Both the position numbers and the translations under genes were made by a program. DNA of 64,000 bases from an uncultured Tateyamaria sp. (GTDB lineage: Bacteria; Pseudomonadota; Alphaproteobacteria; Rhodobacterales; Rhodobacteraceae), in the NCBI RefSeq assembly GCF_947487805.1, contig NZ_CANKXW010000010.1, forward strand, positions 62,001 through 126,000. The letters are read 5' to 3'. Shown one piece after another: positions 1-64,000 of this stretch; position 1 is the first letter of the stretch; every line of letters begins with the position of its first letter. Under the pieces are notes generated by a model, which was not told the origin of the DNA, did not search any database, and was given only the letters and a program-made list of their open reading frames with translations.

Positions 1-1152
1 GCCGCGATCACCATCCTGCCGCCCAGCGCAAAGGCGCAGGTGCTGACCGTGGTGCAGCGCGTCGGCATCGATGAGATTGCGTCCGATGACGAGGTGATCC
101 TCGCCCCCCAAGCGACACCGGCGCCCGTCGTTGTGGCCGAGACGGCCCCCGAAGCGGAAGCGGCCCCCGAAGCGGAGGTGGCGGCTGCGGATCCGGTCGA
201 GCCGGTCTCTGACTCCGATGTGGTCGAGGCCGCCCCCGCGCCGCAAGTTGACGTGGAAATCGCCAGCCTGCCCGAGATTGACGACACCCCCGCGCCCAGC
301 GTCCTGCAACCGCAGGCTACGGCGCAGCCCGAGGCTCCGGTGACCGAAACCCCCGCAACCGAGACCGCCGAAGCGACCGAAGCCCCCGTCGTGGCCCCGG
401 TTGTCTCTGACGACATCGCCGCCGTGACCGAAGATACACAACCGGTGGTCGACATTACGCCCGCGCCCGTCGAGGACACCGCAGAGGTCGCGGAGGTGGC
501 GCCCGTGGCCGAACCCGCAGACCCGGCACCCGCCGTTGTCGCCGAACAGGTACCCGCCCCTTCGGCCCAGGAAACCGTCGCCGCCGTGGACGCCCCCGAC
601 ACGCAAGAGGCCGAGCTGCCTGCGCCGGTGACGGTCCTGAAATCCACCGCCGAAGGCGTGCAGGTGCTCAGCAATGCGCGCCCCGAGGCGCTGGACAATA
701 TCGAACTGGACACCATCAGCTATTCCAACGAGGGCGAGGTCCAACTGGCAGGCCGGGCACAATCCGAGGCCGAGGTGGTGCGCGTCTATGTGGACAACCG
801 CCCCGTTGCGGACCTGAGCGTGGCCGAGGATGGCGGCTGGCGCGGCGATCTGCCTGACATCGACACCGGCACCTACACCCTGCGCGTGGACGAGCTGAAC
901 CAGGAGGGCGAGGTGACAAGCCGCGTGGAAACGCCTTTCCGTCGCGAGGACCCCGAGGTGCTGGCCGCGATCGACGATCCGGACGCACCCGCCACCCAGA
1001 TCACCGTCCAGACCGGCAACACCCTGTGGGGCATCGCGCGCGAACGCTATGGCGAGGGGCGGCTTTTCGTGCAGGTGTTCGAGGCCAATCAGGAACGCAT
1101 CCGCAATCCCGATCTGATCTTTCCCGGCCAGGTCTTTGCCCTGCCGAATTGA
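1..1152 (+). CDS. LysM domain protein, 5' truncated by window edge
   Basis: The frame is open from the first base, so the N-terminus lies outside the window. The visible part has a long low-complexity Ala/Pro/Glu/Val-rich linker (roughly the first 200 residues), an Ig-like region containing VRVYVDNRPVADLSV, and a C-terminal LysM domain (TVQTGNTLWGIARERYG to DLIFPGQVFALPN). LysM binds peptidoglycan, so an envelope role is likely. No catalytic domain is visible in this part. The acidic, proline-rich linker is typical of envelope-spanning proteins in Rhodobacterales. The next gene follows after about 70 bp on the same strand. Confidence 0.8.
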   Translation, partial: AAITILPPSAKAQVLTVVQRVGIDEIASDDEVILAPQATPAPVVVAETAPEAEAAPEAEVAAADPVEPVSDSDVVEAAPAPQVDVEIASLPEIDDTPAPSVLQPQATAQPEAPVTETPATETAEATEAPVVAPVVSDDIAAVTEDTQPVVDITPAPVEDTAEVAEVAPVAEPADPAPAVVAEQVPAPSAQETVAAVDAPDTQEAELPAPVTVLKSTAEGVQVLSNARPEALDNIELDTISYSNEGEVQLAGRAQSEAEVVRVYVDNRPVADLSVAEDGGWRGDLPDIDTGTYTLRVDELNQEGEVTSRVETPFRREDPEVLAAIDDPDAPATQITVQTGNTLWGIARERYGEGRLFVQVFEANQERIRNPDLIFPGQVFALPN

Positions 1153-1220
1153 GGCGGGCACTGGCAACCGGCGCATTGCTGGCCTAAGTAGAACGCTCTG
1201 ACTTTTGGGGACGTTCATTC

Positions 1221-3074
1221 ATGCCATCTGACACCACGGCGGCGGCCAAACCCGCCGACCCAGGCACGCCACAACCAGATCCGGGCCACATCAGCAGCGA
1301 GGCAGAGCGGGCGTCAGGCTGGCGCACAGTCCGCAAGGTCGCGCCCTACCTGTGGCCCGAGGACAAACCATGGGTCAAGAAACGGGTCATCCTGGCGCTT
1401 CTGGCGCTGATCCTGTCCAAGGCCGTGTCGGTCTATACCCCCATCATCTACCGCGATGCGGTCGACGTGCTGGCAGGCGACGGGGTCTCCGCGCTGGCGC
1501 TGGGGGCCATCGGGCTGACCATCGCCTATGGCATGGCGCGCCTGATGAATGTGGGCTTTCAACAGCTGCGCGATGCGATCTTTGCCAAGGTGGCGCAGCG
1601 GGCGCTGCGGATGCTGGCGCTGGAGACGTTTGAGCACATCCACCGCCTGTCGATGCGCTATCACATCACGCGCAAGACCGGCGGCCTCAGCCGGATCATC
1701 GAGCGCGGGGTCAAGGGGGTCGAATTCCTGCTGCGGTTCCTGCTGTTTTCCATCGGGCCGCTGATCCTCGAACTGCTGCTGATCGGGATCGTGCTGACGA
1801 TCCTGTTTGACGCCTGGTACCTGCTGATCGTGTCGGTCACCATCGGGCTCTATGTCTGGTTCACCTTTGCGGTGACCGAATGGCGGGTCAAACTGCGCAA
1901 GGTGATGAATGATCAGGATACCGACGCCAACCAGAAGGCCATCGACAGCCTTCTGAACTTTGAGACGGTCAAGTATTTCGGTGCCGAGCGTCGGGAGGCG
2001 TCGCGTTATGACGCGGCGATGGAAGGCTACGAGGCGGCGGCGCTCAAGACCAGCTATTCGCTGGCCTTCCTGAACTTTGGCCAGTCGGTGATCATCACCG
2101 CCGGTCTGGTGGGCGTCATGGTGCTGGCCGCCGTGGGCGTGCAGAACGGCACGCTGACCGTGGGCGATTTCGTAATGGTCAACGCCTACATGATCCAGAT
2201 CACCATGCCGCTGAACTTTCTCGGCACCGTCTATCGCGAGATCCGGCAGGCCCTTGTGGACATGGGCGAGATGTTCGATCTGCTGGAACAACCGGCAGAG
2301 GTTAAGGACGCACCCGACGCCAAGCCCCTCGACGTAAAGGGCGGTCGGATCGAACTGGATGACGTGCACTTTGGCTATGACCCGGCGCGGCCCATCCTCA
2401 AGGGCGTGTCGGTGGTGGCCGAGCCTGGCCAGCAGGTGGCCATTGTCGGCTCGACCGGGTCGGGCAAGTCGACCATCGGGCGGCTCTTGTTCCGGTTCTA
2501 TGACGTGGGCGGCGGCGCGTTGCGCATCGACGGGCAGGACGTGCGTGACGTCACACAGGAAAGCCTGCACGCCGCCATCGGCGTGGTGCCGCAGGACACG
2601 GTGCTGTTCAACGACACGATCCGCTACAACATCGCCTATGGGCGCGACAACGCCACCCGCGCCGATATCGAGGCGGCGGCAAGGGCGGCGCAGATCCACG
2701 ACTTTATCATGGCGCTGCCGCAGGGCTACGACACGGCGGTGGGCGAACGGGGGCTCAAGCTCTCTGGCGGGGAAAAGCAGCGGGTGGGCATCGCACGCAC
2801 CCTGCTCAAGAACCCGCCCATCCTGCTGCTGGACGAGGCGACAAGCGCGCTGGACACCGAGACGGAGCAGGACATCAAGGAGGCGCTGAATGCGGCCGGG
2901 CAGGGGCGTACGGTTCTGACCATCGCGCACCGTCTGAGCACGATTGCAGAGGCCGACCGGATCGTGGTGCTGGAGCAGGGTGTGATCGTCGAAACCGGCA
3001 CCCATGACGAGTTGCTGGCGGCCGAAGGGCGCTATGCCCAGCTGTGGCAGCGCCAGCAGGCCGACGAGGCCTAG
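1221..3074 (+). CDS. Atm1/HMT1-type ABC exporter (fused permease-ATPase)
   Basis: A 617-aa half-transporter with an N-terminal six-helix membrane domain (about residues 55-340) and a C-terminal ATPase. The ATPase shows Walker A GSTGSGKS near residue 410, signature LSGGEKQRV near 513, Walker B ILLLDEATSALD near 534 and H-loop TIAHRLST near 567. The cytosolic N-terminal extension, the TVRKVAPYLWPEDKPWVKKR entry and the length match the Atm1/ABCB7 class, which exports glutathione-linked sulfur or metal species. The substrate here is inferred. GGGGA at 1206-1210 is a plausible ribosome site. A strong bidirectional hairpin follows the stop. Confidence 0.9.
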   Translation: MPSDTTAAAKPADPGTPQPDPGHISSEAERASGWRTVRKVAPYLWPEDKPWVKKRVILALLALILSKAVSVYTPIIYRDAVDVLAGDGVSALALGAIGLTIAYGMARLMNVGFQQLRDAIFAKVAQRALRMLALETFEHIHRLSMRYHITRKTGGLSRIIERGVKGVEFLLRFLLFSIGPLILELLLIGIVLTILFDAWYLLIVSVTIGLYVWFTFAVTEWRVKLRKVMNDQDTDANQKAIDSLLNFETVKYFGAERREASRYDAAMEGYEAAALKTSYSLAFLNFGQSVIITAGLVGVMVLAAVGVQNGTLTVGDFVMVNAYMIQITMPLNFLGTVYREIRQALVDMGEMFDLLEQPAEVKDAPDAKPLDVKGGRIELDDVHFGYDPARPILKGVSVVAEPGQQVAIVGSTGSGKSTIGRLLFRFYDVGGGALRIDGQDVRDVTQESLHAAIGVVPQDTVLFNDTIRYNIAYGRDNATRADIEAAARAAQIHDFIMALPQGYDTAVGERGLKLSGGEKQRVGIARTLLKNPPILLLDEATSALDTETEQDIKEALNAAGQGRTVLTIAHRLSTIAEADRIVVLEQGVIVETGTHDELLAAEGRYAQLWQRQQADEA

Positions 3075-3081
3075 GCAGAAC

Positions 3082-3110
3082 GGGGCGGGCGTACCCGCCC
3101 CTGTTCGTTT
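3082..3110. terminator. Bidirectional intrinsic terminator
   Basis: An 8-bp perfect stem GGGGCGGG/CCCGCCCC with loop CGTA lies between the convergent ABC exporter and RND permease genes. T-rich sequence follows on the + strand, so it probably ends both transcripts. Confidence 0.75.
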
Positions 3111-6100
3111 ATTCCGCCGCCTTGAGCGGTGCGCCAGGGAAGGGCAGCTCGCGCTGTGCGGTTTCCACAACCGGGTCGTCGTCGAAATCCCAGATCAGTT
3201 CCTGCGACTTCAGCTTGCCGGTCTGGCGCGCCAGCGACCAGTCGCGCGACGCGGCACTGGCCCGGCCCAGCGACAGTTTCGCCAAAAGCTGGCTGAGCCA
3301 CTGTGCATAGGTCACGATCCACACCCGCATCGCCAGCATCGACGGCGTCACCATCAGTGTCAGCACGGTGGCAATGCCCAAGCCAAAGACCACCGCCGTG
3401 GCCAGCTGTTTCCACCAGAGGGCGGTGGGGCTGTCGACGGTATAGCCGCCGTCGCCGAAATCGAGGCTGAGCCCGAACATCATCGGCGCCAGACCCGCCA
3501 TCGTGGTGATCGTGGTCAGCAGGACGGGACGGATCCGGTCCTGTGCCGTGCGAATGATCGCCTCGATCCGCGGCATATAGCGTTCGTATTCCTGGTAGGT
3601 GTCGATCAGAACGATGTTGTTGTTCACCACGATCCCGGCAAGGGCCACGATGCCCGTCCCCGTCATGATGATCGAAAACGCCTGATCCATGACCAGCATC
3701 CCGATCAGCACCCCGGCGGTGGACAGGACCACGGCCCCCAGCACCAGAAGCGCGTTATAGACCGAGTTGAACTGCGCCAGCAGGATGATGAACATCAGCC
3801 CAAGCGCGCCCAGGAACGCCTGACCGAGGAAGGCACCGGATTCCGCCTGATCCTCCTGATCGCCCGTCCATTCCCATTCCAGACCGACCGCAAAGGGGCT
3901 GTCGTCCAGCCACTTGGTCAGTTCTGCAATCCGCTCATTCGGGTTGACCGGGGCCATGCGCAGATCGCCCGCATCCAAGGCGGCCTGCAAGTCCAGCGAC
4001 GCATCGACATCACCGCGCGCGAGCACCGCATAGGTGGTGCCCTCCTCGTCGGTCACGCTGCCCGCCGCAGAGGGGCGCAGGGTGGCCGCGATGGTCTCGA
4101 CCTCTGTTCCGTCCACGGAAACGGTGCGTACGAGCTTTTGCAGCCCGTCATAGACATCCGCCTTGACGTCAAAATACCGCTTTTGCCCGATGCGGTTGAT
4201 CTGGGCCAGTTCGGCCACGGGCGTCCGGGTGATGAAGTTCGCCAGCGGCACCAGCCCGTCGCCGGTGCGCACCTTGAGCGTGTCGAGCGTCGACAACACG
4301 CGGTCTTCTTCGGGCAGGCGCACGCGGATCTCGATCTCTTCGTCCGAGGTGTCGACGCGCATCGTGTCCAGAAGCAGCCCGCGCGTCACCAGCTGGACCA
4401 TTGCCCCGACGGTGGCCACATCCGCGCCATAGCGCCCGGCCTTTTCGACATCCACGTCGATCTGCCAGTCGATGCCGGGCAGGGGGCGCGTGTCCTCGAT
4501 CCGGACAAGGCCGGGGGTCGCGTCGAATTGCTGACGGGCGGCGGAGGCCGCGGCGATCAGGTCCTGCCAGTTGTCGCCCTTGATGCGCAGGTGCACGGGC
4601 TTGGCCGAGGCAGGGCCCTGCGCCAGTTCCAGCACCTCGGCGCGCACGCCGGGGATCTCCGACAGCTGATCCGTCAACTCGTCCAGAACCACCTTGCCGT
4701 CAAAGGCGTGATCCTTGATCTCGCGCATGACGGTGTAGTTGATGACCGGGATCGTGAACCACGCCTCTTCGGTGTTGGGCCGGTCCTCCCACGGGATGGT
4801 TTCAAGCTGGATCTGCCCGATCGTGTCGCGCGGCGACGCGGCCCCCCCGGTGTTGGAGTTCAGCCCACCGGCACCAGCAAAGGCAAAGGCGCTCTTGATG
4901 CCGGGATGATCGTTCACGATGTCCTCGGCCTGCGCCAGGATCGCGTCCTTTTCATCAAGCGACAGGTTGCCCCGCGCCAGCACATAGACCAGCGCCTGTT
5001 CCGGTTCGGTCTCGACAAAGAATTCGACACCACGGTTGTTGTTGATGAAGAAGATGAGCGTCGTGCCGACAAAGACGAACACGGCCCCCACCATCACCAG
5101 CGGCATGATAGGGTTACCGACAATGCCCTGGATCACATAGCCAAAGAACGACCGCTGGTAGCCGGCGTGCACCTTGCGCTGACGCTGACCGAAGACCTTG
5201 CGGTTGATCCAGCCGGCGGCCAGGCCAAAGCGTACGAACATGGCCAGGACGGCAAATATCAACAGGAATGCGCCCGTCAGGGCGAGGCCGACCAGTGCCA
5301 GCATGCCGATGGCGCGGCCGAATACGGACAGGAAGGTGGGCAGGACAGACCCCCAGATGTCTTGCTGATCCATCTGGGCAAAGGCGGCTGTGACACCGGC
5401 CTGCAATGGGGCCATGGCAATCAGGCTTGCCATCAGCAGCACCGACACCGGCACCAGTAACAGATGCGCCAGGAACGGCAGCCGCGCGATCCGCGTGGCT
5501 TGCTTACCGATGCCGCCGATAACGCGCCCAAGCACCCCGCCCATTACGGGCAGGTAGATCAGCGCCACGATCAGCGATGCCGACAGAACAAAGATCAGGG
5601 TAACGGGCAGCATGCCCATGAACTCACCCGGCACGCCGGGCCAGAACAGCATCGGCAGGAAGGCACAGAGTGTCGTGGCGGTCGAGGATACGACCGGCCA
5701 GAACATGCGCTTGGCCGCCTCGACATAGGACTGCATCGGGCCGACGCCCGCCTGTTGCCGCTTGTCGGCGTATTCCACCACGACGATGGCCCCGTCGACG
5801 AGCATGCCCACCGACAGGATCAGGCCGAACATCACAATGTTGGAAATCGAGATGCCCATGATCGCCAGCAGCACGAAACACAGCAGGAACGACGTCGGGA
5901 TCGCAAAGCCCACCAGCGCCGACGCACGCGGCCCGAGGAAGGTCAGCGACACCAACATCACCAGCGCGATGGCGGTCAGGACCGACCCTTCGAGCTGGCC
6001 CACCATGGAGGCGACTTCGCGGCTTTGGTCGTTCGAGGTGCCGACATTCACCGCCGCCTGCAACCCTTCGGGCCACTCGTCCGCCTTCTCCGCCACCAGT

Positions 6101-6999
6101 TCCTTGACCAGTGTGGCGGTGTCGATGAGGTTGAACCCTTTTCGCTTGACCACCTGGAGCGCCACCGTGTCCTCGCCGTTGAAACGGGCGGTGGAAAGGC
6201 GGTCTTCGAAGGTGAGGTTGATCTGGGCCAGATCGCCCAGCGTGATCACCCGGTCGCCATTTGTCTTGACCGGCAAGTTGTAGATGTCCTGTACCTCGTC
6301 AAAGGACGAGGGGATCTTGACCGCAAAGGCCCCTTGTTCGGTTTCGATCTCACCGGCGGCGATCAGCTGGTTGTTGTTCTGCACCACGGTGATCAGCTCG
6401 CCCGCAGTGACGTTGTAGGCCTCGAGCCGAAGCGGATCGATGATCACTTCGACCATCTCGTCGCGGCTGCCGACGATGCTGGCCTCGAGCACGGCGTCCA
6501 GCGCCTCGAGGTTGTCCTGCAAGTCCTTGGCCACGCGGGTGATCGTGCGTTCGGGCACCGGGCCGGTCAGGTTGACGATGATGATCGGGAATTCGGAAAA
6601 GTTGAATTCGTCCAGCGTGTATTGTTCAAACCCCGCAGGGAAATTCGCCTGTGCGCTGTCCATCGCGTCGCGCACATCGGCCATGACTTGCGTCTTGTTC
6701 CAGCCGAATTCGAACTCCAGCACCACGTTGGCATAGCCTTCGGCGGCGGTGGCCGTCATCTTGTTGAGCCCGTCGAGATCGGCCAGCTCCGTCTCCATCG
6801 GTTTGACCAGAAGCGTTTCGCTGTCCGCCGCCGAGATGCCGGGGAAGGGCAGCGAGATGATCAGCGTGGGGATCTCGATGTCCGGCTCACCCTCCTTGGG
6901 CAGGCTGATATAGGCCACCGTGCCCACGGTCAGGGACAGTACGATAAAGGCCAGAACCATCCGCGCGCGCGACGCGGCCCAGTCGACGATACCGGTCAT
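3109..6999 (-). CDS. RND efflux transporter permease subunit (long form)
   Basis: A 1296-aa inner-membrane proton antiporter. The ATG at 6999 overlaps the fusion-protein stop by 4 bp (ATGA) and begins MTGIVDWAASRARMVLAF, the usual RND first helix, so longer upstream starts are rejected. Typical blocks include PKEGEPDIEIP near residue 34, FGLILSVGMLVDGAIVVVEY (391-410) with a single TM4 aspartate at 402, and a C-terminal GIVVNNNIVLIDTYQEYERY. The protein is about 250 residues longer than AcrB-type pumps. Part of the excess is an insert at about 505-600 with extra hydrophobic segments (LLLVPVSVLLMASLIAMAP and MLALVGLALTGAFLLIFAV) between canonical TM6 and TM7. Substrate unknown. Confidence 0.9.
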   Translation of the reverse strand: MTGIVDWAASRARMVLAFIVLSLTVGTVAYISLPKEGEPDIEIPTLIISLPFPGISAADSETLLVKPMETELADLDGLNKMTATAAEGYANVVLEFEFGWNKTQVMADVRDAMDSAQANFPAGFEQYTLDEFNFSEFPIIIVNLTGPVPERTITRVAKDLQDNLEALDAVLEASIVGSRDEMVEVIIDPLRLEAYNVTAGELITVVQNNNQLIAAGEIETEQGAFAVKIPSSFDEVQDIYNLPVKTNGDRVITLGDLAQINLTFEDRLSTARFNGEDTVALQVVKRKGFNLIDTATLVKELVAEKADEWPEGLQAAVNVGTSNDQSREVASMVGQLEGSVLTAIALVMLVSLTFLGPRASALVGFAIPTSFLLCFVLLAIMGISISNIVMFGLILSVGMLVDGAIVVVEYADKRQQAGVGPMQSYVEAAKRMFWPVVSSTATTLCAFLPMLFWPGVPGEFMGMLPVTLIFVLSASLIVALIYLPVMGGVLGRVIGGIGKQATRIARLPFLAHLLLVPVSVLLMASLIAMAPLQAGVTAAFAQMDQQDIWGSVLPTFLSVFGRAIGMLALVGLALTGAFLLIFAVLAMFVRFGLAAGWINRKVFGQRQRKVHAGYQRSFFGYVIQGIVGNPIMPLVMVGAVFVFVGTTLIFFINNNRGVEFFVETEPEQALVYVLARGNLSLDEKDAILAQAEDIVNDHPGIKSAFAFAGAGGLNSNTGGAASPRDTIGQIQLETIPWEDRPNTEEAWFTIPVINYTVMREIKDHAFDGKVVLDELTDQLSEIPGVRAEVLELAQGPASAKPVHLRIKGDNWQDLIAAASAARQQFDATPGLVRIEDTRPLPGIDWQIDVDVEKAGRYGADVATVGAMVQLVTRGLLLDTMRVDTSDEEIEIRVRLPEEDRVLSTLDTLKVRTGDGLVPLANFITRTPVAELAQINRIGQKRYFDVKADVYDGLQKLVRTVSVDGTEVETIAATLRPSAAGSVTDEEGTTYAVLARGDVDASLDLQAALDAGDLRMAPVNPNERIAELTKWLDDSPFAVGLEWEWTGDQEDQAESGAFLGQAFLGALGLMFIILLAQFNSVYNALLVLGAVVLSTAGVLIGMLVMDQAFSIIMTGTGIVALAGIVVNNNIVLIDTYQEYERYMPRIEAIIRTAQDRIRPVLLTTITTMAGLAPMMFGLSLDFGDGGYTVDSPTALWWKQLATAVVFGLGIATVLTLMVTPSMLAMRVWIVTYAQWLSQLLAKLSLGRASAASRDWSLARQTGKLKSQELIWDFDDDPVVETAQRELPFPGAPLKAAE

Positions 7000-8306
7000 T
7001 GGGTTTGCTCCTGAAAGGTTGGGGCGACCTTGACGCCCGCGGTGACGTATTCCTGTCCGACAACGATCACATCGACCTGATCGGGCAGGCCGGTCAGCCA
7101 CACGCCCTGCGTCGTGTCACGCAGCACCGTCACAGGCGCAAATTCCACGATGCTGTCCTCGGTGAGGATGCGCAGGCCAAGGCGGCCTTCTTCGTTCAGG
7201 GTCAGGGCCGAGGGCGGCAACAGGTGCGCCTGTGCGCCCGCCGACGAAATCAGGATCTCGGCGGTCTGGCCGTCGCGGATCGCCAGATCGTCATTGGGCA
7301 CTTCCAGTTCGACCCGGAAGGTGCGGGTGGTGGGATCGGCCGAACGGCTGAGGAAATCGACGGTGCCCGACACGGTCTGGTCCCCGGCGGCAAGCCGTGC
7401 CTGTGCCATGGCACCCACCGACACGCGGTTCACCTCAGTTTCGGGCACAAAGGCCACCAGCTTGATCGGGTTCAGCTGGATCACCGTCGCGCAGAGCGAT
7501 CCGGGTTGCAGCAGGCTGCCCAGCTCGGCGGTGTCGCTTTCCAGCGTGCCCCCGAAAGGCGCGCGGATCTGGAGCCGCTCCAGCTCCTTTTCCGCCGTCG
7601 CAATCGAGGCCGTGGCACTTTCGATACGGGCATCCGCAGATTGCAGACCGGCCGTCGCCGCAGAGACACTAGCGCGGGCCGCTTCCAGCGACGCCTCGGC
7701 GGCGGCGACAGCAGCATCGGCGTTCTTGACCCGTGTTTCCGCGGCAAAACCGCCCTCGCTCAGGCGGCGGGCGGCGTTCTGGTTGACGAGGGCCTCGTCG
7801 ATGCGGGCCTGCGCCTCGATCACGCGGGCCTGCGCTTCGGGCACGCGGCTTTGGGATTCGGATTTGCCCGCGATGGCTTCGGCCAGGTTCGCGCGCGCCT
7901 CTGCGAGGGCCGAGTTGCGTGTGCCGGGATCCAGTTCGCAGAGCAACTGACCGGTTTCGATAAACGCGCCCTTGCGCAGCGGCGCGGACACCACGGTCGA
8001 AGATGTCTCTGCCCGCACATCGACTTGCCGCATCGCTTGCGTCTGGCCGCGCAGGATCACGGCGCTGTCCACCTGCTGGGCCTGGCTCTTGCGCGCCAGC
8101 ACGCGGATCAGGGCGTCCGGATCCTCGAACGCATCCTCTGCGGGGTCTTCGGCCTCGGCTGCCGCTTGTGTGTCCGTGTCGGTCTGTTCCGTCGCGGGTG
8201 GGCCGGACAAGTCCGCCAGAAAGGCATTCACCATATCCCGCTGCAGTACCCACATGCCCAACGCAACCGCGAAGACAATGGCCAAAATCAACGATACAAA
8301 CCGCAT
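6996..8306 (-). CDS. RND efflux periplasmic adaptor (HlyD/AcrA family)
   Basis: A 436-aa membrane fusion protein. One N-terminal transmembrane segment (ILAIVFAVALGMWVL) is followed by an acidic linker, a lipoyl half-motif (RKGAFIETGQLLCELD), a long alanine-rich coiled-coil hairpin (about residues 140-245), the second lipoyl half (IRAPFGGTLESDTAELGSLLQPG), and beta-barrel and membrane-proximal domains. It links the RND permease to an outer-membrane channel, which is not encoded nearby. It is first in a two-gene operon and overlaps the permease by 4 bp. A 20-bp operator-like palindrome lies 75 bp upstream of the start. Confidence 0.9.
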   Translation of the reverse strand: MRFVSLILAIVFAVALGMWVLQRDMVNAFLADLSGPPATEQTDTDTQAAAEAEDPAEDAFEDPDALIRVLARKSQAQQVDSAVILRGQTQAMRQVDVRAETSSTVVSAPLRKGAFIETGQLLCELDPGTRNSALAEARANLAEAIAGKSESQSRVPEAQARVIEAQARIDEALVNQNAARRLSEGGFAAETRVKNADAAVAAAEASLEAARASVSAATAGLQSADARIESATASIATAEKELERLQIRAPFGGTLESDTAELGSLLQPGSLCATVIQLNPIKLVAFVPETEVNRVSVGAMAQARLAAGDQTVSGTVDFLSRSADPTTRTFRVELEVPNDDLAIRDGQTAEILISSAGAQAHLLPPSALTLNEEGRLGLRILTEDSIVEFAPVTVLRDTTQGVWLTGLPDQVDVIVVGQEYVTAGVKVAPTFQEQTQ

Positions 8307-8380
8307 CTCTTATTCTTCCTTGATGGACTTCTTTATCACACGCACTGGTTGGCGTTCGGGTGTATATAGGAAGCCTTACG

Positions 8381-8400
8381 TCTAAACTAACCAGTTCAGA
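8381..8400. promoter_or_regulatory. Operator-like palindrome upstream of the RND operon
   Basis: TCTAAACTAACCAGTTCAGA is an inverted repeat (TCTAAACT/AGTTCAGA, 7 of 8 pairs). It lies in the 251-bp divergent region between the efflux operon and the yfgM-like gene. TetR-family repressors often use such sites upstream of RND operons. No regulator gene is adjacent, so the assignment is inference. Confidence 0.45.
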
Positions 8401-8557
8401 TTACATTTTTTGAGACTTTTTCGCAATGACGCCCAATTGACGCAGGCAGGGGCCTGTGCGGCGGGCCTTGGCTTGGCCGCTTTGGCAGGATAAGACAAGC
8501 GCGAAAACAAGGGTGAGGCGGGTGAAACCTGCCGCAATTTCCAGGGGAGCACGGGGC

Positions 8558-9229
8558 GTGAGCAACACCGACAGCTTTATCGATGAGGTCACCGAAGAGG
8601 TGCGCCGCGATCGGCTCTATGGCTATCTCAAGCGCTATGGCTGGATCGCAGCCCTTGTGATCGTGGGCGTCGTGGGCGCGGCAGGCTACAACGAATACCG
8701 CAATGCGCAGGAGGCCGCGCGCGCACAGGCGCTGGGCGATGCGATGCTGGGCGCGCTGGCGCAGGATGATCAGGCCGCGCGGGCCGACGCACTGGCCGGT
8801 GTGACGGCAGAATCGTCCGAAGGTGCCGCTGTTCTGGCCTTTCTGACCGCAGGGGCGCAGGCCGATGCGGGTGACGCAGAGGCCGCGGCGCAGACATTGC
8901 AGACCGTGGCGGGCAATGCCGATGTGCCGCTGATCTACCGCCAGGTCGCCACATTCAAGGCGCTGATGCTGGACGCCGACACCCAGGACAGCGCCACCCG
9001 GCGCGCCGGGTTCGAGGCGCTGGCCGTGCCGGGCGTGCGCCTGCGCCTTCTGGCCGAGGAACAGCTGGCCCTGCTGGACATCGAAGACGGCAACACCGAC
9101 GCCGCAATTGCGCGGTTCAACATGATCCAGGACGACGCCGAGGCGACCCCGGGCTTGCAACGTCGCGCCCTACAGGCAATGGTGGCGCTGGGCGGCGTGC
9201 CAGAGGCCACAGAGACCGCCGAAGAATGA
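8558..9229 (+). CDS. YfgM-like TPR membrane protein
   Basis: A 223-aa protein read from GTG at 8558, which follows AGGGGAGC at about 8543 and begins VSNTDSFIDEVTEEVRRDRLYGYLKRYGW. That start is typical of the family; the upstream in-frame extension has no family resemblance. One transmembrane helix (WIAALVIVGVVGAAGY) anchors a periplasmic, alanine-rich helical repeat region. The YfgM family (TPR_21) works with periplasmic chaperones at the Sec translocon, and gene order yfgM-bamB-der is widely conserved. The stop overlaps the first possible start of the next gene by 4 bp. Confidence 0.85.
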   Translation: MSNTDSFIDEVTEEVRRDRLYGYLKRYGWIAALVIVGVVGAAGYNEYRNAQEAARAQALGDAMLGALAQDDQAARADALAGVTAESSEGAAVLAFLTAGAQADAGDAEAAAQTLQTVAGNADVPLIYRQVATFKALMLDADTQDSATRRAGFEALAVPGVRLRLLAEEQLALLDIEDGNTDAAIARFNMIQDDAEATPGLQRRALQAMVALGGVPEATETAEE

Positions 9230-9240
9230 GGGCTGCACCG

Positions 9241-10578
9241 ATGACACACACCCGCACCCGCGCAGGTATTGGTCTGTGTATCCTGTCGATTGGCGTTTTG
9301 ACGGCCTGCGCCGAGCGTGAGTTGATCCTGCCGGGCAAGCGCGAGCCAATCACCGCCGTGCTGAGCAACCCGGCACCCGAAGCCGCGGCGCAGGCCGTGG
9401 CCGACACCGCGCGCAGCATCCAACTGCCCGCGCCAGTGACAAATGCCGATGCCGCGCAAAGCCCCGGATCGCCTGCGTTCCGCACGGTGCACCCGGCACT
9501 GTCATCCGCGCTGACCCCGATCTTTGCCGCCAATATCGGTGAGGGCGACAGCCGCAAGCACCGCATCGTGGCCGATCCGGTCGTGGCGGGCGGCATCATC
9601 TACACCCTGGACGCCGAGACGCTGGTGACGGCCACATCCACCTCCGGCACGCTGGTCTGGCAGCGCGATGTGCGCCCCGACGGGGCGGACGAGGGCGACG
9701 GCACCGGCGGCGGCCTCGCGGTTGCGGACGGTGTTCTTTATGCGTCGTCCGGCACCGGGGCGCTGTCGGCGCTCAATGCGGCCACGGGCGCGCTGATCTG
9801 GACGCAGGACCTCGAATCCACCGGGTCCGGACAGCCGACCATTTCGGGCGACCTCGTTTACATCATGGCCGGTGACGACACCGGCTGGGCGCTGGAAAAA
9901 GACACCGGACGCATCGCCTGGCGGGTCAGCGCATCGGAAAGTGCGACCAACGTGCTCGGCGCGCCGGCACCGGTGATCACGGACGATCTGGCGGTGTTCT
10001 CCTTTGGCTCGGGCGAGATGCAGGCGGTGTTCCGCCGCGGCGGTCTGCGCCGCTGGGACGCGTCGGTTCTGGGTGAGCGCAAGGGCCGGGCATTGTCCAA
10101 GGTTGATGACGTCACCGGCCATCCCTTTGCCGCAGATGGCGTGATCTATGCGGGCAACCAGTCCGGGCGCACGGTCGCGATCTCCGCCACCAGCGGCGCG
10201 CGCATCTGGACCGCGAACGAAGGCGCGATTGATTCCGTCCTGCCCGTGGGCGGCAGCGTGTTCCTTGTCAGCGACCGCAACGAATTGCTGCGTCTCGACG
10301 CCAGCGACGGCAGCCGCATCTGGGGCACGGCCCTGCCGAACTTTGTCAAGTCCAAGCCGCTGCGCCAGTCCGAAGTCTTTGCCCATCACGGGCCGGTTCT
10401 GGCGGGCGGACGCCTCTATGTGGCGTCCTCCGACGGTGTTTTGCGCAGCTTTGATCCGGCGACCGGCAACCTGACGGGCACGACCGAGATCCCCGGCGGT
10501 GCCTCCACCGCGCCGGTGGTGGCGGGTGGCACGCTCTATGTCGTGACGCGCAAAGGGCAGCTTGTCGCCTATCGCTGA
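9241..10578 (+). CDS. BamB-like PQQ/beta-propeller lipoprotein
   Basis: A 445-aa lipoprotein with signal peptide GIGLCILSIGVLTAC; the lipobox is LTAC. Repeated propeller blades carry motifs such as VYALNAATGALIWTQDL-type strands (for example SALNAATGALIW, LEKDTGRIAWRV and FDPATGNLTG). By family this is the BAM-complex beta-propeller that helps insert outer-membrane proteins. ATG at 9241 is preceded by GAGGG at 9228-9232 with 8-nt spacing; an alternative ATG at 9226 overlaps the upstream stop. It sits between yfgM-like and der, the usual bamB position. Confidence 0.85.
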   Translation: MTHTRTRAGIGLCILSIGVLTACAERELILPGKREPITAVLSNPAPEAAAQAVADTARSIQLPAPVTNADAAQSPGSPAFRTVHPALSSALTPIFAANIGEGDSRKHRIVADPVVAGGIIYTLDAETLVTATSTSGTLVWQRDVRPDGADEGDGTGGGLAVADGVLYASSGTGALSALNAATGALIWTQDLESTGSGQPTISGDLVYIMAGDDTGWALEKDTGRIAWRVSASESATNVLGAPAPVITDDLAVFSFGSGEMQAVFRRGGLRRWDASVLGERKGRALSKVDDVTGHPFAADGVIYAGNQSGRTVAISATSGARIWTANEGAIDSVLPVGGSVFLVSDRNELLRLDASDGSRIWGTALPNFVKSKPLRQSEVFAHHGPVLAGGRLYVASSDGVLRSFDPATGNLTGTTEIPGGASTAPVVAGGTLYVVTRKGQLVAYR

Positions 10579-10609
10579 CGCGCCCCTGCAACGATCAGTC
10601 CTTTTCGCG

Positions 10610-10637
10610 GGCGCACATATGGTCTATGTGCGCCTTT
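10610..10637 (+). terminator. Hairpin between bamB-like gene and der
   Basis: A perfect 10-bp stem GGCGCACATA/TATGTGCGCC with a 5-nt loop is followed by only three T residues. It is a weak terminator or attenuator ahead of der. Confidence 0.45.
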
Positions 10638-10662
10638 CGATATTTGGATTGCAGACCCTGCC

Positions 10663-12114
10663 ATGACCCTGACCCTCGCCATTGTTGGCCGCCCCAATGT
10701 GGGCAAGTCGACCCTGTTCAACCGCCTTGTGGGCAAGCGCCTTGCGCTGGTCGATGACCAGCCGGGTGTCACGCGCGACCTGCGCGAAGGTGCCGGGCGG
10801 CTGGCCGATCTGCGCTTTACCGTGATCGACACCGCGGGGCTTGAGGAAGCGACGGATGACAGCCTGCAAGGCCGCATGCGCCGTTTGACCGAACGCGCGG
10901 TGGACATGGCTGATGTGTGCCTCTTCATGATCGACGCGCGCACCGGGGTCACGCCCACCGACGAGGTGTTTGCCGACATCCTGCGCAAGCGGGCCGATCA
11001 CGTGCTGCTGGCCGCCAACAAGGGCGAAGGGGCCGCCGCCGATGCTGGCGTGCTCGAGGCATTTTCGTTGGGTCTGGGCGAGCCGATCCGCATGTCGGCA
11101 GAGCACGGCGAGGGGCTGAACGACCTTTATGCACAGCTGCAACCGCTGGCCGACCTGCACGCCGAAAAGGCGCAGGACGACGCGCCCGAAGTGGATGTGG
11201 AAATTGACGAGGACGACCCTGACTACGTCCCGCAACCGACCAACGCCAAGCCCTTGCAGGTGGCCGTCGTGGGCCGCCCCAATGCGGGCAAATCCACGCT
11301 GATCAACCAGATCGTGGGCGAGGATCGCCTGCTGACCGGCCCCGAGGCCGGGATCACCCGCGACGCGATTTCCCTGCGCACCGACTGGAACGGCACGCCC
11401 ATGCGAATCTTTGACACCGCCGGTATGCGCAAACGTGCCAAGGTGCAGGAAAAGCTGGAGAAACTCAGCGTCAGCGACGGGTTGCGCGCGGTGAAATTCG
11501 CGGAGGTGGTCGTGGTGCTGCTGGATGCTGCGATCCCGTTTGAACAGCAGGACCTGCGCATCGCCGACCTGGCCGAACGCGAGGGGCGCGCGGTGGTGGT
11601 CGCGATCAACAAGTGGGACATCGAGGACGACAAGCAGGCCAAGCTGCGCGACCTCAAGGAAAGCTTTGAGCGGCTCTTGCCACAATTGCGCGGCGCGCCG
11701 CTGATCACCGTGTCGGCCAAGACGGGCCGGGGCATCGACCGGCTGCATGATGCGATCATGCGCGCCTACGATGTCTGGAACCGCCGGGTGACGACCGCGC
11801 AGCTGAACCGCTGGCTGACCGGTATGCTCGAGGCGCACCCGCCCCCCGCGCCGCAGGGCAAGCGGATCAAGCTGCGCTATATGACGCAGGCCAAGACGCG
11901 CCCCCCCGGTTTCGTCGTGATGTGTTCGCAGCCCGACAAGGTGCCGGAGAGCTATAATCGCTATCTGGTCAATGGCTTACGGCTCGACTTTGACATGCCG
12001 GGCACGCCCATCCGTCTCTATATGCGGGGCCAAAATGACGCGAATCCCTACAAGGGCCGCAAGAAGGCCGGGCCGTCGAAACTGCGCAAGCACACCGAGG
12101 GGCGGCGCAGCTAG
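10663..12114 (+). CDS. der: Ribosome biogenesis GTPase Der (EngA)
   Basis: A 483-aa double GTPase acting in 50S subunit assembly. The first G domain has GRPNVGKS at residues 9-16 and DTAGLEE. The second has GRPNAGKS near 204-211, [10 protein letters not shown] and NKWD. An acidic linker ([16 protein letters not shown]) separates them, and a KH-like domain (about 365-450) precedes a basic tail ([20 protein letters not shown]). Length and domain order are standard. The stop overlaps the convergent TspO-like gene by 4 bp. Confidence 0.97.
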
Positions 12115-12791
12115 GCGCGGGCGGCGCGCACGGCGGCAAAGGCCACAAGCACCAGGCCGAACATGGCGACGGTTGCCACGTCGCCGGGCGCTTTGACGAT
12201 GATCGCGACAAAGGCCCAGATCACCGCGATGCCGTAAGTGGGCGCACGTCCCAGCCGCGTCTGGACCGTATAGGCCAGGGCCGACGCGATCAGGATCATG
12301 GTGATGGCGGCCGCGGTTTCGCTCAGCACTCCATAGCCCGCCAGCAGCAGTCCGATGGCGACACAGCTCGCCGCACTCAACCACCCGGCATAGAGGGCGA
12401 GAGGCCACGCGGCCCAGCCGCGATCCAGCACCGGGCTCTGCCACAAGGCGACGAGGGCGGGGATGAGCATGGCCCAGATGAGGACGGTGGCGAGGATGGG
12501 GCTGAGCAGCGCGGCGGGCAGCCATACCGCCCCCACCGCCAGCGACACGGCCAGCGCGGGTCGCATGGGCTGCCAATCCGGCGCGTCACGGCGGGCGACG
12601 ACACCAAAGAGCGCGGAGGCCAGCAGCCACAGGTAAATCACGCCCCAGATCGCAAAGGCATAGCCCGCAGGTTGGACGGGGGGATTGTTTTGCGGCACCG
12701 GAAACTGGTCGGCGTCAAAGCCGCCAAAGTCAGGAACGATCAGGGTGGAGGCGGCAAAGGCCACCGTGAGCAGGAGAACAAGATAGGACAT
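12111..12791 (-). CDS. TspO/MBR-like membrane protein
   Basis: A 226-aa very hydrophobic protein with about six predicted transmembrane segments. [17 protein letters not shown] (about residues 41-57) matches the conserved helix of TspO-related tryptophan-rich proteins, but the protein is longer than classical TspO (about 160 aa) and has fewer tryptophans. Proteins of this kind are usually annotated as tryptophan-rich sensory proteins; ligand and role are unknown. It is a single gene, convergent with der and downstream of serS on the same strand. Confidence 0.65.
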
Positions 12792-12848
12792 GGCAACCCA
12801 TATGTTTCAATGGGTTACCTTATCAAGCCCTGGCGATGAAAAAGACGC

Positions 12849-14141
12849 CTAGACCAGTGTGCCGTCCGCGCCCAGCCGCGTTTTGCCGCCCAGATAGGGC
12901 GCCAGCGCCTTTGGCAGCATGACCGAACCATCGGCCTGCTGGCCGTTTTCCAGCACCGCGATCAGGCAGCGACCCACGGCGAGGCCGGAGCCGTTCAGCG
13001 TGTGCACGAACTGCGGTTTGCCGCCATCTGCGGGCTTGAAACGCGCGTTCATGCGCCGGGCCTGAAAGTCGCCGGTGGTCGAGACAGAGCTGATCTCGCG
13101 GTAGGTGTCCTGACCGGGCAACCACGCCTCGATGTCGAAGGTGCGGCGCGCGCCGAACCCCATGTCACCCGTGCAGAGAACGACAGTTCTGTAAGGAATT
13201 TCAAGGGCTTCGAGGATGCCTTCGGCACAGGACAGCATCCGTTTCTGTTCGTCCTCGCTGGCGTCGGGATGGGTGATCGACACCATCTCGACCTTCTCGA
13301 ACTGATGCTGGCGCAGCATGCCCGCCGTGTCGCGACCCGCGCTGCCCGCCTCGGAGCGGAAGCAGAGCGTGTGGGCGGTGAGGCGGATGGGCAGGGAATC
13401 TGCATCCAGGATGTCGCCCGCCACGGTGTAGGTCAGCGGGATTTCCGAGGTCGACACCAGCCACATGCCCTCTTCGGTGCGGTAGCTGTCTTCGGCAAAT
13501 TTGGGAAGCTTATCAGTACCATACATGGCGTCGTCGCGCACGAGCACGGGGCTGTTCACCTCCGTGAGGCCGTTCTGGTCGACATGGGTGTCGACCATGA
13601 ATTGCGCCAGCGCGCGGTGGATGCGGGCGACGGCCCCCTTGAGCATGACAAAGCGGCTGCCGGAGGTCTTGGCGGCGGTCTCGAAGTCCATGGATGCGCT
13701 GACGCCTGCGATGTCGAAATGCTCTTTGGTAGCAAAATCAAAGGTTTGGGGGTCGCCCCAGCGCTTGATCTCGACATTGTCATCCTCGTCCGCACCGTCG
13801 GGCACATCGTCCGCGGGCAGGTTTGGAATGCGCGCCAAAGCGTCGGTCAGCTGGGCGTCGAGCGCCTTTGCCTCCTCCTGCATGGTCGCAATTTCCGCTT
13901 TCTTTTCAGCGACTAAGGCGCGGAGACGCTGGAATTCATCCTCGTCCCCACGACCCTTGGCGGCACCGACCTCTTTGCTGGCCTTGTTCTGCTCGGCCTG
14001 CGCGGTTTCGGCGGCGAGGATCTTGGCGCGGCGCGCCTCGTCCAGGGCCAGAAGGGACGACGACATCGCAGCGTCCCCACGGCGCGCAAGGGCGGCGTCG
14101 AAAGCGGCGGGATTATCGCGGATGGCGCGAATGTCGTGCAT
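12849..14141 (-). CDS. serS: Seryl-tRNA synthetase
   Basis: A 430-aa class II synthetase that charges tRNA-Ser. The N-terminal tRNA-binding coiled coil spans about residues 25-100 ([18 protein letters not shown] start). Motif 2 is in [20 protein letters not shown] and motif 3 in [17 protein letters not shown] near the C-terminus. Length matches the bacterial family. The gene is monocistronic; its upstream region has a pair of 30-bp repeats. Confidence 0.97.
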
Positions 14142-14249
14142 GGCTCTGGTCCTTTTGCGTGTCCATTGATGGTGGTGCCCCTATGCCCGATCGGCGGGCG
14201 CGGGCCAAGGGGTTAAGGCAGCGTACGGTGGGGGTGTGGGGGGTGAAAC

Positions 14250-14279
14250 GTGCAGATTGGGGCCGGGAGTGTACGTTTT
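14250..14279. repeat. 30-nt direct repeat upstream of serS, copy 1
   Basis: Begins GTGCAGATT and ends TGTACGTTTT. It matches copy 2 at 14323-14352 at 23 of 30 positions with no gap. The copies are 73 bp apart. Function unknown. Confidence 0.5.
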
Positions 14280-14322
14280 TGGTGGCCGGATCAGCGCGGT
14301 TTGGGGGTGGTTTTGGGAGAAT

Positions 14323-14352
14323 GTGCAGATTTTGGCGCAAACTGTACGTTTT
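14323..14352. repeat. 30-nt direct repeat upstream of serS, copy 2
   Basis: Same orientation as copy 1, with the outer 9-10 nt identical on both sides and a divergent centre. It may be a paired protein-binding site. Confidence 0.5.
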
Positions 14353-14454
14353 GCGCGAGGTGCGGCGGGTAACGGGTTGTTAGGGATTGGGCGGCGTTAA
14401 GGTTTGGCGGAGGCGGGTAACTTTTGGGAAAGGTTTGGGTCAGTCGGGCTGGTC

Positions 14455-15942
14455 TCAATCGGGCGGCAGGGTGGCTTGCCATGTGCGCCAGGCTTTGTCG
14501 AAGTCGTCGTGGTCCAGTTGCTCTTTGGCCCAATGTTCGGGCCAAATGTCATCGCGCGGTCGCGCGCCGTCCGGCGGTGTGGCGGTTGCATCGGCAAAGA
14601 CATCATCCAGATGCGCGGCAAAGTATGTTAGGTTGTTAAAATCAACCTCTCTAACGCGCGCACCTCGAAGAGTAGCGCGCGTTAGAGAGGTTGCGGCGTC
14701 GAACTGCGCCTCGTCGAGGTATGCCCCCTGCAACTGCGCCCCGTCGAGGTTTGCCCCCTGCAACTGCGCCTCGTCGAGGTATGCCTCCTGCAACTGCGCC
14801 TCGTAGAGGTATGCCTCCTGCAACTGCGCCCCGTAGAGGTATGCCCCCTGCAACTGCGCCCTGTAGAGGCGTGCCTCCTGCAACTGCGCCCTGTAAAGGC
14901 GTGCCCCCTGCAACTGCGCCTCGTCGAGGTATGCCCTCTGCAACTGCGCCTCGTAGAGGTATGCCTCCTGCAACTGCGCCCCGTCGAGGTTTGCCCCCTT
15001 CAACTGCGCCACGTCGAGGTTTGCCCCCTGCAACTGCGCCTCGTAGAGGTTTGCCCCCTGCAAGTGCGCTCCGTCGAGGTTTGCCCCCTGCAAGTGCGCT
15101 TCGCGTAGCAATGCCTGTTCAAGTTTTGCAGCAGTCAAGTCCGCGCGTTGCAAATTCGCGCTGCGCAGGTCGATTTCGCCGTTTGTTAAAGGCTCAGGCG
15201 CAACATCCGCCAGACGGCCCAGTGTTTGTGCGGCTTTTTCCATGTCGGAGCGGAGTTTTGGTAATCCCTGTGCCCATTCCCATAGTTCGCCGGGCTTCGC
15301 GTCCTTTGGCGTGTCCTGCGCGGGCACCTCGGCGCTGAGTTCGCGGACGTAGACGGACAGCAGGCGGGCGATGCGGGGGACTTCGGTGGGTTTTTCGTGG
15401 GCCAGACCTTCGAGCCGGTCGATGGCGGCGTTGCGTTGGACGATGTCGTCTTGCCAGTGGTTTACGTATCCGTATTTTCGATGCCATTTAGTCACCTGCC
15501 GCCGTGCGTAGAGGCCCTTGGTGGCCTCGTTGATCTTGTCGTTGAACAGGCTTTCCTGGGTCAGGCGCAGGCGGATCACCGTGAGGGGCAGGGCGATGAC
15601 AGCGCCCAGGACGGCGGTGAGGCCGCCGATGCGCAGGACGTAGAAGAGGTAGTCGTTGCTGCCGCCCACGGCCCTCAATGTGTCGACGATCAGGCCGAAG
15701 AGGCCGAGGATCAGGATACCCGCGAGGGCGATGTAAAGCGCGAGGATGCTCAGGATCAGGGCGTGGGGCAGACGCTCCATCCCCAGTGCGGCGCGGAGTT
15801 TGTGGAGGGGGCCCTCTTTGCCCTCAGCTTCGGGCAGGGTGAGGTAGATGAGCCATGAGACAAACATCAGCGCCAGCAGGGCCGCGCCGCCCGCGACGAG
15901 GGGGTGGGAGAAGTTGATAGTGAGTGTCAAAGGGTCGTCCAT
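14455..15942 (-). CDS. Membrane-anchored pentapeptide-repeat protein
   Basis: A 495-aa protein read from ATG at 15942 (MDDPLTLTINF); in-frame sequence further upstream lacks protein-like composition. The N-terminal half has hydrophobic segments (GGAALLALMFVSWLIYL, ILSILALYIALAGILILGLFGLIV and a third near 105-130) and a soluble linker. From about residue 270 there is an A(D/N)LxxAQLQ-type pentapeptide-repeat solenoid, followed by a C-terminal segment ending EQLDHDDFDKAWRTWQATLPPD. Pentapeptide repeats form a right-handed beta-helix, but no specific function can be assigned. At DNA level 14 units of 30 bp make slippage or unequal recombination likely. Confidence 0.85.
   Translation of the reverse strand: MDDPLTLTINFSHPLVAGGAALLALMFVSWLIYLTLPEAEGKEGPLHKLRAALGMERLPHALILSILALYIALAGILILGLFGLIVDTLRAVGGSNDYLFYVLRIGGLTAVLGAVIALPLTVIRLRLTQESLFNDKINEATKGLYARRQVTKWHRKYGYVNHWQDDIVQRNAAIDRLEGLAHEKPTEVPRIARLLSVYVRELSAEVPAQDTPKDAKPGELWEWAQGLPKLRSDMEKAAQTLGRLADVAPEPLTNGEIDLRSANLQRADLTAAKLEQALLREAHLQGANLDGAHLQGANLYEAQLQGANLDVAQLKGANLDGAQLQEAYLYEAQLQRAYLDEAQLQGARLYRAQLQEARLYRAQLQGAYLYGAQLQEAYLYEAQLQEAYLDEAQLQGANLDGAQLQGAYLDEAQFDAATSLTRATLRGARVREVDFNNLTYFAAHLDDVFADATATPPDGARPRDDIWPEHWAKEQLDHDDFDKAWRTWQATLPPD
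14701..15120. repeat. Tandem array of fourteen 30-bp units inside the pentapeptide gene
   Basis: Fourteen contiguous units in exact 30-bp register, each resembling CAACTGCGCC-TCGTAGAGGT-ATGCCTCCTG. Each encodes two pentapeptides. Units differ mainly at third positions and at the variable Tyr/Asp/Arg site, so the array appears to have expanded by duplication. Confidence 0.9.
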
Positions 15943-16123
15943 CCCACCAGTCTGACGCGAATGGGCGTCGGGCAAAAGGGGTTTGATGCTTTGGCACCGG
16001 GATGGGCGTGGCAAAAACCCCTTTGGACCTTGCGCAGCACCGCGCCCGCCCATAGGTTCTGCCAAACTTTGCAGCGGGCCAGAATCCGCCCCCCGAAATG
16101 CGCTTGATAACAAGGACGTCCCC

Positions 16124-16402
16124 ATGGAAGCCATTGGCCAGTTTATCCCCCTGATCCTGATTTTCGCGATCATGTATTTCCTGCTGATCCGCCCGCAGCA
16201 GAAGAAGGTCAAAGAGCATGCGGCCATGGTCGAGGCGGTGCGCCGGGGTGATCAGGTGGTCACGCAAGGCGGGCTGATCGGCAAGGTGTCGAAGGTCAAG
16301 GAAGACAACGAGATCGAGGTTGAGCTGGCCGAGGGCGTCAAGGTGCGTGTTGTGAAGTCGACCATCGCGAGCGTGCTGAGCAAGACCGAGCCTGCCAAGT
16401 AA
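16124..16402 (+). CDS. yajC: Preprotein translocase subunit YajC
   Basis: A 92-aa small membrane protein. ATG at 16124 gives MEAIGQFIPLILIFAIMYFLLIRPQQKKVKEH, the standard YajC helix followed by the RPQQKK motif. It is a SecDF accessory subunit. The TAATG junction puts the secD start on the last base of the yajC stop. Confidence 0.95.
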   Translation: MEAIGQFIPLILIFAIMYFLLIRPQQKKVKEHAAMVEAVRRGDQVVTQGGLIGKVSKVKEDNEIEVELAEGVKVRVVKSTIASVLSKTEPAK

Positions 16403-18066
16403 TGCTTCGGATCGAGGGTTGGAAACGCGTACTGATCTGGGCGGCCTGTGCCCTTGGTCTGATATTGGCGCTGCCCAACGGGTTCTATACCCGTGTGGAG
16501 CAGCATAACGACGCCGCGCAAGCCATTGAGTTGGGTGCGGATACGGCTGAAAATCAGGCGCTGCTGGCGCAGTGGCCGTCCTGGATGCCGTCGAGCCTGG
16601 TGAATTTGGGTCTGGACCTGCGGGGCGGGGCGCATTTGCTGGCCGAGGTGCAGGTCGAGCAGGTCTATGCCAGCCGGATGGAGGCCAGTTGGCCCGAGAT
16701 CCGCGATGCGCTGCGGCCCGAGCGGGCGACGGTGGGCACGATCCGGTTGCAACCTTCGCCGCCGGATGAGTTGCGCATTCGGATCGGTGAGCCTGCGGGC
16801 ATGCAGCGGGCGTTGCAGGTGGTGCGTGGGCTGGCGGTGCCGGTGCAGACGCTGACCGGTGTGGGTGCGAACGACATCGAGGTGCGCGCGGCGGGCGATG
16901 ATGTGATCGTGGTGACGCTGAGCGAGGCGGAGCGGCTGGCATCGGACGAGCGGACGGTGCAGCAATCATTGGAGATCGTGCGCCGCCGGATTGACGAGGT
17001 GGGCACACGCGAGCCGACCATTCAGCGGCAGGGCGCGCAGCGTATCCTGATCCAGGTGCCGGGCATCGGGTCGGCGGCAGAGCTGAAAGAGATCATCGGG
17101 ACCACGGCGGCGCTGACCTTTAACCCTGTGGTCAACCGGACCTCGGACGAGAACGCAGCGCCCGGTGTGGGCAACAAACTGGTGCCGTCGCTGGACGAGC
17201 CGGGGTTGTTTTATGTTTTGGAAAGCGCGCCGGTCGTGACGGGCGAGTGTCTTGTCGATGCACAGCCGAGCTTTGATCAGAACGGAAGCCCTGCGGTTTC
17301 GTTCCGGTTCAATACGCAGTGCGCGCGTATTTTTGGGGATTACACGGCGGACAACATCGGGTCGCCCTTTGCCATTGTGCTGGATGACGAGGTGGTGAGT
17401 GCGCCAGTGATCCAGAGCCATATTCCCGGCGGGTCGGGGATCATCACCGGGAATTTCGATGTTGAGGAATCGACCAACCTTGCGGTCCTCTTGCGCGCTG
17501 GTGCGTTGCCAGCAGAGCTGACTTTCCTCGAGGAGCGGACCATCGGGCCGGAACTGGGTCAGGACAGCATTGATGCGGGCAAGGTTGCGACCACGGTCGC
17601 CTTTGCCGCCGTACTTGTGTTCATGTTCCTGAGCTATGGGCTCTTTGGTCTTTTTGCCAATGTGGCGCTGATCATCAACATCGGGCTGATCTTTGGCCTG
17701 CTGAGCCTGATCGGGGCGACGCTGACCTTGCCCGGGATTGCGGGGATCGTGCTGACGGTGGGGATGGCGGTGGACGCCAACGTGCTGATCTTTGAGCGGA
17801 TCCGCGAAGAGTTGAAGAGCGCACGGGGGCCCGCGCGGGCGATCGAGCTGGGTTATGAAAAGGCGCTGTCGGCCATTCTGGACGCCAACATCACCACGTT
17901 TATCACCGCCGTTATCCTGTTTGCGATGGGGTCGGGGCCGGTGCGTGGTTTTGCGATCACGCTGGGTCTGGGCATCCTGACATCCGTGTTTACCGCGATC
18001 TTTGTGACGCGCTTGCTGGTGGTGATGTGGTTTGAACGCCGCCGCCCCAAGACGATCGAGGTGTGA
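16402..18066 (+). CDS. secD: Protein translocase subunit SecD
   Basis: A 554-aa subunit using proton motive force to aid Sec export. It has an N-terminal helix (VLIWAACALGLILALP), a family motif LGLDLRGGAHLLAEV near residue 70, a large periplasmic domain (REPTIQRQGAQRILIQVPG), and a C-terminal bundle of membrane helices (about 385-550) containing GMAVDANVLIFERIREE. Length is normal for alphaproteobacteria. It is translationally coupled to yajC and followed by a structured 230-bp gap before secF. Confidence 0.96.
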   Translation: MLRIEGWKRVLIWAACALGLILALPNGFYTRVEQHNDAAQAIELGADTAENQALLAQWPSWMPSSLVNLGLDLRGGAHLLAEVQVEQVYASRMEASWPEIRDALRPERATVGTIRLQPSPPDELRIRIGEPAGMQRALQVVRGLAVPVQTLTGVGANDIEVRAAGDDVIVVTLSEAERLASDERTVQQSLEIVRRRIDEVGTREPTIQRQGAQRILIQVPGIGSAAELKEIIGTTAALTFNPVVNRTSDENAAPGVGNKLVPSLDEPGLFYVLESAPVVTGECLVDAQPSFDQNGSPAVSFRFNTQCARIFGDYTADNIGSPFAIVLDDEVVSAPVIQSHIPGGSGIITGNFDVEESTNLAVLLRAGALPAELTFLEERTIGPELGQDSIDAGKVATTVAFAAVLVFMFLSYGLFGLFANVALIINIGLIFGLLSLIGATLTLPGIAGIVLTVGMAVDANVLIFERIREELKSARGPARAIELGYEKALSAILDANITTFITAVILFAMGSGPVRGFAITLGLGILTSVFTAIFVTRLLVVMWFERRRPKTIEV

Positions 18067-18295
18067 GGATGACAACGGTTCGCAGCCGCATGCGCCATGC
18101 CCGACCTCGGGTGGGCATGGCCACATGTGATCAGCCCACTGCACTTTCAAGCATGCATGACACGCGTGCTTTGACCGACATCGCCGTATACCCTCCCGGG
18201 GGGGAGGTGTCGCCATTGTCGCTCGGACCAATGGCGCGACATGGCAACCAAGGCACATGCGCGCCGGGTCGTGATTTTTCCGGAAAGGCACCGAC
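18067..18295 (+). promoter_or_regulatory. Hairpin-rich spacer between secD and secF
   Basis: Several stems lie in 230 bp: CCATGCCC (18095-18102) with GGGCATGG (18113-18120); an imperfect TCAAGCATGC/GCGTGCTTTGA stem (18148-18174); CCTCCC/GGGAGG (18192-18207); and CGCCATTG (18211-18218) with CAATGGCG (18229-18236). A small frame from ATG 18069, six bases after the secD stop codon begins, runs to 18305 and overlaps the secF start. It lacks any signal segment and is not called as a gene. Confidence 0.5.
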
Positions 18296-19264
18296 ATGCG
18301 TTTGAAGCTGGTCAAACAGAACACGAATTTCGATTTCTTCAGCCGTTGGAAGATGTGGCTGGGCATTTCGGCGGTCATGATGATCGTAGGTTTTGCGTCT
18401 TTTGCTATTCAGGGGCTGAATTTCGGCATTGATTTCCGCGGCGGGACAACCGTGCGGACGGAAAGCACGCAGCCCGTGGATGTGGCCGTGTACCGCGATG
18501 CGATGGCGGTGCTGGAGCTGGGCGATATTTCGATCACCGAGGTGTTCGATCCCCAGTTTGACGCCGATCAGAACGTCGCGATGATCCGTATTCAGGCGCA
18601 AGAAGGTCAGGAGGCGGTGACGCCCGACACCATTCGCGCGGTGCAGGCGGCGCTTGCCGTGGCGATACCGGACATCAAGTTCGTGTCGGTCGAATCCGTT
18701 GGACCCAAAGTGTCGGGAGAGTTGATCAAGACCGCGGCGCTGGCCGTTGTCCTCGCCATCGGGGCGGTGCTGGTCTATATCTGGTTGCGGTTTGAATGGC
18801 AGTTTGCCTTGGGCGCCGTGGCCGCGCTGGTGCACGACGTGATCCTGACGATTGGCGTGTTTTCGGAACTGCAAATCAAATTCGATCTGGCCATTATCGC
18901 GGCGCTTCTGACCATCGTGGGCTATTCGCTGAACGACACGGTGGTGGTGTTTGACCGGGTCCGTGAGAACCTGCGCAAGTACAAGAAAAAGCCGCTGAAC
19001 GAAGTGCTGAACATCTCGATCAACGAGACACTCAGCCGGACGGTCATGACCTCTGTGACCACGCTGTTGGCGCTGATCTCGCTTTATGTGCTGGGCGGGG
19101 ATGTGATCCGGGGTTTTGTCTTTGCGATGATCTGGGGTGTGATCGTGGGCACGTACAGTTCGGTGTTCGTGGCCTCGACCATCCTGCTGTGGCTGGGCGT
19201 CAAGCGGAACTGGGACAAGCCGGATGCCAATGTCGGCAACCAATATGCCAATATAGATGCCTGA
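18296..19264 (+). CDS. secF: Protein translocase subunit SecF
   Basis: A 322-aa partner of SecD. An N-terminal helix (MWLGISAVMMIVGFASFAI) is followed by the family motif GLNFGIDFRGGTTV, a short periplasmic domain and five C-terminal helices with YSLNDTVVVFDRVRENLRKYKKKPLNEV and SINETLSRTVMTSVTTLLAL. These are standard SecF signatures. Its 3' end overlaps the TauE-like gene by 8 bp. Confidence 0.96.
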   Translation: MRLKLVKQNTNFDFFSRWKMWLGISAVMMIVGFASFAIQGLNFGIDFRGGTTVRTESTQPVDVAVYRDAMAVLELGDISITEVFDPQFDADQNVAMIRIQAQEGQEAVTPDTIRAVQAALAVAIPDIKFVSVESVGPKVSGELIKTAALAVVLAIGAVLVYIWLRFEWQFALGAVAALVHDVILTIGVFSELQIKFDLAIIAALLTIVGYSLNDTVVVFDRVRENLRKYKKKPLNEVLNISINETLSRTVMTSVTTLLALISLYVLGGDVIRGFVFAMIWGVIVGTYSSVFVASTILLWLGVKRNWDKPDANVGNQYANIDA

Positions 19265-20009
19265 GTTCATCACCACGGCGCTGGCTCTGCCGGGGCTGTG
19301 GTGGTTGGTTGCGGCGATCATTGCGGCGGGTCTGGTGCGTGGGTTCACCGGGTTCGGGTCCGCGATGATCATCATGCCCGCGGCAAGTTCGGTGCTGGAC
19401 CCGTTTGCGGCGCTGGCCTTTCTGACCGTGGTGGAGTTCTGGGGGCCGTTGCCAAACCTGCGCGCGGCCCTGCGCGAGGGGCAGCGGCGCGAGGCGTTGA
19501 CCTTGCTGGCGGGGGCGGCCATCGGTTTGCCGCTGGGCTTGTGGGCCCTGTCGCTGCTGGATCCGGCGGTCTTTGGCTGGTCGGTGTCGCTGGTTGTTCT
19601 GACCCTGTTGGTGCTGTTGATGACCGGCTGGCGCTATGGCGGGGTGCTGGCACCGCGGCTGGTGGCGGCGGTGGGCACGTTGGGCGGTTTCCTGGGCGGC
19701 GTGGCCGGTGTGCCGGGGCCGCCTGTGATCATGCTTTACATGGCGCGGGCGCTGCCCATATCCGTGATCCGGGCGAATTTCCTGCTGTACCTGCTGGGGA
19801 TCGACGTGATGATGATCACGGTCTTTGTGCTGTTCGGGTTGCTGGATCCGCTGGCGGTGGCGGTGGGCCTGATCTGTGTGCCGGTCTATATGCTGGCCAA
19901 TGTGATCGGGGCGCGGTTGTTCGATCCCGGTGCGGAGCGACTTTTCCGGGGGGTGGCCTATGTGGTCATTGCGGCCTCGGCCATTTTGGGACTGCCGGTG
20001 TGGGGGTAA
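19257..20009 (+). CDS. TauE/SafE-family permease
   Basis: A 250-aa protein with about eight transmembrane helices. AAGLVRGFTGFGSAMIIMPA (about residues 23-42) is the hallmark first repeat, and GGFLGGVAGVPGPPVIMLYM the second. The family transports sulfite, sulfonates or other organic anions; the substrate here cannot be read from sequence. It overlaps secF by 8 bp and is followed 3 bp later by the Mth938-like gene, so the three are probably co-transcribed. Confidence 0.88.
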   Translation: MPEFITTALALPGLWWLVAAIIAAGLVRGFTGFGSAMIIMPAASSVLDPFAALAFLTVVEFWGPLPNLRAALREGQRREALTLLAGAAIGLPLGLWALSLLDPAVFGWSVSLVVLTLLVLLMTGWRYGGVLAPRLVAAVGTLGGFLGGVAGVPGPPVIMLYMARALPISVIRANFLLYLLGIDVMMITVFVLFGLLDPLAVAVGLICVPVYMLANVIGARLFDPGAERLFRGVAYVVIAASAILGLPVWG

Positions 20010-20012
20010 GAC

Positions 20013-20366
20013 ATGCGTTTGAATGAAATCAGCTTTAACGATGCCAAGCCGGTCGAAGGGTACGGGCCGGGGTTTTTCCGCATCGGCGGCGAGGTGTTCG
20101 AGGGGCCGGTATTGACTGGGGCGCAGGGCACGGTGCCGTGGGGCGGGTATGCGGATATCGAGACCCTCGTGGCCCTGGCGGGGCAGGTCGATGTGCTGTT
20201 CCTGGGCACGGGCGCAGAGATCGCCCATTTGCCCGCCGATTTGCGCGCGGCACTTGATGGGGCCGGGGTGGGCGCGGAGGTGATGTCGTCCCCCTCGGCG
20301 GCGCGGACGTATAATATCCTGCTGAGCGAGGGGCGGCGCGTTGCGCTGGCGATGCTGCCTGTGTGA
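20013..20366 (+). CDS. Mth938-like domain protein
   Basis: A 117-aa protein with the compact Mth938/NDUFAF3-like fold. Matching segments are YGPGFFRIGGEVFEGPVL, DVLFLGTGAEIAHLP and SPSAARTYNILLSEGRRVALAMLPV. The mitochondrial relative NDUFAF3 helps assemble respiratory complex I; the bacterial role is not established. In many alphaproteobacteria this gene follows secF, as here. Confidence 0.85.
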   Translation: MRLNEISFNDAKPVEGYGPGFFRIGGEVFEGPVLTGAQGTVPWGGYADIETLVALAGQVDVLFLGTGAEIAHLPADLRAALDGAGVGAEVMSSPSAARTYNILLSEGRRVALAMLPV

Positions 20367-20378
20367 CCGGGCGGGATG

Positions 20379-20400
20379 TGCATATTTGAAGAACAATGAA
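20379..20400 (+). repeat. Inverted-repeat copy A, upstream of ccm operon
   Basis: A 22-nt sequence beginning TGCATATTTGAAGAACAATG. Its exact reverse complement is at 23218-23239 and a diverged direct copy is at 23270-23292. It lies in the 73-bp gap before ccmA. Confidence 0.75.
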
Positions 20401-20439
20401 AGACTTTTGTGTCTGCGCGCAATGGGTTAGGCCTGTCTT

Positions 20440-21054
20440 ATGGAGTTGACAGTTTCCGATCTGGCCGTGGGCCGCGGGGGTGTGCCGGTATTGGCGGGCC
20501 TGTCCTTTGTGCTGCGGCCGGGGGCGGCGCTGGTGCTGCGCGGGCCGAACGGGGCGGGCAAGACGACGCTGTTGCGCACGGTGGCGGGCTTGCAGGAGCC
20601 GATGGCCGGGACCGTGCGTGGGGCCGAGGACCGGGTGGCCTATGCCGCCCACGCGGACGGGTTGAAGGCGGCGCTGAGCGTGGCGGAGAACCTTGCGTTC
20701 TGGGCGTCGGTCTTTGGGCAGTCGGATATCGAGGCGGCGTTGCAGGCCTATGATCTGGCGCATTTGCGGCACCGGCGGGCGGGCGCGCTGTCGGCGGGGC
20801 AGAAGCGGCGGCTGGGGTTGGCGCGGATGAGCGTGACGGGGCGCGCGATCTGGGTGCTGGACGAGCCGACCGTGTCGCTGGATGCGGCGTCCGTGACGCT
20901 TTTTGCGGATGCGGTGCGGGCGCATCTGGGCGATGGCGGCATGGCGTTGATTGCGACGCATATCGATCTGGGGCTGGATGCGGATGTGCTGGATGTGGCA
21001 CCGTTTCGCGCGGCGGCGGGCGCGATGGCGTCGGTCGACGAGGTGTTTCTGTGA
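20440..21054 (+). CDS. ccmA: Heme ABC exporter ATP-binding protein CcmA
   Basis: A 204-aa small ABC ATPase with Walker [10 protein letters not shown] (about residues 34-42), signature [13 protein letters not shown] and Walker [12 protein letters not shown]. CcmA powers release of holo-CcmE in system I cytochrome c maturation. Length and operon position (ccmA-B-C-D-G) identify it. The stop overlaps ccmB by 4 bp. Confidence 0.95.
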
Positions 21055-21707
21055 GGGCGCTGTTTCTGCGCGATCTGGCCTTGGCGCTGCGTGCGGGGGG
21101 TGGTTTCGGGCTGGGGCTCGCGTTTTTCCTGATCGTGGTGGTGCTGGTGCCGTTCAGCGTGGGGCCGGAGCCTGCGCTGCTGGCGCGGATTGCGGCGGGT
21201 GTGCTGTGGCTGGGGGCGCTGCTGGCGTGCCTGTTGTCGCTGGACCGGTTGCTGGCGGTGGATTTCGAGGATGGTGCGCTGGATCTGCTGGCGACCTCGC
21301 CCTTGCCACTGGAGGGGATCGTGGCGGTCAAGGCGGCGGCGCATTGGGTGACCACGGGCCTGCCGCTGGTTCTGGTGGCGCCGGTGCTGGGGGTGCTGTT
21401 GAACCTGCCTGCGGCGGGCTATGGGGTGCTGGTGCTGAGCCTTGGTCTGGGCACGCCGGCGCTGTCGATGATCGGTGCGTTCGGGGCGGCGCTGACGGTG
21501 GGGATCAAGCGGGGCGGGTTGCTGTTGTCGCTGCTGGTGCTGCCGCTTTATGTGCCCACGCTGATCTTTGGGGCGGAGGCCGCGCGGCGGGCCGCACTGG
21601 GGTTGGAGGCGGGCACGCCGCTGTTGCTGTTGGCGGGGATCACGGCGGGGGTTCTGGCCTGCATGCCCTTTGCCGCGGGTCTCGTGTTGCGGGTGAACCT
21701 GAGATAA
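21051..21707 (+). CDS. ccmB: Heme exporter permease CcmB
   Basis: A 218-aa integral membrane protein with six helices. It starts at GTG 21051 ([19 protein letters not shown]) within the ccmA stop region. Family segments include [28 protein letters not shown] and [17 protein letters not shown]. It forms the ABC complex with CcmA and CcmC. Confidence 0.95.
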
Positions 21708-21754
21708 CGTCGTTGTGGATTGAGAACGGCGCTGGAAATGAATAGGTAACGGCC

Positions 21755-22498
21755 ATGTCACTTTGGGAATATGCCAATCCGGTCAAGTTCTTGGCCCTGA
21801 GCGCGCGGGTGCAACCGTGGCTGTGGGGTGGTGCGGGCCTGTGCCTTGTGGTGGGGCTGGTCTGGGGGTTCTTTTTCACGCCCGATGATTTCCGCCAGGG
21901 ATCGACGGTCAAGATCATCTACCTGCATGTGCCGTCTGCGCTGATGGCGATCAATGCGTGGTTCATGATGCTGGTGGCATCGCTGATCTGGATCATCCGG
22001 AGACACCATGTGTCGGCGCTGGCGGCCAAGGCGGCGGCCCCCGTGGGCGTGGTGATGACGCTGATTGCGCTCTTTACCGGCGCGATCTGGGGCCAGCCGA
22101 TGTGGGGCACGTGGTGGGCGTGGGATCCGCGGCTCACGTCCTTTCTGATCCTGTTCCTGTTCTACCTGGGCTATATCGCGCTGTGGGAGGCCATCGAGGA
22201 TCCGGACACGGCCGCCGACCTTACATCGATCCTGTGCCTTGTGGGAACCGTGTTTGCGGTGTTGTCGCGCTATGCGGTGAATTTCTGGAACCAGGGGCTG
22301 CACCAGGGGGCGTCTCTGAGCCTGGACAAGGAAGAGAACGTGGCGGACGTGTTCTATTTCCCGCTGCTGGTATGCATCGGCGGCTTTGTCCTGCTGTTTC
22401 TGGCGCTGGTGCTGTACCGGACGGGAACAGAGATCCGGGTGCGCCGGACGCGCGCGTTGATGGCGCGCGAGGCGGGTGCTGCGCGGGTGGAAGCATGA
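21755..22498 (+). CDS. ccmC: Heme exporter protein CcmC
   Basis: A 247-aa six-helix heme-handling protein that delivers heme to CcmE. It carries the tryptophan-rich WWD-type motif in IWGQPMWGTWWAWDPRLTS (near residue 110-130) and flanking histidines in KIIYLHVPSALMAIN and AVNFWNQGLHQGASLS. The stop overlaps ccmD by 4 bp. Confidence 0.96.
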   Translation: MSLWEYANPVKFLALSARVQPWLWGGAGLCLVVGLVWGFFFTPDDFRQGSTVKIIYLHVPSALMAINAWFMMLVASLIWIIRRHHVSALAAKAAAPVGVVMTLIALFTGAIWGQPMWGTWWAWDPRLTSFLILFLFYLGYIALWEAIEDPDTAADLTSILCLVGTVFAVLSRYAVNFWNQGLHQGASLSLDKEENVADVFYFPLLVCIGGFVLLFLALVLYRTGTEIRVRRTRALMAREAGAARVEA

Positions 22499-22647
22499 TG
22501 CCGGATCTGGGGAAATATGCGGACGCGGTCCTGTCGGCCTATGCGGTGTCCATTGTGCTGCTGGTCGCCATTGTCGCCCTGAGCCTGTGGCGCGGGCGCA
22601 AGGTGCGGGCGGAAATGGATGCGGTGGAGCGGCGGCGCGATGGCTAA
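22495..22647 (+). CDS. ccmD: Heme exporter protein CcmD
   Basis: A 50-aa protein with one transmembrane helix (YAVSIVLLVAIVALSLW) and a basic cytosolic tail (RGRKVRAEMDAVERRRDG), the usual CcmD plan. CcmD helps release holo-CcmE from CcmABC. It overlaps ccmC (ATGA) and ccmG (8 bp). Confidence 0.92.
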   Translation: MMPDLGKYADAVLSAYAVSIVLLVAIVALSLWRGRKVRAEMDAVERRRDG

Positions 22648-23179
22648 GCTTTCGCCCTTGATGCTGGCGCCGATCGGCATTTTTGCAGGCTTTGTCGCGC
22701 TTGCGGCGGTGGGCATGTTCCGCGACAACCCCAATGAATTGCCCTCGACTCGTGTGGGCGGGCCTGCGCCGGACATCGTGGCGGCGGATCTGGAGGGGTT
22801 TCCGGGCGTGGCCGAGGATGCGCTGCGCCGGGGCGAGGTCACATTGGTAAACTTCTGGGCCTCGTGGTGCCCACCCTGTCGCGCCGAACATCCAAAGCTG
22901 CTGGAGATGGCGGCGGATGGCATTCCGATCGTCGGCGTGAACTTTCGCGACAAGGTTGGACCGGCGGCGCAATATCTGCGCGATGATGGCAATCCGTTTT
23001 CGGGCGTGGCCTTTGACCCCAATGGGGTGGCAGCCATTGACTGGGGGGTGACAGCGCCGCCGGAGACCTTCATCGTGGACGGCGACGGGACGGTTCTGTT
23101 CCGCTATATCGGTCCGCTGGTCGGGTCCGATTATGAACAGCGTTTCCTGCCGGAGTTGACCAGGGCGTTGTCAAATTGA
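22640..23179 (+). CDS. ccmG: Thiol:disulfide interchange protein CcmG (DsbE)
   Basis: A 179-aa membrane-anchored thioredoxin-like protein. ATG at 22640 (MAKLSPLMLAPIGIFAGFVAL) gives an uncleaved N-terminal anchor. The active site is WASWCPPC followed by RAEHP, and the cis-proline region is GVTAPPETFIVD. It reduces apocytochrome c cysteines for heme ligation. It is the last gene of the ccm operon; ccmE, ccmF and ccmH are not in the window. Confidence 0.95.
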   Translation: MAKLSPLMLAPIGIFAGFVALAAVGMFRDNPNELPSTRVGGPAPDIVAADLEGFPGVAEDALRRGEVTLVNFWASWCPPCRAEHPKLLEMAADGIPIVGVNFRDKVGPAAQYLRDDGNPFSGVAFDPNGVAAIDWGVTAPPETFIVDGDGTVLFRYIGPLVGSDYEQRFLPELTRALSN

Positions 23180-23217
23180 GCGCCTGACGGCGCATTCCAT
23201 TCTTGGCCGCAAGGGTC

Positions 23218-23239
23218 TTCATTGTTCTTCAAATATGCA
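23218..23239 (-). repeat. Inverted-repeat copy B, downstream of ccmG
   Basis: Exact 22-nt reverse complement of copy A at 20379-20400; similarity continues a few bases beyond it (GTCTT flank). Copies A and B bracket the ccm operon in inverted orientation. Confidence 0.75.
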
Positions 23240-23269
23240 CGGCCGTACGTTGGGTCGATCACCGTCTTT

Positions 23270-23292
23270 TGCATATTTTCTGGAACAATGAA
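23270..23292 (+). repeat. Inverted-repeat copy C (diverged)
   Basis: TGCATATTTTCTGGAACAAT followed by GAA, a variant of copy A. With copy B it forms a large imperfect palindrome of about 75 bp, just before the intrinsic terminator. Confidence 0.65.
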
Positions 23293-23296
23293 GCAG

Positions 23297-23335
23297 AAAG
23301 GCCCCGCGCAGTGATGCCGGGGCCTTTCGGTTTTT
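23297..23335 (+). terminator. Intrinsic terminator of the ccm operon
   Basis: Stem AAAGGCCCCG (23297-23306) with CGGGGCCTTT (23318-23327), then CGG and five T residues. It lies between convergent ccmG and acnA. Confidence 0.85.
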
Positions 23336-23351
23336 CAGGGGTGCGGTGGCG

Positions 23352-26039
<2,688 letters not shown>

Positions 26040-26137
26040 GGGGTTTCCTTTCCTCAAAGCGGATGGGGCAACAACTGGATGCGTCTTGCCCCAAGCGGGG
26101 CGCGCAATCAACCGCAATTGGGGGCTGTGCGACGATT

Positions 26138-26157
26138 TTGTATACCATGGTGTACAA
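26138..26157. promoter_or_regulatory. 20-bp operator-like palindrome between acnA and DUF1223 gene
   Basis: TTGTATACCATGGTGTACAA is a near-perfect inverted repeat (one mismatched pair of positions), flanked by A/T on both sides. It lies about 100 bp upstream of acnA and 130 bp upstream of the divergent gene. GntR-type regulators bind similar sequences; the regulator is not known. Confidence 0.5.
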
Positions 26158-26287
26158 TTTGCGAACGCAATCCCGTGATCTGGCTGACACAACTGCTCAA
26201 CAAACCTTGATTGGCAGTCCGATACGCGGTTGCCTATGTCACAGCAGTACCCGACATATCCGTGGCAACCAAAGCGTGCGCATCCTT

Positions 26288-26980
26288 ATGAAACATCTCT
26301 CTGCTCTGGCCTTTGGCCTTTTCACAGCCCTCAGCGTGCCCGCCTGGGCGCAGTCGCCCGTGGTGGTCGAGCTGTTCACCTCGCAGGGGTGTTCGTCCTG
26401 CCCGCCGGCGGACAAGCTGATGCACGAGCTGGCCAAACGGGATGACGTGATCGCGCTGGCGCTACATGTGGATTACTGGGATTACATCGGGTGGAAGGAC
26501 GAGTTTGCCGACCCGAACTATTCCAAGCGGCAACGCGGCTATGCGGTCGAGGCGGGTCGCCGGTCGGTATACACGCCGCAGATGATCATCAACGGCACCA
26601 CGGATATTGTCGGCGCGCGGCCTATGGAGCTGTCCAAGGCGATTGCGGATCACAGCGCGATGGCGTCGCCCGTCACTCTGAGCGTGGTGCGCAGCGGGGA
26701 CGACGTGGCGATCACCGCCACGGCCCAGGATGTGGCCGGGCCGCTGATCGTGCACATGGTGCGTTATCAGGAAGAGCGCACGGCCAAGATCACGCGCGGC
26801 GAGAATGCGGGTCACACTCTGGCCTATGCCAATGTGACCGAGGACTGGAAGATCCTGCAGGAATGGGACGGTGCCACCGATCTGTCGCTGACGGCGCAGG
26901 CGACGGGTGACAAGCCGGTTGTCGTGTTGATCCAGCAGGGTGTGCACGGGCGCATCGTGGCGGCAGCGCAAATCCGCTGA
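26288..26980 (+). CDS. DUF1223 thioredoxin-like secreted protein
   Basis: A 230-aa exported protein with a cleavable signal peptide (MKHLSALAFGLFTALSVPAWA). The mature start VVVELFTSQGCSSCPPADKLM carries a CxxC pair in a thioredoxin-like fold, and HVDYWDYIGWKDEFADP and TPQMIINGTTDIVG are family blocks. DUF1223 proteins are periplasmic with no established reaction; a redox role is inferred from CSSC. ATG at 26288 is chosen because it starts the signal peptide. Confidence 0.85.
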   Translation: MKHLSALAFGLFTALSVPAWAQSPVVVELFTSQGCSSCPPADKLMHELAKRDDVIALALHVDYWDYIGWKDEFADPNYSKRQRGYAVEAGRRSVYTPQMIINGTTDIVGARPMELSKAIADHSAMASPVTLSVVRSGDDVAITATAQDVAGPLIVHMVRYQEERTAKITRGENAGHTLAYANVTEDWKILQEWDGATDLSLTAQATGDKPVVVLIQQGVHGRIVAAAQIR

Positions 26981-26989
26981 GGCTTTGCC

Positions 26990-27895
26990 CTAGTCGGGAT
27001 AGACCTCGTCCGTGCGCCAGCGCCGGGCCACCCACAGCCATTGTTCCGGATGCGCGCGGATGCGGGCACTGATGCTGTCATTCATGGCCTGCGTCATGGT
27101 TTCGGGATCGGAATGGGGCACGGGTGCTTCCATCACGCAGTCAAAGCCCAGCCCGTTGGCGCGGCGGATGCCGTAGAACGGGATCAGCAGGGCGTCATAG
27201 CGCAGCGCAAGTTCGGCGGCGGAGACGGCGGTGCGCGCCGGGTGGCCCAGAAAGTCGAGGATCGGGGCGCGTTGCACGTGCTGGTCAAAGAGCAGGACCA
27301 GTTGTCCGCCGGCCTTGAGGTGGCGCACGAAGCCTGCCGTGCCCTTGCGCCCTTGTGCAAAGACCGGGCCGCCAAAGGCCTGCATCGTGCGCACGTAATG
27401 GGCGTTGAAATAGGGGTTGGACATGTCGCGATAGAGCCCGCCCACATCGTGACCGCGCCCCACGAGGGCGGCGCGCAGGGCCTCGTAATTGCCGAAATGG
27501 CCCGTGACGAGGATCACCGGGCGGCCCGCGGCGGCAGCGGTTTCCATGGCGGCGAGGCCATCGCCGGTGATCTCGGCCCCGCGCTGGCGGGCGAGCAGGC
27601 GCCCGGTGGAATAGTTTTCGATCAGGGTGCGCCCGGCATTGTCGAGGCTGCCGCGCGCGATGCGGCGGTGTTCGGCGTGGGGCAGATGGGGAAAGATCAT
27701 CGCCACATGCGCCTCGGCCCGGCGCAGAAATCCAGCGGCGGGGCCGATGATGCGCGACAGGATCCAGCCCATGAAGGGCACGCGCCAGCGGTAGGGCAGT
27801 GCCAGTGCCGCCCCGATACAGGCCCGCGCCAGCGCGTTGGTGGCCAGGTAACCCAGCCGCGTCAAAAGGGGCATGTCATCAGGATCGTGTCGCAT
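26990..27895 (-). CDS. LpxL/HtrB-family lipid A acyltransferase
   Basis: A 301-aa membrane-associated acyltransferase. The catalytic H(X4)D/E-type motif appears as HFGNYE near residue 130, followed by YRDMSNPYFNAHYVRTM. The C-terminal EQWLWVARRWR matches the conserved WxHRRWK-like end. The family adds a secondary acyl chain to lipid A on the inner leaflet; some members acylate other lipids. The stop lies 9 bp from the convergent DUF1223 stop. Confidence 0.85.
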   Translation of the reverse strand: MRHDPDDMPLLTRLGYLATNALARACIGAALALPYRWRVPFMGWILSRIIGPAAGFLRRAEAHVAMIFPHLPHAEHRRIARGSLDNAGRTLIENYSTGRLLARQRGAEITGDGLAAMETAAAAGRPVILVTGHFGNYEALRAALVGRGHDVGGLYRDMSNPYFNAHYVRTMQAFGGPVFAQGRKGTAGFVRHLKAGGQLVLLFDQHVQRAPILDFLGHPARTAVSAAELALRYDALLIPFYGIRRANGLGFDCVMEAPVPHSDPETMTQAMNDSISARIRAHPEQWLWVARRWRTDEVYPD

Positions 27896-27921
27896 GGCGG
27901 CCTGTGATGGGGCGGGTCAGG

Positions 27922-28785
27922 TCAGGGGTTCCGCGTTTCTCGGTGCCAGACATAAATCCCCGCCCCCGCGATCACAAGCGCGCCCAGCAGTGTCCATGCG
28001 TCAGGAACTTCGGAAAACAGGACCAGCCCCCAGAGCACGGCAAAGACGAGGCCGGTGTAGTTGAAAGGGGCCAGCAGCCCCGCCTCGGCCATGGACAGCG
28101 CGCGGATCAGCATCAGCTGGCCCAGCGTGCCCACCGCGCCGATGATGCACAGGAGCGCCACAACGGGGCCGGTGAAGGTGGGCAGGTGGAAGGGGATCAT
28201 GGCCGTCAAGATCACGGAGCCGACGAGGCCGGTGTAAAAGAGCGATGTCCACGCGTCCTCGTCCGGGCCGAGGCGGCGGGTGATGAGCGTATAGCTGGCA
28301 AAGCAGAAGGCCGCGATCAGCGGCAGGAGGGCTGCGGGCTGGAACACGTCGGTGCCGGGGCGGATCACGATCAGCGCGCCGATGAGGGCCACGACGATGG
28401 CAAAGATGCGCCGGGGGCCAAGCGCCTCGCCCAGAAAGAGCGCGCCACCCAGTGTGATCAGCAGCGGGTTCATCGACATCACCGCCGTGGCCTCTGCCAG
28501 GCCAATGCGCCCGAGTGCGGAGAAAAAGAAGAACGTGGCCAGCATCAGCAGGACCGAGCGGGTGATTTGCAGCTTGGGGTACTGGCTGCGGGCGACGCGG
28601 GCCAGGCGCGGGGCCACGAGGACGATCACGATCAGCATCTGCCCGGCATAGCGGGCCCAGAGCGCGGGCAGGGTGCCCGTCATCGGCGACACGGCCTTGA
28701 CCGCCACATCCATCAGGCCAAAGCAGAGGATGGCGGCCACGGTCAGCAGGATCGCGCGGCGCGTGTCGGAGGGGGCCTGGGTCAT
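27922..28785 (-). CDS. DMT-superfamily (EamA) transporter
   Basis: A 287-aa inner-membrane protein with about ten helices arranged as two EamA repeats (about residues 10-140 and 155-285). Features include ILCFGLMDVAVKAVSP, a glycine-rich helix ending each repeat, and FNYTGLVFAVLWGLVLFSEVPD. Substrate unknown; members export amino acids, metabolites or drugs. It precedes the acyltransferase on the same strand with a 26-bp gap. Confidence 0.85.
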   Translation of the reverse strand: MTQAPSDTRRAILLTVAAILCFGLMDVAVKAVSPMTGTLPALWARYAGQMLIVIVLVAPRLARVARSQYPKLQITRSVLLMLATFFFFSALGRIGLAEATAVMSMNPLLITLGGALFLGEALGPRRIFAIVVALIGALIVIRPGTDVFQPAALLPLIAAFCFASYTLITRRLGPDEDAWTSLFYTGLVGSVILTAMIPFHLPTFTGPVVALLCIIGAVGTLGQLMLIRALSMAEAGLLAPFNYTGLVFAVLWGLVLFSEVPDAWTLLGALVIAGAGIYVWHRETRNP

Positions 28786-28830
28786 GGGTCGCGCTTAGTC
28801 TGTTTGGCGCGCAAAGGGAATGCGGGATGT

Positions 28831-29901
28831 TTAACCTGCGTCTTCGGTCACCAGCATCAGGTCGCCCGACGCCTCCATCGTGCGGATGGTATAGACGACG
28901 CTGGACATGGCGTCGTCCACATCGGCGGTCTTGGGCGTGCCGGCCTCGGCCACTTCCTCGCGCAGCTGGTCGGCGAGGCGGGCGGACATGTTGTCGAGGA
29001 TGAAATTGGCGCTGTCCTCCATCCCCATGGCGGGGGCACCGGCGATGGCGATGACCAGTTGTTCCTGGTCGATATCGCGCAGGATGCGGGGGATGTCGCG
29101 GGGGGCGATGCGGGCGGGGATGTTGGCGAAGGTAAAGATCGCCTTGCGCACAGCATTTGCGAACCCTTCATCGGTTTCATCGAGGCCCGCCAGCACGTCG
29201 TCGCGCGTGACGGTGGTGGAGGAGTTGAGGATCGCGCCCACCCGCGCCACGGGGCCATCATCAAAGGCGCGGAGTGGCCGGGCATCCATCTGGCTGGCCA
29301 GCGACAGGCCGATGCGTTCCACCGCATCGGGCGTCACGGCCCCGGTCATCGACACGGCATAGGTGATCTGGCGCGCGCGGGGGCCGGGCAGCTTGCCCAA
29401 CAGCTCGGCCGCCTTGGCCACGTCGAGTTTCGACAGCATGACGGCGGCGATCTCGATGCTTTCCTCCTCGAGCACGGGGAGGAGGACATCAGGTCCCATG
29501 TCGCGGATGCGTTTCCAGGGATCGCCGGTTTCGCGCACGCCGGCCTCCTTGCGGAGGCGATCGGCGGTCTGGCGGCTGATCTTGCCATCAAGGGCAGACA
29601 GTGCGCCCGCCATGCCACCGGGAAAGGACAGGCCGACGCGCTCGACCTCTTCGGCGAATTCGGCGACCACGGCGTGCAGCGTGTCGCGGTCCACCACGCG
29701 CATGTTGCCCATCGCCTTGGTCAGGTGGGCCTGCAACTCTTCGGGCAGATCCTCGAGCGGGATATCCGCGCCCTCGTTCAGCAAAAGGCGCACGACAATG
29801 GCCGCCTTGGCCCGGCGGCTGAGCTGTGGGGAGCGCAAAGAAGAACCGCCGCCCGATTGCACGATGGCAGGGGCGGCGGACATTGGAACCAGTTCGGTCA
29901 T
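28831..29901 (-). CDS. fliG: Flagellar motor switch protein FliG (isolated gene)
   Basis: A 356-aa protein resembling FliG along its length: an N-terminal LSRRAKAAIVVRLLLNEGADIPLEDLPEELQ segment, a middle domain (DVLLPVLEEESIEIAAVMLSKLD, then KAAELLGKLPG) and a C-terminal torque-like domain (FANIPARIAPRDIPRILRDIDQEQLVIAIAG). FliG links the MS ring to the switch complex and interacts with MotA. No other flagellar gene is nearby, so it may serve a flagellum encoded elsewhere or be a diverged paralog. Confidence 0.75.
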   Translation of the reverse strand: MTELVPMSAAPAIVQSGGGSSLRSPQLSRRAKAAIVVRLLLNEGADIPLEDLPEELQAHLTKAMGNMRVVDRDTLHAVVAEFAEEVERVGLSFPGGMAGALSALDGKISRQTADRLRKEAGVRETGDPWKRIRDMGPDVLLPVLEEESIEIAAVMLSKLDVAKAAELLGKLPGPRARQITYAVSMTGAVTPDAVERIGLSLASQMDARPLRAFDDGPVARVGAILNSSTTVTRDDVLAGLDETDEGFANAVRKAIFTFANIPARIAPRDIPRILRDIDQEQLVIAIAGAPAMGMEDSANFILDNMSARLADQLREEVAEAGTPKTADVDDAMSSVVYTIRTMEASGDLMLVTEDAG

Positions 29902-29972
29902 GTCCTGCCTCGAAACGTCTTGGGTCGTTTCTGGCAGGCAATGGTTGAGAAACTCTCAACCCGACCGCGGGA

Positions 29973-30566
29973 TCAGTAGTTATATGTGGTCCCGGTCTCG
30001 ATGGCGGACCGCAGGGACGCTTCGGCCCATGTGCCTTCGCCACCGCGTGCCATGATCTCGCGCAGTTGGGTGCGGGCGGCGATCTTGTCACCCTGGGCGA
30101 CCTTGCCCTGACCCATATAGGAGCGGGCGAGGATGTTGTCGGGGTTCACCGTCAGCGCCTGCTCGTAATAGAGGTTCGCCTGTTCGAGGTTACCCAGCTT
30201 GCGCGCGGTAAAGCCGCGATAGGTCAGCACGCGGTCGTCAAGCTGTTCGGGCATCTGGTCGAGGACCTGGATCGCCTCGTTGTAGCGCCCGGCATAGGCC
30301 AGTTCGCGCACGGCCTTGTAGAGCGTGTCGCTGTCGAGATGCGATGTCTTGTCGGGGCGGACGCATTTGTTGATGTTGGCATCCCAGATGCCGTTCACCG
30401 GCTGGGAAAAGCGGACATAGGCCTTGGTCTCGGGATCCCACTGCCGCGCCTGAAAGCAATCCTTGGTGGTTTCGGTTTTCTTGGGCTTGGCCGTGTCATC
30501 ACTGCCTGCGGCAAAGGCCGCGGTGGGCAGGGCGAGGACGGTGGCAAGGATCATTGTACGCAGCAT
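29973..30566 (-). CDS. Exported TPR protein
   Basis: A 197-aa protein with a signal peptide (MLRTMILATVLALPTAAFA) and helical repeats from about residue 80, including YNEAIQVLDQMPEQ, LGNLEQANLYYEQALTVNPDN and GDKIAARTQLREI. It has two cysteines in the mature N-terminal part (TTKDCFQARQW and ANINKCVRPDK). Probably periplasmic and protein-binding; no specific function recognised. Confidence 0.75.
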   Translation of the reverse strand: MLRTMILATVLALPTAAFAAGSDDTAKPKKTETTKDCFQARQWDPETKAYVRFSQPVNGIWDANINKCVRPDKTSHLDSDTLYKAVRELAYAGRYNEAIQVLDQMPEQLDDRVLTYRGFTARKLGNLEQANLYYEQALTVNPDNILARSYMGQGKVAQGDKIAARTQLREIMARGGEGTWAEASLRSAIETGTTYNY

Positions 30567-30650
30567 TGTCTATCTCCGATTGGACGCGTTGGGTTTGATA
30601 CAGAGACAACCCGACGCGCCCGGATTTTATGCGATCACGAAAACGTGAGG

Positions 30651-30815
30651 TCAGCCGGTGGTGGCCACGCAGCTGTTGGTGGCGGCGTCATAAGAGGTGC
30701 CAGCCGCACAGGACATCGCCTGTTGATCGTGCTTGCCATAGTTGCAGCCGGCCGCGAGGGCCAGCGTGGGGGCGAGGGTGAGCGCCAGCGCCACGGCGAG
30801 GGTCTTGGTCGTCAT
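30651..30815 (-). CDS. Small secreted cysteine-containing peptide
   Basis: A 54-aa product with a clear signal peptide (TKTLAVALALTLAPTLALAAG). The mature part is about 30 residues with three cysteines (GCNYGKHDQQ, MSCAAGTSY, NSCVATTG). A strong ribosome site AAAGGAGACG lies just before ATG at 30815, supporting a real gene. It lies between the TPR protein and purB on the same strand. Function unknown. Confidence 0.65.
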   Translation of the reverse strand: MTTKTLAVALALTLAPTLALAAGCNYGKHDQQAMSCAAGTSYDAATNSCVATTG

Positions 30816-30874
30816 CGGTCGTCTCCTTTGCGTTATGTGCGCAGAAGGGTAGTGCATGGGCGCCGTTCTGCAAA

Positions 30875-30912
30875 AGAAAAACGAAAAACCGGACGCGATG
30901 CGGCGTCCGGTT
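30875..30912 (-). terminator. Intrinsic terminator after purB
   Basis: Read on the minus strand: stem AACCGGACGC/GCGTCCGGTT followed by a T-rich run (A-rich on + at 30875-30888). It begins about 28 bp past the purB stop. Confidence 0.85.
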
Positions 30913-30939
30913 GCTGATCCTGGCATCGCGTGGTCCGTG

Positions 30940-32247
30940 TCAGTCCTGACCAAATACGCGGGCAAAGATCGTGTCGACATGTTTGGTGTGATAGCCCAGA
31001 TCGAACTTTTCCTCGATCTCCTGAGGGCTGAGGGCGGCGGTCACGTCCGCGTCGGCCAGCAGTTCCTCTTTGAAATCGGTCCGGTGTTCCCAGACCTTGA
31101 GCGCGTTGCGCTGGACGTAAGTATAGGCATCCTCGCGGCTGACACCGGCCTGTGTCAGGGCCAGCAGCACGCGTTGGCTCATCACGAGGCCGGGGAACTT
31201 GTGCATGTTGTCCATCATGTTGTCTGGGAAGATCAGCATCTTGTCGATCACACCCGTGAGGCGGGCCAGCGCAAAGTCGAGCGTGATGGTGGCGTCGGGG
31301 CCGATCATGCGTTCGACAGAGGAATGCGAGATGTCGCGTTCGTGCCAGAGGGCCACGTTTTCCATGGCCGGGATCACGGCAGAGCGGACCATGCGCGCGA
31401 GACCTGTGAGGTTTTCGGTCAGCACGGGGTTTTTCTTGTGCGGCATGGCGCTTGAGCCCTTTTGGCCCATGGAGAAGAATTCGGCCCCTTCCAGCACTTC
31501 GGTGCGCTGCATGTGGCGGATTTCGGTGGCGATGTTTTCGATGGACGAGGCGACGACGCCGAGGGTCGCAAAGAAGGCGGCGTGGCGGTCGCGGGGGATG
31601 ACTTGGGTGCTGATGGGTTCGGGGACAAGACCCAGCTTGTCGCAGACATGTTCTTCGACCGCCGGATCGATATTGGCAAAGGTGCCGACCGCGCCGGAGA
31701 TGGCGCCGGTTGCGATCTCGGCGCGCGCGTCGCGCATGCGGCTGAGGTTGCGGTCCATTTCCGCGTAGAAGCGGGCAAAGGTCAGGCCCATGGTGGTGGG
31801 TTCGGCGTGGATGCCGTGGCTGCGCCCGATGCGCACGGTGTCTTTGTGTTCCAGCGCGCGGCGTTTGAGGGCGGCGAGCAGCCCTTCGATATCTGTAATC
31901 AGCAGGTCGGCGGCGCGGGTCAGTTGCACGTTGAAACAGGTGTCGAGCACGTCCGAGGAGGTCATGCCCTGATGGACAAAGCGCGCCTCGTCGCTGCCCA
32001 CATGTTCGGCCAGGTGGGTGAGAAAGGCGATGACGTCATGTTTGGTCACGGCCTCGATTTCATCGATGCGGGCCACGTCGAACTCGACGTCCTTGGCTTT
32101 CCACACCGCGTCCGCGTTTTCGCGCGGGATCACGCCCAGATCGGCCATGGCGTCGCAGGCATGGGCCTCGATCTCGTACCAGATGCGGAATTTGGCCGCG
32201 GGGTCCCAGATGGCAACCATGTCGGGGCGGGAATAGCGGGGGATCAT
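30940..32247 (-). CDS. purB: Adenylosuccinate lyase
   Basis: A 435-aa fumarase-superfamily enzyme catalysing two steps of purine synthesis (SAICAR to AICAR, and adenylosuccinate to AMP). The start at 32247 (MIPRYSRPDMVAIWD) is the family N-terminus. The signature loop GSSAMPHKKNP is at about residue 262-272, with HQGMTSSDVLDTC and GRSHGIHAEPTTMG upstream. Monocistronic with its own terminator. Confidence 0.97.
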   Translation of the reverse strand: MIPRYSRPDMVAIWDPAAKFRIWYEIEAHACDAMADLGVIPRENADAVWKAKDVEFDVARIDEIEAVTKHDVIAFLTHLAEHVGSDEARFVHQGMTSSDVLDTCFNVQLTRAADLLITDIEGLLAALKRRALEHKDTVRIGRSHGIHAEPTTMGLTFARFYAEMDRNLSRMRDARAEIATGAISGAVGTFANIDPAVEEHVCDKLGLVPEPISTQVIPRDRHAAFFATLGVVASSIENIATEIRHMQRTEVLEGAEFFSMGQKGSSAMPHKKNPVLTENLTGLARMVRSAVIPAMENVALWHERDISHSSVERMIGPDATITLDFALARLTGVIDKMLIFPDNMMDNMHKFPGLVMSQRVLLALTQAGVSREDAYTYVQRNALKVWEHRTDFKEELLADADVTAALSPQEIEEKFDLGYHTKHVDTIFARVFGQD

Positions 32248-32331
32248 GGGCGAGCACCTTTTTGTGACTGTCGGATCGTTCGGGGCGCTCATAGACTGGA
32301 GATCACGCAACAACAAGATGAAGGCCCGGAT

Positions 32332-32664
32332 ATGAGACGCTTTGCCCTGATGTTGGCGCTGTTGGCGCCGCCCGCATTGGCCGAGGGCTGGGTGCCCCTG
32401 AGCGGGGCAGAGATTACGCAGGCGCTGACCGGGCGCACCCTGGCCTATCCCGACACGACGCAGGATTTCCGGGCGTCTGGACGGACGCTTTATGTCCACA
32501 AGGGGCGCGAGAGCTGGGGATACTGGCGGGTGGAGAACGACCGGTATTGCAGCCAGTGGCCGCCCAATGATCTATGGGCGTGTTATGCGATGGACCGGCA
32601 GGGCGACCGGCTGCGATTTGTGGGAGAGCGGGACGATATTACAGAAGCGGATTATGCCGACTGA
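32332..32664 (+). CDS. Small secreted hypothetical protein
   Basis: A 110-aa protein with a signal peptide (MRRFALMLALLAPPALA). The mature part is rich in aromatics (WGYWRVENDRYCSQWPPNDLWACYAM) with one cysteine pair. It resembles small Rhodobacterales periplasmic proteins of unknown function. ATG at 32332 is chosen because it begins the signal peptide. It overlaps the DUF6314 gene by 11 bp. Confidence 0.7.
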   Translation: MRRFALMLALLAPPALAEGWVPLSGAEITQALTGRTLAYPDTTQDFRASGRTLYVHKGRESWGYWRVENDRYCSQWPPNDLWACYAMDRQGDRLRFVGERDDITEADYAD

Positions 32665-33064
32665 GCGACGCCTCGCGGATTTCGAGGGCCGCTGGGATAT
32701 GTCGCGCAGCATCACCCCCACCCATGGCGCGCCGGCGCAGTTCGAGGGGCAGGCCACGTGGCACCCTGCGGCGGGCGGGCTGGCCTATGCGGAGACGGGC
32801 ACGCTGCGCCTGCCGGGGGCGGCACCAATGAAGGCGGAGCGGCGGTATCACTGGGCCGCGGATCTGTCGGTGTTTTTCGAGGACGGGCGGTTTTTCCACA
32901 AGGTGCCGGGCACGGGCGGGCGCACGACGCATTTCTGCGATCCGGACACCTATGTGGTGGATTACGATTTCTCGGACTGGCCGTGCATGACCGTGCGCTG
33001 GACGGTGAAGGGGCCGCGCAAGTCCTATGTGATGGAGACGCGGTACACCCGGCCGAGCGGTTAG
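32654..33064 (+). CDS. DUF6314 family protein
   Basis: A 136-aa cytosolic-looking protein beginning MPTERRLADFEGRWDMSRSI. It has beta-rich segments typical of DUF6314: FEGQATWHPAAGGLAYAETG, MKAERRYHWAAD and VFFEDGRFFHKVPGTGG, then HFCDPDTYVVDYDFSDWP. The fold is probably a lipocalin-like barrel. Function unknown. It overlaps the upstream secreted protein and, by 4 bp, the convergent DUF6455 gene. Confidence 0.75.
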   Translation: MPTERRLADFEGRWDMSRSITPTHGAPAQFEGQATWHPAAGGLAYAETGTLRLPGAAPMKAERRYHWAADLSVFFEDGRFFHKVPGTGGRTTHFCDPDTYVVDYDFSDWPCMTVRWTVKGPRKSYVMETRYTRPSG

Positions 33065-33315
33065 CGCGTGTCGGGCAGCGCGGTCAGGGCCTGTGCGTTC
33101 GGGCAGTAGACGGGCGGGTGATCGAGGGTGAGTGCTGTGGCCTGGAGCCGGGCGCAGCCTTCCTGATCGGGGCAGGCAGCACAGCGAAAGACGAGATTGC
33201 GCGCGTGCCGGGCCTGGGCCTGCGAAGGCGTGCCGTGTGCCAGCCCCTTGCCCATCCGGTCGAGCATGCCGGTCATCAGGTCCGCGCTGCGGGCGAGTTT
33301 GGTGGGTCCGTACAT
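33061..33315 (-). CDS. DUF6455 family protein
   Basis: An 84-aa small protein with a C-terminal cysteine cluster, FRCAACPDQEGCARL plus YCPNAQ, matching DUF6455, a family widespread in Rhodobacterales. The cysteines may bind a metal or cluster. No function is established. Confidence 0.75.
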   Translation of the reverse strand: MYGPTKLARSADLMTGMLDRMGKGLAHGTPSQAQARHARNLVFRCAACPDQEGCARLQATALTLDHPPVYCPNAQALTALPDTR

Positions 33316-33468
33316 GGGGGTTTCCTTCTGTCATGTGGTCCGATGCGGGAGGGTATGCCGCAGTGCCGGTGCGCCCGCATTGATCTGGCGCAAGTTTCTT
33401 TGCACTTGCAGAAACGGACGTGGATTGGCACAAACCCACGAGACTTATGACGGAACAGGTGAGGTCCT

Positions 33469-34068
33469 ATGGAATCGACATGGAATAACAGGGTGTTGAG
33501 CGACGTCCTTGGTGCGAACGAAGGTGTGGCACTGCGGGTGAAGCAAGTGGCGCTCGTGGCGTTTGGCATCGTGCTTTTGGCAGTTGCAGCAAAGATTTCG
33601 GTGCCGATGTGGCCGGTTCCGATCACCATGGGCACCTTTGCCGTGCTGACCATCGGCGCGGCCTATGGCGCGCGTCTGGGGCTGGTGACGATCCTTGGCT
33701 ACATGATCATCGGCGCGCTGGGTTTTGACGTGTTCGCGGGCTCTTCGGCGGAGAAATTCGGGCTGACCTACATGATGGGCGGCACGGGCGGTTATCTGGT
33801 GGGCTATGTGCTGGCGACGCTGGCGCTGGGCGCGCTGGCGCAGCGCGGCTGGGACCGGTCGGTGATCTGGATGGCGCTGGCGCTGCTGATCGGCAATGCG
33901 CTGATCTATGTGCCGGGCCTGCTGTGGCTGGGTCAGCTCTATGGGTGGGACAAGCCGATCCTGGCCTGGGGCCTGACACCGTTCCTGATCGGTGATGCGC
34001 TGAAGCTGGCGCTGGCCGCACTGGTGCTGCCCGCAGCCTGGAAACTGGTGGGCCGCGCGCGCGGCTGA
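33469..34068 (+). CDS. bioY: Biotin transporter BioY
   Basis: A 199-aa S-component of an ECF-type or solitary biotin transporter with about six helices. Family blocks include AAKISVPMWPVPITMGTFAVL, GARLGLVTILGYMIIGALG and GGTGGYLVGYVLAT. No bioM/bioN energising genes are nearby, so it may act alone or with a shared ECF module. No BioR-like palindrome was recognised upstream. A strong terminator follows. Confidence 0.93.
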   Translation: MESTWNNRVLSDVLGANEGVALRVKQVALVAFGIVLLAVAAKISVPMWPVPITMGTFAVLTIGAAYGARLGLVTILGYMIIGALGFDVFAGSSAEKFGLTYMMGGTGGYLVGYVLATLALGALAQRGWDRSVIWMALALLIGNALIYVPGLLWLGQLYGWDKPILAWGLTPFLIGDALKLALAALVLPAAWKLVGRARG

Positions 34069-34092
34069 AACTGACCTTTACTCAAGAAATAG

Positions 34093-34120
34093 ACGGGCAC
34101 CTCCGGGTGCCCGTTTTTTT
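34093..34120 (+). terminator. Intrinsic terminator of bioY
   Basis: Stem ACGGGCACC (34093-34101) with GGTGCCCGT (34106-34114), loop TCCG, then seven T residues. Confidence 0.93.
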
Positions 34121-34225
34121 AGTGCAGGCCTGCCCGATTGATATCCAAAGATTTACGTGACCTCGTCGCTTGACACTGATTCCGCTCTTTGCAATTCATC
34201 CGGGAACAATTGCGGGGAATCTATC

Positions 34226-34741
34226 GTGAAATTACCTTTTTATCTGGCTGCCGTTGTGCTGGCGGTCGGCTGTACGGAGCAGACCAGTACGACGCAGTCC
34301 GTGTCTTTTACCGACGCCAGCGGAACGCAATTTCTTGCGGCAAATGTGCCGGTCCGTGTCTCATTGAACCGGAGCGCGGGAGATAACGCCATATACGCGG
34401 AAAATGGCAATGATATTGAGTCGGTCGACGGCCAGTGCACCATTCGCGAAAAACGCTATACTGTCACGGTTGCCGTGCCCGGTACGGTGAGCCTGCCTGC
34501 CTATTTGCAAGGGGCGCAACCCATTGATGTCACTTGTACATATGGCGACGGAAAGATCAGCCAAAGGTTCCAGCCTGTAAACCTGTCTCGCAAGCAGCGG
34601 CAGAATTCGAATGTCGGTCTTACGATTTTGTGCCCGATTTGCGGATTGGGCAGTGCGGTTGCAGGTTCGGCAAAGGGGCCAAATCGCGAAGGCGATGTTT
34701 TTGGATTTGATGCTATCGCGCTGGATCTGGACGCACAGTAA
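34226..34741 (+). CDS. Putative lipoprotein of unknown function
   Basis: A 171-aa predicted lipoprotein read from GTG at 34226, which has GGGGA upstream and begins VKLPFYLAAVVLAVGC, with lipobox AVGC. Mature cysteines occur in QCTIREK, VTCTYGDG and a C-terminal LCPICGLGSA. Codon use is more A+T-rich than neighbours, suggesting relatively recent acquisition. A GTG at 34157 would add 23 residues before the signal and is less likely. No family recognised. Confidence 0.6.
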   Translation: MKLPFYLAAVVLAVGCTEQTSTTQSVSFTDASGTQFLAANVPVRVSLNRSAGDNAIYAENGNDIESVDGQCTIREKRYTVTVAVPGTVSLPAYLQGAQPIDVTCTYGDGKISQRFQPVNLSRKQRQNSNVGLTILCPICGLGSAVAGSAKGPNREGDVFGFDAIALDLDAQ

Positions 34742-34895
34742 CTTGCGTCAAAAACCCGGTCGGAAACAATTCGGTTTTGATCCGTCCTAGGACGTTGAGT
34801 GGGGCGAAATGCGCGGGTCCGAAATAGACCCGGCGCATTCCCAGCCATTATGTGATTGGCGCGCGTATTGGAGCGTGAAGGTTTGGGTCCAGATC

Positions 34896-36134
34896 CTAGG
34901 TCTTTTCCAATGCGCCGGTTGAAATTGGAACAAGCTCCGTCAGGACTTTGGATGTGCGTTCCAAAGTTCTGTGAACGGGGCATTTGTCGGCAATTTCGAG
35001 AAGGCGCTGGCGCTGGGCATCATCGAGCGGGCCGGTCAGGGTGATGCGGCGTTTCCATGCGTCGATCTTGTCCTGTGTCACGGCGGTCGCGTCCTGTGCG
35101 TGTACCTTGTCGTGGCTGACATCGACCGAGACGTGGGCCAGCGGCCAGTCCTTGCGGCGGGCATACATGCGGATGGTCATCGATGTGCAGGCCGCGAGAC
35201 CGGCGGACAGGAACCCGTAGGGCGACAGGCCTTGATTGGTGCCGCCATAGGCGCGCGGTTCGTCGGCCAGCATGTGGTGGCGGGTGCCGTGGGTGATGTC
35301 CTGAAGAAAGCCGTTTGGGTCCGCCTCAGAGCTGCGCACGATGCCTTCGGGCGCGCCGATGGGCGGGGCGGGCGGTTTGAGGGCAAGGTATTTCTTGGCC
35401 CATGTCGCGATGATATCGGCGGCGTATTCGGCGTGGTCGGCCTTGGTGATCAGGTGATCGGCGTCGTCGAGGGTGACAAAGCTTTTGGGGTGTTTGGCGG
35501 CGAGGAAGATGTCGCTGGCATTGTCGATGCTGACGATCGTGTCGCGTGGGGCGTGCAGGACCAGCAGGGCGGCGTTCAGCTCCGCAATGCGGGGGGCGAG
35601 TTTTTCGCGGGTCACGTCCTCGACAAAGGTTTTGCCGATGCGGAAGGGGCGCCCGCCCAGCGAGACCTCGGCATCGCCATTTGCCAGGATGTCGGGCAGC
35701 GCGTCGGCAAAGTTATGGGTGACGTGGCCGGGATCGAAGGGGGCGCCGAGGGTCGCCACGGCCTTGATCTGGTCCAGCTGCGAGGTGGCGCGCAGCACGG
35801 CAGCACCGCCCAGCGAGTGGCCAATCATCAGCGCAGGCGGCATGCCGCGGTCGTTGAGGTACTGCACAGCCTTTTCAAGGTCTTGCACGTTGGAGGTGAA
35901 CGAGGTGTTGGCAAATTCGCCGTCGCTGTGGCCCAGCCCGGTGAAGTCAAAGCGCAGCACGGCGATGCCCATGGTGGTCAGCCGGGCCGCGATGCGGCGG
36001 GCGGCGGGGATGTCCTTGCCGCAGGTAAAGCAGTGGGCGAACACGGCCGTGGCCAGGTGCGGGCCCTCGGGCAGGTCGAGGCGGGCGTCGAGCGTGCCGT
36101 CATGGCCGCCAAAGGTGATACGTTCTGTGGGCAT
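34896..36134 (-). CDS. Alpha/beta hydrolase-OsmC fusion protein
   Basis: A 412-aa two-domain protein. Residues 1-255 form an alpha/beta hydrolase with nucleophile motif GHSLGG (Ser107) and probable acid and base Asp198 and His227. Residues about 270-412 form an OsmC domain with GGTNQGLSPYGFLSAGLAACTSMT (split here as two motifs) and KCPVHRTL; Cys316 and Cys385 fit the peroxidatic and resolving cysteines. OsmC proteins reduce organic hydroperoxides. The fusion is known in proteobacteria; the hydrolase substrate is unknown. The start is ATG at 36134 (MPTERITFGG). Confidence 0.85.
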   Translation of the reverse strand: MPTERITFGGHDGTLDARLDLPEGPHLATAVFAHCFTCGKDIPAARRIAARLTTMGIAVLRFDFTGLGHSDGEFANTSFTSNVQDLEKAVQYLNDRGMPPALMIGHSLGGAAVLRATSQLDQIKAVATLGAPFDPGHVTHNFADALPDILANGDAEVSLGGRPFRIGKTFVEDVTREKLAPRIAELNAALLVLHAPRDTIVSIDNASDIFLAAKHPKSFVTLDDADHLITKADHAEYAADIIATWAKKYLALKPPAPPIGAPEGIVRSSEADPNGFLQDITHGTRHHMLADEPRAYGGTNQGLSPYGFLSAGLAACTSMTIRMYARRKDWPLAHVSVDVSHDKVHAQDATAVTQDKIDAWKRRITLTGPLDDAQRQRLLEIADKCPVHRTLERTSKVLTELVPISTGALEKT

Positions 36135-36228
36135 TGTCGTCTCCTTGGCCCCGAGAATGGGGGAGCGCACCCGCCGGGAAAAGGGGGGTGTCACACAAAT
36201 CACGCAGAGGTGTTGCCCTTGGGCGCGG

Positions 36229-37572
36229 TCAGGCGGCGCCCATCAGTGCCGGATCGTAGGGGTAGGAGATCAGGTTTTCGTAGCCGTCCTCGGTCACCAG
36301 CACCTGATCCTCGAGCTTGATCGAGAAATCGCCGCCGACCTCGCCCACTGCGGCCTCGACACAGAGCACCATGCCGGGTTCGAGCGCGTAGTCGAAGCTG
36401 CCGGGCACGGCCTTGTCGGGGTATTGCACGAGGGGCCATTCGTCACACAGCCCCACGCCGTGCATCAGGCAGCCGTATTTCTGGGCCTGGAACTTGTCAT
36501 CGAGCACATGGGTGTTCGCGGTCAGTTCGGGGATGGTGACGCCGGGTTTGATCATCTCCATGTTCTGCATGATGTGTTCGTGGCCGTGCTGCATGGCATA
36601 GATCATGTCGGGTCGCGGGGCGCGGTCGCCGATCCACCAGCTGCGCGAAATGTCCACGCAGATGCCGTAGGCGCCCACCAGATCGGTGTCGAAGGAGATG
36701 ATCTCGTTTTGCTGGCAGATGCGGGGGCCGCATTCCTGAAACCACGGGTTGGTGCGCGGGCCGCTCGACAGCAGCCGGGTTTCGATCCATTCGCCGCCGC
36801 GGCGGATGTTTTCGGCGTGCATCACGGCCCAGATGTCGTCTTCGCAGGTCTTGCCGTCGCCCACATTGGCGCGGGCGAAATCCTCCATCGCTTGCACGGC
36901 GGCCTCGCAGGCGTGCACTGCGCAGCGCATGGCCTTGATCTCGTCCGGGCCTTTGACGGAGCGGGATTTCTCGGTGACTTCCTCGCCGTCCATGACCTCG
37001 AAGCCCTGCGCCTCGAGCGCGCGCAGCCCGTGGACCATGGGTTTGTCGACGGCCAGCCGGGTGAGGCCGGGTGCATGTTCTGCGAGGATCTCGCGGACGC
37101 TGTTGGCAAAGACGTCTGCGGCCACGTCGATCTTGTCGCCGCGGTCGAAATAGAACAGGTCGGCGCCCGCGCGGACCTCGCGCACGAGCGGGTTGAACGA
37201 GCTGAGGAAGGGCGCGTTCTTGTAGTCCCAGATCACCATGTAGCCATCGGCACAGAGCAGCACGGCGCGGAACGGGTTGTGGGTGTTCCAGAGCTGCATG
37301 TTGGTCGAATCGGTGGCGTAGCGGATGTTGAGCGGGTCGAACATCAAAAGCCCGGCATAGTCGCGGTCGACAATGTGCTGCGTCAGCCGCGTCCAGCGGT
37401 AGGTGCGCATCGCCTCGAGATTGGGCAGGAGCAGGCCTGCGGCCTCCCATTCGGCAAAGGCCAGCTGGGTCGGGCCGATTTCTATGCGGTTGGCATCGTT
37501 TGGTGTACCGTCGCCCAGAACGGGGCCGCGTGACGGGTCGATCTTGCGGACGTCGCGGTGGTGCTGGTTCAT
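36229..37572 (-). CDS. dddP: DMSP lyase DddP (M24-family)
   Basis: A 447-aa M24-peptidase-like enzyme that cleaves dimethylsulfoniopropionate to dimethyl sulfide and acrylate. The start at 37572 gives MNQHHRDVRKIDPSRGP and the same length as characterised roseobacter DddP. The six metal-binding residues expected from the DddP structure are all present: Asp295, Asp297, Asp307, His371, Glu406 and Glu421 (in FDTD, CVDISR, LMHGVGL, CVEA and KLEDQV). Other M24 creatinase-like enzymes are the main alternative, but overall identity to known DddP appears very high. Divergent from the S41-like gene; no acuI/acuK/dmdA alongside. Confidence 0.93.
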   Translation of the reverse strand: MNQHHRDVRKIDPSRGPVLGDGTPNDANRIEIGPTQLAFAEWEAAGLLLPNLEAMRTYRWTRLTQHIVDRDYAGLLMFDPLNIRYATDSTNMQLWNTHNPFRAVLLCADGYMVIWDYKNAPFLSSFNPLVREVRAGADLFYFDRGDKIDVAADVFANSVREILAEHAPGLTRLAVDKPMVHGLRALEAQGFEVMDGEEVTEKSRSVKGPDEIKAMRCAVHACEAAVQAMEDFARANVGDGKTCEDDIWAVMHAENIRRGGEWIETRLLSSGPRTNPWFQECGPRICQQNEIISFDTDLVGAYGICVDISRSWWIGDRAPRPDMIYAMQHGHEHIMQNMEMIKPGVTIPELTANTHVLDDKFQAQKYGCLMHGVGLCDEWPLVQYPDKAVPGSFDYALEPGMVLCVEAAVGEVGGDFSIKLEDQVLVTEDGYENLISYPYDPALMGAA

Positions 37573-37690
37573 GTTCGGTCCTCCCTGACTTAAACCAAGG
37601 GTGGCGCGGAAATGCCGCGCAATATTGCCGGAAAGCGACCGGGATCGGCGGGGATGTGGCGCAAATTGCCAATTTTGGAGGGGCGGTGCA

Positions 37691-38788
37691 GTGACGGATG
37701 ACGGGTTGGCGCGGGAGGCTGCGCGGATCGAGGAGATGTTTCTGACGCGGGATGCGGCCTGTGGGGCGGTGCCCGTCGCTGTGCGCGATCCGCTGTTGGC
37801 GGGCATGCACGATGCGGCACGCGCGGGGGGGCGGGACGGGTTCCTGCTGGCCGCAATGCGCCTGTTTGCAGCGGCAGGCAATGGGCACAGCCGGGTGATC
37901 CCCAACCCCGCGATCCGGGTGAACCCTGCGCGGATCGTGCTGCGCGACGACCGGTTCTGTATGGTGCAGGGTGGCGTGGCCGTGCCGGTGCAGCGCATCG
38001 GCGGGCGGGCGGTGGAAGAGTTGGTGCCTGAATGGGCCGACCTGCTGGCGGGATCACCCATGCGCCGCCGTATGCTGTCGGGGATCATGATGGTCTGGCC
38101 GGCGGCACTGGCTGTGGCGGGGGTGACGGAGGCGGACTATGCGCTGGTGGATGGCGCACGCGTTCGGTTCGGGGCGGCGGATCTGGTGCCTGCGTTGCCT
38201 CTTTACCCGGTGTCGGACACGGGTGCTGCGGCGGCGGGGAAAGACCCGTTTCCCGGCCCTGACGCCGCGCTGGTGAACGGGGTCTGGCGGGTGCGCCTGT
38301 CGGATATGAAGGCGATCACGCGCGACCGTACTGGGGCTGTGGCGGAGCAGATTTCGGCGCGGCCTGCGCCTGCCATCGTGGATCTGCGGGGCAATCCGGG
38401 GGGCGATTTCACCAAGGCGCTGCCGTTGATCGATGCGCTGGCGCGGGGGCCACGCTGTGCGGTTCTGGTGGATGCATACACGTTTTCGGCGGCGATTGTG
38501 GTGGCAGTGCTGATTGCTCACCGGCTGGGGCCGCGTGCGGCGTTGTTCGGCGGCGATATGGGCGACGACCTGCGGTTCTGGGCCGAGGGGGATATGGAGA
38601 CGTTGCCGGTGACCGGGGCTGCGTTGCGCTATGCCACGGCCTGGCATGACTGGCGTGACGGGCAGGCGGATGCGACCACGCCCGCAACGATTGCGCAGCA
38701 TCTGGTGGCGGCGGGCGACGTGCCCGTGCGCCAGACGCCCATGGCAGAGATCGAGGCCGCAGCGCTGGCGTTCGTGCACGGCTGGTGA
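37691..38788 (+). CDS. S41-protease-like hypothetical protein
   Basis: A 365-aa protein read from GTG at 37691. Two motifs recall S41 (tail-specific protease-like) enzymes: GNGHSRV near residue 64 and DLRGNPGGDF at 231-240, followed by DAYTFSAAIVVAVLIAHRLG, where Ser266 is in the position of the catalytic serine. There is no PDZ domain and no signal peptide. It is shorter and more diverged than CtpA-type proteases, so activity is uncertain. It overlaps the DUF3445 gene by 4 bp and probably shares its transcript. Confidence 0.6.
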   Translation: MTDDGLAREAARIEEMFLTRDAACGAVPVAVRDPLLAGMHDAARAGGRDGFLLAAMRLFAAAGNGHSRVIPNPAIRVNPARIVLRDDRFCMVQGGVAVPVQRIGGRAVEELVPEWADLLAGSPMRRRMLSGIMMVWPAALAVAGVTEADYALVDGARVRFGAADLVPALPLYPVSDTGAAAAGKDPFPGPDAALVNGVWRVRLSDMKAITRDRTGAVAEQISARPAPAIVDLRGNPGGDFTKALPLIDALARGPRCAVLVDAYTFSAAIVVAVLIAHRLGPRAALFGGDMGDDLRFWAEGDMETLPVTGAALRYATAWHDWRDGQADATTPATIAQHLVAAGDVPVRQTPMAEIEAAALAFVHGW

Positions 38789-39564
38789 GCGCCGCGCGGC
38801 TGTGGCAGAAAGCGGACATGCCACCGATCCTGCAACGATATCTGCCCGAGGACATGCACCGGTCGCGCGCCTTGCCCGGCATCCAACCGGAGAGGGGCGC
38901 ATGGTTGCGGGTGGACGAGGCCTATGCCGCCCAGATGCGGCGGCGCGAGGCGCTGTTGGCCGCGCAGGCCGGGGATGTGCTGTACCTTGATGCGGCGGCG
39001 ATGGCGGCGGCGCAGGAGTTGCTGGATACGGTGGTGGCGGTGCTGCCGGGGCAGGGCTTTGACCGCGATGGTGGGCGGATCACCTGCCCGGATGGGCGCG
39101 TGGTGGATCTGGACACCGCCGCGCCGATGCGGACCTTGGCGCGGCTCTGCCAGAACGATTTCGTGCTGATGGAGAAACGCGGGGACGAACATGTGCTGAC
39201 CGGGGCGGCCTTGTGCTTTCCGGCGTCGTGGCAGCTGTCGGAAAAGGCGGGCAGGCCGCTGACGGATATCCACATCCCCGTGTCGGAATATACCGTTGAT
39301 CTGGCGCGGCGTGTGCAGCGCCTTTTTGACGGGATTCAGGTGGGGCGGCCGCTGTGGCGGTTCAACCAGCTGTGGTACGCGGATCCCGAACTGTTCCAGC
39401 CGAGATCACAGTTCGCGCCGCGCCGGGTGGGTGCAGGTCTGGCCACGGGGCCCTATTACCGGACCGAGCGGCAGACGCTGTTGCGCCTGCCGCAGACGCG
39501 GGCGGTGGTGTTCGTGATCCACACCTATGTGCTGGCCGCGGCGGATGTGCCGGACCTTTCATAG
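38785..39564 (+). CDS. DUF3445/HODM-like heme-dependent oxidative N-demethylase family protein
   Basis: A 259-aa protein matching the family of the haem-dependent oxidative N-demethylase alpha subunit: MHRSRALPGIQPERGAWLRVDE, CQNDFVLMEKRG and LTGAALCFPASWQLSEKAGRPL, then IHIPVSEY and RFNQLWYADPELFQP. The studied enzyme demethylates dimethylamine; whether this shorter homolog does so is unknown. The GTG at 38785 overlaps the upstream stop (GTGA); ATG at 38818 is an alternative. Confidence 0.8.
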   Translation: MSAARLWQKADMPPILQRYLPEDMHRSRALPGIQPERGAWLRVDEAYAAQMRRREALLAAQAGDVLYLDAAAMAAAQELLDTVVAVLPGQGFDRDGGRITCPDGRVVDLDTAAPMRTLARLCQNDFVLMEKRGDEHVLTGAALCFPASWQLSEKAGRPLTDIHIPVSEYTVDLARRVQRLFDGIQVGRPLWRFNQLWYADPELFQPRSQFAPRRVGAGLATGPYYRTERQTLLRLPQTRAVVFVIHTYVLAAADVPDLS

Positions 39565-39569
39565 GCACG

Positions 39570-40013
39570 TTACCCGCCCGCCCACGCATCGTGGATCACC
39601 ACATGCGGTTGCCCGTCCGAGGTGGCGCGCGGCGAGCGTCCGCGTTGATCGACGATGCAGTTGACCTGCCGCCGCAGCGCGGAAAAGTGCCGCGATGTCA
39701 CCACGTCAATCGCCGCGTCAAAGCGCAAGGTCAGCGCGTGGCGCCCGCCGGGCATCAGCCGCGCGGCCTTGATCACCGCATCAAAGCGGTGGCCGAGATA
39801 GCGGCCCGAGACGCGCTGTCCGGGGGCATAGCCGGGCTGGCCCGTATCGGTCGCGCGGGCGCTGAGGGTGTTCCAGTCACGCGCGCCCCATTGCCGGGCG
39901 ATGGTTTCAAGGGCCTGCGCATGGGTGCAGGGCGTGCCCGCCGCAGCAAGGGCCGCGCGCAGTCGTTTGGCCTGCGCCTTGAGCGCCGACCGGGAAGGCA
40001 GGGGGATATCCAT
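39570..40013 (-). CDS. Glyoxalase_8-like small protein
   Basis: A 147-aa protein. Its start MDIPLPSRSALKAQAKRLRAAL and the segment ETIARQWGARDWNTLSARA match the small Glyoxalase_8-type domain common in alphaproteobacteria. The C-terminal half (YLGHRFDAVIKAARLMPGGRHALTLRFDAAIDVV) is beta-rich. ATG at 40013 follows GGAG with 6-nt spacing; ATG at 40028 is possible. Function unknown. Convergent with the DUF3445 gene, 5 bp between stops. Confidence 0.65.
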   Translation of the reverse strand: MDIPLPSRSALKAQAKRLRAALAAAGTPCTHAQALETIARQWGARDWNTLSARATDTGQPGYAPGQRVSGRYLGHRFDAVIKAARLMPGGRHALTLRFDAAIDVVTSRHFSALRRQVNCIVDQRGRSPRATSDGQPHVVIHDAWAGG

Positions 40014-40181
40014 ATCCGTCTCCGTCATCTGGTCGCGATGAGGGCGTTTCGGGCTCCGCATTGCCGTGCCTGCGACCGTGAAACGAAGGTGCGCATTGTC
40101 AGGCTTCACCACAAATGCGCGGAGGGCAGGGGCCTGAACCCTATGCCCGCCGTGTATCGCCGGTCGTGCCGCTTGGCAAGC

Positions 40182-40997
40182 CTAGCCGTCGATGCGCGCG
40201 CCCATGATGGCGATGGCCTGCTGGTAAACCGTGGCGGCGTTCCATTGCTTGATCACCTTGAAGTTCGGCTGACCCTCCTGGTAACCCTTGCCGGGTTTCC
40301 AGCCCTTTTGGCGCAGGAAGTTCGCGGTGGAGGCCAGCGCATCGGTCTGGTTGTAGAAATCCACACGTCCGTCGCCATTGGCGTCCACGCCGTATTTCAG
40401 CGCATTGCCGGGCAGGAACTGGGTGTGGCCCAGCTCGCCATGTTTGGCGCCCTTTGTGGATCCGGTGATGGCCCCCTGGTCCACCAGTTTCAGCGCGCCG
40501 ATGGCGTGGGGTTCGAAAAACGCGGAGCGGCGACAATCGTAGGTCAGGGTGACGATGGCCGAGACGACCGCGCTGTCGCCCATGAACCCACCGAAGGCGG
40601 TTTCCATGCCGTGGATGGCGATCAGGACACCCGCGGGCACGCCGTATTGACGTTCGAGCGCGGCGTAGAAGTTGGGGTTGCGGGCCTTGCGCTTGCGCCC
40701 CTGGGCCACGATCGTGTCGGCGCCGCGCACTTGCATGAACTTGGACAGCGAATAGCGAAAGCTTTTCTGGTTGCGGTCGGCGGCGATGGTGCGCGTGGCA
40801 TAGGTCGCATCGTTGAGCGCCTGAAGCCCGCGGGATTTCACACCCGCCTTCTTGGCCTTGGCCGCAAAGCCGGGCTTCCACGCGTTGAAGCCGCCGCCGT
40901 CATTGCCGCATTGCGCCATGGCAGGCCCCGCGGCAATGGCTAAAACCGCCGCCGTCGCGAGGCCGATTTTCAGGTTGAACCTTTTGGTCATACTCAT
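40182..40997 (-). CDS. Lytic murein transglycosylase (MltB-like)
   Basis: A 271-aa exported enzyme with signal peptide GLATAAVLAIAAGPAMAQ. The transglycosylase core contains ALERQYGVPAGVLIAIHGMETAFGGFMGD, where the Glu in GMETAFG is the expected catalytic acid. It is followed by GHTQFLPGNALKYGVDANGDGRVDFYNQTDALAS, the MltB/SLT-2 signature. It cleaves peptidoglycan to 1,6-anhydro products. Starts at 40997 and 40991 are both preceded by GGGTGGGAG; either gives the same signal peptide. Confidence 0.88.
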   Translation of the reverse strand: MSMTKRFNLKIGLATAAVLAIAAGPAMAQCGNDGGGFNAWKPGFAAKAKKAGVKSRGLQALNDATYATRTIAADRNQKSFRYSLSKFMQVRGADTIVAQGRKRKARNPNFYAALERQYGVPAGVLIAIHGMETAFGGFMGDSAVVSAIVTLTYDCRRSAFFEPHAIGALKLVDQGAITGSTKGAKHGELGHTQFLPGNALKYGVDANGDGRVDFYNQTDALASTANFLRQKGWKPGKGYQEGQPNFKVIKQWNAATVYQQAIAIMGARIDG

Positions 40998-41425
40998 ACT
41001 CCCACCCTTGTCTTTGAGGCAGGATAGCCTGCTGCGGGCAGAGGCCAAAGGAAAAATAAAAGGTGCCCTCAGGGCAGGTAATTCACAAGAAGATGCAGCC
41101 CCATAATGATCGAAGCAGCAACGCAAACACGGAAACAGAACTGGGTTGTTGTCATGGACGTTCACCAAAAAATATGCTGGTTAATGTCCCCATCGTCCGT
41201 TGTGGGGGCGGTGCTGGCAAGTAAGGAAAACACGACCTTTGCCGCAACGCGGCATTCCGGCGGATTGTTGCCGAAAATTCCACCACAAGGTGAAGGCGCT
41301 GGCGTGAGTTGTTGAAAAGCAGGCGGAAAATCGAGTTTTGCACACGCCATACGTGCGTGTTTTGTGAGCGTTTCCCCCAGTCGCTTGCCGCCACGCAGCG
41401 TTGATTCGGAGCCCGTGCCCGCACG
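40998..41425. other. Intergenic region between glnA terminator and transglycosylase
   Basis: About 430 bp, more A+T-rich than neighbours. No convincing gene, tRNA or known RNA was found. It contains a CACCAAAAAATATGC segment at 41163-41177 resembling the NtrC-like site upstream of glnB, and presumably the transglycosylase promoter. Confidence 0.5.
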
Positions 41426-41452
41426 AAAAAAGGGGCGCCCGGTGGGCGCCCC
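41426..41452 (-). terminator. Intrinsic terminator of glnA
   Basis: Read on the minus strand: GGGGCGCCC, loop ACC, GGGCGCCCC, then six T residues. It starts about 25 bp beyond the glnA stop. Confidence 0.93.
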
Positions 41453-41476
41453 TCGAGGTTCAGCTGCCAGGGAGGA

Positions 41477-42880
41477 TCAGCAGCTGTAATACATGCCGAA
41501 CTCGACCGGGTGGGGCGTATGTTCGTATGTGGTGATCTCTTCCATCTTCAGGTCGATGTAGCCCTGGATCTGGTCCTTGGTGAACACGTCACCGGCCAGC
41601 AGGAAGTCCATGTCGGCCTCCAGCTCTTCCATGGCTTCGCGCAAGCTTCCGCAGACGGTGGGGATGCCGGCCAGCTCTTCTGGCGGCAGATCGTAGAGGT
41701 CCTTGTCCGAAGGCTCACCCGGATGGATCTTGTTCTGGATGCCGTCGAGGCCGGCCATCAGCAGGGCGGCAAAGCACAGGTAGGGGTTTGCGGACGGATC
41801 GGGGAAACGTGCCTCGACGCGCTTGGCCTTGGGCGACTCGGTCCATGGGATCCGGACGCAGCCCGAACGGTTGCGTGCCGAGTAGGCGCGCAGAACGGGG
41901 GCTTCGAAACCGGGGATCAGACGCTTGTAGCTGTTGGTCGACGGGTTGGTGAAGGCGTTGAGGGCCTTGGCGTGCTTGAGCACACCGCCGATGAAATACA
42001 GCGCCTCGTCGCTGAGGTCGGCGTATTTGTCGCCTGCAAACAACGGCTTGCCGTCTTTCCAGATCGACATGTTGACGTGCATCCCTGTGCCGTTGTCGCC
42101 CGCGATGGGTTTCGGCATGAACGTGGCCGACTTGCCATAGGCGGCGGCGACGTTGTGGATGACGTATTTGTATTTTTGCAGCTCGTCGGCCTGTTTGGTC
42201 AGGCTGTCAAAGATCAGGCCCAGCTCGTGCTGACAGGACGCCACTTCGTGGTGGTGCTTGTCGACCTTCATGCCCAGACGCTTCATGGTGGACAGCATCT
42301 CGGAGCGCAGGTCCTGGCTTTCGTCCGTGGGGTTCACGGGGAAGTAGCCGCCCTTGACGCCGGGACGGTGGCCCATGTTGCCCATCTCGTATTCGGTGTC
42401 GGTGTTCCAGGACGCGTCGGTTGCGTCGACTTCGTAGGATACCTTGTTGATCGAGTTCGAGAAACGCACGTCGTCAAACAGGAAGAATTCCGCTTCGGGG
42501 CCCATATAGGCCACGTCGCCGATGCCTGTGGATTTCAGGTAGGCCTCGGCCTTTTCGGCGGTGCCGCGGGGGTCGCGCTCATAGGCTTCGCCGGTGTCGG
42601 GTTCGACGATGGAGCAGTGCACGCAGATGGTCTTTTCCGCATAGAAAGGATCGACATAGGCGCTGTCCTGATCGGGCATCAGCTTCATGTCGGAGGCTTC
42701 GATCGATTTCCAGCCCGCGATGGAGGAGCCGTCGAACATGAAGCCTTCTTCGAGGAAGTCTTCGTCAACCTGATCCGCCATGACGGTCACGTGTTGAAGT
42801 TTGCCGCGTGGATCGGTGAAGCGGATGTCGACGTATTCGGCGCCTTCTTCCTTGATCATGTCGAGAACGGGGTTGGCCAT
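41477..42880 (-). CDS. glnA: Glutamine synthetase, type I
   Basis: A 467-aa enzyme assimilating ammonium into glutamine. Signatures: [16 protein letters not shown], the ATP-binding [21 protein letters not shown] segment, [20 protein letters not shown], and the adenylylation-site tyrosine in [10 protein letters not shown] near residue 400. Its presence suggests control by GlnE adenylylation. It is second in the glnB-glnA operon with a 33-bp gap. Confidence 0.98.
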
Positions 42881-42913
42881 TTCCTATGGGTCCTTCCTGT
42901 CTATTGGATAGAT

Positions 42914-43561
<648 letters not shown>

Positions 43562-43569
43562 CTATCACA

Positions 43570-44379
43570 GTGCCCGATCTGACCAAGCCTTCGGGGCACA
43601 AGTTCGACCATGGTCATGCCCTGGTGCTGTCCGGTGGTGCGGGGCGGACGGGGGCGGCGCGGCTGGCGGCACGGGCGGCGCTGCGGATCGGGGCGGGCGT
43701 TGTCACGCTGGGTGTTCCGCCCGCCGCGCAGTTCGAGGTGGCCGCGCAGATCACCGCGCTGATGCTGACCCGCGTGGCGGATGCCGCGGCGTTGGGCGCG
43801 GTGCTGGGGGACGGGCGCATCAACGCGCTGTGCCTTGGGCCCGGTCTGGGGCTGGGGGCGGGCGCGCTCGTGGATCAGGTTCTGGACGGGGGGCATCTGA
43901 GTGCGGCGCGCCGGGTGGTGCTGGATGCGGATGCGTTGAGCCTGATTGCGGAGGATGGCGCGCGGATGGAAGCGCTGAACGCGCACGCGGTGCTGACGCC
44001 GCATGGGGGTGAGTTTGCGCGGCTGTTCCCGGATCTGGTGTCCCTGCCCAAGGTCGAGGCCACCTGTCAGGCGGCGGTGCGCTGCGGCGCGGTGGTGCTG
44101 TTCAAGGGGGTGGAGACGGTGATTGCCCATCCCGACGGGCGCTGTGCCATCCATGCGGCGACGGGCGCGCGTGCGGTGCCTTGGCTGGCGACGGCCGGGG
44201 CGGGCGATGTGCTGGCCGGTCTGATCATCGGCCTGCTGGCGCGGGGGTTCGATCCGATGCCGGCGGCCCAGGCCGCCACCTGGCTGCATGTGGAGTGCGC
44301 GCGTGTTTTTGGCCCCGGCCTGATTGCCGAGGATCTGCCGGATCTGTTGCCGCAGGTTTTGCGGGCGGTGGCGGGCTAG
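43570..44379 (+). CDS. nnrD: ADP/ATP-dependent NAD(P)H-hydrate dehydratase, single-domain
   Basis: A 269-aa protein matching only the C-terminal half of the usual bifunctional Nnr protein. HKFDHGHALVLSGGAGRTGAARLAARAAL is the typical dehydratase start, with LTPHGGEFARLFPD, FKGVETVIAHPDGR and WLATAGAGDVLAGLIIGLLARG (catalytic Asp in AGAGD). It repairs damaged NAD(P)HX. The NnrE epimerase half is missing: an in-frame TGA lies 33 bp upstream of the GTG start, and only 317 bp separate it from glnB. Confidence 0.88.
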   Translation: MPDLTKPSGHKFDHGHALVLSGGAGRTGAARLAARAALRIGAGVVTLGVPPAAQFEVAAQITALMLTRVADAAALGAVLGDGRINALCLGPGLGLGAGALVDQVLDGGHLSAARRVVLDADALSLIAEDGARMEALNAHAVLTPHGGEFARLFPDLVSLPKVEATCQAAVRCGAVVLFKGVETVIAHPDGRCAIHAATGARAVPWLATAGAGDVLAGLIIGLLARGFDPMPAAQAATWLHVECARVFGPGLIAEDLPDLLPQVLRAVAG

Positions 44380-44879
44380 GCCGCCTGTGCCGCAGCGGTT
44401 GTCATCGCGGGCACCGACAGTTCCAGACCATCCGCATAGATGATGTAGGGCGCGTCAAAGCCCAGACGCACCAACGTCATTTCGCGCGGGCCGAGGGATG
44501 TGATGAATTCGTCGTCGATCAGGCAGCCCGCAGGCATCACCGCCTGGTTTGCACCGCGCATCGCCTGCGCCCGCCAGTCGCGGATCAGCACCATTTGTGC
44601 CGCGGGCAGCATGACGTGGTGCGTGGGCTTGGTATCCCCCAGCGACCCGGCGGCGATTTTCACCGCCTCTTCGGTGCTGCGAATGGTTTCGACTGCGCGC
44701 AAGGGCACAAGGCCTGCATTCCGCGTGATGATGCGGTCACCGGGCGAAAGGTATTCGACCGGAATTTCGCCGTCTGCTGTCAAAAGGATGGTACCGGCCA
44801 CAAGGCCAGCATGAGCAATCTGAGTGCGCAATGGGGGCATTTGCCCGCTGATATCGCGCCCGACCGTATTCGGTTTCAT
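44376..44879 (-). CDS. Stand-alone Hint_2 domain protein
   Basis: A 167-aa protein with a Hedgehog/intein-type domain: GTILLTADGEIPVEYLSPGDRIITRNAGLVPLRAVE, then THHVMLPAAQMVLIRDWRAQAMRG and DDEFITSLGPREMTLVRLGFDAPYIIYADGLELS (given as separate motifs). The family is frequent in Rhodobacterales, often as the end of larger exported proteins. The position before GT where autoprocessing proteins have cysteine holds valine-alanine, so self-cleavage is unlikely. It overlaps the convergent nnrD stop by 4 bp. Confidence 0.8.
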   Translation of the reverse strand: MKPNTVGRDISGQMPPLRTQIAHAGLVAGTILLTADGEIPVEYLSPGDRIITRNAGLVPLRAVETIRSTEEAVKIAAGSLGDTKPTHHVMLPAAQMVLIRDWRAQAMRGANQAVMPAGCLIDDEFITSLGPREMTLVRLGFDAPYIIYADGLELSVPAMTTAAAQAA

Positions 44880-45018
44880 GGCGTCTCTTTCTTACAACCT
44901 GCCTCTAGGTTAAGCGCAGTCTATCTGAATATTCGCTTAATGTCGTGCAGTTTCTGCATGTTGGCGGCACGAATACCTCTCGCTTCCGCCGCGCCATTTT
45001 GCTAAGCGTCGCGCGGAA

Positions 45019-45103
45019 GCGGGCGTGGCGGAATTGGTAGACGCACCAGATTTAGGTTCTGGCGCCGCAAGGTGTGGGAGTTCGAGTCTCCCCGCCCGCA
45101 CCA
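45019..45103 (+). tRNA. tRNA-Leu (anticodon UAG)
   Basis: An 85-nt gene with acceptor stem GCGGGCG/CGCCCGC, anticodon stem CCAGA/TCTGG with loop TTTAGGT (anticodon TAG), a class II variable arm, TTCGAGTCTC in the T arm and an encoded CCA end. It reads CUA codons. Confidence 0.95.
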
Positions 45104-45167
45104 CCGGACGGACATGACCGGGTCGCCCGCCAGCCAGCGCGGTGCGCATGACAGGGGCACGCCAGCG

Positions 45168-46079
45168 ATGAGCCAACCGCCGACATCCACAGACAAAGTG
45201 CCCAAGAACCCGGCGCTGTGGTGGCGCGCGGTGCAGCATGTGCTGCATCTGTTGGATGAAAAGAACCTTGGCCTCATCGCCGCAGGCGTCGCATTCTATG
45301 CAATCCTGGCGGTGTTTCCCGGTCTGGCGGCGACCATTGCACTGTGGGGGATCATTGGTGACCCTGCGCTGGCGCTGGAACAGCTCGAGGAGTTTCGCGC
45401 CGTGATCCCGGTGGATGTCTACCGGTTGCTGGCGGGGCAGCTGGTCAAGCTGGCCACGACGGACGGTTTGACGCTGGGCTGGGCCTCGCTGATCTCGTTC
45501 GGCTTTGCGTTGTGGTCGGCGCGGGCGGGGGTCGCGGCATTGATGCGCGGGCTGAACGCCATCTATGACGCGCCGAACCGGACGGGGCTGGCGCACTATT
45601 TGCGGGCGCTGATGCTGACGGCCAGCCTGATCGGCGTGTTGCTGGTGGCGATGGCGTGCATCGTGGTGCTGCCGGTCGTGCTGGCCTTTGTGCCGCTGGG
45701 GCCGTGGGCCGGGTTCGGGATCGAGCTGTTGCGCTGGGTGGTGGGAATTTCGGTCTTGCTGATCGGATTTGCAGTGATCTACCGGCTGGGTCCGAACCTC
45801 ACCGGGCAGCGGCCCAAGCTGATTTCGCCGGGGGCTGTCTTTGCCACGATCGGATGGATTGCCGCGTCGGTGGGATTCTCGATCTACCTGCGCAATTTTG
45901 GCATCTACAACGAAGTGTACGGGTCCATCGGCGCGGTTATCGTGATGCTGATGTGGCTTTTCATCAGTGCCTATCTGGTGCTGTTGGGCGGGGCCCTGAA
46001 CGCCGAGCTGGCACGCGCGCGGCGAGCCAGGCTGTCTATCCCAGAACCGTCAGCCACATCCACGCTGTCAGGATCGTAA
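45168..46079 (+). CDS. YihY/virulence factor BrkB family membrane protein
   Basis: A 303-aa inner-membrane protein with about six helices. ATG at 45168 begins MSQPPTSTDKVPKNPALWW. Family blocks are AAGVAFYAILAVFPGLAATIAL, WSARAGVAALMRGLNAIYD and GAVFATIGWIAASVGFSIYL, with NFGIYNEVYGSIGAVIVMLMWL near the end. The family was once called RNase BN by mistake; its role is unknown. It starts 65 bp after tRNA-Leu and overlaps the convergent AEC transporter by 44 bp. Confidence 0.9.
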   Translation: MSQPPTSTDKVPKNPALWWRAVQHVLHLLDEKNLGLIAAGVAFYAILAVFPGLAATIALWGIIGDPALALEQLEEFRAVIPVDVYRLLAGQLVKLATTDGLTLGWASLISFGFALWSARAGVAALMRGLNAIYDAPNRTGLAHYLRALMLTASLIGVLLVAMACIVVLPVVLAFVPLGPWAGFGIELLRWVVGISVLLIGFAVIYRLGPNLTGQRPKLISPGAVFATIGWIAASVGFSIYLRNFGIYNEVYGSIGAVIVMLMWLFISAYLVLLGGALNAELARARRARLSIPEPSATSTLSGS

Positions 46080-46965
46080 GCCCCGTGGCCACCAGAACCG
46101 ACGTCGCGGCCACGCGTTTGGCGCGGCCGTACATGTTGGCAAAGATATACCCGTTGACCCCCGGCGCCATGGCCGCCGTCAGCACGCCGGGCTTGAACGT
46201 CTCTGCGGGCACGGCCAGTGCGGTGCCGAGGCCAAAGGTGATCGCGGGATGCAGCAGCAGCGAAACGGCGCAGACCATGGCGATGACGCGCGCGTCGCCC
46301 TCGGGCTTGTACTGGATCAGCACGCCCCCCAGCGCAAAAAGTGCTGTGGGCAGGGCCGCGCGGATCACCAGGTCCAGCCCGTCGCGCAGCACGCCCGGCA
46401 GCGGGATCTGGGCCAGGTTGACGACAAAACCCGCGATGATGGCCAGCACCAGCACATTGCGGAACATCGCCCGCGCCACGCCGCGCGCCATCACAAGAGG
46501 CGAGCCGCCGCGGTTGCGCGCGATTTCCATCGCGGTGATGCCTAGCCCGTAGCAAAACGGCGAGTGGAAGGCGATGATGGTGTAGGCCCCGGCCAGCGCT
46601 TCGGGGCCGTAGGCGCGTTCGTTGATGGCAAGACCCAGCAGGACGGAGTTGGAAAAGAGGCAGCAAAAGCCGATGGCGATGCTGTCTTCGATGTTGCGCT
46701 TGAAGATGTAGAACGCGCCCGCCGTGCCCACTGCAAAGCCCGCCGCCGCGCCCACGTAGAAGCTGGCCAGCAGGCGGGTGTCGAGGCTGGCGCCCAGATC
46801 GAGATTGGCGATGGCCGAGAACAGGAGGCAGGGGATGGCGAAATTCTGCGAGAATTTCATCAGCGCGTCGATGCCGGTTTCGGTAAACACCCCGCGCCAG
46901 GTCGCGACATAGCCAAAGCCGATCACCAGAAAGACTGGCAGGATGACATCGAGGAGCGCTTGCAT
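46036..46965 (-). CDS. AEC-family transporter (auxin efflux carrier type)
   Basis: A 309-aa protein with about ten helices. Start MQALLDVILPVFLVIGFGYVATWRG, then FSQNFAIPCLLFSAIANLDLG and SFYVGAAAGFAVGTAGAFYIF, and a C-terminal MAPGVNGYIFANMYGRAKRVAATSVLV (family NGY/NxxxL region). Members export malonate, malate or other anions; substrate unknown. The 3' end overlaps the brkB-like gene by 44 bp. Confidence 0.88.
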   Translation of the reverse strand: MQALLDVILPVFLVIGFGYVATWRGVFTETGIDALMKFSQNFAIPCLLFSAIANLDLGASLDTRLLASFYVGAAAGFAVGTAGAFYIFKRNIEDSIAIGFCCLFSNSVLLGLAINERAYGPEALAGAYTIIAFHSPFCYGLGITAMEIARNRGGSPLVMARGVARAMFRNVLVLAIIAGFVVNLAQIPLPGVLRDGLDLVIRAALPTALFALGGVLIQYKPEGDARVIAMVCAVSLLLHPAITFGLGTALAVPAETFKPGVLTAAMAPGVNGYIFANMYGRAKRVAATSVLVATGLTILTAWMWLTVLG

Positions 46966-46989
46966 GGGCAGGCCTTTGCGGCGGCGGCG

Positions 46990-47793
46990 TCAGGGGGCGG
47001 GCAGGGTGATCGTCATCCCGTCAAAGGCGGGCTCGATGTGGTCGGGCGTTTCGGCCATGACCGTGTCGTAATCCAGGTCGATATGCATGTTGGTCAGCAC
47101 GGCGCGTTTGGGGCCCACACGGTCGATCCAGGCCAGCGTGTTGTCTAGATGGCTGTGCGTGGGGTGCGGGTCGCGGCGCAGCGCGTCCACGATCCAGCAG
47201 TCGAGCCCGTCGAGCAGGGGCCACACGTCATCGGGGATCACGGCCACATCCGGCAGGTAGGCGAGGCCCGCGATGCGGAAGCCCAGGGCGTCGATGCTGC
47301 CATGGCCAACCTTGAACGGGGCAAAGGTGATGGGGCCGCCGGGGCCATCGATCACCGTGTCGCCGTCGATCGTATTCAGCTCGAGGATCGGCGGATAGGG
47401 CGAGCCCTTGGGCTGTACGAAGGCATAGGCAAAGCGGTTGATCAGGTCGTCCTGCGTGTCGCCGTCCGCCCAGACTTGCAGCCGGTTGCGCATGTTGAAG
47501 ACGATCATGCGCAGATCGTCGATGCCGTGTACGTGGTCGGCATGGGCGTGGGTATAGATCACCCCGTCAAGGCGGCCGACGCCCGCCGCCAGCAGTTGAT
47601 TGCGCAGGTCGGGCGCGGTGTCCACCAGCACGGTTGTCGTGCCCGATGGCCCGCTGCGTTCAACCAGAAGCGAGCAGCGCTGGCGTCGGTTTTTCGGGTT
47701 GGCGGGGTCGCAGGCGCCCCAGTGCCCGCCCAGGCGCGGCACGCCACCCGATGATCCGCAGCCGAGGATGGTGAATGTCAGCGTGTCGGTCAT
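46990..47793 (-). CDS. MBL-fold metallohydrolase, PhnP-like
   Basis: A 267-aa beta-lactamase-fold enzyme. The metal motif HAHADH (His82, His84, Asp86, His87) sits in IYTHAHADHVHGIDDLR, with later ligands in THSHLDNTLAW and NMHIDLDYD. LGCGSSGGVPR and the RRQRCSLLVE segment are typical of the PhnP/cyclic phosphodiesterase group. Substrate unknown. It overlaps tatD by 4 bp and is the last gene of the operon. Confidence 0.87.
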   Translation of the reverse strand: MTDTLTFTILGCGSSGGVPRLGGHWGACDPANPKNRRQRCSLLVERSGPSGTTTVLVDTAPDLRNQLLAAGVGRLDGVIYTHAHADHVHGIDDLRMIVFNMRNRLQVWADGDTQDDLINRFAYAFVQPKGSPYPPILELNTIDGDTVIDGPGGPITFAPFKVGHGSIDALGFRIAGLAYLPDVAVIPDDVWPLLDGLDCWIVDALRRDPHPTHSHLDNTLAWIDRVGPKRAVLTNMHIDLDYDTVMAETPDHIEPAFDGMTITLPAP

Positions 47794-48590
47794 GGCTGCA
47801 CCCCGTGGACTGCGGCCTTGGTGAACAGCCGGTCGAAATTCGCCTGCGTCTGTGCCGCAAAGGCGGCATAGTCGAGGCCCATCGTCTCGGCCCCCACACG
47901 GGCGGTGTGGGCGGTATAGGCGGGTTCGTTGCGTTTGCCGCGATGGGGCGGCGGGGCCAGATAGGGCGCGTCGGTTTCCACGAGGATGCGGTCGAGCGGG
48001 GCGGCGGCAAAGATGTCGCGGACCTCCTGGCTTTTGGGAAAGGTGGCGATGCCCGACATCGACAGGTAGAAGCCCAGATCCAGTGCGGCGCGCGCCAGTT
48101 CGGGTGACGAGGAAAAACAGTGCATGACGCATGTATACGCGCCGTTGCGGAATTCCTCGGTCAGGATCCGGGCCATGTCGTCATCGGCGGCACGGGCGTG
48201 GATGATCAGCGGCAGACCTGTTTCGCGCGCCGCCGCGATATGGGTGCGCAGCGAGGTTTGCTGGATCTGGGCACTGTCGGCGGTATAGTGGTAATCGAGC
48301 CCGGTTTCCCCGATGCCCACGAATTTCGGATGCGCCGACAGGGCGATCAGGTCGTCTGTTGTGGCCAGCGGCTCGGATGCCGCACTCATCGGGTGGGTGC
48401 CCGCGGCGTAGAATACGGGCGCGTGCGCCTCGGCGATGGCGCGCACCTGCGGCTCCAGCCGCAGCTTGGTGCAGATGGTGACCATGCGCGTGACGCCGGC
48501 AGCGGCCGCGTTTTCGATGATCTGGGGCAACTGCCCTTCGAAATCCGGGAAATCGAGGTGGCAATGGCTGTCGGTGATTTCGGGTGTCAT
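47790..48590 (-). CDS. tatD: TatD family metal-dependent DNase
   Basis: A 266-aa TIM-barrel hydrolase. Metal ligands: His9 and His11 in DSHCHLDFPDF, Glu in GIGETGLDYHY, His in PLIIHARAADDD and CVMHCFS, and Asp in VETDAPYLAPPPHRGK. Family members are 3'-5' exonucleases. It overlaps holB and the MBL gene by 4 bp each; holB-tatD-MBL is a common alphaproteobacterial order. Confidence 0.93.
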   Translation of the reverse strand: MTPEITDSHCHLDFPDFEGQLPQIIENAAAAGVTRMVTICTKLRLEPQVRAIAEAHAPVFYAAGTHPMSAASEPLATTDDLIALSAHPKFVGIGETGLDYHYTADSAQIQQTSLRTHIAAARETGLPLIIHARAADDDMARILTEEFRNGAYTCVMHCFSSSPELARAALDLGFYLSMSGIATFPKSQEVRDIFAAAPLDRILVETDAPYLAPPPHRGKRNEPAYTAHTARVGAETMGLDYAAFAAQTQANFDRLFTKAAVHGVQP

Positions 48591-49702
48591 CTGGCGGGGG
48601 CTGTCTGCGAAAGTTTGAACAGCGTATCTAGGACCAATGCGGCAGGGTCAAGGTTCACCGCCCGCCCGTGTTGGGCCCGCGCCAGTGCGGTCTGGGCGGT
48701 GTCGGCCCAGGCGCGGGCCTGTGCGGGGTCTGCGGCCAACCGGGCGAATGTCGCGCCCTCGTTCGGGGCGGCATCGACCTGCGGCGGGTGACCGGCCCCG
48801 GTCCGCGCCAGCCGCGCAAGGGCCACGTCGATCAGGGTATAGAGCAGATCCAGCTTTTGCTCCGCGCCGCGTTGGGCGGCAGCCTCGGCCAGAGACAGGG
48901 CGCGGGCGCGATCCATGTTCGGCATGCTGGAGAGCAGTTCGATGATTTCATTGTAGATTTTCAGCCCGTCCATGAGCGACAGCCGCATGGCCTCGCCCAC
49001 GGAACCGGCGCTCAGCTCGGCCAGGGCGGCACCGTTTGGCCCCGGATCCACGCCCGCCTGCGCCATGGCGGCGGCCATGTCCTGCGACGACAGCGGGGTC
49101 AGACGCAGGGTCCGGCAACGGGACCGGATGGTGGGCAGAAGGCGGCTGGGCTGGTGGCAGACCAGCAGCAGCGTGGTGCGCGCTGGCGGCTCTTCGAGCA
49201 TCTTCAGGAGCGCGTTGGCGGCATTCACGTTCATATCATCGGCGGCATCGATGATCACCACGCGCCGCCCGCCATCAGTGGCCGACAGCTGAAAGAAGCT
49301 GCCCAGGGCGCGGATGTCATCGACGGTGATCTGGTCGCGCAGGCGTTTGGTCTTTTCGTTCTCCGTGCGTCGCACGGCCTTGAGCCCCGGTTCGGCCCCG
49401 GCCGCGATCCGGCGGGCGATGGGGTGGTCGGGCGATATGGCGAGCGTGTCTGGCACGGGCGCGCCGAACATGTCGTCGGGGTCGGGATCCGGCGTCGCCA
49501 GCAGGAAGCGCGCGATGCGCCATGCCAGCGTCGCCTTGCCCACGCCGCGCGGCCCGGTGATCAGCCACGCGTGGTGCAGCCGCCCGGTGTTGAACGCGCC
49601 CAGAAAGGCGCGCTGTGCCGCGTCCTGCCCGATCAGGTCAAGCGTTTCGGACGGGTGCGGTGCGCCGGGAATGCGCGTGGGATCCTGAGCGTCATCTGCC
49701 AT
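48587..49702 (-). CDS. holB: DNA polymerase III subunit delta'
   Basis: A 371-aa clamp-loader ATPase-like subunit. Walker A-like GPRGVGKATLAWRIARFLL (near residue 50), VVIIDAADDMNVNAANALLKMLEEPPART (Walker B region with sensor), and TIRSRCRTLRLTPL (SRC motif). It loads the beta clamp. It follows tmk by 51 bp, the usual tmk-holB arrangement. Confidence 0.94.
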   Translation of the reverse strand: MADDAQDPTRIPGAPHPSETLDLIGQDAAQRAFLGAFNTGRLHHAWLITGPRGVGKATLAWRIARFLLATPDPDPDDMFGAPVPDTLAISPDHPIARRIAAGAEPGLKAVRRTENEKTKRLRDQITVDDIRALGSFFQLSATDGGRRVVIIDAADDMNVNAANALLKMLEEPPARTTLLLVCHQPSRLLPTIRSRCRTLRLTPLSSQDMAAAMAQAGVDPGPNGAALAELSAGSVGEAMRLSLMDGLKIYNEIIELLSSMPNMDRARALSLAEAAAQRGAEQKLDLLYTLIDVALARLARTGAGHPPQVDAAPNEGATFARLAADPAQARAWADTAQTALARAQHGRAVNLDPAALVLDTLFKLSQTAPAR

Positions 49703-49753
49703 GGCGCTGGTGTAGCACCGCCGCGGGGGCAGGGGCCAGAGCGTGCAGCGGTT

Positions 49754-50401
49754 TTAGCGCGCGGCGGCCAGATAAGTGACAACAGTCTTCTGCACGTCCG
49801 TGGCCACCGCATCGATGTCGCGCGCGCCGTCGATGATGCGAAAGCGCGATGCAAATTCGCGGGCGAGGTCCAGAAACCCGGCGCGCATCTTTTCCTGCAA
49901 CCCGGTGCCGAAATCCTCGAACCGTTCCTCGACCCCCTGCCGGCCCTTGGCGCGGGCCAGCCCCTGGGCCGGGTCCATGTCAATGAGGACGGTCAGGTCC
50001 GGTTCGCGCGTGATCATCAGGCTGTGCAGCACATCCACCTTGCCGCGCAGATCGCCACGGCTGGTGCCTTGATACATGCGGGTGCTGTCGGCAAAGCGGT
50101 CACAGATGACAATCTTGCCCTCGGCCAGTGCCGGTTCAATCAGCCGTTCCAGATGGTCGCGGCGCGCGGCGGTGAACAAAAGCAGCTCTGTCTCGGCGGA
50201 CCAGCGGTCGGGATCGCCTTGCAGGACAAGGGCGCGGATTTCCTCTGCGCCCGGACTGCCGCCCGGCTCGCGGGTCAGTACGACGTCATGGCCCGCATCG
50301 CGCAGGTGATCGGCGAGGATTCGGGCCTGGGTGGATTTGCCCGATCCGTCGATCCCTTCGAAGCTGATGAAGTGGCCGGGCAGGGGCCGGGGTGGTGTCA
50401 C
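49754..50401 (-). CDS. tmk: Thymidylate kinase
   Basis: A 215-aa enzyme phosphorylating dTMP to dTDP. The P-loop GIDGSGKST spans residues 16-24, the nucleoside motif TREPGGSPGAEEIR follows, and DRFADSTRMYQG is the DR(Y/F/H) motif with thymine-binding arginine. The start overlaps the D,D-carboxypeptidase stop by 4 bp. Confidence 0.96.
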   Translation of the reverse strand: MTPPRPLPGHFISFEGIDGSGKSTQARILADHLRDAGHDVVLTREPGGSPGAEEIRALVLQGDPDRWSAETELLLFTAARRDHLERLIEPALAEGKIVICDRFADSTRMYQGTSRGDLRGKVDVLHSLMITREPDLTVLIDMDPAQGLARAKGRQGVEERFEDFGTGLQEKMRAGFLDLAREFASRFRIIDGARDIDAVATDVQKTVVTYLAAAR

Positions 50402-51561
50402 ACGTCACCTTCGGCGTCGGAGGGGGCGTTCATCCGCTCAATCAGCGACAGGGCGGCGGTCGACAGCTTGGCCAGAAAGCCACCATGGGCCACGTCCGTT
50501 TCCGCCACGAGGGGGAAGCGCTGTTCCGGCAGGCCCTCGGGCTGGATCACCAGTTCGGCCAGCGGTGTGCCTGCGGTCACGGGCGCCTGAACGGGGCCGG
50601 TATAGACCACTTCGGCGGCCACATCGGCACCCGACAGAATGGGCAGCAACACGGAAATGTCGCCTTCGGGGACAAGGCCCACCTCGGGTTCGGCCCCTTC
50701 CCACACGCGGGCGGTCGCGATGCGTTCGCCACTATCCGCCACGGTGCGTTGTGCAAACTGGCGGAAGGCCCAGTTCACGATCGCCTCGGATTCCTGCGCG
50801 CGCGCGGCAGCGGTATCAAGGCCGGAGATCACGAAGACGACGCGGCGGTCGCCCTGTTTGGCGGACCCGGTGAGGCCATAGCCTGCCTCCTGGGTGTGGC
50901 CGGTCTTGAGGCCATCGGCCCCGATCCCCAGCCCCAGAAGCGGGTTGCGGTTGAAGCGGTTGGAGGATTCATTGGCGTCGAAAAGGAACTCCTTTTCCGC
51001 GAACATCGGGTAGAATTCCGGGAAATCCGTGATCAACCGTTGCGACAGCAGGCCCAGATCACGCATCGACATGCGGTGCCCGGCGGCGGGCCAGCCGTTG
51101 GAATTGGCGAATGTGGAGTTGGTCATGCCCATCTCCTGCGCGCGGCGGGTCATGAGCCGGGCAAAGCCTGCTTCGGTTCCGTCGGGGCTGAGCGCCTCGG
51201 CGATGACGGCGCAGGCATCGTTGCCCGACAGCACGATGATGCCGCGGATCAGGTCCTCAACGCTGACCCGTTCGCCCTGTTTAAGGAACAGGGTCGAGCC
51301 GCCATAGCTGTTGGCATGGGCCGAGACCGCCAGTTGGTCGGTCATGTTCAATTGGCCGCGCGCGATGGCCTCGAACGCCATGTAGAGCGTCATCAGCTTG
51401 GACATCGACGCAGGCGGCAGGGGCGCGTCCGCGTTCTTGTTCAGCAGGACGGTGCCGGTGGTGTGGTCGATCACATAGGCCGCCGTGGCGCGCGTCTCGA
51501 ACGCGGCCAGGGGCAGGGCGGTGGAGATCAGCAGGGTGGCGGCAGCAAGTGTGCGGATCAA
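50398..51561 (-). CDS. D-alanyl-D-alanine carboxypeptidase (PBP5-like)
   Basis: A 387-aa exported serine peptidase trimming peptidoglycan stem peptides. Signal peptide IRTLAAATLLISTALPLAAF. Catalytic motifs: SxxK at Ser52-Lys55 (PPASMSKLMT), SGN at 112-114 (VLSGNDACAV) and KTG at 219-221 (GLKTGHTQEAGYG). A C-terminal beta-domain follows and the end may form a membrane anchor. It is co-transcribed between the SPOR protein and tmk. Confidence 0.93.
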   Translation of the reverse strand: MIRTLAAATLLISTALPLAAFETRATAAYVIDHTTGTVLLNKNADAPLPPASMSKLMTLYMAFEAIARGQLNMTDQLAVSAHANSYGGSTLFLKQGERVSVEDLIRGIIVLSGNDACAVIAEALSPDGTEAGFARLMTRRAQEMGMTNSTFANSNGWPAAGHRMSMRDLGLLSQRLITDFPEFYPMFAEKEFLFDANESSNRFNRNPLLGLGIGADGLKTGHTQEAGYGLTGSAKQGDRRVVFVISGLDTAAARAQESEAIVNWAFRQFAQRTVADSGERIATARVWEGAEPEVGLVPEGDISVLLPILSGADVAAEVVYTGPVQAPVTAGTPLAELVIQPEGLPEQRFPLVAETDVAHGGFLAKLSTAALSLIERMNAPSDAEGDV

Positions 51562-51579
51562 GGCGTGCTCCTATACGGG

Positions 51580-52470
51580 TCAGTTCGAGACGGCGTAGGC
51601 GTCCGTGAACCCCTCAGATTTGATCTTGGACAGCAGCTGTTTGCGTTCCGCGGCCGTTCCGGCCGGGCCCACGACGACGCGCCAGAACGGTTTGCCGCTG
51701 CGTTCGAATGTCTTGACGGTGGGGATGATGCCCGCGCCACGCATCTGTTTGGCGGTGCGTTCGGCATTGGCCTCGACCGAGAAGATGCCGATCTGGATGA
51801 ACGGCTTGGACAGGCCCGTGGCGGGCGCGCGCGCGGCGGCTGGCGTGGCCTCTGGCGCGGGTTTGGGTGCGATGCCGGTGGCCGCAGGGGCGGGCGCGTC
51901 GATCGCGGCGGCGGCACTTTGGATCGGATCGAGCGGTGTGGCGACCACGTCCGCAGGGGCGGCCACCAGATCGGCCTCGACGGGCGCGTCGAGTTCCGGC
52001 GCGACCGAGACCTCTTCCTTGCGCAGGGCGGTCACGTTCAGCTGTGCGGGGGCACCGGCCAGCATGCCAAGGGCCTCGGCGGCATCAGAGCTGATTTGCA
52101 GGCGCGGACCGGGGATGTCGCGTTCGCGGCGGAAGAGGGCGCCGACGACGAACTTGTCATTCGTGGTGTTGCGGATGATCACGCGTTCAGGCTCGGTCAC
52201 ATCCGGGTGCGCGACCCAGACCCCACCCAGCGACGGACGTCCGTCCCAAAGCCCGTCTTCGGTTGCGGAGAAGACATCGGGGGCCTCCACATCGCGTTCC
52301 ACGGTCTTGATGGCGCTGCCCGGTTCGGGCTGATCGCTGGTGGAGGTGTTGGATTTGAACGCATCCATCGCCACGAACTGCCCGTTTTCGTTGCACCCGG
52401 CCAGAAGACCAAGGGCGAGAACAAGGGTGACGCTGCTGCGAAGTGTGGAACGGGAAAGTGTTCTGCTCAT
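51580..52470 (-). CDS. SPOR-domain lipoprotein
   Basis: A 296-aa lipoprotein. The signal LVLALGLLAGC has lipobox LAGC. The middle (VIIRNTTNDKFVVGALFRRERDIPGPRLQISSDAAEALG as family-like blocks) resembles the beta-barrel part of RlpA-like proteins but lacks a clear catalytic Asp-His set. After an Ala/Pro linker, a SPOR domain (about residues 222-296, FIQIGIFSVEANAERTAKQM) binds denuded septal glycan. It heads the operon with the D,D-carboxypeptidase, suggesting a division or cell-wall role. Confidence 0.85.
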   Translation of the reverse strand: MSRTLSRSTLRSSVTLVLALGLLAGCNENGQFVAMDAFKSNTSTSDQPEPGSAIKTVERDVEAPDVFSATEDGLWDGRPSLGGVWVAHPDVTEPERVIIRNTTNDKFVVGALFRRERDIPGPRLQISSDAAEALGMLAGAPAQLNVTALRKEEVSVAPELDAPVEADLVAAPADVVATPLDPIQSAAAAIDAPAPAATGIAPKPAPEATPAAARAPATGLSKPFIQIGIFSVEANAERTAKQMRGAGIIPTVKTFERSGKPFWRVVVGPAGTAAERKQLLSKIKSEGFTDAYAVSN

Positions 52471-52677
52471 GGACCAAGTCCTTGCCTGCTGTTGCCTGTG
52501 GGGCCGTTTTTGGCCGGTGCCTTTGCGACACGTATTTTATCCCGCTTGAACGGGTATGTGCGCGCAGCATAGCGCGTGGACGGCGCTCTGAAAAGCTTTG
52601 CGTGTGCAGATCGGCAATTTTCCCCGTGTGTCTGGGGATTTGCAGAATCGGATGCCGATCCGTAAAGCAGCGTCACC

Positions 52678-52767
52678 GGAGGTTTGGCAGAGTGGTCGAA
52701 TGCGGCGGTCTTGAAAACCGTTGGGCGTGAGAGCGTCCCGTGGGTTCGAATCCCACAGCCTCCGCCA
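52678..52767 (+). tRNA. tRNA-Ser (anticodon UGA)
   Basis: A 90-nt class II tRNA with acceptor stem GGAGGTT/AGCCTCC, anticodon stem GCGGT/ACCGT with loop CTTGAAA (anticodon TGA), a long variable arm, TTCGAATC in the T arm and an encoded CCA. Its 3' end is the probable attachment site of the adjacent element. Confidence 0.95.
52754..52767 (+). repeat. Left attachment site (attL) in tRNA-Ser 3' end
   Basis: CACAGCCTCCGCCA, the last 14 nt of the tRNA gene. It matches 58217-58230 at 13 of 14 positions. Confidence 0.6.
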
Positions 52768-52903
52768 CCATCAGCTTTTACTGAAACTCATAAGGCGGCG
52801 CAAAACCCATTAAATCTCAAGTTTTATGAGGTTTAGGGTTGTTGCTCGCCTTTGTTGCGTTTTGTTCAGTTTCGTCTATATTTATTCATACCGAGGTATA
52901 GAT

Positions 52904-52915
52904 TGTGGTATAAAT
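52904..52915 (+). repeat. 12-bp direct repeat near left end (candidate integrase arm site)
   Basis: TGTGGTATAAAT, just before and at the integrase start. An identical copy is at 58147-58158, 60 bp inside the right end. Such repeats inside both ends fit integrase arm-binding sites. Confidence 0.45.
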
Positions 52916-54107
52916 GGCGGCGCTGGGCGGTAAGCTGACAAAGAGGCTGGTGGAGAACTTGGGGCCGGGGCGTCACGGCGACGGGTCAGGCCTCTATCTT
53001 GTTGTGGACCCATCAGGCGCGCGCCGCTGGATTGTCCGTGTCACAGTCAAAGGACAGAAAAACCGAAAGGGTGCACCTCTGCGCACCGATTTTGGCTTGG
53101 GCGGTGCGGATGTCGTCACGTTGAACGCAGCCCGCGAGCGGGCCTTGGAATATCGGCGCATGGCGAAATCGGGCCTCAACCCCCGCTTCAATGCGCGCCA
53201 AGAGGTGCCGACCTTCGAAGAACTCAGTCAGCAAGTCCATATCGAACGCCTGCCCACATGGAAGAACGCCAAGCACGGCCAGCAATGGCTTAACACCTTG
53301 CGTGATTATGCTTTTACCAAAATCGGGCGGATGCCTGTGGATAGCATCGGCCAGCCAGAAGTGCTGATGTGCCTCGCTCCCATCTGGACTGACAAACACG
53401 AAACCGCAAAACGCCTCGCCCAGCGCATCAAAACAGTGCTGGACGTGGCTAAGTCCAAGGGTTTCCGCGAAGGCGAGAACCCGGTCACGGCGGTGCGCGA
53501 GGCTAAAGTTCTGCCAACGGTGAAAGCCAAAGTGAAGCATCACGATGCGATGCCGTGGCAAGACGTGCCAGCCTTCTATTCGGAATTGAGCAAGCGCAGC
53601 GCGGTTGCGGCCAAGGCCCTGCAATTCACTATCCTAACCGCATGTCGCACGTCCGAGGTGCTGGAAGCCCGTTGGCCTGAGGTGGACTTCGAGGCGCGTG
53701 TCTGGACCATCCCAGCAGAGCGTATGAAAGCGGGCGAGGAACACCGCGTTCCCCTGACCAATGAAATGCTGGCGATACTGGAACCGCTCAAGGCGATGGC
53801 GTCAGAGTTTGTCTTTGAAGGCCAGAAACGCCACCAGCCGCTAAGCAATATGTCGATGCTGATGCTTCTGCGACGGATGGGGCGGGATGCCTACACCGTG
53901 CACGGGTTCCGCAGCACGTTCCGAGATTGGGCCTCAGAGGCTGCTGGAGCGCCGCGTGAGGTGGCCGAGGCCGCTTTGGCGCATCAGGTCGGCTCTGAGG
54001 TGGAACGGGCCTATGCGCGCTCAGATGTGTTGGAACGGCGTAGAATTCTGGCGTGCGATTGGTGTGTGTTCGTTGCCGATGTCAGTTACATACAAGAGGT
54101 CATTTAG
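52914..54107 (+). CDS. P4-type tyrosine integrase
   Basis: A 397-aa site-specific recombinase. The N-terminal arm-binding domain (LTKRLVENLGPGRHGDGSGLYLVVDPSGARRWIVR as DUF4102-like blocks) is followed by a core-binding domain (about 100-200) and a catalytic domain with Arg245 (TACRTSEVLEARW), His330-x-x-Arg333 (VHGFRSTFRDWAS), His357 (ALAHQVG) and Tyr367 (ERAYARSDVLERRR). All key residues are present, so it is probably active. It points away from the tRNA, and the next gene starts on the base after its stop. Confidence 0.95.
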   Translation: MAALGGKLTKRLVENLGPGRHGDGSGLYLVVDPSGARRWIVRVTVKGQKNRKGAPLRTDFGLGGADVVTLNAARERALEYRRMAKSGLNPRFNARQEVPTFEELSQQVHIERLPTWKNAKHGQQWLNTLRDYAFTKIGRMPVDSIGQPEVLMCLAPIWTDKHETAKRLAQRIKTVLDVAKSKGFREGENPVTAVREAKVLPTVKAKVKHHDAMPWQDVPAFYSELSKRSAVAAKALQFTILTACRTSEVLEARWPEVDFEARVWTIPAERMKAGEEHRVPLTNEMLAILEPLKAMASEFVFEGQKRHQPLSNMSMLMLLRRMGRDAYTVHGFRSTFRDWASEAAGAPREVAEAALAHQVGSEVERAYARSDVLERRRILACDWCVFVADVSYIQEVI

Positions 54108-55019
54108 GTGTTTGCACCGGTCGGTTACACAGACGTACGCAGCATTATGGCGACGCTAATCAGAGGTTTAGACGAAGAGAATGGGCTGTACTTTCCGTCG
54201 CTTGAGCACATCGAAGTTAAATATCTGTCTTGGCTCGCTTGGCGGTACGGCGAGTTCGACTTTATAGAACAAACAGTGTTCGAAACTGCACTAATACATG
54301 GGCTGTTTCTTTGTTCGCCGGATGGAAAGGCTGTCAAAATTTCGGTAAACCCAGCGGCGCTAACGCAAGCCTCCGCTATCGACCTTTACGAAGATGACGA
54401 AAGCTTTTTTGCACTCAAGGAACGGTTGATAACCGGAGTGCCTGTTAGCAAGGGAACACAGCAAGACGAAAGTACAGACCCATGGGCCAAACATAGGACC
54501 GGAGGCTATCGTTCCGTGCCGATGGTTTATTCCCGATCCGACTACATTGTGCGCCTCACTAACCACGATGAGTATTTGAAGCGTTTGGATAACTCAGGGT
54601 TCCATGTCCTAGCAAATTATCCGATGCTGTTTGGCGATGTTGTAGAAAACTGGCGACCATTCGAAGGCTGGTCCATTTGCGTTTTGGATTCCTGCACAAA
54701 AGAGTTTTCGATCGACGCCATGCGGCCCAAGATTCATTACACAATATTCTCAGCGATTTGGGACAATGCTGACGAAATGTTTGCCCATTTGTTTGAACCA
54801 ACCGAACGAAAGCCAAATGTGCTGGGCAAGGTCGCATCGGAGACTAGGGCGCTTCAATTGGCTGAGGGCTTGCTAACAAGCGAAAGCTACAGGTTTTTTA
54901 CTTTGGATAGACTGAGAAAAGACATCGTTGTCGATTTGGGCGAGCGCGCATGGAGACGGGTCGTTGACCAGTTGCGTCCAAATTTCCCGTTTATCTCAAA
55001 ACCTGGTCGGAAGTCTTGA
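54108..55019 (+). CDS. Unrecognised protein coupled to the integrase
   Basis: A 303-aa soluble-looking protein read from GTG at 54108, with AGAGG at 54095-54099 (8-nt spacing). It directly follows the integrase stop, so it is probably co-translated. There are no signal or membrane segments. The N-terminal half is acidic and aromatic-rich; the C-terminal part (KVASETRALQLAEGLLTSESYRF, RLRKDIVVDLGERAWRRVVDQL) is helical and could bind DNA. Base composition is clearly lower in GC than the chromosome. I do not recognise a family. It could be a cargo or defence gene, but that is speculation. Confidence 0.7.
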   Translation: MFAPVGYTDVRSIMATLIRGLDEENGLYFPSLEHIEVKYLSWLAWRYGEFDFIEQTVFETALIHGLFLCSPDGKAVKISVNPAALTQASAIDLYEDDESFFALKERLITGVPVSKGTQQDESTDPWAKHRTGGYRSVPMVYSRSDYIVRLTNHDEYLKRLDNSGFHVLANYPMLFGDVVENWRPFEGWSICVLDSCTKEFSIDAMRPKIHYTIFSAIWDNADEMFAHLFEPTERKPNVLGKVASETRALQLAEGLLTSESYRFFTLDRLRKDIVVDLGERAWRRVVDQLRPNFPFISKPGRKS

Positions 55020-55116
55020 CGGCGTAATGATACACTTTTTTTTATGACGCCTATTTGCGGACAAAAGCTAAGGTAAATTTCAGTCATCGCAACCAACCCA
55101 AAGAGGGAATTTGCCG

Positions 55117-55329
55117 ATGGCAGCAATCTACGACCAAGACCGCATCTACTTCCCCGAAGACCCTGAACTCCGTATTCTGGGCAGCGTGGAAAAACTAGCC
55201 CAATGGCGGCACCGCAATCGCGGGCCAGCCTTTCTGCGCATCGGGCGGCGCATCGGGTATCACGGCACCGATCTAAATGCCTACCTCTCCGCCCAGCGCA
55301 TCGACCCAAACTCAAATGAGGCCGCATAG
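55117..55329 (+). CDS. AlpA-like HTH/excisionase-type protein
   Basis: A 70-aa protein with MAAIYDQDRIYFPEDPE followed by LGSVEKLAQWRHRNRGPAFLRIGRRIGYHGTDLNAYLSAQRI (motif given in parts). The 'P(A/K)F.R.GRR..Y...DL..YL' pattern is the MerR-like winged HTH seen in AlpA/Xis proteins of P4-type elements. It probably controls integration or excision. GAGGGA lies 8 nt before ATG at 55117. An A+T-rich gap upstream likely holds its promoter. Confidence 0.75.
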   Translation: MAAIYDQDRIYFPEDPELRILGSVEKLAQWRHRNRGPAFLRIGRRIGYHGTDLNAYLSAQRIDPNSNEAA

Positions 55330-55331
55330 TG

Positions 55332-55367
55332 AAAAACCCCAACTCGTCTGAGCGGGTCGGGGTTTTT
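55332..55367 (+). terminator. Intrinsic terminator after the AlpA-like gene
   Basis: Stem AAAAACCCC (55332-55340) with GGGGTTTTT (55359-55367). It begins 3 bp after the stop, and its 3' arm supplies the T run. It argues against the open frame at 55329-55520 being a gene. Confidence 0.85.
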
Positions 55368-55512
55368 CGAGTGACAGAGACTGCCACCGTGACAAGTCCA
55401 GTTTCTGCCACGCGATGCCCGGACCCGGCAAGGGGAAACCGCCAAAGGTTCTTCCTGTCACCCGTCACACACGCGGTTGAACCCCTCCGCATATTCAAAG
55501 GACGCATCGACC
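55368..55512. other. GTGAC/GTCAC-rich spacer, possible origin or operator region
   Basis: Copies of GTGAC and its complement GTCAC occur at 55371, 55389, 55457 and 55465 in direct and inverted orientation, between the terminator and the next gene. More copies lie at the end of the 55891 gene (near 56284, 56320 and 56372). They could be iteron-like sites for a small DNA-binding protein of the element. Confidence 0.35.
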
Positions 55513-55809
55513 ATGTCTAACGATTGGTACAGCAAAACATCCCAAGTCTATTGGACGTGCAAGGCGCTTCTGGAGGGGCGCACCATCACACACATGGATG
55601 AGATTGGCGAAACACGTGGTTGGCGTTTGGGGGCGATTATTCATCGGCTGCGCCGCCACTATGAATGGCCCATCGAAACCGAGTATCGCGGCCCCGAACG
55701 CATTGCGCACTACAGCCTGTCCGCAACGCGTAAGCGGCAAAGCCTCAAATGGCCGAGGTCTGCCAAACGCCTTGGCCCGGACGATGATACCGGGGGCGAA
55801 CATGGCTAA
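55513..55809 (+). CDS. Small putative winged-helix protein
   Basis: A 98-aa protein starting MSNDWYSKTSQVYWTCKAL. The sequence EGRTITHMDEIGETRGWRLGAIIHRLRRHYEWPIETEYRGPERIAHYSL (read as consecutive motifs) looks like a compact winged helix, with an HTH and a basic wing; the pattern is seen in small phage- and element-encoded proteins. Rare family, function unknown. Probable operon with the following gene, 81 bp away. Confidence 0.65.
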   Translation: MSNDWYSKTSQVYWTCKALLEGRTITHMDEIGETRGWRLGAIIHRLRRHYEWPIETEYRGPERIAHYSLSATRKRQSLKWPRSAKRLGPDDDTGGEHG

Positions 55810-55890
55810 TCCTGGAGCAACAATCGGGGGGCGGTTTTGCCGCCCCACCATTCGCGCGCGCGCGCGTGAGGGTCACGTTGGGGTCTGCCT

Positions 55891-56379
55891 ATGACGGATC
55901 GAACCTATAAGCGGAAAAAGCGCGGCACAGGGCGTCATGTGCAGTTGTCAGAGGCGCTTCAATCAACCGAGGCATGGGCAACGCTCAAACCCGGCCCGAG
56001 AGCGCTATACGTCGAACTCAAGCGCCGCTATCGCGGCAACAATAACGGGCGGCTGGTCCTGAGCCACAGAGATGCGGCCAAGGCTCTGTCAGTGCATCGC
56101 AACACCGTTGGGGCATGGTTCACTGAACTGGAGCGGCGCGGCCTAATCTACATGGTGCGTGGCGCGTTCCTTGGGCCGTCTGGTGTAGGGGAGGCACCAC
56201 ATTGGGCATTGGCTGAATTGCCAACCGCTGATGGGCAGTCTGCCAACTGGGCGTTCAGGTCATGGCGGGAAAATCAGAAACCCGTCACAGAAAACCGGAC
56301 GCGCCGGCACAGGGATTGTGACGGTCACGCGGTTTCGGCTGGCTCTGAGAACTTTGGCGTCCTGAAAATTGTGACGTGA
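55891..56379 (+). CDS. Putative HTH replication/regulatory protein of the element
   Basis: A 162-aa basic protein. The central region TLKPGPRALYVELKRRYRG, LSHRDAAKALSVHRNTVGAWF and TELERRGLIYMVRG has a winged-HTH pattern like that of small element proteins that bind an origin or operator. No primase, helicase or nuclease motif is visible. GTGAC motifs occur near its end and upstream. A GGGGCGG/CCGCCCC hairpin and a (CG)7 run lie just before its start. Confidence 0.6.
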   Translation: MTDRTYKRKKRGTGRHVQLSEALQSTEAWATLKPGPRALYVELKRRYRGNNNGRLVLSHRDAAKALSVHRNTVGAWFTELERRGLIYMVRGAFLGPSGVGEAPHWALAELPTADGQSANWAFRSWRENQKPVTENRTRRHRDCDGHAVSAGSENFGVLKIVT

Positions 56380-56532
56380 GGCTGATTTATTTAATGCCAC
56401 CGCAGCACAGTTTTTGGGCCATATATACATCTAGCCATAGTGTGATGTGCCGACGTAGCTGGCGCGTTTGGATGCAGTAGATCTGCTAGTCTATGCTAAG
56501 CTCAAACAGGGCTTTCATGTGAGGAACATTCA

Positions 56533-56784
56533 ATGCGTGTTTTGGTTGGACTGTTGCTTTGCGCATCGCCCGTCTCCGCAAACTCATACGTCTACGAGTG
56601 TCGGGGCGAACCCGCCTATCTGGGCGCGAGCATAGATAAGTCGGGTCGGCCCTGCAAATTGGTCACTGTTCCGCGTGACCACGCAGGCGAATTTCGCAAG
56701 ATAGAATCAGAGGCAGGCAAGCAGCATAAAGCGCGGCGGGCAAAAGAGCGTTGGGAACAGTTCTTGGAACAACATGGCGAGTAG
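56533..56784 (+). CDS. Small secreted protein of unknown function
   Basis: An 83-aa protein with a signal peptide (MRVLVGLLLCASPVSANS) and a good ribosome site (GAGGAACATTCA). The mature part begins YVYECRGEPAYLG and has two cysteines (ECRG and RPCKL), then a charged helical tail (KQHKARRAKERWEQFLEQHG). The pattern resembles DUF4124-like periplasmic proteins, but the match is not firm. Confidence 0.6.
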   Translation: MRVLVGLLLCASPVSANSYVYECRGEPAYLGASIDKSGRPCKLVTVPRDHAGEFRKIESEAGKQHKARRAKERWEQFLEQHGE

Positions 56785-56924
56785 ATTGCCTTTGCGCGGT
56801 CAGAGCAAAAAACGGGTTTAGCGATATTCGTTGACGGGGCCGTCGGTTCCCTATGGGAGTGTTCCTAGAGATCGGCCCCCCCCCATCACCCTAAAGTTTC
56901 GGCCCAAATTGAGAGGTTAGCCAA

Positions 56925-57503
56925 TTGGTTTCGAAGGCCACGGTCGAAGCGCACCATCAGTTGTGCATCTTTACCATGCGACGTTCCGGCGTTCTGCATG
57001 ATGGTTACACGACCAACTGGGTTTGGCGAAATGCGCAAACGCTGGAGGAAACCGGACGCATGGCGATGCGGGTGAGTGCCTCTGCCGTGCATCTCAGCTA
57101 TCGCCTCCGCTGGGGCATGGGCGATTGGGAAAGCATCAGCGACACCATTTTTCTCAGCATTACCCAGCCAGAAAAGGGCGGTGTGCGATGGTGGTTTGAG
57201 TGTCCCGGTTGCCACGCGCGCCGTGCCAAGCTGTATCTGAGCACCTATTTCCGGTGCCGTTCGTGTCTCGGTCTTTGCTATTCCAGCCAATTGGAGCACA
57301 CCCGTGACAGAGATTTGCGAAGGTTCTTTAAGCGTCGGCAGTCGCTGGGCGTTTTTGGCGGCATTTGCGAGCCGTTCCCAGCGAAGCCAAAGTGGATGCG
57401 CTGGGCAACTTATCATCAGCTACATGCGCAAGACTGCCGAGACATTACGCGCATCGACGCGCACACGATCAAGTTGCTAGAGCGAGTAGGCGAAATTTAC
57501 TAG
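56925..57503 (+). CDS. Zinc-ribbon protein of mobile elements
   Basis: A 192-aa protein read from TTG at 56925, because GAGAGG lies 8 nt upstream; an ATG at 56976 would give 175 aa. Four cysteines in FECPGCHARRAKLYL and YFRCRSCLGLCYSSQ form a zinc ribbon (Cys93, Cys96, Cys111, Cys114 from the TTG). It is flanked by aromatic beta-rich sequence. Proteins of this shape occur as uncharacterised genes in prophages and islands. Role unknown; possibly nucleic-acid binding. Confidence 0.7.
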   Translation: MVSKATVEAHHQLCIFTMRRSGVLHDGYTTNWVWRNAQTLEETGRMAMRVSASAVHLSYRLRWGMGDWESISDTIFLSITQPEKGGVRWWFECPGCHARRAKLYLSTYFRCRSCLGLCYSSQLEHTRDRDLRRFFKRRQSLGVFGGICEPFPAKPKWMRWATYHQLHAQDCRDITRIDAHTIKLLERVGEIY

Positions 57504-57521
57504 CGCATACCATTCAAGTGC

Positions 57522-58001
57522 TTAGCCCTCTTCGTCATGAGCCTGCGCGGTCTTGGCAAGAAACTCAATTGCAAACCGCTTCGCGCCTTCCAAAGCCTGA
57601 ACGTTGAAGTTTTGACCGACGACGTAAGAGGTATGCGACGTGACTGACACCTCTGTGAAGCCATCAGTGCCACGCACATTCGCAGGCATTCGGAAGTCGA
57701 AGATAATCACCCCTGAACACACGCCGTTGGTCAGCCGTTCGCCTAATACGGTAACCTCAACCATCGATTTCAAAGTCACGCCCCTGCCAATCACCTCAAA
57801 ACCACCTATGTCTAGTTGGTCGGTAAGATAGGTTCGAACCTCTCCAATGTTGGTCCAGCAACCGTTTATTGCTTTGTCATGTATGTCGATGCGCATTGGA
57901 TTGACGGTTTCGTATTTGATGACGTCTTCAACGCCTATCCATTGAGAGAACCCGGGGCTTGCCCAAAGAAGCATACCCGCGCAAAGAACGCCAAAACGCA
58001 T
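57522..58001 (-). CDS. Secreted hypothetical protein
   Basis: A 159-aa protein with a signal peptide (MRFGVLCAGMLLWASPGFS) and GGAG 8 nt before the start. The mature part is beta-rich with two cysteines (INGCWTNIGE and NGVCSGVIIF). It is the only element gene on the minus strand and lies near the right end. No family recognised. Confidence 0.6.
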   Translation of the reverse strand: MRFGVLCAGMLLWASPGFSQWIGVEDVIKYETVNPMRIDIHDKAINGCWTNIGEVRTYLTDQLDIGGFEVIGRGVTLKSMVEVTVLGERLTNGVCSGVIIFDFRMPANVRGTDGFTEVSVTSHTSYVVGQNFNVQALEGAKRFAIEFLAKTAQAHDEEG

Positions 58002-58146
58002 AAAAGCTCTCCTATCGCTTGCCCGCAGTTAAGTTATCGCAAGAGTAGGCTGCAATGTAATTTTGAGAGACTTGAAGCTTAGAGGTTGTATGCTCCACAC
58101 TCTAGTGTCGCTAAAGTCGAGAGGAATCGACTGGCGGGGTATGAAG

Positions 58147-58158
58147 TGTGGTATAAAT
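58147..58158 (+). repeat. 12-bp direct repeat near right end of the element
   Basis: TGTGGTATAAAT, identical to 52904-52915. The surrounding 100 bp are the most A+T-rich of the region. Confidence 0.45.
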
Positions 58159-58216
58159 ACTATCGTTTGATAAATTCATACGTAAAAACAAGTGATTGGA
58201 AGATTTGTTTGGCTGA

Positions 58217-58230
58217 CACAGCATCCGCCA
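58217..58230 (+). repeat. Probable right attachment site (attR)
   Basis: CACAGCATCCGCCA, same orientation as the tRNA 3' end and 13 of 14 identical. It marks the return to core composition, 52 bp before the fumarylacetoacetase-family start. Confidence 0.5.
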
Positions 58231-58282
58231 TTTGCCCTGTCAGGCCGGAATTGGCGCCGCGCGCCCGTGTTCAGGAGCTGAT

Positions 58283-58984
58283 ATGACCGACAACGCACCC
58301 GATTATGCCTTTGCCCCCGCACCTGTGGTCAGCCTGCCGATTGAGGGGCACGCCGAGCGGTTTCCGGTGCGGCGTATTTACTGCGTCGGGCGCAATTATG
58401 CGGCCCATGCGGTCGAGATGGGGCATGATCCGGACAAGGAGCCGCCGTTCTTTTTCCAGAAACCCGCGGACACGATTGTGCAGCCGGGTGCGGATTTCCC
58501 GTATCCCGCACAGTCGAGCGATGTGCATTTCGAGATGGAGCATGTGGTGGCCATTGGCACCGGCGGGGCGGACATTCCAGTTGAGACGGCGCTGGATCAC
58601 GTTTTTGGCTATGCTGCGGGCCTCGACATGACGCGGCGCGATCTGCAAGGCGCGGCCAAGAAGATGGGTCGCCCGTGGGAAGTGGGCAAGGCGTTCGAGA
58701 GCTCTGCGCCGATGTCGGCCATTCGCACCGTCGCTGATATCGGGCACCCCGCGCGCGGGGCCGTGCGCCTGTGGGTGAATGGAGAGATGCGGCAGGACGG
58801 TGATCTGGATCAGCTGATTTGGAAAACCCAGGAGGTGATTGCGCATTTGTCGGCGCTGTTCACGCTGGCGCCCGGTGACCTGATCATGACGGGCACACCT
58901 GCGGGTGTGGGGCCGGTGGCGCGCGGTGACGAGATGGTGGGCGAGGTCGAGGGGATCGGGCGGGTCGAACTGCGCGTGGTCTAG
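58283..58984 (+). CDS. Fumarylacetoacetate hydrolase family protein
   Basis: A 233-aa FAH-fold enzyme, ATG at 58283 after AGGAG. RRIYCVGRNYAAHAVEMGHDP, PFFFQKPADTIV and SDVHFEMEHVVAIG (metal ligands Glu), then GYAAGLDMTRRDLQ and LFTLAPGDLIMTGTPAGVGPV are FAHD1/fumarylpyruvate hydrolase-type signatures. Beside the hpa genes it may supply the decarboxylase or isomerase step usually covered by two-domain HpaG. That is inference. It ends 4 bp into the convergent hpaR gene. Confidence 0.85.
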   Translation: MTDNAPDYAFAPAPVVSLPIEGHAERFPVRRIYCVGRNYAAHAVEMGHDPDKEPPFFFQKPADTIVQPGADFPYPAQSSDVHFEMEHVVAIGTGGADIPVETALDHVFGYAAGLDMTRRDLQGAAKKMGRPWEVGKAFESSAPMSAIRTVADIGHPARGAVRLWVNGEMRQDGDLDQLIWKTQEVIAHLSALFTLAPGDLIMTGTPAGVGPVARGDEMVGEVEGIGRVELRVV

Positions 58985-59418
58985 TCGCGCGGTCCGGGGT
59001 CGAGCCTGCCCAGTAGATCCAGCAGGGTCTCGTAGTTTTCTGTGCCCAGCGTGGCGCGGAACCCGTCCACGATCTGGCCCGCGCGATGGCGGTGGTCGTC
59101 GATGATCTTTTGCCCGGCGGGGGCCAGCGCGATCATCTGGCGACGCCGGTCCACGGTGTCGCGGGTCTGGGTGATCAGCCCCTTGTCGCGCATCGCACTT
59201 GCGATCCGGGTCAGGCTGGGAAAGAGCAGGCTGGCGCGGTTGGCCAGCGTTTTGGTGTCCATGGACCCGGCCTCGTCCAGCACCCGCAGCACGCGCCATT
59301 GCTGTTCCGTGATGCCGGTTTCCGACAGCATCTCGCGGATGGGGGCCATAACCCCCTCGCGGGCGCGGATCAGCGCGATGGGCAGGGATCTGGAGGTCGA
59401 GGGCAGCGGGTCGGTCAT
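58981..59418 (-). CDS. hpaR: MarR-family regulator HpaR
   Basis: A 145-aa winged-helix repressor. LIRAREGVMAPIREMLSETGITEQQWRVLRVLDEAG and LTRIASAMRDKGLITQTRDTVDRRRQMIALAPAG (recognition helix and wing) match HpaR, which controls homoprotocatechuate meta-cleavage operons and responds to the substrate. It is divergent from hpaE with two operator-like repeats between. Confidence 0.9.
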   Translation of the reverse strand: MTDPLPSTSRSLPIALIRAREGVMAPIREMLSETGITEQQWRVLRVLDEAGSMDTKTLANRASLLFPSLTRIASAMRDKGLITQTRDTVDRRRQMIALAPAGQKIIDDHRHRAGQIVDGFRATLGTENYETLLDLLGRLDPGPRD

Positions 59419-59490
59419 GCGGGCGCGCCTGTGTCAAAGAGGTCCTGGCGGTGCTGCCAAGGTACACTTGACAATGCAAGCAGGGTTTAC

Positions 59491-59517
59491 TTAACCTGTC
59501 AATAATTAACATGTTAA
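59491..59517. promoter_or_regulatory. Candidate HpaR operator (two 12-bp sites)
   Basis: TTAACCTGTCAA (59491-59502) and TTAACATGTTAA (59506-59517) are copies of TTAAC-n-TGT-n-AA at 15-bp spacing. The second is a perfect palindrome. They sit in the hpaR-hpaE divergent promoter region, where a MarR-family dimer would bind. Confidence 0.65.
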
Positions 59518-59551
59518 CGATACTGCCCCGCGGCAGATCCTGGGGGCCGAG

Positions 59552-61063
59552 ATGGCAACACTGAACGACAATCTGGAAAAGCTGGACGGGTTTCTGGCGC
59601 GGTTTCGCGCGCACGGGATCAAGAACCGCATTGCCGGCGCGGACCGGGACGGCGGGGGCGGTGTCTTTGCCAGTGTCTCGCCCGTGGACGAAAGCCATAT
59701 CTGCGATGTGGCGCGCGGCGACGCGGGCGATATCGATGCGGCCGCACAGGCCGCACACGCCGCCTTTGCCGAGTGGCGCGACATGCCCGCGACCCAACGC
59801 CGCGCCATACTGATCCGTATCGCCGAAGGGATCGAGGCGCGGGCCGAGGAAATTGCGCTGTGCGAATGCTGGGACACCGGGCAGGCCTATAAATTCATGT
59901 CCAAGGCCGCCCTGCGCGGGGCAGAGAATTTCCGCTATTTCGCCGATCAGGTGGTGCAGGCCCGCGACGGCCAGCACCTGAAGTCTCCCACCTTGATGAA
60001 CATCACCACCCGCGTGCCGATTGGCCCGGTGGGCGTCATCACGCCGTGGAACACGCCCTTCATGCTCTCCACCTGGAAAATCGCGCCGGCGCTGGCCGCG
60101 GGCTGCACGGTGGTGCACAAACCCGCCGAAGCCTCGCCGCTGACCGCGCGGCTGCTGGTCGAGATCGCCGAAGACGCGGGCCTGCCCCCCGGTGTGCTGA
60201 ACACCGTGAATGGCTTTGGCGAGGAGGCGGGCAAGGCGCTGTGCGAACATCCCCTTATCCGCGCCATCGCCTTTGTCGGAGAAAGCCGGACCGGCAGCCT
60301 GATCACCAAACAGGGGGCCGATACGCTGAAACGCAACCATCTGGAGCTGGGTGGCAAGAACCCGGTCATCGTCTTTGACGACGCGGAACTGGACCGGGCG
60401 CTCGATGCGGTGATCTTCATGATCTATTCGATCAACGGCGAACGGTGCACCTCGTCCTCGCGCCTGTTGGTGCAGGACACGATCCGCGCAGCGTTCGAGG
60501 CCCGTCTGGTTGAGCGGGTCAATGCGATCCGCGTCGGCCATCCGCTGGACCCCAAGACGGAAATCGGGCCGCTGATTTCGCAGGAGCATTACGACAAGGT
60601 CACCGGCTATTTCGACACCGCGAAGGCGGACGGTGCAACGATCGCCGCAGGCGGCGCGCCTGCGGGGGATACCGGGTATTTTGTCAAGCCGACCCTGTTC
60701 ACCGATGCCACCAACGACATGCGCATCGCGCGCGAGGAGATTTTTGGCCCTGTGCTGACCTCGATCCCCTTTGCAACCGAGGACGAGGCGCTGTCCATCG
60801 CCAACGACACACCGTACGGTCTGACGGGATATGTCTGGACCAACGACCTGACACGTGCGCTGCGCTTTACCGACCGGCTGGAAGCGGGGATGATCTGGGT
60901 CAATTCCGAAAACGTGCGGCACCTGCCCACGCCCTTTGGCGGGGTCAAGGCCAGCGGGATCGGGCGCGATGGCGGCGACTGGTCCTTTGACTTCTACATG
61001 GAGCAAAAGCACATCGGCCTGGCCACGGGTCAGCACAAGATCACCAAGCTCGGAGCGCTGTGA
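59552..61063 (+). CDS. hpaE: 5-carboxymethyl-2-hydroxymuconate semialdehyde dehydrogenase
   Basis: A 503-aa NAD-dependent aldehyde dehydrogenase of the homoprotocatechuate meta pathway, oxidising the HpaD product to 5-carboxymethyl-2-hydroxymuconate. Motifs: Asn167 in TPWNTPF, Glu265 in LELGGKNPV and the nucleophile Cys299 in NGERCTSSSRL. C-terminal SENVRHLPTPFGGVKASGIG is typical of HpaE. First gene of the operon; it abuts hpaD (TGATG). Confidence 0.93.
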   Translation: MATLNDNLEKLDGFLARFRAHGIKNRIAGADRDGGGGVFASVSPVDESHICDVARGDAGDIDAAAQAAHAAFAEWRDMPATQRRAILIRIAEGIEARAEEIALCECWDTGQAYKFMSKAALRGAENFRYFADQVVQARDGQHLKSPTLMNITTRVPIGPVGVITPWNTPFMLSTWKIAPALAAGCTVVHKPAEASPLTARLLVEIAEDAGLPPGVLNTVNGFGEEAGKALCEHPLIRAIAFVGESRTGSLITKQGADTLKRNHLELGGKNPVIVFDDAELDRALDAVIFMIYSINGERCTSSSRLLVQDTIRAAFEARLVERVNAIRVGHPLDPKTEIGPLISQEHYDKVTGYFDTAKADGATIAAGGAPAGDTGYFVKPTLFTDATNDMRIAREEIFGPVLTSIPFATEDEALSIANDTPYGLTGYVWTNDLTRALRFTDRLEAGMIWVNSENVRHLPTPFGGVKASGIGRDGGDWSFDFYMEQKHIGLATGQHKITKLGAL

Positions 61064-62046
61064 TGCCTGTACCTGCACCGAACCTGTACCCCGATTTCAA
61101 CACCATCCGGCTGAGTCATGTGTGCCTGAACGTGGCGGATCTGGCCGCATCGCGGACGTTTTACACCGATATTCTTGGGATGCAGGTGACCGACGAGACC
61201 GACAGCCACATCTATCTGCGCGCAATGGAGGAACGGGGCCACCACTGCATCATCCTGCAACGCTCGGACCAGCCGGGCACGGTCGAGGTGATGGGGTTCA
61301 AGACCTTTGACGAGGGCGATTTGGACCGGGCGGCGGCCTATTTCGAGGGCAAGGGGCGGCCCACATCCTGGGTCGACCGGCCCTATCAGGGGCGCACATT
61401 GCTGACCTCGGACAATATGGGCATTCCGCTTGAGTTCTATCACCGGATGGACCGCCTGCCGCCGATCCATCAGCAATACGCGCTTTATCGCGGGGTCAAG
61501 CCGCTGCGGATCGACCATTTCAACTGCTTTTCCACGGATGTGGACGCCTCGGTCGCGTTTTACAGCGATTGGGGGTTCCGGGTGACGGAGTACACCGAGG
61601 ATGAGGACAGCAAGCGGCTGTGGGCCGCGTGGATGCACCGCAAGGGCGGGGTGCATGACATGGCCTTTACCAACGGGACGGGACCGCGGATGCACCATGT
61701 GGCGTTCTGGGTGCCGACACCGCTGAACATCATTGACCTGCTCGATCTGATGGCGACCACCGGCTATGTGGATCATATCGAGCGGGGGCCGGGGCGGCAT
61801 GGGATTTCCAACGCGTTCTTCCTTTATATCCTCGACCCGGACGGGCACCGGATCGAGATTTATTGCTCGGATTACCAGACGGTCGATCCGGATCTTGAGC
61901 CGATCAAGTGGGATCTCAAGGATCCGCAGCGCCAGACGTTGTGGGGTGCGCCCGCGCCGCGCAGCTGGTTCGAGAACGGATCGCCCTTTGTGGGCGTGAC
62001 GCCGCGCGCGTCGGATCTGGCCGCAAGCCCGATCATCGCGCCATGA
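61063..62046 (+). CDS. hpaD: 3,4-dihydroxyphenylacetate 2,3-dioxygenase
   Basis: A 327-aa two-domain extradiol dioxygenase of the vicinal oxygen chelate type. The 2-His-1-carboxylate metal site is visible as His152 (LRIDHFNCF), His211 or His212 (PRMHHVAFW) and Glu265 (GHRIEIY). It opens the ring of homoprotocatechuate. The N-terminal domain (about 12-130) is a non-catalytic VOC repeat. ATG at 61063 overlaps the hpaE stop; GTG at 61060 is a one-codon-longer alternative. Confidence 0.93.
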   Translation: MPVPAPNLYPDFNTIRLSHVCLNVADLAASRTFYTDILGMQVTDETDSHIYLRAMEERGHHCIILQRSDQPGTVEVMGFKTFDEGDLDRAAAYFEGKGRPTSWVDRPYQGRTLLTSDNMGIPLEFYHRMDRLPPIHQQYALYRGVKPLRIDHFNCFSTDVDASVAFYSDWGFRVTEYTEDEDSKRLWAAWMHRKGGVHDMAFTNGTGPRMHHVAFWVPTPLNIIDLLDLMATTGYVDHIERGPGRHGISNAFFLYILDPDGHRIEIYCSDYQTVDPDLEPIKWDLKDPQRQTLWGAPAPRSWFENGSPFVGVTPRASDLAASPIIAP

Positions 62047-62063
62047 CCAGCCAGGGAGAGACC

Positions 62064-62918
62064 ATGCGATTTGCCACATTCTCGGCGCAGGGGCGCACGC
62101 ATTACGGGGCCGTGACGGATGCGGGCCTGATCGCGCTGGATGGCGATTTCCCGGACTGGCCGACCTTGTGCTCTGTCATCCGCGGTGGCGGGTTGGCACA
62201 GTTGGAGCAGGCCGCAGTGGGGCGCGACGTGACCCATACAGAGGTCGCGTACGAGATGGTGCTGCCCGATGCGCAGCGGATCCTGTGCGTCGGGGTCAAT
62301 TTCCCTGACCGCAATGCCGAGTACAAGGACGGCAGCGCGCAGCCGAAATATATGTCGCTTTTCCCGCGCTTTGCCAGCGGCTTTACCGGCCACAACCGCC
62401 CGCTGATCCGCCCGCCGGAAAACCACACGCTGGACTACGAGGGCGAGGTGGCCGTGATCATCGGCAAGGCCGGGCGGCGGATCGCGCCCGAGCACGCCTA
62501 TGACCATATCGCGGCGCTGACCATCTGCAACGAAGGCACCATCCGCGACTGGGTCCGGCACGCCAAGTTCAACGTGACCCAAGGCAAGAACTGGGACCGG
62601 TCGGCGGCCATGGGGCCTTGGATCGTGCCGTTCCAGGAGGCCGCACAGCTGGACGAGGCGCGCATTCTGACCCGCGTGAACGGCGAGGTGCGGCAGGACG
62701 ATGTGCTGCGCCGGATGATGTTCCCGGTGCGCGCCGAGATCGCCTATATCTCGACATTCATGACGCTTCAGCCCGGTGATATCATCGTGACCGGCACGCC
62801 AACGGGGGCCGGGGCGCGGTTTGATCCGCCCCGCTATCTCGCGCCCGGCGATGTGGTAGAGGTCGAGGTGAACGGCATCGGCACCCTGCGCAACACCGTG
62901 GAGGACGAAGTGCTATGA
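62064..62918 (+). CDS. hpaG: HpaG-like fumarylacetoacetase-family decarboxylase/isomerase
   Basis: A 284-aa FAH-family protein. ILCVGVNFPDRNAEYKDG, LDYEGEVAVIIGKAGRRI (metal ligands), GTIRDWVRHAKFNVTQGKNWDRSAAMGPW and LQPGDIIVTGTPTGAGARF are family blocks. By operon position between hpaD and hpaH it should be the 5-oxopent-3-ene-1,2,5-tricarboxylate decarboxylase/isomerase step. E. coli HpaG has two FAH repeats; this has one. GGGAGAG precedes ATG at 62064; ATG 62043 overlaps the hpaD stop. Confidence 0.8.
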   Translation: MRFATFSAQGRTHYGAVTDAGLIALDGDFPDWPTLCSVIRGGGLAQLEQAAVGRDVTHTEVAYEMVLPDAQRILCVGVNFPDRNAEYKDGSAQPKYMSLFPRFASGFTGHNRPLIRPPENHTLDYEGEVAVIIGKAGRRIAPEHAYDHIAALTICNEGTIRDWVRHAKFNVTQGKNWDRSAAMGPWIVPFQEAAQLDEARILTRVNGEVRQDDVLRRMMFPVRAEIAYISTFMTLQPGDIIVTGTPTGAGARFDPPRYLAPGDVVEVEVNGIGTLRNTVEDEVL

Positions 62919-63715
62919 CCCCTGAAGATCACGCAGATGCCGCCGCCCGCCTGCTGGAGGCGGAGGCGACGCGCACCCAGATCGGGCTGCTGTCGCGGGC
63001 GCATCCCGAGATGGGCATGGACGACGCCTATGCCATCCAGTCCGCGATCCTGCGCGCCAAGCTGGCGCAAGGGCGCGACGTGATCGGGTGGAAGATCGGT
63101 CTGACCTCGAAGGCGATGCAATATGCGCTCAACATCGACATCCCCGACAGCGGGATCCTGTTTGACGACATGCTCTTTGCCGATGGCGCGCGGGTGCCAA
63201 AGGGGAGGTTCATCCAGCCCAGGATCGAGGCCGAGATCGCCTTTGTCATGGGCCGTGCACTGGGCGGTGCGGATGTGACGCGGGCGGACGTGATTGCGGC
63301 CACGGATCATGTGGCGCCCTCTCTGGAGATCCTCGACACCCGCATCCTGCGGGCCGATCCGGAGACGGGTGCCACGCGCAACGTCTTTGACACGATCAGC
63401 GACAATGCGGCCAATGCAGGCATCGTGCTGGGCGAGGCGCGGCACGCGGTGGATGCATTCGATCTGCGCTGGGTCGGGGCGATCACCACGCGAAACGGCG
63501 CGGTCGAGGAAACTGGGCTGGGGGCCGGGGTGCTGAACGACCCGGTGGAAAGCGTCGTCTGGCTGGCCCGGCGCATGGCGGAATACGGCCAGAGCATCCA
63601 GCCCGGTCACGTGATCCTGTCGGGCAGCTTTATCCGGCCGGTGGAATGTCCCGCAGGCGCCGAGATCCACGCCGATTTCGGCCCCTTCGGCCATGTCAGC
63701 GTGGCCTTTGACTAG
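62915..63715 (+). CDS. hpaH: 2-oxo-hept-4-ene-1,7-dioate hydratase
   Basis: A 266-aa metal-dependent hydratase, MhpD/HpaH family. Markers: DAYAIQSAILRAKLAQGRDVIGWKIGLTSKAMQYALNID (as family blocks), IQPRIEAEIAFVMGRALGG, and the final SGSFIRPVECPAGAEIHADFGPFGHVSV. It hydrates the 2-hydroxyhepta-2,4-diene-1,7-dioate product. It overlaps hpaG by 4 bp. hpaF and hpaI are not in the window. Confidence 0.92.
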   Translation: MTPEDHADAAARLLEAEATRTQIGLLSRAHPEMGMDDAYAIQSAILRAKLAQGRDVIGWKIGLTSKAMQYALNIDIPDSGILFDDMLFADGARVPKGRFIQPRIEAEIAFVMGRALGGADVTRADVIAATDHVAPSLEILDTRILRADPETGATRNVFDTISDNAANAGIVLGEARHAVDAFDLRWVGAITTRNGAVEETGLGAGVLNDPVESVVWLARRMAEYGQSIQPGHVILSGSFIRPVECPAGAEIHADFGPFGHVSVAFD

Positions 63716-63721
63716 GCCGCG

Positions 63722-64000
63722 TTAGCCGTAGGTGTCGCGCAGCGCGTTTTTCTGCACCTTGCCCATCGTGTTGCGGGGCAATTCGGACGCCACCTCGTAA
63801 CGGCGGGGGTGTTTGAACCGCGCCAGACGCGACCGTACGGATTCCGACAGGCTGTCGGTGTCGATCTGGCGGCCCGCATCGGGCACCACGACGGCCACGA
63901 TCGCCTCGCCGAAATCGGCGTCGGGGATGCCGATCACGGCACTTTCCGACACGCCGTCGATATCGTTCAGCACGTCTTCGATTTCCTTGGGATAGACGTT
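63722..64000 (-). CDS. MatB-like acyl-CoA synthetase, 3' fragment
   Basis: The last 92 residues of an AMP-binding enzyme; the rest lies beyond the right edge. NVYPKEIEDVLNDIDGVSESAVIGIPD is the start of the C-terminal domain, and KHPRRYEVASELPRNTMGKVQKNALRDTYG contains the catalytic lysine (NTMGKVQK). This ending is typical of malonyl-CoA synthetase (MatB). Convergent with hpaH, 6 bp between stops. Confidence 0.75.
   Translation of the reverse strand, partial: NVYPKEIEDVLNDIDGVSESAVIGIPDADFGEAIVAVVVPDAGRQIDTDSLSESVRSRLARFKHPRRYEVASELPRNTMGKVQKNALRDTYG

Follow-up and report, generated by a model that had tools for sequence, protein, structure and literature searches.

Phage satellites have been studied best in enterobacteria, vibrios and Gram-positive cocci. 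The gene list of P4 comprises the alpha primase-helicase, psu, sid, delta and epsilon. Initiators of the lambda O (ori-lambda) and DnaD types are winged-helix proteins with iterons in or right after their own gene, beside an A+T-rich stretch. PICMI are minimal islands of Vibrionaceae with a prototype of 6.1 kb, and their gene order, in the parts of the source drawn on here, is an integrase, an integrase-overlapping gene (iolg), alpA, often a small gene and a replication gene (PMC10803314). The same parts state that more than one PICMI per genome was never detected and report packaging by headful filling with multimers. An element of about 5.5 kb was analysed here at tRNA-Ser(UGA) in the window, the whole stretch of 64,000 nucleotides under study. 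It is probably a minimal phage satellite resembling PICI/PICMI, in which a predicted initiator-plus-iteron origin replaces the primase.

The target gene, tRNA-Ser(UGA) (52678..52767, + strand, located by ARAGORN), ends in the left attachment repeat CACAGCCTCCGCCA (52754..52767, +), its 3′ terminus serving as the left attachment site. The predicted right attachment repeat CACAGCATCCGCCA (58217..58230, +) matches in 13/14 positions and coincides with a step in GC content, which is 54.2% inside the element and 65.1% and 64.4% in the flanks, with the host level back at 58.2 kb. The original prediction had read from the letters a tRNA-Ser followed by a complete P4-type integrase, this repeat pair, lower GC up to the right edge and eight ORFs, all of which were borne out. 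An integrase and a repeat that copies the tRNA 3′ terminus in 13/14 positions are the marks of an integrative element at a tRNA, and the observation made at tRNA-Ser is confirmed. The repeat word, chosen post hoc after the sequence had been seen, has two matches in the window with at most one mismatch, both of them attachment copies (0.04 expected), and four with at most two mismatches (1.17 expected).

Could the element extend farther, through a catabolic cluster to ∼73.4 kb, with 58217-58230 a chance repeat? In relatives, this locus yielded no match to most of the cluster. Under the scoring used for relatives (+1/−2) the right repeat scores 11, within the range of random ends, which reached at least 12 in 28/108 trials, and two 12-mers farther downstream outscore it. 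However, among the 12 best repeats in 63 kb the right repeat alone terminates precisely with the 3′ end of the tRNA, and none of the 12 best beyond the right copy does so. The return of GC to the host level, the uniqueness of the repeat at one mismatch or fewer and the small size of the bounded relatives (13/21 below 6 kb) also argue against the larger element, as does genome G018, the exception among relatives, where a 79% homologue of the cluster gene at 63,728-65,215 lies at the same locus without the element. We therefore consider the larger element improbable.

The order dac-SPOR-tRNA-Ser is kept in 20/20 genomes of the genus. In the DNA read downstream of tRNA-Ser in the other 19 (63 to ∼17,000 bp; <1 kb in L072, L077 and L085), none of genes g2-g8 was found. 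Retention of genes 54108-58001 at tRNA-Ser without the integrase, which had been named in advance as counter-evidence, was likewise absent from these 19 genomes. One of them (L082) carries part of a different integrase downstream of the tRNA. The six catabolic genes to the right of the element are also absent from the stretches read, and the neighbours common to 9/19 genus genomes resume only at ∼73.8-78 kb from the window start. The original prediction had also asked for a clean junction at 58217-58230 in some relative; none was found among the genus genomes, the right flank being itself variable.

The first gene, g1 (52914..54107, +), encodes a tyrosine integrase of 397 aa with the Pfam domains Arm-DNA-bind_3 (PF13356), Phage_int_M (PF22022) and Phage_integrase (PF00589), all above cut-off, the last being the domain expected of a PICMI integrase. 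The catalytic residues R245, H330, R333, H357 and Y367 are retained. The protein is 80-84% identical to tRNA-adjoining integrases in L149, L128 and L133, and a clear second repeat was not found at these three loci, which hold the closest integrases. Contiguous with g1 is g2 (54108..55019, +), of 303 aa from GTG or 290 aa from ATG at 54147, which occupies the position of the PICMI iolg gene. It has no family match in Pfam, PHROGs, PADLOC or NCBIfam, and homologues occur in 2/295 genomes, its own included, the other being weak (E 1.1e-4). The small helix-turn-helix protein g3 (55111..55329, +; 72 aa) is AlpA/excisionase-like; its match to HTH_17 (PF12728, which with PF05930 defines AlpA in PICMI; E 9.3e-5, 23.1 bits) falls below the curated cut-off of 27, and homologues 44-86% identical are placed after the integrase in L128, L133, L149, L209 and L210. 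The next gene, g4 (55513..55809, +; 98 aa), encodes a small protein that appears winged-helix-like from its homologues and structure model (pLDDT 73). It has homologues in 8/36 fetched loci; no significant match to its model was found in the PDB, no match in phage records and no relative in viral contigs.

This gene order recurs in relatives of g5, the gene that follows. The loci fetched were 35, covering 36 of the 49 listed g5 matches outside its own genome, plus one Bradyrhizobium contig. An integrase lies at most 4.3 kb upstream of g5 on the same strand in 31/36 of them, the exceptions being L117, L123, L135, L136 and L036. The usual order is integrase, integrase-overlapping gene, AlpA-like gene, small winged-helix protein and g5. 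An ORF of at least 100 aa overlaps the integrase stop by 1-17 nt in 17/33 elements, or 21/33 when contiguous ORFs are included, against 17/330 and 87/330, respectively, for random points on the other strand. AlpA-like ORFs were recognised by pattern and by eye in 19/27 elements. Repeats of the tRNA end scoring at least 14 were found in 21/27 tRNA-bearing loci compared with 5/108 random ends; those of the 21 relatives end at or just beyond the tRNA 3′ end and bound elements of 3.8-11.4 kb at many different tRNAs. The window element thus belongs to a family of integrase-bearing elements of very small size.

The likeness to PICMI, as far as the cited parts of PMC10803314 describe them, lies in the very small size, the matching gene order, the absence of capsid genes and the differing gene families that occupy the integrase-overlap position. 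The differences are an initiator-like gene with iterons in place of the DUF3987/DUF5906 primase, a tRNA site in place of fis, and the occurrence of several elements in one genome (G200). Membership of PICMI was rejected, as no such primase was found in the eight window proteins (Pfam, NCBIfam) and the insertion is not at fis. With Gram-negative PICI, as portrayed in the sections of PMC6092414 used here, the element shares an integrase and may also share an alpA-type regulator, represented by the below-cut-off g3, and a replication initiator followed by an origin, but it lacks the pri-rep primase and any recognised interference or packaging-redirecting gene. With P4-like satellites, in the portion of PMC8628076 used here, it shares a P4-type integrase at a tRNA and an AlpA-like protein; none of the P4 genes listed above was found in the eight window proteins (Pfam, PHROGs, NCBIfam).

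The fifth gene, g5 (55891..56379, +; 162 aa), occurs in 42/295 genomes, its own included, that is, in 41 of the 294 others in the same bacterial family. Its homologues and structure model (pLDDT 83) indicate a replication-initiator-like winged-helix protein. Nothing in the PDB matched the model at E≤0.001; the best match was an initiator N-domain (E 1.2e-3), followed by MarR-type regulators, which score about equally, other initiators and DnaD. The initiator fold also matches plasmid chains in the PDB that we take to be of RepA type, and matches to viral models include replication protein O and a replisome organizer. The modelled fold suggests a resemblance of g5 to plasmid and phage initiators. 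In Pfam only a weak HTH_36 match was obtained, and a search of 50,697 phage records found nothing similar. The protein is short, and no helicase or primase domain was found in Pfam, PHROGs or NCBIfam. Compared with the lambda O and DnaD-type initiators, g5 has the winged helix, the iterons in and after the gene and the A+T-rich tail, but no recognisable helicase-loading part.

The 3′ end of g5 contains dyad iterons of 17 bp at a fixed spacing, followed by a conserved tail. In the window, iterons 1 (GTCACAGAAAACCGGAC, 56284..56300), 2 (GGCACAGGGATTGTGAC, 56306..56322), 3 (GTCCTGAAAATTGTGAC, 56359..56375) and 4 (AGCACAGTTTTTGGGCC, 56404..56420) precede the A+T-rich tail CATATATACATCTAGCCATAG (56420..56440), a candidate unwinding region; all are on the + strand, and iteron 4 is decayed relative to the family. 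The letters of the half-sites vary with the clade of g5 while the geometry is constant, four viral contigs included; the spacing in the elements is 22-32-22-44. The 7-mer CGTCACA/TGTGACG, selected after the data were seen, occurs 41 times near the g5 ends of 35 elements against 3.0 expected. Single-element 6-mer statistics were weak, and a dyad score was adopted for this reason. Its mean was 5.8 for the arrays, 3.6 for shuffles and 4.2 for a control stretch in the integrase, with p≤0.05 in 9/35 elements, eight of them from clades with other letters. The window's own iterons (score 4, p 0.33) are not significant alone, like those of 26/35 elements; nor are those of L127 and L134, from other-letter clades, the former of which has one long inverted repeat. 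When 22 clade-A elements were combined into a dyad profile, peaks stood at −20, −117 and −141, with a weak one at −65, from the tail; as others stood at +6, −14 and −128, the profile backs the array only modestly.

A profile of the site detected 22 loci at E<1e-5, eight of them outside its building set, and a site model matched 23/295 genomes, 17 of which were sources of its training sequences; the profile and the R1 model were both built largely from loci that they later matched. In 21 of the 23 genomes g5 adjoins the site, and in two the site occurs without g5. The site pattern had no matches in viral contigs and the tail pattern matched one; the 106-base site of L144 was not found by blastn in phages or plasmids. 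The modelled fold of g5 and its array would fit the initiator-then-origin order of Gram-negative PICI, but the PDB match is weak. Alternatively, g5 and the iterons might form a regulatory or partition (centromere-like) unit that does not replicate itself, given that g5 is barely more than a winged helix and that transcription regulators, MepR for example, make up many of its PDB matches. This we regard as rather unlikely, considering that the array lies inside and after the gene with spacing near multiples of the helical turn, that the A+T-rich tail is conserved and that the best single PDB match is an initiator domain.

A tie to phages is seen in the relatives. Viral contigs L158-L161 carry g5 with five iterons spaced 22-33-32-44, and ATCTAGCCAT follows the iterons of L158 as well. 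Structural genes were checked in two of these four contigs: L158 encodes terminase subunits and an adaptor, and L161 a portal and a tape measure. L159 and L160 are near-identical to each other in the g5-iteron region. On a further contig, L157, iterons were not found after g5. In viral contig L210 the integrase lineage of the window precedes head genes. Locus L125 combines a gene overlapping the integrase, the g5-iteron module and a 51-bp exact repeat, after which come an adaptor, large terminase, head closure, HNH, capsid, protease and portal; no tail gene was found among the 10 L125 proteins scanned. Its terminase, portal, protease, capsid, adaptor and HNH genes recall the gene layout of capsid-forming PICI, whereas the window element is without any head gene. 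The name capsid-forming PICI is that of PMC11389934, in the part of the article used.

No capsid or packaging gene of its own was found in the window element (Pfam, PHROGs), and an ordinary full prophage was rejected at 5.5 kb without a structural gene. A self-transmissible element was likewise rejected, as no conjugation gene was found. These results support the proposal that the integrative element at tRNA-Ser is compact and has no recognised genes for phage structure or conjugation. The lack of head and packaging genes would also suit an integrative replicon with no phage tie, which excises, multiplies as small plasmids do by means of g5 and the iterons, and spreads through transformation, gene transfer agents or conjugation in trans. 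The match of the initiator fold to plasmid chains and a relative on a Tritonibacter megaplasmid are in keeping with this, but neither Pfam nor NCBIfam matched a relaxase among the eight window proteins, the gene order is PICMI-like and the g5-iteron module is present in phage contigs and the capsid-carrying L125, and such a replicon seems unlikely.

Two of the genes after the array, g6 and g8, are cargo. Both g6 (56533..56784, +; 83 aa), without a family in Pfam, PHROGs, PADLOC or NCBIfam, and g8 (57522..58001, −; 159 aa), with homologues in 5/295 genomes, its own included, have a signal-peptide-like start by eye. Between them, g7 (56925..57503, +; 192 aa) encodes a zinc-ribbon protein, judged by eye; alignment to seven relatives shows that it is without the MGGxGSG part found at the N-terminus in its family, and a g7 relative had no match in phage records. 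PADLOC returned no defence model for the eight window proteins. For 27 relatives, 77 of the 109 ORFs listed as cargo were tested as one set, which matched 37 Pfam, 57 PHROGs and 65 PADLOC families; the best 25 of the last were mostly methyltransferase models, with one cyclase model. Iteron 4 and g7 indicate that the window copy may be partly decayed. That it is a decayed remnant, a reading compatible with the others, is possible if doubtful: iteron 4 is mismatched at conserved positions, the N-terminus of g7 is missing and the right repeat is imperfect, but the integrase is complete with its catalytic residues, and g3, g4 and g5 are open and align over their full length.

For the phage satellite that we favour, g1, aided by the AlpA-like g3 and perhaps g2, would excise the element as a circle, judging by family and position. 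Binding of g5 to the iterons in which its own gene ends would then open the DNA at the adjoining tail, and the opened circle would be replicated with host or helper enzymes; this step is proposed because of the fold, the change of the iterons with g5 clade and the occurrence of this module in contigs of phages too. As the element has no head genes, its packaging would fall to a helper phage. The simplest form of such packaging, which is the weakest step of the scheme, would be headful filling with multimers, as reported for PICMI. Of the original alternatives, a satellite or a mobilisable element, the former is favoured by the gene order, the AlpA-like gene, the initiator, the origin-like array and the capsid-carrying relative. 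The supposed undescribed type held only in part: the element would work like PICI/PICMI, but satellites of this bacterial family with an initiator-plus-iteron module were not found described in the open-licence literature (subscription papers lay mostly outside this scope), nor was the spread of the module in the family. On balance, we lean slightly toward an undescribed lineage of alphaproteobacterial phage satellites in this bacterial family, over half of them below 6 kb, with an interchangeable cassette of a winged-helix initiator and phased iterons that co-evolve in their letters.

The iteron array provides a sequence tag by which such elements can be found without protein annotation, and its clade-wise letter changes make the recognition between initiator and origin testable. 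If the proposal is true, phage contigs and islands, both the minimal ones and the one with a capsid, would have the cassette in common, and few satellites whose origin can be read from sequence would be smaller than these elements. Many 'hypothetical' islands at tRNAs could then be explained, and, with g5 in 42/295 and the site in 23/295 genomes, phage satellites would extend to this alphaproteobacterial family.

The original prediction had placed a tRNA-Ser, a complete integrase and two copies of a tRNA-end repeat here, and all are confirmed. The tRNA gene call puts tRNA-Ser(TGA) at 52678–52767. The integrase gene g1 (int, 52914–54107) encodes arm-binding, central and catalytic domains with residues R245, H330, R333, H357 and Y367, and the repeat copies (52754–52767 and 58217–58230; one mismatch) are 5,449 bp apart. 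The pair is unique in the window at ≤1 mismatch (0.04 expected), and GC is 54.2% inside the element, 65.1% to the left and 64.4% to the right. By the scoring used for relatives the right repeat scores 11, which is not beyond chance. The right end is placed by the repeat together with the step in GC and not by an empty site, because the right-hand cluster is largely without counterpart at this locus in relatives. None of the element's proteins except the integrase reaches a Pfam/NCBIfam cut-off; matches below it were HTH_17 for the AlpA-like g3 and HTH_36 for g5, a replication-initiator-like winged-helix protein. The small winged-helix-like g4 weakly matches PHROG 4973 (E 2.4e-4), and g5 weakly matches replication-initiator or helicase-loader PHROGs (E 0.016–0.08). 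PADLOC gave zero matches among the element's proteins. A run of nine C (56876–56884) lies upstream of the shortened start of g7, a protein with a zinc ribbon recognized by eye.

Across the genus, dac and tRNA-Ser(TGA) are found at equal distance in 20 of 20 genomes. Genes g2–g8 are absent from the downstream DNA read in the other 19 (only 63–790 bp readable in L072, L077 and L085); in L082 part of a different integrase follows the tRNA. In L076 the tRNA directly abuts a gene found at ∼76,945–78,300 in the window's genome, counted from the window start, so that ∼24 kb has been gained here relative to L076, made up of the element plus, on its right, a catabolic cluster reaching about 73.5 kb. 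This cluster (58232–64000 and onward to ∼73.5 kb; product names assigned by eye) is of the aromatic-acid type and includes fumarylacetoacetase-type genes and a TRAP transporter. It was mostly not found at the tRNA-Ser position in the 19 genomes, its gene at 63,728–65,215 being the sole one with a counterpart there in a relative (a 79% homologue in G018), and is possibly a second island. Further integrase matches in the window's own genome (G000) lie at the first bases of contigs C8 and C5 (L003, L005); because these are contig ends, assembly gaps may conceal more islands.

Within the same bacterial family, 42 of 295 genomes have a g5 match, the own genome included. Of the 49 listed g5 matches in other genomes, 36 are covered by 35 of the loci compared; a Bradyrhizobium contig brings the number of loci to 36. 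An integrase gene lies ≤4.3 kb upstream of g5 on the same strand in 31 of these 36 loci. A repeat of the tRNA 3′ end scoring at least 14 was seen in 21 of the 27 loci that have a tRNA, and it stops 0–11 bases beyond the end of the tRNA; among random ends taken from these loci, 5 of 108 scored as high. Repeat-bounded distances are 3.8–11.4 kb (<6 kb in 13 of 21), and the target tRNAs are Ser, Leu, Thr, Ala, Arg, Phe, Lys and Met. The host family is taken from the original prediction and from a relative in Tritonibacter. A clear repeat is missing in six loci (L117, L123, L128, L133, L149 and L156), among them the three with integrases closest to g1, and longer repeat searches brought no gain for two of them. 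Genome G200 carries three elements (L143, L144 and L149); L143 and L144 are 87% identical across 1.28 kb of DNA, yet their integrases differ, which is a sign of module exchange. At L154:6084–10930 two long ORFs, either cargo or trapped host genes, stand between the element and its tRNA; their sizes would fit the Pfam matches IMS and DNA polymerase III alpha, each seen once among 77 cargo ORFs.

The elements share a usual gene order. In 21 of 33 elements the gene after int is an ORF ≥100 aa long that touches it, and in 17 the two overlap by 1–17 nt; of 330 points picked at random on the opposite strand, 87 had a touching ORF and 17 an overlapping one. The int-touching genes fall mostly outside any shared cluster, and three small groups are related. 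The next gene, in 19 of 27 elements, encodes a small protein judged AlpA-like from its pattern and by eye; then come g4 (8 of 36 loci) or a lookalike recognized by eye (15 elements), then g5. The g7 gene, whose product in the window lacks the family N terminus, occurs in 9 of 35 elements, counting the one in the window, and also on viral contig L209. Among 294 other genomes the int-adjacent g2 has one weak homologue and the cargo gene g8 has four.

The structure model of g5 (pLDDT 83) has zero PDB matches at E ≤ 0.001. An N-terminal DNA-binding domain from the plasmid-initiator group matches best (E 1.2e-3); next rank the MarR-type MepR, a Rep-DNA complex and other initiators, with DnaD lower; initiator chains give TM 0.42–0.55 against the model. 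Viral structure models yield 52 matches at E ≤ 0.001, mostly nameless or HTH, the named ones including some replication protein O, lambda GpO and replisome organizer.

Near g5 3′ ends the 7-mer CGTCACA/TGTGACG, selected after inspecting the data, occurs 41 times against 3.0 expected (35 elements). The aligned site reads GTCCTnAAAATTGTGACG, ∼25 bases, then CGTCACAAAAAnCAGGACATATATACATCTAGCCATAGG, each arm an imperfect 17-bp dyad; in L120 both arms are altered together. Other g5 clades have arrays at the same place in different letters (GTCACCnnnnnGGTGAC, GTCCTnnnnnnnAGGAC, GGTTCnnnnnnnGAACC), with iteron starts at intervals of ∼22, 32, 22 and 44 bp, or of 32, 31 and 45 bp. In the window, iterons start at 56284, 56306, 56359 and 56404, and a conserved tail follows (56420–56440). 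Alone, this array is not significant (p 0.33; p > 0.05 in 26 of 35 elements); it is supported by a cross-element profile that includes the window itself (E 5.3e-18). A scan with R1, a model of this origin-like site trained on sequences from 17 of the 23 site-positive genomes, gives hits in 23 of 295 genomes, 21 of which also have g5 beside the site. The sites without g5 in G217 and G335 may be remnants. At L201:7125–7752 (G217) two site copies lie ∼550 bp apart, and a g5 match was not found nearby.

The same cassette occurs on viral contigs. Four from IMG/VR (L158–L161) have g5 homologues together with five iterons at spacings of 22, 33, 32 and 44; a structural scan of two of them, L158 and L161, found small and large terminase subunits and a head-tail adaptor in L158, and a portal and tape measure in L161. 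In L158 the array is followed by the tail word ATCTAGCCAT, and L211, with portal and g5, also has the tail. Metagenomic contig L157 carries g5, an endolysin and SSB; an iteron array was looked for there and not found. In L209 (5756–13038) a tRNA-Ser(GCT) has phage genes (endolysin, DNA transfer protein) on one side and on the other an island that carries an integrase (76%), an AlpA-like protein (44%), a 1256-aa protein matching no Pfam or PHROG family, and a g7 relative. The 6.5-kb viral contig L210 (1–6469) holds tRNA-Ser(GGA), int (78%), a 320-aa gene, an AlpA-like gene (53%) and then head-structure genes.

A relative at tRNA-Lys (L125:2388–9963, G346; 51-bp exact repeat) has int, a gene overlapping it and g5 with its five iterons, and after these come head and packaging genes: head-tail adaptor, terminase, head closure, HNH, capsid, protease and portal. 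No tail gene was recognized among the 10 L125 proteins scanned. Capsid-forming PICIs have head and packaging genes without a tail gene, and L125 resembles them in layout.

Taken together, the findings favor reading the element in the window as a minimal phage satellite, with an integrase, probable AlpA-type control, a putative initiator and candidate origin of its own, a lack of head genes, and a gene at the place of iolg, the PICMI gene that overlaps int. This would be the plan of PICMI and PICI (PMC10803314, PMC6092414), which differ in having a primase where the element has the g5-iteron cassette. PICMI membership is ruled out by the model in PMC10803314, the element having neither primase nor fis site. 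As a satellite, the element would excise, replicate and be packaged. Headful packaging of multimers has been suggested for PICMI (PMC10803314); because the element has no packaging gene, headful packaging of its multimers would be the most economical guess.
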